This document shows, piece by piece, positions 1 through 33,430 of a stretch of 33,430 nucleotides of DNA (its first letter is position 1; each line of letters starts with the position of its first letter). The stretch covers positions 1 to 33,430 of the forward strand of contig JAGPDT010000032.1 of the NCBI GenBank assembly GCA_018057455.1, in the 5' to 3' direction. Under the pieces are notes generated by a model. The model made no database searches. It was not told the origin of the DNA and was given only the letters and a program-made list of their open reading frames with translations. Source of the stretch: Flavobacteriales bacterium. Its GTDB lineage: Bacteria; Bacteroidota; Bacteroidia; Flavobacteriales_F; PHOS-HE28. The translations under genes and the position numbers were made by a program.

Positions 1-372
1 GCGGTGCAGGCCCTTGAGCGTGGCGGCCTGTTCCAAGCGCGCGCCAAAGGAAAACAGCAGCACAGCCGCCAGAGCAGTGGTGAAGCCCACCAGGACGACC
101 GCGCCTTTCACCAGATCGCTGGCATGGTTCCGTTCCTTGGGCAGGACAATGGCTTGTTCATATCGGCCAGCCGCCACCACGTTCAAGATGTTGAAAACGG
201 CGAGCAGTGTGCCAAAGGTTGCGAACTGTTCCGCAGTGTAGAGCCTGGCGATGACCGGGGCCAGGAGGAAAGGGATGGCTTGGGCCAGCACGGTACCGCT
301 GAAAAGTGCCGCTACGGACCTGAGGAAACGCGGTCCTTCATGCGCTGTCACCGGCGCTGGCTGGCCGCTCAT
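1..372 (-). CDS. Polysaccharide flippase (Wzx-like), N-terminal part, cut by window edge
   Basis: The reading frame opens at an ATG at 372 and stays open to the window edge, giving the first 124 residues. It begins MSGQPAPVTAHEGPRF and then has hydrophobic segments around residues 18-38 and 45-62 and again near 85-105. The stretch RYEQAIVLPKERNHAS is typical of the polysaccharide-export (Wzx/MATE fold) families, where it follows the second membrane helix. Members flip lipid-linked sugar units across the inner membrane. The ATG overlaps the TGA of the upstream fusion gene (ATGA), so the two are probably one operon and translationally coupled. Two flippase-type proteins side by side suggest a surface polysaccharide locus extending to the left. 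The family call is good; the substrate is unknown. Confidence 0.85.
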   Translation of the reverse strand, partial: MSGQPAPVTAHEGPRFLRSVAALFSGTVLAQAIPFLLAPVIARLYTAEQFATFGTLLAVFNILNVVAAGRYEQAIVLPKERNHASDLVKGAVVLVGFTTALAAVLLFSFGARLEQAATLKGLHR

Positions 373-2183
373 GCTGTCGCTGGTTGCTCCGTTGTCCTGT
401 GAAGTGCCACCTCCCTCACATACGCCAATGTCTCCCCTGAATTTGCCGTGCCTTCAGGTCCGAAAGGCAAAACCACCGCTTCCCCTTGCCGCCACCACAA
501 ATGCTCACGGACCGCTTCGCTCGGGCAGATGATGCCCGAGGCAAAGAACGCCGCTATTTGGCTGAACAAGCCGCCCATCCACGGCTTGGCCAGCCCAGGA
601 ACATTGCTGCGGTCCAGGTCGTCGCCCATAAAAGTGATCACTACCGGCACGGAACTCACCAACACGGTGAAGAGCGCAGCCACCGAGCCAAAGTGTACAT
701 GCACCGCATCCGGCCGTGTTTGATGCAGCAACCTTTTGAATGCACGCCGGGCGCTGAACAACTTGATCAGGGACCTGCGGTTTTCCAAGTGAAAAAGCGT
801 CACATCGCAACCATTGAGAGCGAATGCCTGTGCCTGTGTCTTGGAAGCGGCATAGGTGCTTCCATCCGCGCGGTCGGGGATCAGCACTACCAAGCGCAAC
901 TGGCTTGGCGGCCGGTTCGCCATCCGGCGCAGCTCACTGCGCACAAAGCCCACATCGCGCCAGGTGAGCCAGCCCAAGTAGAACATGGCCAGCACCGTCA
1001 CCACTCCCATGGTGTACAAAGGCGTGGGGACCAGCAGGTGAACTGCACTGCCCACCAATAGCACGCCAAACGCCTTCACCAGGTTCACACCGTTGCGGGG
1101 CGTTTGGAAGTAGGCATCGAGCACGCTGCGCATGCCGTTGAAGAAGGCAAAGGGCAGGGCCCCGATGAAGATGATGCGCGCCATGGGCAGGTACGCCTCG
1201 CCTGTGGGCCCCAAGTACAGCAGCAGCAGCGGTCCCGACAGCAGTTCAAAGCCCAGGGTGAGTGCGATGGACGCCGCCAGCACCAAGCCGGTCATGCGGC
1301 CGATGCTGCGTTCCAGGCCCGCATGATCGCCGACGGCCAGTCGGCCGGCCGCGGCGGGGAGCAACAGCAAGGCCACGGGCGAGAAGGCGGCGGCGGCCAG
1401 GTTGAGCAGCGTGGCGCCGAAGCCCACTTCGCCGCTCACGTCCAGCCCGTGCGTGCGCAGGGCCACGTAACCCGGCACGGTGAGCAGGGCGCCCAAGGCG
1501 ATGTCGCCCGGTACGCGCGGCAGCCCGTAGCGCAGCAGCTCGCTGCGTTCTTTGCGCATGTTCGCCTTCACCGGCGCCAGCAGCGATGGCAGCATGGACA
1601 GCAGCGGCACGGCCACCCAGGCTATACCCGTGGCCCACAGCACCGTGACCATGTCGCCCCAAAGCAGGAAGGCCGCGCACGGTGCAATGGCCAACACCAT
1701 GAGCTGGATGAAGTTGGCCACGCCAACGGCCGGTTTACCGCGCAGGAAACCGTAGGCCACGCCATGCAGGGCGATGCCCACGGTCATCAACGCCAGGGGC
1801 GGCACCAGCGGAGCGCTGGCTTCCGATCCGTAAATGGTCCAAGCCAAGGGCTTGGCCAGCAGGAAGGAGAGCACCAAGGTGAGCCCCCCCATGGGCACCA
1901 CCCAGGCCATGGCTCCGCGCAGATAGCCCCGCTTGCGTGCAGGTTCACCGCTCATGGACACAAAGCGGGTAAGTCCCACCATGGCCCCCATCAGGATCAC
2001 CGGGAAAATGAACGACACCGTGCGCCGCACGATCACGTAGATATCCAGGTCCTGCTTGCTCACCTGCGCCGCCAACCGGTAGGTGAGCACCATGCCCAGC
2101 ATGGACAAGCCCTCGGTGAGGGTGGTCAGCAAACTGTCCCTTCCCTGGGGTGAACGCAGGAAACTGATGATCTTGCCGGCCAT
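369..2183 (-). CDS. Flippase (MATE-fold) fused to N-terminal half of a GT4-like glycosyltransferase
   Basis: About 604 residues. Residues 1-420 are a polysaccharide flippase with many membrane helices (opening MAGKIISFLRSPQGRDSL). From about residue 430 a cytosolic Rossmann-type domain follows, starting RLVVLIPDRADGSTYAAS, with DAVHVHFGS (about 493-501) and VITFMGDDLD, as in the N-terminal domain of GT-B family-4 glycosyltransferases. The protein ends soon after VVLPFGPEG, where a normal enzyme would continue into the nucleotide-sugar-binding half, so the catalytic C-terminal domain is absent. The next gene overlaps the stop codon, leaving no room for the missing half. I chose the ATG at 2183 because TACTTTCGC lies 6-14 bp upstream; the frame is open further, to a GTG at 2294. 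A role in moving and perhaps recognising a lipid-linked glycan is inference. Confidence 0.8.
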   Translation of the reverse strand: MAGKIISFLRSPQGRDSLLTTLTEGLSMLGMVLTYRLAAQVSKQDLDIYVIVRRTVSFIFPVILMGAMVGLTRFVSMSGEPARKRGYLRGAMAWVVPMGGLTLVLSFLLAKPLAWTIYGSEASAPLVPPLALMTVGIALHGVAYGFLRGKPAVGVANFIQLMVLAIAPCAAFLLWGDMVTVLWATGIAWVAVPLLSMLPSLLAPVKANMRKERSELLRYGLPRVPGDIALGALLTVPGYVALRTHGLDVSGEVGFGATLLNLAAAAFSPVALLLLPAAAGRLAVGDHAGLERSIGRMTGLVLAASIALTLGFELLSGPLLLLYLGPTGEAYLPMARIIFIGALPFAFFNGMRSVLDAYFQTPRNGVNLVKAFGVLLVGSAVHLLVPTPLYTMGVVTVLAMFYLGWLTWRDVGFVRSELRRMANRPPSQLRLVVLIPDRADGSTYAASKTQAQAFALNGCDVTLFHLENRRSLIKLFSARRAFKRLLHQTRPDAVHVHFGSVAALFTVLVSSVPVVITFMGDDLDRSNVPGLAKPWMGGLFSQIAAFFASGIICPSEAVREHLWWRQGEAVVLPFGPEGTANSGETLAYVREVALHRTTEQPATA

Positions 2184-2188
2184 GAGGC

Positions 2189-2197
2189 GCGAAAGTA
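2189..2197 (-). promoter_or_regulatory. Bacteroidota-type promoter for the flippase fusion gene
   Basis: On the minus strand this reads TACTTTCGC, matching the TAnnTTTG -7 element, and sits 6 bp before the ATG at 2183. It favours that start over the upstream GTG. Confidence 0.5.
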
Positions 2198-2281
2198 GGT
2201 CGTGCGCTGGCTTGGGAGCAGCCTCATCCGAAGCTGGGACCGCCCATCCCAACAGCAGGGGCGCGCTCGGGGGGATAGGCC

Positions 2282-2290
2282 TATCTTTCG
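2282..2290 (+). promoter_or_regulatory. Bacteroidota-type promoter for nfeD-SPFH
   Basis: TATCTTTCG matches TAnnTTTG and ends 18 bp before the ATG at 2309. It makes the in-frame TTG at 2297 a less likely start, because the transcript would begin at about that base. Confidence 0.55.
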
Positions 2291-2308
2291 GCACAGTTGC
2301 AGCAGAAA

Positions 2309-2755
2309 ATGGAATTCTTCCAGTGGCATTGGTGGGCGGGGTTGGCCCTGTTGTTGTTGATCGCGGAGATCTTCCTTCCCGGCTTCTTCCTCTTTTGCCT
2401 GGGCATGGGCAGCATCGCCGCGAGCATCACCGCCGCCATGGGCTTCGGGCCCGCTGGCCAGCTGCTGATGTTCTCGCTGTTCTCCCTGTTGGCCTTTTTC
2501 ACGGTGCGGCCCATCCTCATGAAACGCTTCTGGACCAAGGAGCACGTAGCCACCAATGCCGATGCCCTTGTGGGCCAGCGCGGCCGCGTCAGCCAGGATT
2601 TCGACCCCGGCATCGGCTTGGGCCGCGTGCAGGTGGGCGGTGATGACTGGCGTGCCGAATGCAACACCGATACCCCGCTGCGCACCGGAGACCTCATTGA
2701 GGTGGTGCGCGTGGAGAGCAACACCCTGATCGTAAAACCCCTAACCTCCCGTTAA
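2309..2755 (+). CDS. nfeD: NfeD-family membrane protein
   Basis: 148 residues. The N-terminal 80 or so form two or three hydrophobic helices (LALLLLIAEIFLPGFFLFCL, then LLMFSLFSLLAFFTVRPIL), followed by a small beta-rich domain (GQRGRVSQDFDPGIGLGRVQ to NTLIVKPLTS) with the usual NfeD OB fold. This is the short form of the family, lacking a protease domain. NfeD proteins are encoded next to SPFH proteins and are thought to assist their assembly in membranes; here the SPFH gene starts 3 bp after the stop. The ATG at 2309 was chosen because a good promoter lies just upstream; a TTG four codons earlier is also in frame. Confidence 0.88.
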   Translation: MEFFQWHWWAGLALLLLIAEIFLPGFFLFCLGMGSIAASITAAMGFGPAGQLLMFSLFSLLAFFTVRPILMKRFWTKEHVATNADALVGQRGRVSQDFDPGIGLGRVQVGGDDWRAECNTDTPLRTGDLIEVVRVESNTLIVKPLTSR

Positions 2756-2758
2756 TTC

Positions 2759-3754
2759 ATGAGTCCCGGCACCATCATTCTCCTGCTCATTGCCTTCTTC
2801 GTGATCTTCATCATCGCCAAGGGCGTGCGCATCGTGCAGCAAAGCGAGGCCATGATCATTGAACGCTTCGGCAAGTACCGTGAAACGCTCACCGCGGGCT
2901 TCAACGTGATCATCCCCGTGTTCGACAAGCCGCGCGAGATCATCTTCCGCTACAGCCGCGAACTGCCCGACGGCAACAAGTTCGTGCAGTTCGTGAAGAA
3001 GGAACGGCTGGACCTGCGCGAAACCGTGTACGACTTTCCCAAGCAGAACGTGATCACCAAGGACAACGTGATGACCGAGATCAACGCGCTGCTCTACTTC
3101 CAGATCATGGACCCGGTGAAGGCCGTGTACGAGATCGAGAACCTGCCCATGGCCATTGAGAAACTTACACAGACCACCCTTCGGAACGTGATCGGTGAAC
3201 TGGACCTGGACGAATGCCTCACCAGCCGCGACACCATCAACCACAAGCTGCGCAATATCCTGGACGAGGCCAGCAACAAATGGGGCGTGAAGGTGAACCG
3301 GGTGGAATTGCAGGACATCAACCCTCCGCGCGACATCCGCGAGGCCATGGAAAAGCAGATGCGCGCCGAGCGGGACAAGCGTGCACAGATCATCGACGCG
3401 GAGGGCACCAAGCGGGCCGTGATCCTGCAAGCTGAAGCTGTTCAACAAAAGCAGATCAACGAGGCCGAGGGCCAGAAGCAGGCGCAAGTGCTGGAGGCTG
3501 AAGGCGATGCCCAAGCCCGCATCCGCCGAGCCCAAGGTGAAGCCGAGGCCATCCGTTTGGTGACCGATGCCATCAAGGGGGCCAACGCGGACCCCGCCAA
3601 TTACCTGATCGCCATGCGCTACCTGGATGCCCTGCAGGAGATGACCAGCGGCAAGGACAACAAAGTGGTCTACATGCCCTATGAAGCCACCGGCGTGCTC
3701 AGCAGCCTGGGCGGCATCAAGGACATGCTGGACATGGGCAAGAAGCTGGGCTAA
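2759..3754 (+). CDS. SPFH/stomatin-like membrane protein (QmcA/paraslipin type)
   Basis: 331 residues. One N-terminal membrane anchor (residues 4-20) is followed by an SPFH domain, with AMIIERFGKYRETLTAGFN, RVELQDINPPRDIREAMEKQ and a long charged, alanine/glutamate-rich coiled coil (about 195-265, repeats like AEGDAQARIRRAQGEAEA). Family members oligomerise into large membrane cages or microdomains and often regulate membrane proteases. The arrangement NfeD then SPFH, 3 bp apart, is the classic pair and strongly supports both calls. A good hairpin terminator follows 20 bp after the stop. The exact client protein or process cannot be read from the sequence. Confidence 0.93.
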   Translation: MSPGTIILLLIAFFVIFIIAKGVRIVQQSEAMIIERFGKYRETLTAGFNVIIPVFDKPREIIFRYSRELPDGNKFVQFVKKERLDLRETVYDFPKQNVITKDNVMTEINALLYFQIMDPVKAVYEIENLPMAIEKLTQTTLRNVIGELDLDECLTSRDTINHKLRNILDEASNKWGVKVNRVELQDINPPRDIREAMEKQMRAERDKRAQIIDAEGTKRAVILQAEAVQQKQINEAEGQKQAQVLEAEGDAQARIRRAQGEAEAIRLVTDAIKGANADPANYLIAMRYLDALQEMTSGKDNKVVYMPYEATGVLSSLGGIKDMLDMGKKLG

Positions 3755-3774
3755 GCGCCCGAACAGGGCCCTCC

Positions 3775-3803
3775 GCAAGGCCGTCCCATCGGGGCGGCCT
3801 TGC
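3775..3803 (+). terminator. Intrinsic terminator after nfeD-SPFH
   Basis: GCAAGGCCG (3775-3783) pairs perfectly with CGGCCTTGC (3795-3803), followed by TTGTTGG. The U-rich tail is weak, but the place is right. Confidence 0.65.
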
Positions 3804-3847
3804 TTGTTGGGGCCCGCGGACCACGCATGTCCACAGATGAAAGTCCG

Positions 3848-3856
3848 TACCTTCGC
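3848..3856 (+). promoter_or_regulatory. Bacteroidota-type promoter for the small protein at 3861
   Basis: TACCTTCGC lies 4 bp before the ATG at 3861. It argues for that start rather than the ATG at 3837, which is upstream of the element. Confidence 0.5.
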
Positions 3857-3860
3857 TCGG

Positions 3861-4169
3861 ATGGTACGCGCCTACGACACCCTCTCTCTCGCCGTGAACG
3901 ACCTGATCGCACGCGGATACACCGATGAACTGACCTTGCACCAGGAGTGCCTGATCTGCAATGGCAACAATACGTCCTTGCATCCGGATGAATTCACCAT
4001 TGATGAGTTCCACCGCTTCGAGGGCGATTCCAACCCCAGCGATGAAAGCATCGTGTATGCGATCAGCTCCGAAAAGCACCATGTGAAGGGCGTGCTGGTG
4101 AACGCCTTCGGGCCGAGGGCTTCCAGCCTCAACCAGGCCATGGTGGCCAAGTTGGCCACACACCGGTAG
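3861..4169 (+). CDS. Small conserved Bacteroidota protein, function unknown
   Basis: 102 residues, MVRAYDTLSLAVNDLIARGY onwards, with CLICNGNN, HPDEFTIDEFHRFEG and IVYAISSEKHHVKGVLVNAF. I recognise a compact soluble family common in Bacteroidota. Its proteins are often labelled 'phosphoribosylpyrophosphate synthetase' in databases, but at this length, with no PRPP-binding loop, that name cannot be right. The CxxC-type pair (CLIC) is the only possible metal or redox site. No operon partner: it has its own promoter and the next gene is convergent (6 bp apart). The real role is unknown. Confidence 0.82.
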   Translation: MVRAYDTLSLAVNDLIARGYTDELTLHQECLICNGNNTSLHPDEFTIDEFHRFEGDSNPSDESIVYAISSEKHHVKGVLVNAFGPRASSLNQAMVAKLATHR

Positions 4170-4175
4170 CCCGCC

Positions 4176-4766
4176 CTACCTGGCCTCCAGGTCGAAGCGC
4201 AGCTCCACCAGGTCGTCGATCATCTTGTCGCCCAAGGCATCGAAAAAACTGCCCGAACGGTACTCGATGCCATACCGGGTGCGATCAAAGACCGCCGTGC
4301 CCACCGCGCGTACAGCGTGCTTTTCCTGCCAAGCCCGCAGCTTGAACGTGACAGGCCTGGTGATGCCCTTGATGGTGAGATCGCCGGTCACCGTATAGTT
4401 CGGCTGTCCGGCACGGGCGGCACCGAGCCGCTCCACCTTGGTGGTCCTGAAACTGGCGGTCTTGTAACGGCCGGTGTGGAAGAAATCATCCGAGCGCAGG
4501 TGGCCTTCGAGCCGCGTGGCCCCGCTGGCATCCATGTCCAGGGCCTTGATCGTGGTCATGTCAATGACCACTTCGGCTTGCACCAGTCCGTTCGCCCCCC
4601 ACTGCACCCTGCCCTGCTGTACGTCAATACTGCCCCGGTGCTGGCCGGTCACCTTCTTGCCCGTCCATTCCAACTTGGTGGCCGCTGGATCGATCCGATG
4701 GTCGCTTTGGGACAGGGCGGCCAACGAACAGCAAATGGACAACACGAGGGCAACGGCTTTGATCAT
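4176..4766 (-). CDS. YceI-family periplasmic lipid-binding-like protein
   Basis: 196 residues. The signal peptide MIKAVALVLSICCSLAALSQ is followed by a YceI-type lipocalin-like barrel: RIDPAATKLEWTGKKVTGQH, then DMTTIKALDM, LEGHLRSDDFFHTGRY, VTGDLTIKGITRPVTF and the closing strand DKMIDDLVELRFDLEA. YceI proteins bind isoprenoid or other lipid tails in the periplasm; the ligand here is unknown. It lies 35 bp downstream of the MarR gene on the same strand, so it is probably in that operon and under its control. Confidence 0.93.
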   Translation of the reverse strand: MIKAVALVLSICCSLAALSQSDHRIDPAATKLEWTGKKVTGQHRGSIDVQQGRVQWGANGLVQAEVVIDMTTIKALDMDASGATRLEGHLRSDDFFHTGRYKTASFRTTKVERLGAARAGQPNYTVTGDLTIKGITRPVTFKLRAWQEKHAVRAVGTAVFDRTRYGIEYRSGSFFDALGDKMIDDLVELRFDLEAR

Positions 4767-4801
4767 GGTGTGTTCAAGCGGGGATCGGCATGCCGTGTGT
4801 G

Positions 4802-5254
4802 TCAAGACCGGAGCTTGTCCAAGGCGATGTTCAGTGCTTGGGCCTCCGAGGGAGTCAACTTTCGGGCCACCAGGCCGATCATCCGTTCGGTTTCCTGGTC
4901 CATGGAATTGATCAAGTCCATGCCCCTGGCGCTGATGGTCAAGTACACCACTCTGCGATCCTCCTCGCACCGCTCGCGCAGCACCAGGCCTTTGGCGATC
5001 AATTTGTCCGTGAGGCGGGTGGTGTTGGGGGCGCGGTCCAACATGCGCTCCAACACACTTCCCATGTTCATCTTCCGGCCTTCGGCTCCGCGCAGGATCC
5101 GCAGGATGTTGTACTGCTGGGGGCTGAGGCCCGATGGCCGCAGCCGTTCCATGTCCATGTGCCGCAACCAGTTGGAGGTGAACAGCAGGTTCAAGAACAG
5201 CTTCTGGTGCTCGTTCTTGAACTCCATGTTGAGTTCCTTGTCCAGGCTGACCAT
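4802..5254 (-). CDS. MarR-family transcriptional regulator
   Basis: 150 residues with a winged helix-turn-helix: LSPQQYNILRILRGAEGRKM, then the recognition helix region VLERMLDRAPNTTRLTDKLI and wing LVLRERCEEDRRVVYLTIS with the DRR signature. C-terminal helices (MDQETERMIGLVARKL) form the dimer interface. MarR proteins are usually autorepressors released by small aromatic ligands or oxidants. The start at 5254 is supported by a promoter 3 bp upstream; a 13-bp palindrome further up is a candidate operator. A YceI gene follows, so the regulator probably controls it. The ligand is unknown. Confidence 0.93.
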   Translation of the reverse strand: MVSLDKELNMEFKNEHQKLFLNLLFTSNWLRHMDMERLRPSGLSPQQYNILRILRGAEGRKMNMGSVLERMLDRAPNTTRLTDKLIAKGLVLRERCEEDRRVVYLTISARGMDLINSMDQETERMIGLVARKLTPSEAQALNIALDKLRS

Positions 5255-5257
5255 GCG

Positions 5258-5266
5258 GCAAAGGTA
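5258..5266 (-). promoter_or_regulatory. Promoter of the marR-yceI operon
   Basis: Minus-strand TACCTTTGC, a full match to TAnnTTTG, ends 3 bp before the MarR start codon, so the transcript is nearly or fully leaderless. Confidence 0.6.
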
Positions 5267-5284
5267 GCCTCCATCATTTTACAT

Positions 5285-5297
5285 GGAATTTAATTCC
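5285..5297. promoter_or_regulatory. Candidate MarR operator palindrome
   Basis: GGAATTTAATTCC is a perfect 13-bp palindrome in an AT-rich island between the divergent MarR and lipoprotein promoters. It sits 19 bp upstream of the MarR -7 element and 22 bp before the lipoprotein one, a natural position for a repressor of one or both. Binding is inferred only from place and symmetry. Confidence 0.4.
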
Positions 5298-5318
5298 GGC
5301 CTTCCATTGGTGCTTCTG

Positions 5319-5327
5319 TACTTTGGC
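5319..5327 (+). promoter_or_regulatory. Promoter of the methyltransferase-like lipoprotein gene
   Basis: TACTTTGGC matches TAnnTTTG and lies 17 bp before the ATG at 5345. Confidence 0.5.
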
Positions 5328-5344
5328 CGTCCACCATTCCGGCC

Positions 5345-6001
5345 ATGCGTTCCATCTTCCCGTTGTGTGCTTTGTTGATCCTGGGCTGCGAAGCTTGTAC
5401 TCCTCCGCAGGCCCCAACCACCACCAGCGCGGAAACCACTACCGCGCCCCAGCAGGCTGCGGCTCCGGAAGCATCCAGCACTGTCGATTCCCTGCTCAGC
5501 ATGTTGGGGCCGTTGGAAGGCAAGGTGGTGGCGGAATTCCCGGCCGGCGGGGAGGTCTTCGCCTGGCACCTGGTACGGGCCGGGGCGCGTGTGCTGGCCA
5601 TCGTGGACAACCCCGCACAAGGCGGAGCCATGGAAGCCCGGAAGAAGAGCGAGGGCATTGGCGATGACCGCTTGTTGGTGCGCGTGGTGGCGCCTGGCGC
5701 CGTGGGCCTGGGGCCCAATGAAGTGGACCTTGCCCTGATCACCCGGGAGTATTCCACCTTGGGCGACCGGCAAGCCTGGTTCACCCAGCTCATGGCAGGC
5801 ATCAAGGCACCACACCTGTTCTATCTGGTGAACTACTTGCCCACACCAAGCCCCGAAGGCCCCCCGCTGAACCAGCGCATGGGCTATGAGCAGGTGGCTG
5901 ATGAACTGGGCCGGTTCGGCGTGGGCGACGTGGGCATCCATTACCGGAAGTTGCCCTACCGGTACATCCTGTTCGGTGCTGTTCCCCCCACTTCGGATTG
6001 A
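5345..6001 (+). CDS. Lipoprotein with degenerate SAM-methyltransferase-like domain
   Basis: 218 residues. MRSIFPLCALLILGCEAC has a lipoprotein signal peptide with lipobox LILGC, then a Thr/Ala/Pro-rich linker to about residue 45. From 55 the layout resembles a class I methyltransferase Rossmann fold: GKVVAEFPAGGEVFAWHLVR in place of motif I, ARVLAIVDNP in place of motif II, and VDLALITREYSTLGDRQAWF like motif IV. The glycine-rich loop is altered (EFPAGG instead of DxGxGxG), so SAM binding is doubtful. Similar exported methyltransferase-like lipoproteins occur in Flavobacteriales. It is likely anchored in the periplasm or outer membrane, where SAM is not available, so a non-enzymatic role is possible. 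Confidence 0.75.
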   Translation: MRSIFPLCALLILGCEACTPPQAPTTTSAETTTAPQQAAAPEASSTVDSLLSMLGPLEGKVVAEFPAGGEVFAWHLVRAGARVLAIVDNPAQGGAMEARKKSEGIGDDRLLVRVVAPGAVGLGPNEVDLALITREYSTLGDRQAWFTQLMAGIKAPHLFYLVNYLPTPSPEGPPLNQRMGYEQVADELGRFGVGDVGIHYRKLPYRYILFGAVPPTSD

Positions 6002-6082
6002 CAGACGGGCAATGGATGTCGGCGAGGGGCCGCTCAAATTCCGGTGCTGTGCACTGGCCCGTGGCATGGGCTTGAATGGAAA

Positions 6083-6108
6083 GGGACCGCCTCTTGCGAA
6101 GCGGTCCC
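6083..6108 (-). terminator. Intrinsic terminator of the OmpA/TSP3 gene
   Basis: GGGACCGC (6083-6090) pairs with GCGGTCCC (6101-6108). On the minus strand the stem is followed by TTT. It lies 25 bp past the end of the minus-strand gene and may also serve the convergent lipoprotein gene. Confidence 0.65.
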
Positions 6109-6132
6109 TCTCGTGGATCAGGTTGGTGTGTT

Positions 6133-7497
6133 CTAGCGCCAGAAGGTCACCTTGAACTCCACCCGGCGGTTCTTCGCGCGGCCTGCAGCCGTGGCGTTGT
6201 CATCCACGGGCACGGTTTCGCCATGGCCGAAGCTCTTCGTCCGGTCACCGCTGATGCCCTTGTTTTCCAAGTAGGTGCGCACTGCAGCGGCACGGTCCTC
6301 GCTCAGCTTCATGTTCTTGGCATCATCCCCCTGGCTGTCCGTATGGCCATGGATCTCCAGGTCGTACGTGGGGTTCTCCTTCATCACGTCCACCACCTGG
6401 TTGAGGATGGGGAAGCTGGAGGATTTGATCACGCTCTTGCCGGATTCGAACTGGATGCCGGTGAGCGCCTTTTCAAACAGTTTCTTGGCTTTTTCGGAGA
6501 CCTCCGGGCAGCCGTTGTTGCTGGCGGGGCCTTTCACTTTGGGGCAACGGTCCAAGTTGTCCGGGACACCATCCCCGTCGGAATCGGGGCAACCGTTGAA
6601 GCTGGCGGGACCCGCCACATCCGGGCATGCATCCATGTTATCGGCAATGCCGTCACCGTCGCGATCGGGGCAACCGTCCAAGGCGGCCAGGCCGGCCTCA
6701 TCGGGGCAGCGGTCCACCTTGTCGGGCACGCCGTCCTTGTCGCGGTCTTCCTCGGGGTGCAGCTTCAGGCTGATGCCGTCCAAGTAGTAGTAGGCCCGCT
6801 TGCTGTCGGGTCCTTCAACCACTTTCTCCGTTTCGAAACCGCCGTTGATGAAGGCGCCGATGATGATGAACTTCTCGGTGCCGTCCGCGGTGAAGGTGCC
6901 GGTGACTTCCGTCCAGTCCTGTTTGTTGTTCACCTTCTTCGCCGTGGATACCTGCGGCTTCTCCTGGAGGAACTGATTGTTGTGATAGGCCAATTGCACG
7001 GGCGAGAGGTAGGCGCCGAGGCCGCTCACGGCCCGGTCGCTGCCGTTGGCCAGCTTTACCCGGAAGGTCACATCGTACTTCTGCCCGGCCGTCAAGGGCC
7101 CGGCCAGTGCGCTCTGCACGTACTCCGAGTACCCCTGGTAGCTGGGGCGGAACGGGCTCTCACGGCCGTCCAGCGCACGCTTCCAATTCCAACGCTCCGC
7201 CTCCTTGAAGGCCACGAAGCCGGCGTAGTGTTCGCCTTCAAAGGCGGAAGTACCCGTGCCCAGCTCGTTGTCAGGGATGCCCACAGTCTTATGGCTGGCG
7301 CCCTTGTCGAACACATCGGCACTGCCGGTGTTGGGGTTGGACCAACCGCTGGCGCGATCGAGCTGCTTCCACGTGGTAACGGGCTTGCCCAGCTCTTCGA
7401 ATCCACCGTTCTTGACCAAGTTGTCGCCTGTGCCTTGGGCAAACGCGCCGCCGGCGATCAGGGTTCCGGCCAGAAGCCATGAATATCTGTGATGCAT
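6133..7497 (-). CDS. Exported protein: beta-sandwich domain, TSP3 repeats, OmpA-like peptidoglycan-binding domain
   Basis: 454 residues. Signal peptide MHHRYSWLLAGTLIAGGAFA; the frame opens earlier, but this start gives the signal. Residues 21-246 form a predicted beta-sandwich (NLVKNGGFEELGKP near the start, YYYLDGISLKL at the end), like carbohydrate-binding or galactose-binding folds. Residues 251-333 hold three calcium-binding thrombospondin type 3 repeats (DRDGDGIADNMDACPD, DSDGDGVPDNLDRCP). Residues 335-454 are OmpA-like: LEIHGHTDSQGDD and GRAKNRRVEFKV, the peptidoglycan-binding signature. The protein probably ties an extracytoplasmic binding domain to the cell wall. The next gene upstream encodes a paralogue of its first domain alone. 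Confidence 0.9.
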   Translation of the reverse strand: MHHRYSWLLAGTLIAGGAFAQGTGDNLVKNGGFEELGKPVTTWKQLDRASGWSNPNTGSADVFDKGASHKTVGIPDNELGTGTSAFEGEHYAGFVAFKEAERWNWKRALDGRESPFRPSYQGYSEYVQSALAGPLTAGQKYDVTFRVKLANGSDRAVSGLGAYLSPVQLAYHNNQFLQEKPQVSTAKKVNNKQDWTEVTGTFTADGTEKFIIIGAFINGGFETEKVVEGPDSKRAYYYLDGISLKLHPEEDRDKDGVPDKVDRCPDEAGLAALDGCPDRDGDGIADNMDACPDVAGPASFNGCPDSDGDGVPDNLDRCPKVKGPASNNGCPEVSEKAKKLFEKALTGIQFESGKSVIKSSSFPILNQVVDVMKENPTYDLEIHGHTDSQGDDAKNMKLSEDRAAAVRTYLENKGISGDRTKSFGHGETVPVDDNATAAGRAKNRRVEFKVTFWR

Positions 7498-7568
7498 GAT
7501 GTTGGGGGGTTGGTTTTGCTTTGTGGTTTCGTGGTTGGGCCGTGCCAAGGCCCCCGCGCGGAAAGTGC

Positions 7569-7577
7569 CCGAAAGTA
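7569..7577 (-). promoter_or_regulatory. Promoter of the OmpA/TSP3 gene
   Basis: Minus-strand TACTTTCGG, about 70 bp before the start codon, just past the stop codon of the upstream paralogue. It suggests separate transcription of the two genes. Confidence 0.45.
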
Positions 7578-7587
7578 GTGGTTGGGT

Positions 7588-8367
7588 TCAATTGGCCCGT
7601 TCCCCGGCAGGTACTTCACGCAAGGATACACCATCCAGGTAGTAGTACGCATATTGGTTGTCCGGTCCTTCAATGATCCGTTTGGTTTCAAAGATCGCCG
7701 TGGGGAAGGTGCCGATCACCAAGTAGCGTTCATTTCCATCGGCTGTGAATCTCCCGGTGACCTCCACCCACTTGCCGCGCTCCTCCAGGATCTTTTCCTC
7801 CACCACTTGGGGCCGTTCGCTGAGGAAGCTGCGGTTCTGGTAGCGCAGTTTCAGCGGCGTGACCAGGGCTCCTATGCCGCTCATGGCGCGGTCGCTGCTG
7901 GCGGCCAAGGCCACGTGGAAGCTGATCTCGTACGTGTGGCCTTCCTTCAACGTGATGGGCAGCTCGGTGATCGGATACTCGGAATAGGCGTTCCAACCGG
8001 GCAGGAAGGGATCTTCAGGGTCGCCGGAGAAGTTGTTGCGCTGGTCATCCTTCCAGGCCACGAAGCCCGCATAGTGTTCCCCTTCGAACGGCTCCATGGT
8101 GCCGTAGAAGTTCTCGGGGATCCCCACGGTTTTTACCGATGCCCCCTTGGTGAATGCCTCGGCCATGCCGATGGTGACATGCTCCCACCCGTCCGCCCGG
8201 CTTAGTTGGTCGAAGGTGTTGGGGGCCTTGTCAAACACCTCGAATCCTCCGTTGAGCACGATGCTTCCCGTGGTTGGGCCTTGTGCCCGGCTGCCCAGGG
8301 TGGCCAGCATGGCTGCCGCCGCCAATGGCGCGGTCAACCGGCCGAACGATCGTACTCCTTTCCGCAT
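7588..8367 (-). CDS. Exported beta-sandwich protein, paralogue of the N-terminal domain of the OmpA/TSP3 protein
   Basis: 259 residues from the ATG at 8367 (five residues longer from 8382). Signal peptide MRKGVRSFGRLTAPLAAAAM to about residue 30. The mature part aligns by eye with the N-terminal 225 residues of the downstream OmpA protein: VLNGGFEVFDKAP, GASVKTVGIPENF, FEGEHYAGFVAWKDD, DRAMSGIGALVTPLKLRYQN, FTADGNERYLVIGTF and AYYYLDGVSLREV all have counterparts. There are no TSP3 repeats or OmpA domain, so this copy is not anchored the same way. A carbohydrate-binding-like fold is suggested but not proven. Confidence 0.85.
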   Translation of the reverse strand: MRKGVRSFGRLTAPLAAAAMLATLGSRAQGPTTGSIVLNGGFEVFDKAPNTFDQLSRADGWEHVTIGMAEAFTKGASVKTVGIPENFYGTMEPFEGEHYAGFVAWKDDQRNNFSGDPEDPFLPGWNAYSEYPITELPITLKEGHTYEISFHVALAASSDRAMSGIGALVTPLKLRYQNRSFLSERPQVVEEKILEERGKWVEVTGRFTADGNERYLVIGTFPTAIFETKRIIEGPDNQYAYYYLDGVSLREVPAGERAN

Positions 8368-8452
8368 GTTCCCTGGTTCCATGGTGTGCTTGATCTATTC
8401 CTTGCTTGCGGCAGGCGCCATCACGGTATGGATGGTAAGCCGCCGGGTTGTG

Positions 8453-8461
8453 TGCAAAGTA
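8453..8461 (-). promoter_or_regulatory. Promoter of the beta-sandwich paralogue gene
   Basis: Minus-strand TACTTTGCA, a good TAnnTTTG match, about 85 bp before the start codon. Confidence 0.45.
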
Positions 8462-8564
8462 AGGCTTGCCGGAAGTTCACGGACGCCGCTGCTTGCCAAA
8501 AGCGTGCCGATCAGCTGGAAAACGCGCCACCCCAACGGCCGAACTTTCATGGCACAAAAGAAAA

Positions 8565-8587
8565 GCCTTGGTCGCCACGACCAAGGC
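8565..8587 (-). terminator. Intrinsic terminator of tRNA-Gly
   Basis: A perfect 10-bp stem (GCCTTGGTCG / CGACCAAGGC) with a three-base loop. On the minus strand it is followed by TTTTCTTTT, and it lies 4 bp beyond the tRNA 3' end. Confidence 0.9.
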
Positions 8588-8591
8588 CTTG

Positions 8592-8664
8592 AGCGGGAAA
8601 CGGGATTCGAACCCGCGACCCTCAGCTTGGGAAGCTGATGCTCTACCAACTGAGCTACTCCCGC
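8592..8664 (-). tRNA. tRNA-Gly (anticodon CCC)
   Basis: Minus-strand cloverleaf of 73 nt: acceptor GCGGGAG/TTCCCGC, D arm AGCTCAGTTGGTAGAGC, anticodon stem TCAGC/GCTGA with loop TTCCCAA (anticodon at 8629-8631), and T arm GCGGGTTCGAATCCCGT. CCA is not encoded; the next bases read CAA. It reads GGG codons. Promoter at 8673-8681 and a strong terminator frame it as a single-gene unit. Confidence 0.96.
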
Positions 8665-8672
8665 TTGCGGGG

Positions 8673-8681
8673 GCGAATGTA
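8673..8681 (-). promoter_or_regulatory. Promoter of tRNA-Gly
   Basis: Minus-strand TACATTCGC, with a TTTTG element 18 bp further upstream (8700-8704), giving both halves of the Bacteroidota promoter. It ends 8 bp before the tRNA. Confidence 0.7.
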
Positions 8682-8824
8682 GTGCCTTGCGGCCATGGGC
8701 AAAAGGTTTGATCACGGGATCAAGTGGCCACAGCCCGCAAGACCACCGGCAGGGGCCCGCGCAGGAGGGCCGTGGTTCCCGATGCTTCTTCGCTGCCATT
8801 TGAACATGGCGTGGGGCAAGCGCC

Positions 8825-8833
8825 TATATTTGC
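8825..8833 (+). promoter_or_regulatory. Promoter of tRNA-Pro
   Basis: TATATTTGC, a full match to TAnnTTTG, with a TTTG at 8799-8802 (22 bp upstream). It ends 16 bp before the tRNA. Confidence 0.75.
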
Positions 8834-8849
8834 CGCCCCAAAGCAGCTA

Positions 8850-8927
8850 CGGGGTGTAGCTCAGCCCGGTTAGAGTGCTACGTTCGGGACGTAGAGGCCG
8901 GTGGTTCGAATCCACTCACCCCGACCA
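8850..8927 (+). tRNA. tRNA-Pro (anticodon CGG)
   Basis: Acceptor stem CGGGGTG/CACCCCG, D arm with AGCTCAGCCCGGTTAGAGT, anticodon stem CTACG/CGTAG with loop TTCGGGA (anticodon 8885-8887), T arm CCGGTGGTTCGAATCCACT. The 3' ACCA is encoded (8924-8927), unlike the tRNA-Gly nearby. It reads CCG codons. Confidence 0.96.
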
Positions 8928-8933
8928 GGACCA

Positions 8934-8960
8934 AGCCCTTGCGACAATGTCGCAGGGGCT
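8934..8960 (+). terminator. Intrinsic terminator of tRNA-Pro
   Basis: AGCCCTTGCGAC (8934-8945) pairs with GTCGCAGGGGCT (8949-8960) over 12 bp with one G-T pair, followed by TTTT. Its 3' arm overlaps the left arm of a larger inverted repeat. Confidence 0.88.
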
Positions 8961-9018
8961 TTTTGGTGAATGGCCGAGCCCAGCGGAGCTTGAGCGAGAG
9001 CCATCCACCAAAAAGCCC
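8956..9018. repeat. 63-bp imperfect palindrome downstream of tRNA-Pro
   Basis: Left arm GGGCTTTTTGGTGAATGGC (8956-8974) and right arm GCCATCCACCAAAAAGCCC (9000-9018) are complementary over 19 bp with one mismatch, around a 25-bp centre containing AGCGGAGCTTGAGCGAGA. The element starts inside the tRNA terminator. It could be a second terminator for opposing transcripts or a dispersed intergenic palindrome. No integrase or transposase is near. From 9019 to 9181 I see nothing else. Confidence 0.7.
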
Positions 9019-9181
9019 AATGAGCCAACAGAGCGGCGCTTGGCAGGAAACCCGGCCAGCCCTGCTTGCTGCACATCCACCGTTCCGCCATTGATAAGCA
9101 CCATTCCCTGTTCCGTGGCGGGTACAGGCATCCATCGAGGGTCTTGCGCCGTCTTATGGATGGACGGGAAACACGGTCACC

Positions 9182-9373
9182 ATGTCACGCCCCTTCAAAA
9201 TAGCGCTCATCCTGAAGAGCCGCAGCAGCCTGTCGGTGTATTCCGATCCGGCACGGATGAGTGATAGCGAGCTGGACGAACACGTGCGCGCCATGATGCG
9301 CCGCATGCGCAGGAACGAGAGCGACGTGATCGCCCGGATGATCCTGCGCAAGCCCACCTTCAGCTTGAACTGA
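9182..9373 (+). CDS. Small hypothetical protein
   Basis: 63 residues, MSRPFKIALILKSRSSLSVY at the start, then SDSELDEHVRAMMRRMRRNE and a basic tail, predicted mainly helical and positively charged. I do not recognise a family. Third codon positions are G/C-rich as in neighbouring genes, which supports coding, but there is no clear promoter or ribosome binding site in front. It may be a small DNA- or RNA-binding protein, or not a gene. Confidence 0.45.
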   Translation: MSRPFKIALILKSRSSLSVYSDPARMSDSELDEHVRAMMRRMRRNESDVIARMILRKPTFSLN

Positions 9374-9407
9374 GCAGGGCGCGTACGCCACAGTTGGCTC
9401 CGGCTCC

Positions 9408-9416
9408 TATATTCGC
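9408..9416 (+). promoter_or_regulatory. Promoter of the 41-residue membrane protein gene
   Basis: TATATTCGC, nearly the same as the tRNA-Pro -7 element, ends 21 bp before the ATG at 9438. Confidence 0.6.
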
Positions 9417-9437
9417 CGCACCAAACAATCGCAGGCC

Positions 9438-9563
9438 ATGTCCGAGCACGAGCATGAAGGTCATTTCCCCGAGCAAGCGGAAGAGAATGAGATCGGTGGC
9501 CCCGTCCTGCTGGCCGTGATGGTCTTCGCCATGGTGGTGCTGATCCTCTGGGCCAGCTGTTGA
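9438..9563 (+). CDS. 41-residue single-pass membrane protein
   Basis: Codes for an acidic, His-rich N-terminus MSEHEHEGHFPEQAEENEIG followed by one membrane helix, PVLLAVMVFAMVVLILW, and a short ASC end. The negative N-terminus and the helix suggest a small inner-membrane protein, perhaps a subunit or regulator of a larger complex; such accessory proteins are seen in respiratory oxidases, but no oxidase gene is near. The very good promoter 21 bp upstream and the clean helix make a real gene likely despite its size. Function unknown. Confidence 0.65.
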   Translation: MSEHEHEGHFPEQAEENEIGGPVLLAVMVFAMVVLILWASC

Positions 9564-9608
9564 ACCGCGTGGCGGACCCGGCCGGTGGCCGTTGATCGCA
9601 CTTGCCTT

Positions 9609-10010
9609 TCAGGCCAAGGCGTCACCGGCGCGTTCCAAGTACTCATCCCGGCGCACCAGCGCGTACCAGTTCTCGCTGAGTTCAAGGAAACCGTGTTCAA
9701 AGCAGAACACGTACACATTGCCCACCTTGGTGCGGTAGATGTTGGTGTGGTACATGAAATTATAGCCGCGCTCCACCAACTTGTCGCGGTGCACCTTGGC
9801 CTTGCCGCCCGGGTTGAGTTCGCTGAGGATCCTGCGGTTGCGTTTGAGCGTGTTCACCACGTTGCGCACATAGTTGATCGGCGCATTGTTGGTACGGTAG
9901 TGGAACAGGTTGCGGCAAGCGTCGGTGCAGAACTTCTTGTCCAAGCGGCCGTGGAGCGGCTCTCCGCACTCCAGGCAGAGCTTCTTTTCGGTGGCGCGAT
10001 CGGCTAGCAT
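9609..10010 (-). CDS. Zinc-ribbon protein conserved in Bacteroidota, function unknown
   Basis: 133 residues. The N-terminus has CLECGEPLHGRLDKKFCTDAC, a four-cysteine zinc ribbon (C-x2-C ... C-x3-C), then FHYRTNNAPINYVRNVVNTL, a helical region and a C-terminal beta part (NIYRTKVGNVYVFCFEHGF). Proteins with this layout are common hypotheticals in the phylum. The zinc ribbon suggests nucleic-acid or protein binding. Promoter TACATTCGG lies 4 bp before the ATG. The next minus-strand gene upstream (L31) has its own terminator between them. Confidence 0.82.
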   Translation of the reverse strand: MLADRATEKKLCLECGEPLHGRLDKKFCTDACRNLFHYRTNNAPINYVRNVVNTLKRNRRILSELNPGGKAKVHRDKLVERGYNFMYHTNIYRTKVGNVYVFCFEHGFLELSENWYALVRRDEYLERAGDALA

Positions 10011-10014
10011 GAAG

Positions 10015-10023
10015 CCGAATGTA
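10015..10023 (-). promoter_or_regulatory. Promoter of the zinc-ribbon protein gene
   Basis: Minus-strand TACATTCGG ends 4 bp before the ATG at 10010, so the transcript is nearly leaderless. Confidence 0.55.
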
Positions 10024-10055
10024 AGCGTTGCGCAACAACCGGGGGCAAAAGAAAA

Positions 10056-10079
10056 GCCCCCTCCGGATCGGGAGGGGGC
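10056..10079 (-). terminator. Intrinsic terminator of rpmE2
   Basis: GCCCCCTCC / GGAGGGGGC, a perfect 9-bp GC-rich stem with a six-base loop. On the minus strand it is followed by TTTTCTTTT. It lies 27 bp past the L31 stop. Confidence 0.9.
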
Positions 10080-10106
10080 TTGGTGTTGACCAAGAGGATC
10101 GTCCGC

Positions 10107-10409
10107 TTATTCGGCTGCGCCTTCTTCCTGCTTCACGGCGGGGGCCGCCTTCTTCATCTCGGCGTGCTTGGCAAAGCGCTTCTTGAACTTGTCCACGCGG
10201 CCGGCCGTGTCCACCAACATCATCTTGCCGGTGTAGAACGGATGCGACGTGCTGCTGATATCGAGCTTCACCAGGGGGTACTCATTGCCGTCCGCCCACT
10301 TCATGGTGTCCCTGGTGGCCGCGCAACTCCTGCCAAGGAACATGTCCTCGTTGGTCATGTCCTTGAAGATGACGATGCGGTAGTTCTCGGGGTGGATGCC
10401 TTTTTTCAT
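10107..10409 (-). CDS. rpmE2: 50S ribosomal protein L31, type B
   Basis: 100 residues. [20 protein letters not shown], then [38 protein letters not shown] and [17 protein letters not shown] are the L31 signatures. The zinc-binding CxxC pairs of type A are missing, which defines type B. The C-terminus has an extra Ala/Lys/Glu tail (about 15 residues), common in Bacteroidota. It is a single-gene unit with a promoter about 50 bp upstream and a strong terminator. Confidence 0.97.
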
Positions 10410-10461
10410 CGCGGGAGGTGTTTTTGCAGGTCCGCCAAGGGCATGCCCGGCGAATGAGGGC

Positions 10462-10470
10462 GCAAATGTA
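10462..10470 (-). promoter_or_regulatory. Promoter of rpmE2
   Basis: Minus-strand TACATTTGC, a full TAnnTTTG match, leaving a leader of roughly 45 nt that could hold autoregulatory structure. Confidence 0.6.
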
Positions 10471-10549
10471 TGGAAAAACTTGATCCGTGTCCCACTTCAT
10501 GCGTTGGGGCAATGATCGGGGCTGTGGTCCCGTAATAGCGCGGTCATCC

Positions 10550-10558
10550 CATCTTTGC
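10550..10558 (+). promoter_or_regulatory. Promoter of the beta-helix lipoprotein gene
   Basis: CATCTTTGC, one base off TAnnTTTG, ends 5 bp before the GTG at 10564. It rules against the in-frame TTG at 10555, which lies inside it. Confidence 0.45.
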
Positions 10559-10563
10559 CCGCC

Positions 10564-12060
10564 GTGAAGCACCCCCTCCTCTCCGTCCTTCTGCTGGGCT
10601 TGTTGGCCGCAGCCCAATTCGGTTGCCGCAAGGACCAGTTGTTCACCGATGCGGCCGGTGCCGAGCTGCAATTCTCACGGGATTCCATCCTCTTCGATAC
10701 CGTGTTCACCACGGTGGGCACGGTGACCCGGCGCTTCACCGCCCGCAACACCAACAGCGAAGGCATACGGGTGGACATCCAGTTGGAAGGTGGTTCCCCA
10801 TCCCCTTTCCGGATCAACGTGGACGGAAGCTCCGGCCTCAGCTTCAGCCAGGTGGAAATCCCCGCGGGCGACAGCATCTTCGTGTTCGTGGAAGCCACCT
10901 TGGGACCCGGCGGGGTGAACACCCCCTTCGTGATCGAAGACCACATCCGGTTCACCACCAACGGCCACGAACAGCGCGTGGCCCTCAATGCGTGGGGACA
11001 GGACGCCCACTTCTTCCGGCCGGACAACGTGGTGCAAGGCCTCCCTCCATTCAGCTACATCGCCGGCGGGTATGACAGCGGGGGCAACCAGATCTGCGAG
11101 GATGTGCAGTGGGTGAACGACAAACCTTACGTGATCTTCGGCTATGCCGTGGTGGACAGTTGCTGCTCCCTGGCCATCGACCCCGGCGTGCGCGTGTACT
11201 TCCACGGCGGCGGCGGGCTTTGGGTGTACCAAGGTGGCAACATCGTGGCAAATGGCACGGCCCAGGAGAAGATCACCTTCCAAGGCGACCGCCGCGAGGC
11301 CATGTATGCGGACCTGCCGGGGCAGTGGGACCGCATCTGGGTCAATGAGGGACCGGCGGACCAGGTGTTCAACCACGTGGACATCAAGAACGCGCTGATC
11401 GGCCTGCAGCCCCAGAGCTGGATCGGCACACCCGGCCAACCCACCAGCACGAACCAATTGGTGTTGGACAATGTGAGCATCCGCAACTGCTCGGCTGCCG
11501 GGATCCTCTCGGAAAACTACCGCATCAAAAGCACGAACCTGCTGGTGGCCAATTGCGGGCAGTACTGCGTGGCCCTAACCGGTGGCGGCCAATACGTCTT
11601 CAACCACAGCACCGTGGCCAACTATTGGGGCTACGATGTGCGCCAGGAACCCGCCTTCATCCTCACCAACACCTTCAGCGACATCACCGGTGCCGTACAG
11701 GTGCGGCAGGTGGAGAACAGCAGCTTCCGCAATGGCATCATCGAGGGCAACAACGCCAACGAGTTCGAGTTGTCCTTCAACGACCAGCTGCCGCCGGACT
11801 TCCAGTTCAGTAACTTCCTCTTGCGCACCACCATCGCCACCACGGATGCCGCCCATTTCGAGCAGTCCACGGTGTACCGCAACCAAAGTCCGGGCTTCAA
11901 GGATGGCGGCGGAGGCAACTACCACCTGAACGAAAATGCCTTTGTCCGCCACAAGGGGTCCGACCCGTTCGGCCAGGATTCCCAGGCCACCTTCGACCTG
12001 GACGGCGTGCTGCGGCCCAGCGACATCTCCGATCTGGGCTGTTACACCTTCGTGCCTTGA
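10564..12060 (+). CDS. Surface lipoprotein with right-handed beta-helix
   Basis: About 498 residues from the GTG at 10564 (first residue read as Met): MKHPLLSVLLLGLLAAAQFG and then Cys, a lipoprotein signal with a slightly unusual lipobox (QFGC). Residues 25-135 look like an immunoglobulin-like domain (FDTVFTTVGTVTRRFTARN, then AGDSIFVFVEATLGP). From about 165 repeated short strands with NG and N-rich turns (LWVYQGGNIVANGTAQEKIT, FNHVDIKNALIGLQ, NVSIRNCSAAGILSENY) suggest a pectate-lyase-like parallel beta-helix. Many such proteins bind or cut polysaccharides; no catalytic residues could be assigned. Its last 19 bp overlap the convergent acyl-CoA reductase gene. Confidence 0.85.
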   Translation: MKHPLLSVLLLGLLAAAQFGCRKDQLFTDAAGAELQFSRDSILFDTVFTTVGTVTRRFTARNTNSEGIRVDIQLEGGSPSPFRINVDGSSGLSFSQVEIPAGDSIFVFVEATLGPGGVNTPFVIEDHIRFTTNGHEQRVALNAWGQDAHFFRPDNVVQGLPPFSYIAGGYDSGGNQICEDVQWVNDKPYVIFGYAVVDSCCSLAIDPGVRVYFHGGGGLWVYQGGNIVANGTAQEKITFQGDRREAMYADLPGQWDRIWVNEGPADQVFNHVDIKNALIGLQPQSWIGTPGQPTSTNQLVLDNVSIRNCSAAGILSENYRIKSTNLLVANCGQYCVALTGGGQYVFNHSTVANYWGYDVRQEPAFILTNTFSDITGAVQVRQVENSSFRNGIIEGNNANEFELSFNDQLPPDFQFSNFLLRTTIATTDAAHFEQSTVYRNQSPGFKDGGGGNYHLNENAFVRHKGSDPFGQDSQATFDLDGVLRPSDISDLGCYTFVP

Positions 12061-13133
12061 TCCAAGGCCAACAGGAACGCCATCGTGTCCACGCCGTCGG
12101 CATATTCCCCAGGCCCGGGCAACTGCGCAACGCCGAATGGCACATGGCCATGGCCCACGATGCACTGTAGCTTGTCCTCTTCGAGGGCCAGCCGCGCTTC
12201 CACTTCAACCAGGTCATCGTAGCGCTCATAGTACAAGGCCGCAACCGGGCTGTTGAGCGCGGCATCTTCCTTCAGCACCAGGAACCCGTTCTCCACGATG
12301 GCCGCCCGGTCCATGAGCCATACCGCCCGGTTGTAGTCGTAATTGTTGGCGTACTTGTGGTGCTGGATGATCTCCTTCCACGGGAAGAACGCCGCAAACA
12401 GTCGGTCCAGGTCGAATTCACGCGGGATGAACACCTTGCCCACATTGCGGCAGCCCAAGCCGAAGTAGCGGAACACGTCATCGGCCAAACCGCCGAGCTC
12501 CTGCGGGCTTTCGGTGCCGTCCAGCACGGCCACGCTGGTGCGGCCCTTGCGGATGATGTGTGGCAGGTGGCCGAAGTAATGGTTGAAATAGCGCGCCGTG
12601 TTGTTGCTGCCCGTGGCTATGATGGCATCCACCCCGGTGAACCGCCCGGAGGAGAAAACGACCCTTTCCGCCAGCTCCGGCGCAAACCGGCCCAACAGCT
12701 CCACCAAGGCCGGGGTAAGCCCCGCATCATCGGCGGCCACCCGTACCACGGGGCGATGGCCGCACAGCAATGCGCACAGCAGATCATGGAAGCCCACAAA
12801 GGGAATGTTCCCCGCCATGATGATGCCCACCGTGCTGGAAGTGCGGGAACCTGAAAGCGCAGGGTAATGCGCCAGCCATTGCTCCATGCTGGCCTTGTCC
12901 AGCATCGCCACCAGGCCATTGGCCGCGAACCGCACCTGCTCCTGCGTGAACCATCCATTGCGCACCTGCGCTTGGGAAAGGGCCGCCTGAAAGGCCTGGT
13001 ATTCGCTTTCGGTAAGGCCGATGCCGTGCCCGGGCCAAGGTTGGGCCTCGGCGAAAAAGGCCAACACCGACCCCAATTGCACGAAGGAGGCGAGCGTGGT
13101 GGAGGGCGGCGAACTTCGTTTGTCGGGCATCAT
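12042..13133 (-). CDS. Acyl-CoA reductase (LuxC-like)
   Basis: 363 residues. [20 protein letters not shown] (about 103-122) is the conserved nucleotide-binding region of LuxC-type reductases, and [15 protein letters not shown] carries the likely catalytic cysteine (Cys228). FVGVDAII-like strands and [17 protein letters not shown] complete the family pattern. These enzymes reduce fatty acyl-CoA/ACP to aldehydes with NADPH; in non-luminous Bacteroidota the physiological role is unsettled. In this phylum the gene commonly lies beside a 4Fe-4S ferredoxin, as here (divergent). The start MMPDKRSS at 13133 was chosen because the longer frame runs through the opposing promoter and lacks family features. 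Confidence 0.9.
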
Positions 13134-13150
13134 CTTGCTCACAGGGTGGC

Positions 13151-13159
13151 TACTTTTGC
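13151..13159 (+). promoter_or_regulatory. Promoter of the ferredoxin gene
   Basis: TACTTTTGC, a full match, 65 bp before the ATG at 13225. It lies between the acyl-CoA reductase start and that gene's own promoter, so the two transcripts overlap at their 5' ends. Confidence 0.55.
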
Positions 13160-13204
13160 GGCACCTTCCCCATCTGCTTGCTGCATGGAAAGCACGAAGG
13201 GAGG

Positions 13205-13213
13205 GCAAATCTA
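13205..13213 (-). promoter_or_regulatory. Promoter of the acyl-CoA reductase gene
   Basis: Minus-strand TAGATTTGC, a full TAnnTTTG match, about 70 bp before the start codon at 13133 and only 11 bp upstream of the ferredoxin ATG. Confidence 0.5.
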
Positions 13214-13224
13214 CCCTTGTTGCC

Positions 13225-13572
13225 ATGGCCATCATCATTACCGAGGAATGCATCAACTGCGGGGCCTGCGAGCCGGAATGCCCCAACAACGCCATCTATG
13301 AAGGCGGCGCCGAATGGAAGCTGAGCGACGGCACCAGCCTGCATGGCCTGCAGACCATGCCCACGGGCAATACCTATGATGCGGACGTGTCCATGGCGCC
13401 GGTGGCCATGGACATCTACTACATCGTTCCCGACAAATGCACGGAATGCACCGGCTTCCACGATGAACCGCAGTGCGCCGCCGTGTGCCCGGTGGATTGC
13501 TGCGTGGATGATCCGGCCCACCGCGAGACCAAGGAACAGCTCCTGGCCAAGAAGGAATTCATGCACCTGTAG
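13225..13572 (+). CDS. fdx: 2[4Fe-4S] ferredoxin
   Basis: 115 residues. Two cluster motifs: [11 protein letters not shown] (residues 10-20, C-x2-C-x2-C-x3-C) and [20 protein letters not shown] (C-x2-C-x8-C-x3-C). The longer spacing in the second motif and the C-terminal helix ([12 protein letters not shown]) are typical of Allochromatium-type ferredoxins with two low-potential clusters. It carries electrons between soluble enzymes. It is divergent from the acyl-CoA reductase, a pairing common in Bacteroidota, but whether they work together is unproven. Confidence 0.95.
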
Positions 13573-13664
13573 GCCGCCGATGCGGCAGCTATGAACACAG
13601 CGGACGGGAAACATTTGTGCCCGGGCCGGGCGGCTGCAAGCGCTTCCATGCCACCTTGCCGTTG

Positions 13665-14081
13665 ATGGCAAAGGCGAAGGTCACCGTTGGCCGTACGGAA
13701 TACATCGCCCTGCCCACGTTGGGCGTGGAGCGTGTAAGGGCCAAGCTGGACACGGGCGCGTACCGGAGCGCATTGCACTACCAGAAACTCGCCTTGCGCA
13801 AGGCCGACGGCCAGGAGGAACTGGTGGTGACCTTTGCGATGGGCCGTAAACGCACGCGGATCATCTTCCGGAAATTCAGCTTGGTGACGGTGAAAAGCAG
13901 CACCGGCCAGCGTACGGAGCGTTACTTGGTCTCTTCCCCCGTGCGGCTCAACGGGCACACGGTACGCACGCAATTCACCTTGTTCGACCGCAGCGACATG
14001 AAGCACCAGGTGTTGCTGGGGCGCAAATTCCTGCGCGGGCGGTTCGTGGTGGACGTTGCACGTAAGAACGTGCTGGGATGA
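13665..14081 (+). CDS. RimK-associated 'ATP-dependent Zn protease' family protein (retropepsin-like fold)
   Basis: 138 residues. MAKAKVTVGRTEYIALPTLG is followed by VRAKLDTGAYRSALH, with the D-T-G-A motif at 29-32 as in retropepsin-like aspartyl proteases, and later LLGRKFLRGRFVVDVARKN. The family (PF05618) is often labelled zinc protease, yet the DTGA motif argues for an aspartyl-protease-like fold. It is commonly found next to RimK-type ATP-grasp ligases; here no such gene is adjacent, but one lies 7.4 kb downstream (21444). The frame is open up to a GTG at 13617; the ATG at 13665 fits the family start. It overlaps the next gene by ATGA. Confidence 0.85.
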   Translation: MAKAKVTVGRTEYIALPTLGVERVRAKLDTGAYRSALHYQKLALRKADGQEELVVTFAMGRKRTRIIFRKFSLVTVKSSTGQRTERYLVSSPVRLNGHTVRTQFTLFDRSDMKHQVLLGRKFLRGRFVVDVARKNVLG

Positions 14082-14539
14082 GGGAGCCGGAACACCTCAA
14101 GCCGGCCGTGCACGCCGCTTGCCTGCGGCTGTTGAACGAACGGATCCGCGCTGCCCAAGCAGGATTGGAACAAGCACGTGAATCCGGAACGGCGGATACC
14201 AAAAGCAGCGCCGGTGACAAGCATGAAACAGCGCGCGCCATGGCGCAGATCGAACTGGAAAAGCAAGGATCGGTCCTTCGGAACTTGCAGGAAATGGATG
14301 CTGTGTTGCTGAAGATCGACCCGGGCAAACCCGTAACACGCATCGCGCCGGGTGCCTTGTTGGTCACGGACCAGGGCTTGTACTACGTGGCTACTGCCCT
14401 GGGCAGCATGGAGATCGATGGGCACACGGTGCACGTCATCTCCGTGCAAGCGCCCCTGCTGGCGGCCTTTGCCGGTCTATCAGCCGGGGATACGGCCACC
14501 TTCCGGGCCAAGACCTACAAGCTGCTTCAGATCTGTTGA
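14078..14539 (+). CDS. GreA/GreB-like protein (coiled coil plus C-terminal domain)
   Basis: 153 residues. The N-terminal half is a helical hairpin (LLNERIRAAQAGLEQARESG, then SSAGDKHETARAMAQIELEK and LRNLQEMDAVLLKI), the layout of the coiled coil that enters the RNA polymerase secondary channel in Gre factors. The C-terminal half (GALLVTDQGLYYVATALGSM, then ISVQAPLLAAFAGLSAGDT) resembles the FKBP-like GreA C-terminal domain. Homologues in Flavobacteria are often mislabelled '3-oxoacyl-ACP synthase'; nothing here supports that. Start and preceding stop overlap (ATGA), so it is coupled to the retropepsin-like gene. It may modulate transcription; the acidic tip residues (SAGDKHE) fit this only in part. 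Confidence 0.82.
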   Translation: MREPEHLKPAVHAACLRLLNERIRAAQAGLEQARESGTADTKSSAGDKHETARAMAQIELEKQGSVLRNLQEMDAVLLKIDPGKPVTRIAPGALLVTDQGLYYVATALGSMEIDGHTVHVISVQAPLLAAFAGLSAGDTATFRAKTYKLLQIC

Positions 14540-14555
14540 AGAACCGAAACCGGCA

Positions 14556-15212
14556 TCAGCCCATCAGGAATTTGTTCAGCGGCACCATGGCGGCATAGTG
14601 CTCCATTAGAACGTCCGGGAGCTTGGGGCTGGTGACCATGGAGGCGGGCAGCTCAGCCCCGTAGTAGAACTGCTTGTTGAACAATAGCGGTTCTCTTTCG
14701 GAGGCCTCCTGGAATTCCGGCGGAAGGCGTTTGTTACGTTCACCTTGCACCCGTCCGAAGAATTTCACGAATTCCTTGTCCGCACAAAGCTTCTTGAATT
14801 TGGAAGTGTCCGCAGCGATGCGTGTGCGCAGCCGGTGCAGTTCCTCCTTCTCCGGCATGTACGCACCGCCATAGAAGGCCACGTGCTCCGGACCCAGTTC
14901 AAAGTAGATCCCCGCTCCCGACAATGCCTTCCGGCCTTCCGCGGACACCAGGGCCGAGCGGTTCAGCTTGTAGGGCGCTTTCTCCTTGCTGAAGCGCACA
15001 TCGCGGTTGATGCGGAAGATGGCGTCCTTCGGTTCGATGCGCACTTGGGGATCCAGCTTGGCCACGCGCTTGATCACCTCGGCCACGAACAGCTCGAAAG
15101 GCTTCTTCACGGAAACCTCGTAACGTTGGCGGTTGGCATCGAACCACTCCTTGTTGTTGTTGGCCGCCAGGTCTTTGAAGAAGCGGTTGAAATCGGGGGT
15201 GAACCACGCCAT
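14556..15212 (-). CDS. DUF2461 family protein (TIGR02453)
   Basis: 218 residues. MAWFTPDFNRFFKDLAANNN, then KEWFDANRQRYEVSVKKPFE, RINRDVRFSKEKAPYK, GIYFELGPEHVAFYGGAYMP and FFGRVQGERNKRLPPEF match the DUF2461 pattern (the N-terminal LaaNNnKeWFdanr segment is the clearest). The function is unknown; the family is widespread and soluble. The ATG at 15212 was chosen at the conserved start; the frame continues upstream through the divergent Ogt gene and is not coding there. Confidence 0.9.
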   Translation of the reverse strand: MAWFTPDFNRFFKDLAANNNKEWFDANRQRYEVSVKKPFELFVAEVIKRVAKLDPQVRIEPKDAIFRINRDVRFSKEKAPYKLNRSALVSAEGRKALSGAGIYFELGPEHVAFYGGAYMPEKEELHRLRTRIAADTSKFKKLCADKEFVKFFGRVQGERNKRLPPEFQEASEREPLLFNKQFYYGAELPASMVTSPKLPDVLMEHYAAMVPLNKFLMG

Positions 15213-15219
15213 GGATCCG

Positions 15220-15228
15220 TAGTTTCGC
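15220..15228 (+). promoter_or_regulatory. Promoter of ogt
   Basis: TAGTTTCGC fits TAnnTTTG and ends 17 bp before the ATG at 15246. A weaker minus-strand element, TATCTTGTG at 15228-15236, may serve the divergent DUF2461 gene. Confidence 0.5.
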
Positions 15229-15245
15229 ACAAGATAGCCCTGCCG

Positions 15246-15749
15246 ATGGCACACCCAGGAAAAGCCCGGGAACCGGAACTGTTCGGCCCGCAATACGTGG
15301 CCTCCATTGAAACGCCCATCGGCAAACTGTGGGTGGAGTCGGACGGGGTGCGGATCACGCGGGCCAGCTTTGCCAATCCCGGTCGCGGAAGACAGGGCAA
15401 AACACCCAAAATACTCAAGGAGGCCGCCACCCAACTGGGCGCCTATTTCGCCGGCCGGCGGAAGAAATTCGACCTGCCCCTTTACCATGTGGGTTCGCCA
15501 TACCGCAGGAAGGTGTGGAACGCCCTGTCCCAAGTTCCATACGGCCACCTTGCCACCTATGCGCACCTGGCCGAACGTGCCGGTGGTGCAGCTTCATCGG
15601 TAGGCGCCACCTGCGCCATCAATCCATTGCTGATCCTGGTGCCTTGCCACCGGGCTGTGGGTTCCGATGGTTTGTTGACCGGCTACGGGGGAGGCTTGTG
15701 GCGAAAGAAGTGGCTGCTTCAACTTGAAGGTGCCATGGAGAGGGAGTAA
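15246..15749 (+). CDS. ogt: Methylated-DNA--protein-cysteine methyltransferase
   Basis: 167 residues. The active-site motif PCHR with acceptor Cys134 lies in LILVPCHRAVGSDGLLTGY, preceded by the helix-turn-helix region KVWNALSQVPYGHLATYAHL and ATCAINP. The N-terminal part (ASIETPIGKLWVESDGVRIT) is the small ribonuclease-H-like domain. The enzyme repairs O6-alkylguanine in DNA by transferring the alkyl group to Cys134 in a suicidal reaction. No AdaA domain is attached, so it is an Ogt/AGT-type stand-alone repair protein. Confidence 0.95.
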   Translation: MAHPGKAREPELFGPQYVASIETPIGKLWVESDGVRITRASFANPGRGRQGKTPKILKEAATQLGAYFAGRRKKFDLPLYHVGSPYRRKVWNALSQVPYGHLATYAHLAERAGGAASSVGATCAINPLLILVPCHRAVGSDGLLTGYGGGLWRKKWLLQLEGAMERE

Positions 15750-15769
15750 GTCCGGCCAGACCGGAACTT
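15748..15769 (+). terminator. Possible terminator after ogt
   Basis: AAGTCCGG (15748-15755) can pair with CCGGAACTT (15761-15769) with one bulge. It starts in the stop codon, and the tail TGATTG is poor in T. Confidence 0.3.
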
Positions 15770-15812
15770 TGATTGAAACCAAGGTGAGCGTTTTTTATAC
15801 GTAGGAATGAAC

Positions 15813-15820
15813 TATACTTG
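15813..15820 (+). promoter_or_regulatory. Promoter of the toxin-antitoxin pair
   Basis: TATACTTG lies 19 bp before the antitoxin ATG, in an AT-rich patch that also has TTATAC (15795-15800). The repeated TATAC may be part of an operator bound by the antitoxin. Confidence 0.45.
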
Positions 15821-15839
15821 TGGTGTAATCTGAACGAAG

Positions 15840-16091
15840 ATGGACGCCAAGATCACCCTGAGCTTTGACGCAAGCGTCATAGACAAGGCCAAGCAGTTTG
15901 CGGAAGCGAACAACATCAGCCTTTCGCGCCTCACGGAATTCCTGCTCAGCAAGGTGGGCAACGCCACTTATCGGAGCCTTGATGAACTCCCCGTTTCCGA
16001 TTGGGTCAGTGCCGTGAGCCAAGGTGAAGTACAGTACGTCCGGAAGAACAGCAAGAGCCTGCGCAAGGACTACCTCGAAAGCCGCCGCTGA
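15840..16091 (+). CDS. Antitoxin of PIN toxin pair (DUF6364-like, ribbon-helix-helix)
   Basis: 83 residues. MDAKITLSFDASVIDKAKQF and AEANNISLSRLTEFLLSKVG have the pattern of a ribbon-helix-helix DNA-binding domain (one beta strand, two helices). The C-terminal half (LPVSDWVSAVSQGEVQYVRK, then LRKDYLESRR) would bind and block the toxin. It ends TGATG, so its stop overlaps the toxin start by one base, as expected for a coupled toxin-antitoxin operon. Autoregulation is likely. Confidence 0.82.
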   Translation: MDAKITLSFDASVIDKAKQFAEANNISLSRLTEFLLSKVGNATYRSLDELPVSDWVSAVSQGEVQYVRKNSKSLRKDYLESRR

Positions 16092-16534
16092 TGCAGCGCA
16101 TCTTTCTGGATGCAAACATCCTTGTGAGCGTGCTGTGCAATGAATATCCCCGGTTCAGTTGGTGCGCACGGGTACTCAGCCTGTGCGATGACAAGCATTT
16201 TGAGGTGTATACCTCTCCCCTATGCCTGGCCATAAGCGCTCACTTCTCCAAGAAGAAGAACGGACTTCGCCCCTGCTTGCACAAGATGGCCCTGCTGGCA
16301 AGCAAGCTGAAAATGACCACACTGGACCAGGATGTGGTGCTACAGACCGTGGCCAACAAGAAGGTGGGGGACTTCGAGGACGGCCTGGAATACTACTCGG
16401 CCAAGACGGCAGGCTGCACCTGCATCGTCACCTATGACAGAAACGACTTCCATTTCGGCGATATGGAGGTCCTGGATGCCGAGGACTTTCTGGTGAAGTA
16501 CGCCTTGCCCTTGCACCGGAAGGCCCGGAAATAG
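16091..16534 (+). CDS. PIN-domain ribonuclease toxin (VapC-like)
   Basis: 147 residues. MQRIFLDANILVSVLCNEYP has the first PIN-domain acid (Asp7). VGDFEDGLEYYSAKTAGC and CIVTYDRNDFHFGDMEVLDA hold the later acidic residues and the usual TyDrnDF strand. PIN toxins cut tRNA or rRNA using a metal held by these acids. The antitoxin gene immediately precedes it. The target RNA is unknown. The gene ends 6 bp from the convergent thioesterase gene. Confidence 0.88.
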   Translation: MQRIFLDANILVSVLCNEYPRFSWCARVLSLCDDKHFEVYTSPLCLAISAHFSKKKNGLRPCLHKMALLASKLKMTTLDQDVVLQTVANKKVGDFEDGLEYYSAKTAGCTCIVTYDRNDFHFGDMEVLDAEDFLVKYALPLHRKARK

Positions 16535-16540
16535 GCGGTC

Positions 16541-16975
16541 CTATTCAGCCTGGTCCAATTCCCACGGCTTGCCGGTGCGGAACACCGTGCCCTTGAACAG
16601 CGCAACCACCACGCCTTCCTGGTTGGCCACTGAAATGTGGTACACCGCCAGGCGGGTGCTGCGGCTCGCCTCTTCCGCCTTGGCCACCAGCACATCGCCG
16701 CTGCGGACCGGCTTGACATGCGAGATGGACGTCTCGATGGAAACGGCGTGGATGCCGTGCGAATTGGAGGCGAAGGCCAGGGCACTGTCCGCCACGCAAT
16801 AGCTGATGCCACCATGGGTGATGCGGAAGCCATTGTTCATTTCGGGCCTCACGGTCATGCGCAATCCACACGCACCCGGCGCAACCGAAAGCACTTCAAT
16901 GCCCAGCCACTGGCTGAAGGCATCCTGTTGCATCATACGGGCAACCACGCGGCGGGCCAGTTCAGTGGGATCCAT
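16541..16975 (-). CDS. Hotdog-fold acyl-CoA thioesterase (PaaI-like)
   Basis: 144 residues. The family signature is NNGFRITHGGISYCVADSAL (HGG motif), with VSIETSISHVKPVRSGDVLV and YHISVANQEGVVVALFKGTV forming the rest of the hotdog fold. PaaI-type enzymes release CoA from aryl- or acyl-CoA thioesters, often clearing stalled CoA intermediates. It is divergent from a beta-ketoadipyl-type thiolase, which suggests joint work on CoA-bound intermediates, but no other phenylacetate genes are present. The start at 16975 has TATTTTCGC 4 bp upstream. Confidence 0.9.
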   Translation of the reverse strand: MDPTELARRVVARMMQQDAFSQWLGIEVLSVAPGACGLRMTVRPEMNNGFRITHGGISYCVADSALAFASNSHGIHAVSIETSISHVKPVRSGDVLVAKAEEASRSTRLAVYHISVANQEGVVVALFKGTVFRTGKPWELDQAE

Positions 16976-16979
16976 GCCC

Positions 16980-16988
16980 GCGAAAATA
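16980..16988 (-). promoter_or_regulatory. Promoter of the thioesterase gene
   Basis: Minus-strand TATTTTCGC ends 4 bp before the start at 16975, a near-leaderless transcript. Confidence 0.5.
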
Positions 16989-17020
16989 GCCCTTGGGGTG
17001 CGCCGTTCCGGTTGAACCCC

Positions 17021-17029
17021 GACATTTGG
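17021..17029 (+). promoter_or_regulatory. Promoter of the thiolase gene
   Basis: GACATTTGG, one base off TAnnTTTG, ends 4 bp before the ATG at 17034. Confidence 0.4.
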
Positions 17030-17033
17030 CCCC

Positions 17034-18239
17034 ATGAAGGACGCATACATCATCGACGGGGTCCGTAGCGCCATCGGCACGCTCGGCGGCGGCCTTTCGG
17101 CCGTGCGCGCCGACGACCTGGCCGCCCACGTGATCGGGGCCTTGGCCAAGCGTCATCCGGGCATGGACCCCGCTTCGGTGGACGACGTGATCATGGGCTG
17201 TGCCGGCCAGGCTGGTGAAGACAACCGGAACGTGGCCCGCATGGCCGGCTTGTTGGCGGGGCTGCCGGTGAGCGTGCCGGGTGAAACCGTGAACCGGCTG
17301 TGCGCCTCGGGCATGAGCGCCGTGGTACAGGCCGGGCGTGCCGTGGCCGCGGGCCATGGCGAGGTCTTCGTTGCCGGCGGCGTGGAGCACATGACCCGCA
17401 GTCCCTGGGTGATGAGCAAGACCAGCACCCCCTACGGGCGCGATGCACAGCTCTTCGACAGCAGCTTCGGCTGGCGCTTCGTGAACCCGCGGATGCACGA
17501 GTTGTACGGCACCGATGCCATGGGCGAGACCGCAGAGAACCTGCTGGAGGCCCAGGCCATAACACGTGAAGACCAGGACCGCTTCGCGCTGTGGAGCCAA
17601 CAGAAGGCGACGGCCGCACAGCAGAGCGGGCGCCTGGCCTTGGAGATCGCCCCCATGAGCATTCCGCAACGGAAGAAGGACCCGGTTCTTTTCACACAGG
17701 ACGAATTCGTGAAACCGGGAACCTCCCTGGAGGTGTTGGCCTCCTTGCGCCCTGCCTTCCGCAAGGGCGGCAGTGTTACCGCGGGCAATTCGAGCGGGCT
17801 CAACGACGGCGCCGCAGCACTTCTGGTGGCCTCTGAAGCCGGCGCCCGGCAGCATGGCCTGGAGCCCTTGGCCCGCATGGTCAGCAGCGGAGTGGCGGGC
17901 GTTGAACCCCGCATCATGGGCATTGGTCCGGTGCAGGCCACGGCAATCGCCCTCAAGCGCGCCGGCCTCACCCTGGACCAAATGGACCTCATTGAATTGA
18001 ACGAGGCCTTTGCCGCACAGGCCTTGGCTTGCACGCGCACCTGGGGCCTTGCCGACAACGACCCGCGCCTCAATCCCAACGGAGGCGCCATTGCCTTGGG
18101 CCACCCCTTGGGCATGACCGGTGCGCGCCTGCTGCTAACCGCCGCCATGGAACTGCACCGCACCCAAAAGCGCTATGCCTTGTGCACCATGTGCATTGGC
18201 GTGGGCCAAGGCTACGCCACCATCCTTGAACGGGCCTGA
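17034..18239 (+). CDS. Thiolase (acetyl-CoA acyltransferase / 3-oxoadipyl-CoA thiolase type)
   Basis: 401 residues, full thiolase length. Nucleophile Cys90 in NRLCASGMSAV, NEAFAAQALA, general-base His357 in GAIALGHPLGMTGAR and Cys387 in CTMCIGVGQG. It cleaves beta-ketoacyl-CoA with CoA or, in reverse, condenses acyl-CoA units. The sequence style (RSAIGTLGGGLSAVRADDLA, GVEHMTRSPWVM) is closest to PcaF/PaaJ-type enzymes by eye, but a general beta-oxidation or acetoacetyl-CoA thiolase cannot be excluded. It is divergent from a PaaI-like thioesterase. Confidence 0.93.
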   Translation: MKDAYIIDGVRSAIGTLGGGLSAVRADDLAAHVIGALAKRHPGMDPASVDDVIMGCAGQAGEDNRNVARMAGLLAGLPVSVPGETVNRLCASGMSAVVQAGRAVAAGHGEVFVAGGVEHMTRSPWVMSKTSTPYGRDAQLFDSSFGWRFVNPRMHELYGTDAMGETAENLLEAQAITREDQDRFALWSQQKATAAQQSGRLALEIAPMSIPQRKKDPVLFTQDEFVKPGTSLEVLASLRPAFRKGGSVTAGNSSGLNDGAAALLVASEAGARQHGLEPLARMVSSGVAGVEPRIMGIGPVQATAIALKRAGLTLDQMDLIELNEAFAAQALACTRTWGLADNDPRLNPNGGAIALGHPLGMTGARLLLTAAMELHRTQKRYALCTMCIGVGQGYATILERA

Positions 18240-18253
18240 TCGCGCCTGTCCGT

Positions 18254-18262
18254 TACTTTCAC
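18254..18262 (+). promoter_or_regulatory. Promoter of the exported protein gene
   Basis: TACTTTCAC, 24 bp before the ATG at 18287. Confidence 0.4.
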
Positions 18263-18286
18263 CCGCTCCAACCACCTTGTTCCGCC

Positions 18287-19894
18287 ATGCCGTACCGTCC
18301 GAGCTTCCGTTCCCTTGCCGTGGCTTTTTCCACCTGTGCCTGTATGGCCGTAAGCCATGCCCAAGACGCCAAACTGCGGGTGAAAGTGAAGGCTGACCTG
18401 CTGGCCCCACCGGACCGCGAACTGGGCTTGAGCAAGGTGGTGTACGGCGATGAAGGCAGCTTCGTGGCCCTCAAGACCCTGGGCGGAAAGAGCGCGCTCG
18501 GCGGTCTTTCCACCAGCGAGCTGGGCTGGCAGTTGCATGTGATCGGTTCGGAGAAAATGGCCGAGATCAAACACGACCAGCCCAAGTTCGTCTGGGGCGT
18601 GGGCCCGGTGGCCATGGAAACCATCGAGACCTTCAACAAGCAATTCCGCATCATCCTCTCCAAGCCCGATCCGGACCATGGGCAACTGTTGCTGCTGCAA
18701 CAAGTGCTCAGCCCGCGCAGCCTAACCGGCCGTGCCGCGGCCATGGTGGCCCAAGTGCCCTACGACCTATTCGGCAAGACCAACGAATACTTCAAGCCGG
18801 GCATCACCATCGGCTTCACCACCACCGTGGCCACGGACGGCAAACACATGCTCATCGGCCTCACCCCTGCCTCCACCACGCGCTCCGCCGGTGCACCCCT
18901 TGTGGCCGTAATGGTGGACGGCGCCATGAAGCCCGTATGGATGAGGAACTTGGCGACGGAACCCGCGAATGTCCGCACCGAGGTGATCAGCACATCCGTG
19001 GACAAGAACGGTTCGGCCTGGTACCTGGTCAAAAACATCACCAACGCCGACCCCAAGACCAAAGAGGTGGTAGGCTACACCTACAGCCTGTACCGGTTGG
19101 ACAGCCTGGGGCAGCAGGCCTTCCCGCTGGACTTGGGCAAGAAGGACTTCGTGCAGGAGGCCCGGGTGGCCCAGTTGCCCAATGGCACCTGGGCTTGTGC
19201 GGGCATCTACTCCAACGGCGAGGCCAACCGCAACGAGTCCGTTGGGATCTTCCGCACGGAGCTCAACGCAACAGACGGCAAGTGGCGCATGGCCAGCCGC
19301 ACCCCGTTCAACCTGCGGGAGGTGAAGAAAGTACAGCGCCTGCAGGCCAACATGCACCTGGAACAAGCATGGCCCAAGGCGGACGGGAGCCTGTTGGTGG
19401 TGGCTGAACGGTCCGGCATGGAAACGCACCTGGTGAGCGACCTCAGCGGCAAGAAATCCGAAAAGACCGAATGGGTGAACGGCAACCTCCACGTGATGGA
19501 GCTGGACCCCGCCGGGGCCATGAAATGGTACAGCGAAGTGCCGCGGGAAATGAGCTTCACCAACGACGGACCGGGAAAGACCTTTTCCATCCTTTTCCAG
19601 GACCAGCTCTACCTGTTCTACAACGATGCGGCCAGCAACGTGGAATTGCGCAAGAAGAACGAGGCCATCGAACCCGTGGACAAGCCCAAGGAGGCGCTGA
19701 TGCTGGAATTCCGCGGCGACGGGGGCTACAAGGAGACGGTGGTGCTGCGGGAAGGCACGCGCCAGGGCTACTTCGATGCCGATGCCGTGTGGCCCTTGGG
19801 TTCCGGCCTGTACGGTCTGGAGGGCGCCCCCGATTTCCGGAAAGACCGTACCTTCCCGGTCTTGATCGAAATGGTGGACGGCGGTCGCCGTTGA
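18287..19894 (+). CDS. Large exported protein, function unknown
   Basis: 535 residues. A signal peptide ends near VSHAQ (about residue 26). The rest is soluble and beta-rich, with repeating units of the kind 'value, comparison, report' (LVAVMVDGAMKPVWMRNL, GSAWYLVKNITNADP, GTWACAGIYSNGEANRNESV, DGSLLVVAERSGMETHLV, LHVMELDPAGAMKWYSEVP, ILFQDQLYLFYNDAASNVEL). This pattern suggests a beta-propeller, but no clear repeat length or catalytic residue was found. There is no lipobox and no T9SS tail, so it is likely periplasmic. I do not recognise the family beyond similar hypotheticals in the phylum. Confidence 0.8.
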   Translation: MPYRPSFRSLAVAFSTCACMAVSHAQDAKLRVKVKADLLAPPDRELGLSKVVYGDEGSFVALKTLGGKSALGGLSTSELGWQLHVIGSEKMAEIKHDQPKFVWGVGPVAMETIETFNKQFRIILSKPDPDHGQLLLLQQVLSPRSLTGRAAAMVAQVPYDLFGKTNEYFKPGITIGFTTTVATDGKHMLIGLTPASTTRSAGAPLVAVMVDGAMKPVWMRNLATEPANVRTEVISTSVDKNGSAWYLVKNITNADPKTKEVVGYTYSLYRLDSLGQQAFPLDLGKKDFVQEARVAQLPNGTWACAGIYSNGEANRNESVGIFRTELNATDGKWRMASRTPFNLREVKKVQRLQANMHLEQAWPKADGSLLVVAERSGMETHLVSDLSGKKSEKTEWVNGNLHVMELDPAGAMKWYSEVPREMSFTNDGPGKTFSILFQDQLYLFYNDAASNVELRKKNEAIEPVDKPKEALMLEFRGDGGYKETVVLREGTRQGYFDADAVWPLGSGLYGLEGAPDFRKDRTFPVLIEMVDGGRR

Positions 19895-19898
19895 TGTG

Positions 19899-19907
19899 CA
19901 TCTTCGC
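19899..19907 (+). promoter_or_regulatory. Possible promoter of the DUF1801 gene
   Basis: CATCTTCGC, one base off the consensus, 22 bp before the ATG at 19930. The gene could instead be read through from the exported-protein gene. Confidence 0.3.
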
Positions 19908-19929
19908 CCCTTGATAACCACCCCTGACC

Positions 19930-20538
19930 ATGCTGGCTTCCGAACAGATCAACTTGTACATCGCCGGCCAACCCGAGTGGCAGCGCAAAGTGCTGGTGCG
20001 CCTGCGCCAGCTGATCCACACCACCAGTGAAAACGTGGAGGAGACCTGGCGTGCACAAAGCCCCCACTTTGATGTGGCCGACCAGCCCATGCTGAGCTTT
20101 TCCGCCTCAAAGACCTCGGTCTGCGTGCATTTCCCCAAAGGCGCCCAATTCAAGTCCACCCGGCTGCCGTACGAGACCTGCACCGAGGACAAGCAGCCCC
20201 GCTCCGTGAAATTCCGCGAAGGGGAACCCATCCATGAGGCCGCATTCTCCACGTTGGTCGCCCGTGCCGCTGCCTTGAACCAGAAAGCCGCCAAGGCCAC
20301 GGCTGAAACGCACCACAAGGACCCGCAGGCCACCGAACTGGAAACCGTATTGCGCAAAGACCCCACAGCGTGGGCCAATTGGGAAACATTCAGCACTGCC
20401 TGCCGCAAGGAATACCTCGAGTGGGTGGGGGACGGACGCAAGGAAGAAACACGCAAGCGGCGCATGGCCCAGGCCTTTGAGCTGATCCGTGAAGGCCTTA
20501 CCCGGGAAGAAGAAGAACGCCGGGTGAATCGGCCCTGA
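19930..20538 (+). CDS. DUF1801 / YdeI (OmdA)-type protein
   Basis: 202 residues. The N-terminal 115 residues (WQRKVLVRLRQLIHTTSENV, then HFDVADQPMLSFSASKTSVC and VHFPKGAQFKSTRL) match the DUF1801 (YdhG) fold. The C-terminal 70 (PTAWANWETFSTACRKEYLE, then EETRKRRMAQAFELIREGL) match the YdeI/OmpD-associated (bacteriocin-protection) helical tail. Domain functions are unknown; the tail is found in proteins linked with stress and polymyxin tolerance in other bacteria. It starts 35 bp after the exported-protein gene. Confidence 0.85.
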   Translation: MLASEQINLYIAGQPEWQRKVLVRLRQLIHTTSENVEETWRAQSPHFDVADQPMLSFSASKTSVCVHFPKGAQFKSTRLPYETCTEDKQPRSVKFREGEPIHEAAFSTLVARAAALNQKAAKATAETHHKDPQATELETVLRKDPTAWANWETFSTACRKEYLEWVGDGRKEETRKRRMAQAFELIREGLTREEEERRVNRP

Positions 20539-20675
20539 GCACACTCGGACCGCAGGGCGGCCTTGCTTGAGACACCGGATCCGGAAGGCAACGGGCGCAT
20601 GGCGCAACCGGCGGATCCCACAAGGCCCTCTTGATGCTTGTGCCGCGGGTCCATCGGGAGCACGTGCAACGCGCC

Positions 20676-20684
20676 CAACTTTGC
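20676..20684 (+). promoter_or_regulatory. Promoter of the amidoligase operon
   Basis: CAACTTTGC, a one-base variant of TAnnTTTG, ends 55 bp before the ATG of the C39-like peptidase gene (20740). No other good element is seen in 20539-20739. Confidence 0.4.
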
Positions 20685-20739
20685 AGCCCCGGACCATCCG
20701 ACCCCGCCCTTTGGGATGGCCTGCCGGCGAGCCTTGCCC

Positions 20740-21447
20740 ATGCGCAACTTCAGGATCGACGCCCAGCCCGATGACGATACCTGCGGAGCCACGGCCCTGC
20801 ATGCCGTGTACCGCCACTTCGGCATGGACCACTCCTTGCGGGACGTCGTGGACCAAGTGCACCAATTGGAAGACGGCGGCACACTGGCCGTGCTGCTGGG
20901 GATCCACGCCTTGGGGCAAGGATTGCATGCGCGGCTGTACAGCTACAACCTGCGCGTGTTCGACCCCTCCTGGGATGGCTTGCCGGCCCAGGTGCTGCGG
21001 CAAAAGCTCATCGCCCAGACCCGGATCAAGGAAGGCAAGAAGCTGCATGCTGCCTGCCTGGCCTATGCGCGCTACCTCAAGGAAGGCGGTGAGATCCGCT
21101 TCGATGACCCCGCGCCCGGGCTGCTGCGCTCCTACTTCAACCGCGGGCTGCCGGTGCTGGCCGGGCTGAGCGCCACCTACTTGTACAAAGGCAAGCGCGA
21201 GTACGCCGACGCCAAAGGCCGCAGCGTATACCACGACCTGCGGGGCAAGCCCATGGGCCATTTCGTGGTGCTCACCGGCATGGAGCACAAACGCGTCTAC
21301 GTGGCGGACCCCTACCAGGACAACCCGCTGGCCGAGGGGCGCAGCTATGAAGTGCCCGTGGGCCGCCTGATCAATAGCATCATGCTGGGCATCGTCACCT
21401 ACGATGCCAACCTGCTCATACTCTCGCCCGATCCCTTCGAGCCATGA
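20740..21447 (+). CDS. C39-like cysteine peptidase, first gene of amidoligase operon
   Basis: 235 residues with no signal peptide. The triad of a papain-like C39-type peptidase can be seen: Cys15 in DDDTCGATALHAVYRHFG, His174 in PMGHFVVLTGME and Asp190 in YVADPYQDN. C39 enzymes usually cut leader peptides after double glycine; stand-alone forms like this one lack the ABC-transporter parts. It is followed at once by an ATP-grasp ligase, a GCS2 ligase and an N-formylglutamate amidohydrolase, so it more likely processes a peptide or isopeptide product of that pathway. Start at 20740 is where the family begins; the frame is open 34 codons further up without similarity. Confidence 0.88.
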   Translation: MRNFRIDAQPDDDTCGATALHAVYRHFGMDHSLRDVVDQVHQLEDGGTLAVLLGIHALGQGLHARLYSYNLRVFDPSWDGLPAQVLRQKLIAQTRIKEGKKLHAACLAYARYLKEGGEIRFDDPAPGLLRSYFNRGLPVLAGLSATYLYKGKREYADAKGRSVYHDLRGKPMGHFVVLTGMEHKRVYVADPYQDNPLAEGRSYEVPVGRLINSIMLGIVTYDANLLILSPDPFEP

Positions 21448-22949
21448 AAAAGCTCATCGTGGTACAAGACCCGAAGATCTTCAAGCTCGGCGCACCGGGC
21501 GTGGAAGTGGTGTCCAGCAAGGACTACCTGACCGACCCTCGGTTCGCCCAGTTGAAGAACACCCGCATCTTCAACCTGGCGCGCAGCTTCGCCTACCAGA
21601 GCCGTGGCTACTACGTGAGCCTGCTGGCCGAAGCCCGGGGGCACAAGGCGATCCCCAGCGCCAAGACCCTGCTCGACCTCAGGAACCCGCGCATCGTGAA
21701 GGTGCTCTCGCGCGACCTGGACGATGTGGTCCAACAGAGCCTGGGCCACAAGGAAAAGCACGACTTCACCCTCAGCGTGTACTTCGGCCGCAACGTGAAC
21801 CCGCGTTACGACAAGCTCGCCCACGAACTGTACAAGGTCTTCGAGGCCCCGTTGATGCGTGCCCGCTTCGTGAAAGGTGAGAAGTGGGAACTGCGCGCCA
21901 TACGGCCCGTACCGTACAAGGAGATCGAAGCCGAGCACGTGCCCCTGTTGAAGCGGTTCGCCGCCGAATACTTCAGCAAGAAACGCTACGACACCGCACG
22001 CGAGGACCGCAGCGCCTACGACCTGGCCATCCTGGTGAACCCGCAGGACAAGGCCGCGCCATCCAACAAACGCGCCATCGTGAAATTCAGGCAGGCCGCG
22101 GAAGACCTGGGCTTCCGCGTGGACATCATCGGAGCGGACGCCATTGAGCGAATGGGTGAATATGACGCCCTGTTGATCCGCGAGAACACCTTCGTGGACA
22201 ACCACACCTACCGCATGGCCCGCCGGGCCCAGCGCGAAGGCCTGGCCGTGATGGACGCCCCCGACGCCATCCTCAAATGCAACAACAAGGTGTATTTGGC
22301 CGAGGTGATGGAAACCCACCACATCCCCACGCCGCGCACCCTCATCGTGCACGGCGAGAACAGGCATACCGTGGGTGCGGCCCTGGGCTTCCCTGTGGTG
22401 TTGAAACTGCCCGACAGCACCTTCAGCATAGGCGTGGAAAAAGCCCGCACGCCCGAGGAACTGGAGGAGAAATTGGACCGGATCCTCACCGACAGCGACC
22501 TGGCCGTGGCCCAGGAATACATGCCCAGCGACTTCGATTGGCGCGTGGGCGTGCTGGACGGGCAGCCGCTGTACGTATGCAAATACTTCATGGCGCGCGG
22601 CCACTGGCAGATCTACAACTGGGGCAGTTCCACCAAGGAAGATGAAACCGGCGACTTCGCCACGGTGAACGTGGCCGACTGCCCCAAGCACATCCTTGAT
22701 GCCGCCCTCAAGGCCGTGCGCGCCATGGTGGGCGACCAGGGCCTCTTCGGCGTGGACGTCAAGGAACACAACGGCAAAGCCTATGTGATCGAGGTGAACG
22801 AATGCCCCAACATCGACCATGGCGTGGAAGATGTGGAGCTCGGCGACGAGATCTACCGCCGCATCATCGGATCGCTGAAACGGTCCATCGAGAAGAAGAT
22901 CGGCATCACCCCCTACGATGCGCCCCCGTCAACGGCGCCCAAAGCATGA
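21444..22949 (+). CDS. ATP-grasp ligase with RimK-like N-terminal (RLAN) extension
   Basis: 501 residues. Residues 1-190 are an extra N-terminal domain (MKKLIVVQDPKIFKLGAPGV, then NLARSFAYQSRGYYVSLLAE and RPVPYKEIEAEH) of the RimK-like ATP-grasp N-terminal type. Residues 195-270 are a pre-ATP-grasp fold. Residues 280-480 are the ATP-grasp: FPVVLKLPDSTFSIGVEKA (phosphate loop), AVAQEYMPSDFDWRVGVLDG, and metal-binding GLFGVDVKEHN (437-443) and YVIEVNECPNID (447-458). It should join a carboxylate to an amine using ATP through an acyl-phosphate. Substrates are unknown. ATGA overlaps link it to genes on both sides. Confidence 0.93.
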   Translation: MKKLIVVQDPKIFKLGAPGVEVVSSKDYLTDPRFAQLKNTRIFNLARSFAYQSRGYYVSLLAEARGHKAIPSAKTLLDLRNPRIVKVLSRDLDDVVQQSLGHKEKHDFTLSVYFGRNVNPRYDKLAHELYKVFEAPLMRARFVKGEKWELRAIRPVPYKEIEAEHVPLLKRFAAEYFSKKRYDTAREDRSAYDLAILVNPQDKAAPSNKRAIVKFRQAAEDLGFRVDIIGADAIERMGEYDALLIRENTFVDNHTYRMARRAQREGLAVMDAPDAILKCNNKVYLAEVMETHHIPTPRTLIVHGENRHTVGAALGFPVVLKLPDSTFSIGVEKARTPEELEEKLDRILTDSDLAVAQEYMPSDFDWRVGVLDGQPLYVCKYFMARGHWQIYNWGSSTKEDETGDFATVNVADCPKHILDAALKAVRAMVGDQGLFGVDVKEHNGKAYVIEVNECPNIDHGVEDVELGDEIYRRIIGSLKRSIEKKIGITPYDAPPSTAPKA

Positions 22950-24178
22950 GCGAACACAAGCCCTACGGCCTCTTCGAGGTGGCCGGCATCGAACTGGAAT
23001 ACATGGTGGTGGAGCGCGACACGCTGCGCGCCAGCCCCACCGTGGACCAATTGTTCAAAGACGTGACCGGCCGGATCACCGGCGATGTGGAGCGCGGCGA
23101 CGTGGATTGGAGCAATGAGCTCACCGCGCACGTGCTGGAGCTGAAGACCGCCAAGCCCACCGCGGACATCCCCGGTTTCCGTGCGAAGTTCGCCGCCGAG
23201 GTGCGCGCCATCAACGCCCTGCTCGCCAAGCGGGGCCTGATGCTGCTGCCCACCGCCGCACATCCGCTCTTCGACCCCTTCACCGAAACGGTGCTGTGGC
23301 CGCATGACCACCACGAGGTGTACGAACTCTACAACCGCATCTTCGATTGCCGCGGACACGGTTGGAGCAACCTGCAGAGCGTACACCTCAACCTGCCCTT
23401 CGCCAACGACGAGGAGTTCGGCAAGCTGCACACCGCCATCCGCCTGCTGCTGCCCATCATTCCCGCCCTCAGCGCCAGTTCGCCCCTCCTGGACGGCAAG
23501 CCCACCGGCTTCCTGGACGCCCGCATGGAAGCCTACCTGCACCACCAGGAACGCCTGCCCCAGCTCATGGGCAGCCTGATCCCCGAGGCCGTGCTCACCG
23601 AAGAGGAATACTACCGCGATATCTTCGCCCCCATCGGCCAGGCCCTGGCCCCCTTCGACACCGAAGGCGTCATGGACCATCAGTTCGCCAACTCACGCGG
23701 CGCCATTGCCCGCTTCGACCGCGGGGCCATCGAGATCCGCGTGGTGGACATCCAGGAATGCCCCGGCGCCGACCTCGCCATCGCCGAACTGCTCACGGCC
23801 ACGCTCAAAGCCCTCACCGAAGGGCGCTGGGTGAGCCAATACCTGCAGCGCGCCTGGCACCACAAGGACTTGCTGAAGCTCTTCAACAAGGTGATCAAAC
23901 GCGCGGACGGGGCACGGATCAGGAACCGCGACTTCCTGCTGATGTTCGGGCTGGACCGCACCGAAGCCACCGCCCGTGAACTCTGGGCGCATCTCTTCGA
24001 AGAAGTGGGCTACAGCTTGAGCGACGATGCCCGCACATGCATCAGGCACATCCTGGCCCATGGCTGCCTGGCCGGCCGGATCCTGGCCAAGACCGGCCCC
24101 AAGCCCGACACGGCGAAGGTCATCGCCGTGTACAAGGAACTGGCCCAATGCCTGCAGGAAGACCGCCAGCTGGCATGA
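22946..24178 (+). CDS. Carboxylate-amine ligase, GCS2 family (glutamate-cysteine ligase-like)
   Basis: 410 residues. The glutamine-synthetase-like fold of the GCS2 family is seen in FEVAGIELEYMVVERDTL (metal-binding Glu), DWSNELTAHVLELKTAKPT, HLNLPFANDEEFGKLHTA and GAIEIRVVDIQECPGADLAI. Family members couple an amine to the gamma-carboxyl of glutamate or a similar acid with ATP. True gamma-glutamylcysteine synthesis is one option, but no glutathione synthetase is here, and the surroundings (second ligase, peptidase, amidohydrolase) suggest a special product. It starts ATGA over the ATP-grasp stop and ends ATGA into the amidohydrolase. Confidence 0.92.
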   Translation: MSEHKPYGLFEVAGIELEYMVVERDTLRASPTVDQLFKDVTGRITGDVERGDVDWSNELTAHVLELKTAKPTADIPGFRAKFAAEVRAINALLAKRGLMLLPTAAHPLFDPFTETVLWPHDHHEVYELYNRIFDCRGHGWSNLQSVHLNLPFANDEEFGKLHTAIRLLLPIIPALSASSPLLDGKPTGFLDARMEAYLHHQERLPQLMGSLIPEAVLTEEEYYRDIFAPIGQALAPFDTEGVMDHQFANSRGAIARFDRGAIEIRVVDIQECPGADLAIAELLTATLKALTEGRWVSQYLQRAWHHKDLLKLFNKVIKRADGARIRNRDFLLMFGLDRTEATARELWAHLFEEVGYSLSDDARTCIRHILAHGCLAGRILAKTGPKPDTAKVIAVYKELAQCLQEDRQLA

Positions 24179-24867
24179 CCGGCCTCTTCCTCAGCTGCGA
24201 ACACGGCGGCAACCAAGTGCCTCCGGAGCTTCAGCACTGTTTTGCCGGGCACGAAGACGTGCTGGGCACGCACCGCGGCCACGACATCGGAGCGCTGGAC
24301 CTCTTCCACCGGCTTGTTCCGCTGGCAGCCGCATCCAAGTTCACCACGCTCTCCCGCCTGTGCATCGAGATGAACCGCTCCGAGGGCCACCGGCAGCTCT
24401 TCTCCGCATTCACGCAAGAGCTGGGACCCGGCCCCAAGCAGCACCTCCTGGCCCTGTACCGCTCCTACCGCGAAGCGATCACCGGGGACATCCAAGCCCG
24501 GATCGCGGCGGGCACCACCGTACTGCACGTGGCGGTGCACAGCTTCACCCCGGTGCTGGACGGTGTGGTGCGGACCGTGGACATCGGCCTGCTCTATGAT
24601 CCGGCACGCGCCGCCGAAAGGGCCCTCTGCCGCAAGTGGTCCGGCGCGATCCAACGCCGGAGACCCGGACTGGTGGTGCGCATGAACCAGCCGTACAAAG
24701 GCGTGTCGGACGGCCTTCCCACCGCGTTGCGCAAGGTATTCCCTACCCACTACGCCGGAGTGGAACTGGAGGTGAACCAGCGCTTCGCCAGCCACAACCG
24801 CATGGACCGGCAACTGGCGTCGGTGCTGCACGACAGCCTCGCTGAAGTGCTGGCGCAGGGGTGGTAG
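24175..24867 (+). CDS. N-formylglutamate amidohydrolase family protein
   Basis: 230 residues. The zinc-binding start LFLSCEHGGNQVPPEL (His10), HRGHDIGALDLFHRL (about 33-47), RLCIEMNRSEGHR and LHVAVHSFTPVLDG (His122) match the FGase (HutG-like) family. In histidine breakdown such enzymes release formate from N-formylglutamate, but here there are no hut genes. As the last gene of the amidoligase operon it more likely cleaves an N-blocked glutamate or an amide made by the two ligases. Start overlaps the GCS2 stop (ATGA). Confidence 0.9.
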   Translation: MTGLFLSCEHGGNQVPPELQHCFAGHEDVLGTHRGHDIGALDLFHRLVPLAAASKFTTLSRLCIEMNRSEGHRQLFSAFTQELGPGPKQHLLALYRSYREAITGDIQARIAAGTTVLHVAVHSFTPVLDGVVRTVDIGLLYDPARAAERALCRKWSGAIQRRRPGLVVRMNQPYKGVSDGLPTALRKVFPTHYAGVELEVNQRFASHNRMDRQLASVLHDSLAEVLAQGW

Positions 24868-24898
24868 CATCGGCAGCCGCCGTCAACGCAGTGTTCCG

Positions 24899-24907
24899 CA
24901 CCTTTGC
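24899..24907 (+). promoter_or_regulatory. Promoter of the saccharopine dehydrogenase gene
   Basis: CACCTTTGC, one base off TAnnTTTG, 28 bp before the ATG at 24936. It suggests that this gene is separate from the amidoligase operon 68 bp upstream. Confidence 0.45.
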
Positions 24908-24935
24908 GGCCCCGTCAACGATCCATTCATACCCT

Positions 24936-26276
24936 ATGCGCACCATCCTTTTGCTCGGCGCCGGCCGCTCCGCCTCTTCCCTGATCCAATACCTGGCACG
25001 GCATGCCGCACAACAGCAGTGGACCCTCACCGTGGCCGAGCGCGACCTGGCCCAGGCGAACAAACTGGTGCACGGCGCCGGAGACGCCGTGCAGGTGGTG
25101 GAACTGGACGCCAACCAAGCGGAAGCCCGCGCCGCGCTCATCGGCAAGCACGACCTGGTGATCAGCATGCTGCCCGCCTTCATGCACATGGACGTGCTGC
25201 GCGATTGCCTGCGGCTGAAAAAGCACGTGATAACCCCGAGCTATGTGCCCGATGCCCTGTGGCCGCTGGACGCGGAATTCAAACGGGCCGGCCTCACGGT
25301 GCTCAATGAAATGGGCGCCGACCCCGGCATCGACCACATGAGCGCCATGCGCATCCTGGACCACCTGCGATCGCTTGGCGCGCGCATGGAGGCCTTCGAG
25401 AGCTACTGCGGCGGGCTGGTGGCCCCGGAAAGCGACGACAATCCATGGGGCTACAAGTTCAGCTGGAACCCGCGCAACGTGGTGCTGGCCGGCCAGGGCC
25501 CGGCGGCACGCTACATCCAAGAGGGCGAGCTCAAGTACATCCCCTACCACCGGCTCTTCCGGCGCACCACCCGCGTGGAACTGCCCGGCTTGGGCGCCTT
25601 CGACGGCTATGCCAACCGTGACTCCTTGAAATACCGCGGCATCTACGGCATCGCCGACATTCCCACCATGTTGCGCGGCACCCTGCGCAAGGAGGGCTAT
25701 TGCGAAGCTTGGGATGCCTTGGTACAACTGGGTTGCACCGAAGACGGCTTCAACCTGGAACTGCCTGCAGAAGCCACCTGGGCGGATTTCCTCAACGCCT
25801 TCCTGCCCGCACGTGCCGGGGCCGGCCTGCGCACGGCCGTGGCAGACCATCTCGGCCTGGATCCCACCGGTGCAGCCATGGAGAAGCTCGAATGGCTCGG
25901 CCTCTTCGGCACGGGTGCCATCGGACAAGCCGGGCTGTCCCCCGCCGCCACCTTGCAACGCCTGCTTGAAGCCAAGTGGGTGCTGGGACCCGCCGACAAG
26001 GACCTGCTGGTGATGTGGCACCGCTTCCGGTATGCATTGAATGGCCGCAGCAAGGAGGTGCATGCCGCCCTGTCCGTCATCGGCCAGGACAGCATACACA
26101 CCGCCATGGCCCAATGCGTGGGGCTGCCCATCGGCATCGGCGCCAAGCTGTTGCTCAACGGCCAGGTGCGGCAGCATGGCGTGCTGCTCCCGTTGGCACC
26201 GGAACTGTACAACCCCATCCTGGATGAACTGGCCACGTTGGGCATCGCCTTCCAGGAGCGCGCAGTGGAAGGCTGA
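24936..26276 (+). CDS. Saccharopine dehydrogenase (LYS9-like)
   Basis: 446 residues, close to the length of fungal LYS9. The Rossmann start is TILLLGAGRSASSLIQYL with the GxGxxx loop; DLVISMLPAFMHMDVLRDCL and VLNEMGADPGIDHMSAMRIL are family marks (the GaDPGIDHmsA motif binds saccharopine). The C-terminal part (ESYCGGLVAPESDDNPWGYK, FSWNPRNVVLAGQGPA) completes the dehydrogenase. It interconverts saccharopine with glutamate and aminoadipate semialdehyde; in Bacteroidota this is usually part of lysine breakdown. No lysine-ketoglutarate reductase lies in the window. Confidence 0.93.
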   Translation: MRTILLLGAGRSASSLIQYLARHAAQQQWTLTVAERDLAQANKLVHGAGDAVQVVELDANQAEARAALIGKHDLVISMLPAFMHMDVLRDCLRLKKHVITPSYVPDALWPLDAEFKRAGLTVLNEMGADPGIDHMSAMRILDHLRSLGARMEAFESYCGGLVAPESDDNPWGYKFSWNPRNVVLAGQGPAARYIQEGELKYIPYHRLFRRTTRVELPGLGAFDGYANRDSLKYRGIYGIADIPTMLRGTLRKEGYCEAWDALVQLGCTEDGFNLELPAEATWADFLNAFLPARAGAGLRTAVADHLGLDPTGAAMEKLEWLGLFGTGAIGQAGLSPAATLQRLLEAKWVLGPADKDLLVMWHRFRYALNGRSKEVHAALSVIGQDSIHTAMAQCVGLPIGIGAKLLLNGQVRQHGVLLPLAPELYNPILDELATLGIAFQERAVEG

Positions 26277-26397
26277 CCCCCCGCCATCCTGCCATTGGCC
26301 ACACACCTGCGCCGGCCATGCGGGTACAGGGCCAACACGCACCGCCGCGCCTGCGTGCGCAATGCGGGCGCGACCCATTCCCGCGCTTCGCGCGTTG

Positions 26398-26406
26398 TAC
26401 CTTGGA
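26398..26406 (+). promoter_or_regulatory. Promoter of the MgtC-like gene
   Basis: TACCTTGGA, a near match to TAnnTTTG, 38 bp before the ATG at 26445. The 168 bp between the two genes hold nothing else obvious. Confidence 0.35.
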
Positions 26407-26444
26407 GGCCACCACGGTCCAAAGCCGCAGAAAGGTCGCCGCCC

Positions 26445-27116
26445 ATGTTGCACTGGAATGAAGTCCTGGTCCGTTTGTCGCTGGCGGCCCTGTTCGGCGG
26501 CCTGATCGGCCTGGAACGTGGACGCAAGAACTGGGTGGCCGGGCTGCGCACACATATGCTGGTGTGCGTGGGCTCGTGCCTGATCATGATCGTCTCGGCC
26601 TTCGGCTTTGCGGACATCCTGGGGGCGCCGAACGTGCAGCTCGATCCCTCACGGATCGCCGCCCAAGTGGTCAGTGGCATCGGGTTCATCGGCGCCGGCG
26701 CCATCCTGTTCGTCAAGCAGGGCACCGGCACCATCCGCGGGCTTACCACCGCCGCAGGCCTATGGACGGTGGCCGCGATCGGGCTGGCCACCGGGGGCGG
26801 CCTCTACTTCGCCGCCAGCGCCACCACCGCCATTGCGCTCATGATCCTGTGGGCCTTGCAGCCCCTGGAACAAGCCTACCTCCGGAAGTACAAGCAGATC
26901 ACCTTGGAGATCATCGCCGGTGCCGGACATGCTTCCCTGCTCAACGACCTGCTGCATCGCAGCGACCTGGAAGTGCTGTCCTTCAACCTGGAGAAGGGCG
27001 GCGAGGACCTCATCATCCAACTGAAGTTCGACAATAAGTTCCAAGGCCGCGTGGAACGGTTGATGAACGAGCTGAAGGGCGATCCCTTGGTGAAGGAGGT
27101 GTTCTGGACGCAGTAG
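26445..27116 (+). CDS. MgtC/SapB family membrane protein
   Basis: 223 residues. The family signature is near the start: LSLAALFGGLIGLERGRKNW, then GLRTHMLVCVGSCLIMIVS, VVSGIGFIGAGAILFVKQG and GLTTAAGLWTVAAIGLATG, with about five membrane helices to residue 145. A cytosolic ACT-like C-terminal domain (about 150-223, LEIIAGAGHASLLNDLL to DPLVKEVFW) follows. MgtC proteins act in magnesium-limited growth and inhibit ATP synthase or other partners. Convergent with trmN6, 11 bp apart. Confidence 0.93.
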   Translation: MLHWNEVLVRLSLAALFGGLIGLERGRKNWVAGLRTHMLVCVGSCLIMIVSAFGFADILGAPNVQLDPSRIAAQVVSGIGFIGAGAILFVKQGTGTIRGLTTAAGLWTVAAIGLATGGGLYFAASATTAIALMILWALQPLEQAYLRKYKQITLEIIAGAGHASLLNDLLHRSDLEVLSFNLEKGGEDLIIQLKFDNKFQGRVERLMNELKGDPLVKEVFWTQ

Positions 27117-27127
27117 GCTGCGGAGCG

Positions 27128-27835
27128 CTAGAAGTGCAGCTCCAGATCGCCCAACAACGTGCGGTATTCCGGCGTGAACCGGCCATCGGCGTCCTGTACC
27201 GTCAGTTGCTCCCATGCCGCATGGTTCCCATTCCTTGCGAACTCCACCAACATGCGCTTGGGTGCCTTGCCTGCCCGGTAGCACACGGCACAGCCCCGCG
27301 CCGGGAAAAACCCGTGTGCTGCAGCCACGGCAAGCACGTCATTCCAGCGGTCCAATGGCCAGACCATGCTCAGGCGGCCCACTTGCGCAAGGCAGTGTTC
27401 CACGGCCGCGAACAGGGCTTCCATGGAAAGTGGTCCCTCGTGTTTGGCGGTGGCCATGCGATCGTTCTTCGAGACGGAGTGCCCTTTGTAGAAAGGTGGA
27501 TTGCACAGCACCAGATCGATCCCGGACGCCGGCGGCCACGTGCGTATGTCCGCCTGGTGTACCGTGATGCGGCCGTGCCAGGGGCTGGCCTGGGCATTCT
27601 CCCGTGCCTGCAGGGCGGATGCCCGATCCAATTCCACCGCGTGCACCACCGCCTCCGGGCATCGCTGTGCGGCGATCAGGGCCACCACGCCCGTGCCGGT
27701 GCCGATGTCCAAGATGCCGCGAACCCCGGCATAGCGGGTCCAAGCGCCCAGCAACACGCCATCCGTGCCCACCTTCAGGGCACAACGGTCCTGGTGCACG
27801 GTGAACTGTTTGAAGCGGAAGTAGGCGTTGGGCAT
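27128..27835 (-). CDS. trmN6: tRNA1(Val) (adenine-37-N6)-methyltransferase
   Basis: 235 residues. SAM motif I DIGTGTGVVALIAAQR, acidic loop HAVELDRASALQARENAQ and catalytic NPPFYKGHSVSKND (NPPF/Y for N6-adenine methylation). FRFKQFTVHQDRCALKVGTD with GVLLGAW is the typical start. It methylates A37 of tRNA-Val. It is 12 bp downstream of rimM on the same strand, so it belongs to the rpsP-rimM group, an order seen in other Bacteroidota in place of trmD. Confidence 0.95.
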   Translation of the reverse strand: MPNAYFRFKQFTVHQDRCALKVGTDGVLLGAWTRYAGVRGILDIGTGTGVVALIAAQRCPEAVVHAVELDRASALQARENAQASPWHGRITVHQADIRTWPPASGIDLVLCNPPFYKGHSVSKNDRMATAKHEGPLSMEALFAAVEHCLAQVGRLSMVWPLDRWNDVLAVAAAHGFFPARGCAVCYRAGKAPKRMLVEFARNGNHAAWEQLTVQDADGRFTPEYRTLLGDLELHF

Positions 27836-27847
27836 CCGCCGCGTGGA

Positions 27848-28396
27848 TCAATGCCCCCTGTAGAGCGCCACCAGGCCCGGCGGGGTACGCACCACCAGGT
27901 GCCCGGTGTTCAGGTCAATGCCTATGATCATTTCCTGCACCATGGGGATCAGGATCTCTTGATCGCCGTTGCGCACCACCATTACCGGGTTGTCCTCGGT
28001 GCCATCCGTGCCCACCACCTCGCCCAGCGCACCATGCTCCTCGTCCAACACGTGCATGCCAAGCAGCTCATCCGGGTCCAGGCTCTCCTCGTCCTCTTCC
28101 TCTTCCTCCACCGCTTGGGGTTCGTGGCCGGGCGGGGCGAACACCGGGGCATTCACCAGGAAGGCGGCGCCTTGCGGATCATCGATGTCCTCGAACTTCA
28201 CCACGGCCCCGATGCGTGGGTGCTCACGGAAGTGCGCCACGAAAAAAGGCACCCGCGAACCGTCCAGCTCCACGAAGAGCACACCCAGGTCCTGCAGTTC
28301 ACCGAATGAGGCTCCCTCCAACCGCAAGGCTACTTCGCCGCGGTGGCCCCAGGGTTTGCCCAGCGACCCGAGTGGGCGCAAATTGCCGTAGTTCAT
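27848..28396 (-). CDS. rimM: Ribosome maturation factor RimM
   Basis: 182 residues. The N-terminal barrel starts RPLGSLGKPWGHRGEVALRL, the signature of RimM; the C-terminal PRC barrel has LLGMHVLDEEHGALGEVVGT and EILIPMVQEMIIGIDLNTGH. It binds S19 and helps mature the 30S head. Odd feature: an acidic linker (about residues 94-108, AVEEEEEDEESLDPDE) between the two domains. The ATG at 28396 has TACCTTCAC 8 bp upstream, so it may be read separately from rpsP, whose terminator lies between them. Confidence 0.95.
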   Translation of the reverse strand: MNYGNLRPLGSLGKPWGHRGEVALRLEGASFGELQDLGVLFVELDGSRVPFFVAHFREHPRIGAVVKFEDIDDPQGAAFLVNAPVFAPPGHEPQAVEEEEEDEESLDPDELLGMHVLDEEHGALGEVVGTDGTEDNPVMVVRNGDQEILIPMVQEMIIGIDLNTGHLVVRTPPGLVALYRGH

Positions 28397-28404
28397 TGCC
28401 GGGG

Positions 28405-28413
28405 GTGAAGGTA
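28405..28413 (-). promoter_or_regulatory. Promoter of rimM-trmN6
   Basis: Minus-strand TACCTTCAC, 8 bp before the rimM start and downstream of the rpsP terminator. Confidence 0.4.
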
Positions 28414-28443
28414 GACCGGGCGATCCATCCCATCTCGAAAACA

Positions 28444-28476
28444 GCAAGACCCGGCACCTTGCGGGCCGGGCCTTGC
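28444..28476 (-). terminator. Intrinsic terminator after rpsP
   Basis: GCAAGACCCGGC (28444-28455) pairs with GCCGGGCCTTGC (28465-28476) over 12 bp with one G-T pair. On the minus strand it is followed by TGTTTT. It lies 16 bp past the rpsP stop. Confidence 0.75.
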
Positions 28477-28492
28477 GCCAAATCGGGTTTGT

Positions 28493-29023
28493 TCAGGCCT
28501 GCTCGGCGGCTTCGCCACCTTCGGCAGGGGCAGCTTCCCCTTCAGGAGCGGCGGCTGGAATGGAGGCGGCCAGCTTGGCGGTGAGGGCATCCGCGCGGTC
28601 GTGGGATTTCTTGGTCTCCACGGCCACACGCTCCTTGTAGGCGGAGGAAGCATCGTCGTTCAGGCGGGTGCGCTTGGCCTCCACCTTGGCCTGCTTCTCG
28701 TTCAGCCACACCTCAAAGCGGCGATCGGCTTCGGCCTGGTCGAAGGCGCCTTTCTTCACGCCGTTCTGCAGGTGGTTTTTGTAGATCACGCCGGTGTAGC
28801 TGAGGATGGCCCGGGCGGTATCGCTGGGCTGTGCGCCCATCTGCAGCCATTGCAGGGCCTTTTCCCGGTCCACCTCCACCATGGCGGGGGCTACGTTGGG
28901 GTTGTAGGCACCGATGCGTTCGATGTATTTGCCATCGCGCGGTGCGCGCTGGTCAGCCACCACCACGTGGTAGTAGGCGTTGCCTTTCTTGCCTTTTCTC
29001 TGAAGGCGGATGCGGGTCGGCAT
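28493..29023 (-). CDS. rpsP: 30S ribosomal protein S16 with long C-terminal extension
   Basis: 176 residues. The S16 core is residues 1-85: MPTRIRLQRKGKKGNAYYHV, RIGAYNPNVAP and MGAQPSDTARAILSYTGV. The remainder is a charged helix followed by an Ala/Glu/Pro tail (about 150-176), roughly double the length of E. coli S16; such extensions are usual in Bacteroidota. It heads rpsP-rimM-trmN6. Promoter GACATTTGC lies 39 bp before the start. Confidence 0.97.
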   Translation of the reverse strand: MPTRIRLQRKGKKGNAYYHVVVADQRAPRDGKYIERIGAYNPNVAPAMVEVDREKALQWLQMGAQPSDTARAILSYTGVIYKNHLQNGVKKGAFDQAEADRRFEVWLNEKQAKVEAKRTRLNDDASSAYKERVAVETKKSHDRADALTAKLAASIPAAAPEGEAAPAEGGEAAEQA

Positions 29024-29062
29024 GTCGCTGTTGGTTTTTAAGTCCCTTTTCGTTCAGGGGCC

Positions 29063-29071
29063 GCAAATGTC
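29063..29071 (-). promoter_or_regulatory. Promoter of rpsP
   Basis: Minus-strand GACATTTGC, one base off TAnnTTTG, followed by a leader of about 35 nt containing TTAAAAACC. Confidence 0.5.
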
Positions 29072-29164
29072 GGAATTTTCGGCGAATTGGCAAGCCGTGG
29101 CTTAACCGGACCATCGTGCCGGGACCAGGCGGCAACCTGGACTGGTGCATGCACATGGCTTCCT

Positions 29165-30553
29165 TTAGCGGATGGGCACCAGCCGCCCGGTGCGTTGGCC
29201 ATCAACCACAACGAGGTACAGCGCGGAGCTTTGCCCGGTAAAGCGGATGCCCTCACTGCGGCGGGCCGCACTGGTCACACTCCGTTCCAGCACCACGCGC
29301 CCGTGGGCATCGTAGACCTTCACGGTGTGCGGGCCATCGGAAAGGCCCAGCAGGGTGAGTTCCCCGGAAGCGGACCACACCGTTCGCAAGACCTGGGCTG
29401 TTGCAATTTCATCCTCCACCCCGGAGAATGTGCAGAGTTCGCCCGTATAGCGTACTAACCCCTTCATGTTCTGCGAAGTGCCAAGTGTGGCCCCGTAAAG
29501 CGAACCTTGGTAAAAATCGAAGGGCCCAAAGCTGTCAGAGAAGGGTTCGCCCTCGAACAAGCAGTACGCCCAGCCGTCCCAGGTACAGATGCCAGCCGGG
29601 GTGGGTTGGTGGTCCACGAACTTAAAGATGCCCCCGATGTACAAGAGGCCGTCACTCACCTTCAAGTCCCCGATGTCCGGCGAGTACTGGTCCGAGTAGT
29701 TGATGTTCTGCAGGCCCTCACCCGGTGGCCGCAACGAACTCCACTGCTGCCCGTTCCAGCGCATGATGCCCTGGCCGGCGTTGCCCGTGGCGTAGAAGAA
29801 GATGCCACCCACATACAGGTATTCTTGGTACTCCACCATGGTGGCCACACCGTCCTGGCCGCCCATCAGGCAGCCGTTGCACACGGGCACCCAGGCCGTG
29901 CCGTTGTACTGCAGCATGTCCTTGAGGGTCAAATCCTGGGAGATGAAATTGCCGCTCACCACCAGCTTCCCTTGATACCGGATGATATCCATCAGCCAGG
30001 GATCCGCATAGAGCGCCAGATCGGGCCAGCCTTGTACCGGCTCCCAGTGGGCGCCCACGCGCTTGGCCAGGCCCTGGCAGAACTGCCCGTCGGCATATTC
30101 GAACTGCCCCACGGCATAGAGCGTATCATCCACTACGCGCAGGCGTTGCACTAGGCCATGGTCCACCTGGTTGGTGAACGTACCATACGGATGCCAGGCC
30201 CCATTGGCGTAATAGGCGATGTTCGATGCGGTGCTGTTCCGCACATAGTCGAAAACACCGCCCACGAACAAGGTATCATGGTACACCACGGCAGTGCGGA
30301 CATAATGCCCGAACAGGCCCAAGGTGTCCCAGGCCAGGCCGTTGTAGCGCAACATGGGCAGATACGCCGAATCATTGATCGTCATCGGCTGGCCCTGCAC
30401 CGCCACCAGCAGCCAGTCGTGCAGGCTATCAGTGTACACCAGGCTCAAACTGGTCGGGTTGATGTCCGTGCCCTCCCATTGGGAAAAGGCGGGCGTCGCG
30501 GCGGCCAGAACCAAGGCGGACACGGCGGCACGAAGGATATTCTTGGCAGGCAT
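29165..30553 (-). CDS. T9SS-exported propeller-like protein, tandem copy 1
   Basis: 462 residues. Signal peptide MPAKNILRAAVSALVLAAAT to about residue 24. The mature part has at least five similar units, each a turn of the kind 'DTLxVGGxFxxxxx' (VVYHDTLFVGGVFDYVRNS, VVDDTLYAVGQFEYADGQ, YQGKLVVSGNFISQD, YQEYLYVGGIFFYATGN, VSDGLLYIGGIFKFVDH), often followed by W/Y-rich strands, as in beta-propellers. A CNGC pair (VPVCNGCLMGG) and other cysteines may form disulfides. Residues about 390-462 are a T9SS type A sorting domain (HTVKVYDAHGRVVLERSV to LYLVVVDGQRTGRLVPIR). Likely a cell-surface or secreted binding protein; the ligand is unknown. Last copy of the array; no strong terminator follows. Confidence 0.88.
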   Translation of the reverse strand: MPAKNILRAAVSALVLAAATPAFSQWEGTDINPTSLSLVYTDSLHDWLLVAVQGQPMTINDSAYLPMLRYNGLAWDTLGLFGHYVRTAVVYHDTLFVGGVFDYVRNSTASNIAYYANGAWHPYGTFTNQVDHGLVQRLRVVDDTLYAVGQFEYADGQFCQGLAKRVGAHWEPVQGWPDLALYADPWLMDIIRYQGKLVVSGNFISQDLTLKDMLQYNGTAWVPVCNGCLMGGQDGVATMVEYQEYLYVGGIFFYATGNAGQGIMRWNGQQWSSLRPPGEGLQNINYSDQYSPDIGDLKVSDGLLYIGGIFKFVDHQPTPAGICTWDGWAYCLFEGEPFSDSFGPFDFYQGSLYGATLGTSQNMKGLVRYTGELCTFSGVEDEIATAQVLRTVWSASGELTLLGLSDGPHTVKVYDAHGRVVLERSVTSAARRSEGIRFTGQSSALYLVVVDGQRTGRLVPIR

Positions 30554-30711
30554 GGCTCAGCGCATGGGCACCACCCGGACGGTGCGTTCGTTGTCAACCA
30601 CCACTACGTACAGCGCGGAGGGTTGGCCGGCAAAGCGAATGCTTTCGCTGCGGCTGGCCATACTGGACACCCTCCGTTCCAGCACCAAGCGGCCTTGGGC
30701 GTCGTACACCT
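30429..30711. repeat. 283-bp direct repeat, copy A (junction of tandem copies 1 and 2)
   Basis: Identical to 31830-32112 except for one base (G at 30498, A at 31899). It covers the first part of tandem copy 1 and the last part of copy 2, including the 3-bp gap. Spacing between repeats is 1401 bp, the length of one gene unit. Confidence 0.95.
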
Positions 30712-31954
30712 TCAGGGTGTGCGGGCCATTGGTGAGGCCCAGCAGGGTAAGCTCCCCCGTGGTGGACCAAGCCATTTGCAAGGCCCCATCCGGCCTGGCC
30801 CCCTCCTCCACCCCGGAGAACATACAAAGCTCGCCCGTGTAGCGTACCAACCCCCTCAGATCGGCCTGCGATAGCGGAACATTATCCGTGGCCCCGTAAA
30901 AGCTGCCGTGGTAGAAGGCGAAGGGTGCACAGCGATCGGCAAAGGGATCCCCCTCGAACAGGCAGTACGCCCAGCCGTCCCACGTGCAAATGCCCGCGGG
31001 CGTGGGTTGGTGGTCCACGAACCGGAAATATCCGCCGATGTACAGCAAGCCTTCGTGCACTTGGAGCTGATGGATGTCCGGTGAATACTGGTCCGAGTAG
31101 TTGATGTTCTGCAGCCCCTCACCCGGTGGCCGCAACGAGCTCCATTGCTGCCCGTTCCAGCGCATGATGCCCTGGCCCGCATTGCCCGTGGCGTAGAAGA
31201 AGATGCCCCCCACGTACAGGTACCCCTGGTACTCCACCATGGAGCCCACCCCATCCTGGCCGCCCATCAGGCAACCGTTGCACACCGACACCCAAGCATT
31301 CCCGTCATACTGAAGCAGGTCCTTCAGCGTAAGGTCTTGGGAGCTGAAGTTGCCGCTGACAATCAGCTTGCCTTGGTAGCGGATGATCTCCATGAGCCAA
31401 GGATCCGCATTGAGCGCCAGCTCGGACCAGCCGGGCACCGGCTCCCAGTGGCCGCCCACCCGCCGGGCCACGCCTTGGCAAAACTGGCCGTCCGCCGTCT
31501 CAAACATCCCCAGCGCATAGAGCGTGTCGTCGATGACCCGCAGGCGTTGGATGAGTCCTATGGATACACCATTGCTGAATGTGCCGTAGGGATGCCATGC
31601 CCCACCGGCATAGCAGGCGATGGACACTGCGGTGCTGCTCCTCACATGGTCGAATGAGCCACCCACGATCAGTGTATCGTGGTATACCACAGCCGTACGG
31701 ACCAAATTCCCGAACAGGCCCAGCGTATCCCAATCCAGGCCGTTGTAATGGCATAATGGGAAATAGCCCGTGTCCTCCACAACGATTTCCTGACTCTGCA
31801 CGGCCACCAGCAGCCAATCGTGCAGGCTGTCAGTGTACACCAGGCTCAAACTGGTCGGGTTGATGTCCGTGCCCTCCCATTGGGAAAAGGCGGGCGTCAC
31901 GGCGGCCAGAACCAAGGCGGACACGGCGGCACGAAGGATATTCTTGGCAGGCAT
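30557..31954 (-). CDS. T9SS-exported propeller-like protein, tandem copy 2
   Basis: 465 residues, same plan as its neighbours. Its first 50 residues are nearly identical to copy 1 (MPAKNILRAAVSALVLAAVT) and its last 50 to copy 3 (VYDAQGRLVLERRVSSMASR to NERTVRVVPMR), so it is a mosaic fitting duplication or gene conversion. The middle differs more (VEDTGYFPLCHYNGLDWDTL, SFDHVRSSTAVSIACYAG). CNGC, ICTWDGWAYC and ELCMF cysteines are kept. The sorting domain is T9SS type A. The start lies 3 bp after the stop of copy 3, so all copies are probably one transcript. Confidence 0.88.
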   Translation of the reverse strand: MPAKNILRAAVSALVLAAVTPAFSQWEGTDINPTSLSLVYTDSLHDWLLVAVQSQEIVVEDTGYFPLCHYNGLDWDTLGLFGNLVRTAVVYHDTLIVGGSFDHVRSSTAVSIACYAGGAWHPYGTFSNGVSIGLIQRLRVIDDTLYALGMFETADGQFCQGVARRVGGHWEPVPGWSELALNADPWLMEIIRYQGKLIVSGNFSSQDLTLKDLLQYDGNAWVSVCNGCLMGGQDGVGSMVEYQGYLYVGGIFFYATGNAGQGIMRWNGQQWSSLRPPGEGLQNINYSDQYSPDIHQLQVHEGLLYIGGYFRFVDHQPTPAGICTWDGWAYCLFEGDPFADRCAPFAFYHGSFYGATDNVPLSQADLRGLVRYTGELCMFSGVEEGARPDGALQMAWSTTGELTLLGLTNGPHTLKVYDAQGRLVLERRVSSMASRSESIRFAGQPSALYVVVVDNERTVRVVPMR

Positions 31955-32112
31955 GGCTCAGCGCATGGGCACCACCCGGACGGTGCGTTCGTTGTCAACC
32001 ACCACTACGTACAGCGCGGAGGGTTGGCCGGCAAAGCGAATGCTTTCGCTGCGGCTGGCCATACTGGACACCCTCCGTTCCAGCACCAAGCGGCCTTGGG
32101 CGTCGTACACCT
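31830..32112. repeat. 283-bp direct repeat, copy B (junction of tandem copies 2 and 3)
   Basis: Partner of 30429-30711 with one mismatch. It covers the first part of tandem copy 2, the 3-bp gap and the last part of copy 3. Confidence 0.95.
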
Positions 32113-33352
32113 GTACTTGGTGCGGGCCGTCCGCTAAGCCCAACAACGCCAGTTCCCCGGAGGGTGACCAAGACACCTGAAGTGCATCGGCCGCAGCAGC
32201 GACTTCCTCCACTCCCGTGAACGTACAAAGCTCGCCGGTGTAGCGCACCAGCCCCCCAAAGGAGGCTGGCGCGTTATCAATGGCCCCGTAAAAGCTGTCG
32301 TGGTAGAAGGCGAAGGGCGCACAACGTTCGGCGAAGGGTTCTCCTTCCAGCAGGCAATACGCCCAGCCGTCCCAGGTGCAGATGCCCGCAGGCACGGGCT
32401 GGTGATCCACGAAATCGTAGTATCCACCGATGTAAAGCAGGCCGTCGCGCACTTGCAGTTGATGGATGTCCGGTGAGTATTGGTCCGAATAGTTGATGAC
32501 CTGCAAGCCATCGCCCACGGGGCCCAACGAACTCCATTGCTGCCCGTTCCAGCGCATGATGCCCTGGCCCGCATTGCCCGTGGCGTAGAAGAAGATGCCT
32601 CCCACATACAGGTAACCCTGGTACTCCACCATGGAGCCCACCCCGTCCATGCCGCCCATCAGGCAGCCGTTGCACACCGGTACCCAGGCATTCCCGTCGT
32701 ACTGCAGCATGTCCCTCAGCGTGAGGTCCTGGGAGCTGAAATTGCCGCTGACTATCAACTTGCCTTGGTAGCGGATGATCTCACTCAGCCGAGGATCCGC
32801 ATTTAAGGTCAGCTCGGACCAGCCTGGCACCGGCTCCCAGTGGCCGCCCACCCGCCGGGCCAGGCTTTGGCAGTACTGGCCATCCGCCGTCTCGAATATC
32901 CCGAGCGCGTAAAGTGTGTCGTCGATCACCCGAAGACGTTGGATGACCCCTATGGATACACCATTGCTGAATGTGCCGTAGGGATGCCATGCCCCATTGG
33001 CATAACAGGCGATGGAAACTGCGCTGCTGTTCCTCACGTACTCAAAACCACCACCCACGATGAGGGTATCGTGGTAGATGACTGCCGTAGTGACCAGATT
33101 CCCGAACAGGCCCAAGGTGTCCCAATCCAAGCTATTGTAGCGATACAATGGTAGGAATGACGAGTCCTGAAACACGATCGGTTGGCCCTGCAATGCCACC
33201 AGCAGCCAGTCGTGCAGGCTATCGGTGTACATCATTTTCACGTTGTGGTTTCCACCGGGGAGGCCCGCATTCTCCCACTGGGAGAAGGCGGGCAGTGCCA
33301 GGGCCAAGGCCATACCGGCCACGGCCGCGCGAAGGGTGTGCCATGTGTTCAT
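31958..33352 (-). CDS. T9SS-exported propeller-like protein, tandem copy 3
   Basis: 464 residues. Signal peptide MNTWHTLRAAVAGMALALAL differs from copies 1 and 2, as does the start of the mature part (QWENAGLPGGNHNVKMMYTD). The repeat units (VIYHDTLIVGGGFEYVRNSS, YQGYLYVGGIFFYATGNAGQ, VRDGLLYIGGYYDFVDHQP) and VPVCNGCLMGGMDGVGS are conserved. The C-terminal sorting domain is shared almost base for base with copy 2. It starts 3 bp after the stop of the next copy. Confidence 0.88.
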   Translation of the reverse strand: MNTWHTLRAAVAGMALALALPAFSQWENAGLPGGNHNVKMMYTDSLHDWLLVALQGQPIVFQDSSFLPLYRYNSLDWDTLGLFGNLVTTAVIYHDTLIVGGGFEYVRNSSAVSIACYANGAWHPYGTFSNGVSIGVIQRLRVIDDTLYALGIFETADGQYCQSLARRVGGHWEPVPGWSELTLNADPRLSEIIRYQGKLIVSGNFSSQDLTLRDMLQYDGNAWVPVCNGCLMGGMDGVGSMVEYQGYLYVGGIFFYATGNAGQGIMRWNGQQWSSLGPVGDGLQVINYSDQYSPDIHQLQVRDGLLYIGGYYDFVDHQPVPAGICTWDGWAYCLLEGEPFAERCAPFAFYHDSFYGAIDNAPASFGGLVRYTGELCTFTGVEEVAAAADALQVSWSPSGELALLGLADGPHQVQVYDAQGRLVLERRVSSMASRSESIRFAGQPSALYVVVVDNERTVRVVPMR

Positions 33353-33355
33353 GGC

Positions 33356-33430
33356 TCAGCGGATCGGCACCAGGCGGCCGGTGCGTTCGTTGTCCACCAC
33401 CAACAGGTACAAGGCAGCGCTCCGTTCGTT
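33356..33430 (-). CDS. T9SS-exported protein, tandem copy 4, C-terminal end only
   Basis: Only the last 24 codons are in the window; the translation ends YLLVVDNERTGRLVPIR and stop, the same sorting-domain end as copies 1-3. The start of copy 3 follows after 3 bp. The rest of the gene lies beyond the right edge, so the array is longer than the window shows. Confidence 0.85.
   Translation of the reverse strand, partial: NERSAALYLLVVDNERTGRLVPIR

Follow-up and report, generated by a model that had tools for sequence, protein, structure and literature searches.

A widespread cassette of RLAN/ATP-grasp and GCS2 ligases accompanied by predicted amide hydrolases in bacteria

The occurrence of two ATP-driven carboxylate-amine ligases and two predicted amide hydrolases in one run of overlapping genes raises the question of what these enzymes make or modify together. 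Such a run is present in a 33,430-nucleotide stretch of DNA from a Flavobacteriales bacterium (contig JAGPDT010000032.1), referred to here as the window. All four genes lie on the plus strand and, as a preliminary description of this DNA had reported, each of the three junctions is a 4-base overlap. The first gene (positions 20740 to 21447) encodes a C39-like, papain-fold cysteine peptidase of 235 amino acids (PF03412, Peptidase_C39; 8e-8); alignment with relatives backs a start at 20740 and not at the longer TTG open reading frame (ORF). The second (21444 to 22949) encodes a 501-amino-acid protein composed of an RLAN domain at approximately residues 1 to 180 (PF14401; 1e-45) and a RimK/LysX-like ATP-grasp ligase domain at approximately residues 190 to 485 (PF08443; 2e-7). 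It is followed by the gene for a 410-amino-acid GCS2-family carboxylate-amine ligase (22946 to 24178; PF04107; 5e-26) and by that for a 230-amino-acid amidohydrolase of the FGase (N-formylglutamate amidohydrolase-like) family (24175 to 24867; PF05013; 3e-20). All of these Pfam matches exceed the curated cut-offs and agree with the family calls made previously. A saccharopine dehydrogenase-like gene (24936 to 26276) starts 68 bases past the FGase gene; among the loci that we fetched, it is common to part of the genus only.

Alignments with relatives showed that the catalytic residues named in the preliminary description are real. Cys15, His174, and Asp190 of the C39-like protein are invariant, together with Gln9, in 47 loci, and His10 and His122 of the FGase protein are invariant, together with Glu9 and Arg61, in 33 loci. 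Residues K282, K321, D438, E450, and N452 of the RLAN/ATP-grasp protein are likewise invariant in its relatives, and E16, E18, E58, E65, H147, R193, E263, and R265 of GCS2 are conserved among cassette copies.

The AlphaFold model of the C39-like protein (pLDDT of 87) matches C39 and other papain-fold enzymes with Z scores of about 15. The matches, nearly equal in score, include the peptidase domains of ComA and PCAT1, a C39-like peptidase, and the pseudomurein endoisopeptidase PeiR; the phytochelatin synthase Alr0975, including its glutathione acyl-enzyme, is tied with the C39 peptidases at a Z score of 15.1. The protein has no match to the phytochelatin synthase family PF05023 up to E = 1, and its relative at locus L185 matches PF05023 below the cut-off. 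The best fold matches of the RLAN protein are LysX, ArgX, and RimK (Z scores of 25 to 27), and because these matches span the ATP-grasp half alone, the RLAN domain is left without a fold assignment. The protein scores far below the LysX cut-offs and below those for RimK (58 versus 143 for the subfamily and 21 versus 331 for the equivalog). GCS2 aligns with Escherichia coli YbdK across its conserved motifs; its best GCS score is 58.5 versus a subfamily cut-off of 176, and all GCS equivalogs score lower. The nearest solved structure to the FGase protein is Atu2144 (2odf; 6e-14), not HutG, for which the protein scores 20.6 bits versus an equivalog cut-off of 278.75 bits.

We then asked how widely these genes are found together. 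Of 58 near relatives, 27 have RLAN, as do 44 of 395 genomes drawn from across the phylum. A scan with one genome per species detected RLAN relatives at a minimum of 588 loci among at least 592 stretches. The best 80 of these 588 or more loci include members of the Bacteroidota, Fibrobacterota, Ignavibacteriota, Balneolota, Spirochaetota, Omnitrophota, Planctomycetota, Verrucomicrobiota, Thermodesulfobacteriota, Pseudomonadota, Myxococcota, Tectimicrobiota, and candidate phylum Uhriibacteriota, with the usual binning caution for any single phylum assignment, as many of the genomes are metagenome assembled. The flanks of 60 loci revealed a fixed order and strand, C39-RLAN-GCS2(-FGase), often with 4-base overlaps. 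Removal of duplicates and of forms fused to a GNAT domain left a nonredundant set of 126 loci from approximately 13 phyla, most of them picked by RLAN, so that the following counts give the frequency of RLAN's partners and not the reverse: GCS2 is adjacent, after RLAN, in 119 of the 123 loci with room on the contig, FGase follows in 96 of 121, and C39 precedes RLAN in 84 of 122. Chance falls far short of explaining an arrangement whose order recurs at more than 100 loci in many phyla. The preliminary description had staked its joint pathway on homologs occurring together elsewhere, and they do. However, C39 and FGase are missing in some lineages; in three genomes of one family (G280, G252, and G409) with cassettes that lack C39, no C39 of this family was found anywhere. 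The core of the cassette is therefore RLAN and GCS2. The joint pathway proposed earlier is supported by the conserved order, with this pair and not all four genes as its core. The RLAN tree was built quickly and has long branches, so we argue for no horizontal transfer from it. Two contigs from the candidate phylum Uhrbacteria (L120 and L126) carry RLAN and GCS2 only, with RLAN proteins approximately 51% identical to that of the window, as a result of transfer or of a binning artifact.

Additional genes found consistently beside the cassette could point to a carrier, a substrate, or a route of export. When flanking ORFs from loci beyond the host genus were clustered, lineage-level synteny alone emerged, with neither a further partner nor a conserved exporter or transporter, and a search of short ORFs across phyla found no carrier or precursor peptide conserved beside the cassette. 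The earlier remark that the window contains no precursor peptide or exporter near these genes thus extends to the flanks of relatives. Candidate small ORFs and partners were rejected because they reflected lineage synteny, were spurious ORFs on the antisense strand, or were the beginnings of the C39 or RLAN genes. A graspetide or other RiPP cluster was rejected as no small ORF conserved across phyla was found by the ATP-grasp gene, and a known anti-phage defense system was rejected as no PADLOC model matches any of the four proteins. A scan limited to sigma-70-type sites found no promoter. The cassette directly follows genes of the gldA-gldF-gldG-DUF4340 type in much of the host genus; this block precedes it at L051, L054, L058 to L062, L064 to L068, L070, and L104 to L106 and is not beside it in the window or the near relative L052. 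Stress genes adjoin the cassette in three lineages, namely, dnaJ and other chaperone genes in Fibrobacter (L116, 1498 to 7271), genes for an Fe-superoxide dismutase and a J-domain protein in Uhrbacteria (L126, 10608 to 11823), and an OsmC gene in Gramella/Salegentibacter (L175, 11413 to 11844). These cases are anecdotal and too few to carry weight.

Searches of the assemblies of seven congeners (G009, G010, G019, G022, G025, G027, and G029) yielded no hit for any of RLAN, C39, and FGase; G010 is a single contig rated 99% complete, and G029 is only 72% complete. All seven still keep a cassette-family GCS2 (L195 to L201). A search with a profile of these orphans found one such GCS2 per near relative, in a cassette or alone, with one split over two contigs. 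The flanks of L195, L196, L197, L200, and L201, which contain DUF4340 with LamG or a downstream metallopeptidase, identify the orphan as the remainder of a cassette in place; L198 retains the LamG side only, and the flanks of L199 are uninformative. Because L196 nests with the cassette-bearing L051, the tree requires the partners to have been lost at least twice independently.

The orphans differ in how far they have decayed. L195 and L196 keep nearly all conserved residues; a single one is changed in each (E18D in L196). Out of a panel of 30 residues, 14 are lost in L197, 19 in L198, 8 in L199, and 11 each in L200 and L201, and one or both of the ExE glutamates are gone from all five. The five decayed copies have a median pN/pS of 0.85 over residues 1 to 136 versus 0.33 for cassette copies; over residues 273 to 410, the values are 0.63 versus 0.54. 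These ratios are comparative only, as pS is near saturation, and long open frames come cheaply in a GC-rich genome. GCS2 is still intact in the FGase-less cassettes L051 and L057. The most economical explanation is that, without RLAN and C39, GCS2 catalysis is no longer of value, which indicates a dependence of GCS2 on these partners. The C-terminal half of the decayed protein may keep some use, possibly in a noncatalytic role.

Such decay, with a near-neutral core, following partner loss suggests that GCS2 is not an ordinary stand-alone ligase; had it been an ordinary gamma-glutamylcysteine synthetase, the joint pathway would have been wrong on the preliminary description's own terms. GCS2 as a conventional gamma-glutamylcysteine synthetase, with unrelated passengers for neighbors, would fit the GCS2 fold and YbdK-like motifs. 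Yet the protein falls far below every GCS equivalog cut-off, RLAN adjoins it across many phyla, and the host has no GshB; we regard this explanation as highly improbable, and stand-alone GCS activity in glutathione synthesis is rejected on the cut-offs together with the decay. The host genome carries one GCS2 and no classical GshA. A GshB elsewhere was rejected because the sole GSH-S_ATP match, outside the cassette, is a true RimK (355 bits versus a cut-off of 331). With an assembly 99.4% complete in 130 contigs, these absences are strong but not absolute.

What, then, might the cassette produce? At a probability of roughly 45%, we favor a cytosolic pathway for a glutamyl-linked small molecule, which GCS2 and the ATP-grasp enzyme would assemble and the C39 and FGase enzymes would open or recycle. 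GCS2 would use ATP to activate the carboxylate of glutamate, or of a glutamate-like acid, and join it to an amine, and the RLAN/ATP-grasp enzyme would likewise add a further glutamate-type residue, as GshA and GshB do in forming glutathione. Cys15 of the C39 enzyme would form a thioester leading to hydrolysis or transfer of the glutamyl product, as in phytochelatin synthase, and the FGase enzyme would cleave an amide beside a glutamate or aspartate carboxylate for recycling. The substrates, the order of reactions, the direction of the hydrolases, and the product are what we infer, as is the "making and trimming" of an amide-linked product suggested earlier. The near-constant adjacency of RLAN and GCS2, with C39 and FGase in most loci, is consistent with this pathway, as are the resemblance of the ATP-grasp half to glutamate-type ligases, the fold likeness of C39 to Alr0975, the lack of a conserved carrier, precursor, or exporter, the host's lack of classical GshA and its single GSH-S_ATP match, and the decay of GCS2 in five of seven partner-less congeners after at least two independent losses. 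Against it, phytochelatin synthase is no closer to the C39 protein than are plain C39 peptidases, and many loci lack C39 and FGase, so that the hydrolytic steps cannot be essential everywhere.

The resemblance to LysX, ArgX, and RimK fits protein tagging equally well. All three enzymes have proteins as their carriers or targets; RimK adds glutamate-type residues to S6 and RimB trims them, and GCS-like ligases are known in pupylation. By analogy, the ATP-grasp enzyme could add glutamate-type residues to a protein, GCS2 could add or cap a second link, with removal of the tag falling to C39 and FGase. The ligase RimK works alongside a trimming protease, RimB, and in the rlo/rim systems of Pseudomonas, as in the window, an ATP-grasp ligase is encoded with a protease (PMC12239564); those systems, however, have an aspartic protease and a membrane transglutaminase-like protein and lack GCS2 and FGase. 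The window protein also differs from LysX, ArgX, and RimK in its extra RLAN domain, and the LysW carrier of the LysX and ArgX systems has no match in the host (TIGR01206). Because no conserved target or carrier gene lies beside the cassette and a separate RimK is encoded elsewhere in the host, the evidence tilts slightly from tagging, which is possible if somewhat unlikely, toward the small molecule; a protein target may be encoded in trans. A salvage role, with the hydrolases degrading imported or damaged glutamyl or formyl amides and the ligases storing or detoxifying the released parts, would account for the two predicted amide hydrolases, and the FGase family includes deformylases of N-formylglutamate. 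We consider salvage improbable, since the conserved core comprises the ligases and not the hydrolases, no transporter is conserved nearby, and the FGase protein is far below the HutG cut-off.

Comparison with described systems places the cassette in a wider context. Iyer, Abhiman, Burroughs, and Aravind reportedly predicted in 2009, computationally, RLAN neighborhoods with GCS2 and papain-like peptidases. These neighborhoods share the RLAN-RimK-like ATP-grasp fusion and the GCS2 neighbor with the window, whose cassette is a member of this predicted kind; the peptidase there is said to be fused to GNAT, whereas the window encodes a stand-alone C39 without GNAT, and FGase is a frequent fourth gene in window-type cassettes. 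Among the papers searched, none dealt with the C39-RLAN-GCS2-FGase combination or assigned it a product. The breadth count, the division into core and accessory genes, and the decay of GCS2 are new here. In some Bacteroidota, a GNAT-RLAN-ATP-grasp fusion stands alone (L088, 6703 to 8709; L095, 6420 to 8609; L096 to L100), and at L101 an ATP-grasp relative adjoins a GNAT-DUF3335 protein; DUF3335 is often fused to GNAT, according to a 2023 review citing the 2009 amidoligase paper (PMC10318531). These forms have the RLAN family and a papain-like or GNAT partner in common with the window but, in the loci seen, no GCS2, C39, or FGase beside the stand-alone fusions and no GCS2 or FGase beside the GNAT-DUF3335 form. 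The window cassette is built differently but belongs to the same broad kind. The glutathione/phytochelatin pathway uses the same three kinds of catalyst, a GCS-type ligase, an ATP-grasp ligase, and a papain-fold enzyme. In contrast, the window GCS2 and ATP-grasp proteins are not GshA and GshB equivalogs, and FGase has no counterpart there.

A set that keeps its order and its two ATP-driven ligases in many phyla must have a generally useful product or target. Partner loss followed by decay of GCS2 in place serves as a natural experiment on the dependence of this ligase, and the clear RLAN-GCS2 core, together with cultured carriers such as Thiobacillus thioparus, Salegentibacter, Winogradskyella, Pontibacter, and Polaribacter, makes the product directly findable. 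A bolder combination, that the cassette makes an undescribed, widely shared gamma-glutamyl-type metabolite and that some relatives keep a catalytically dead GCS2 for its C-terminal half, strikes us as doubtful. Such a metabolite might stand in for glutathione in bacteria that lack the classical glutathione genes.
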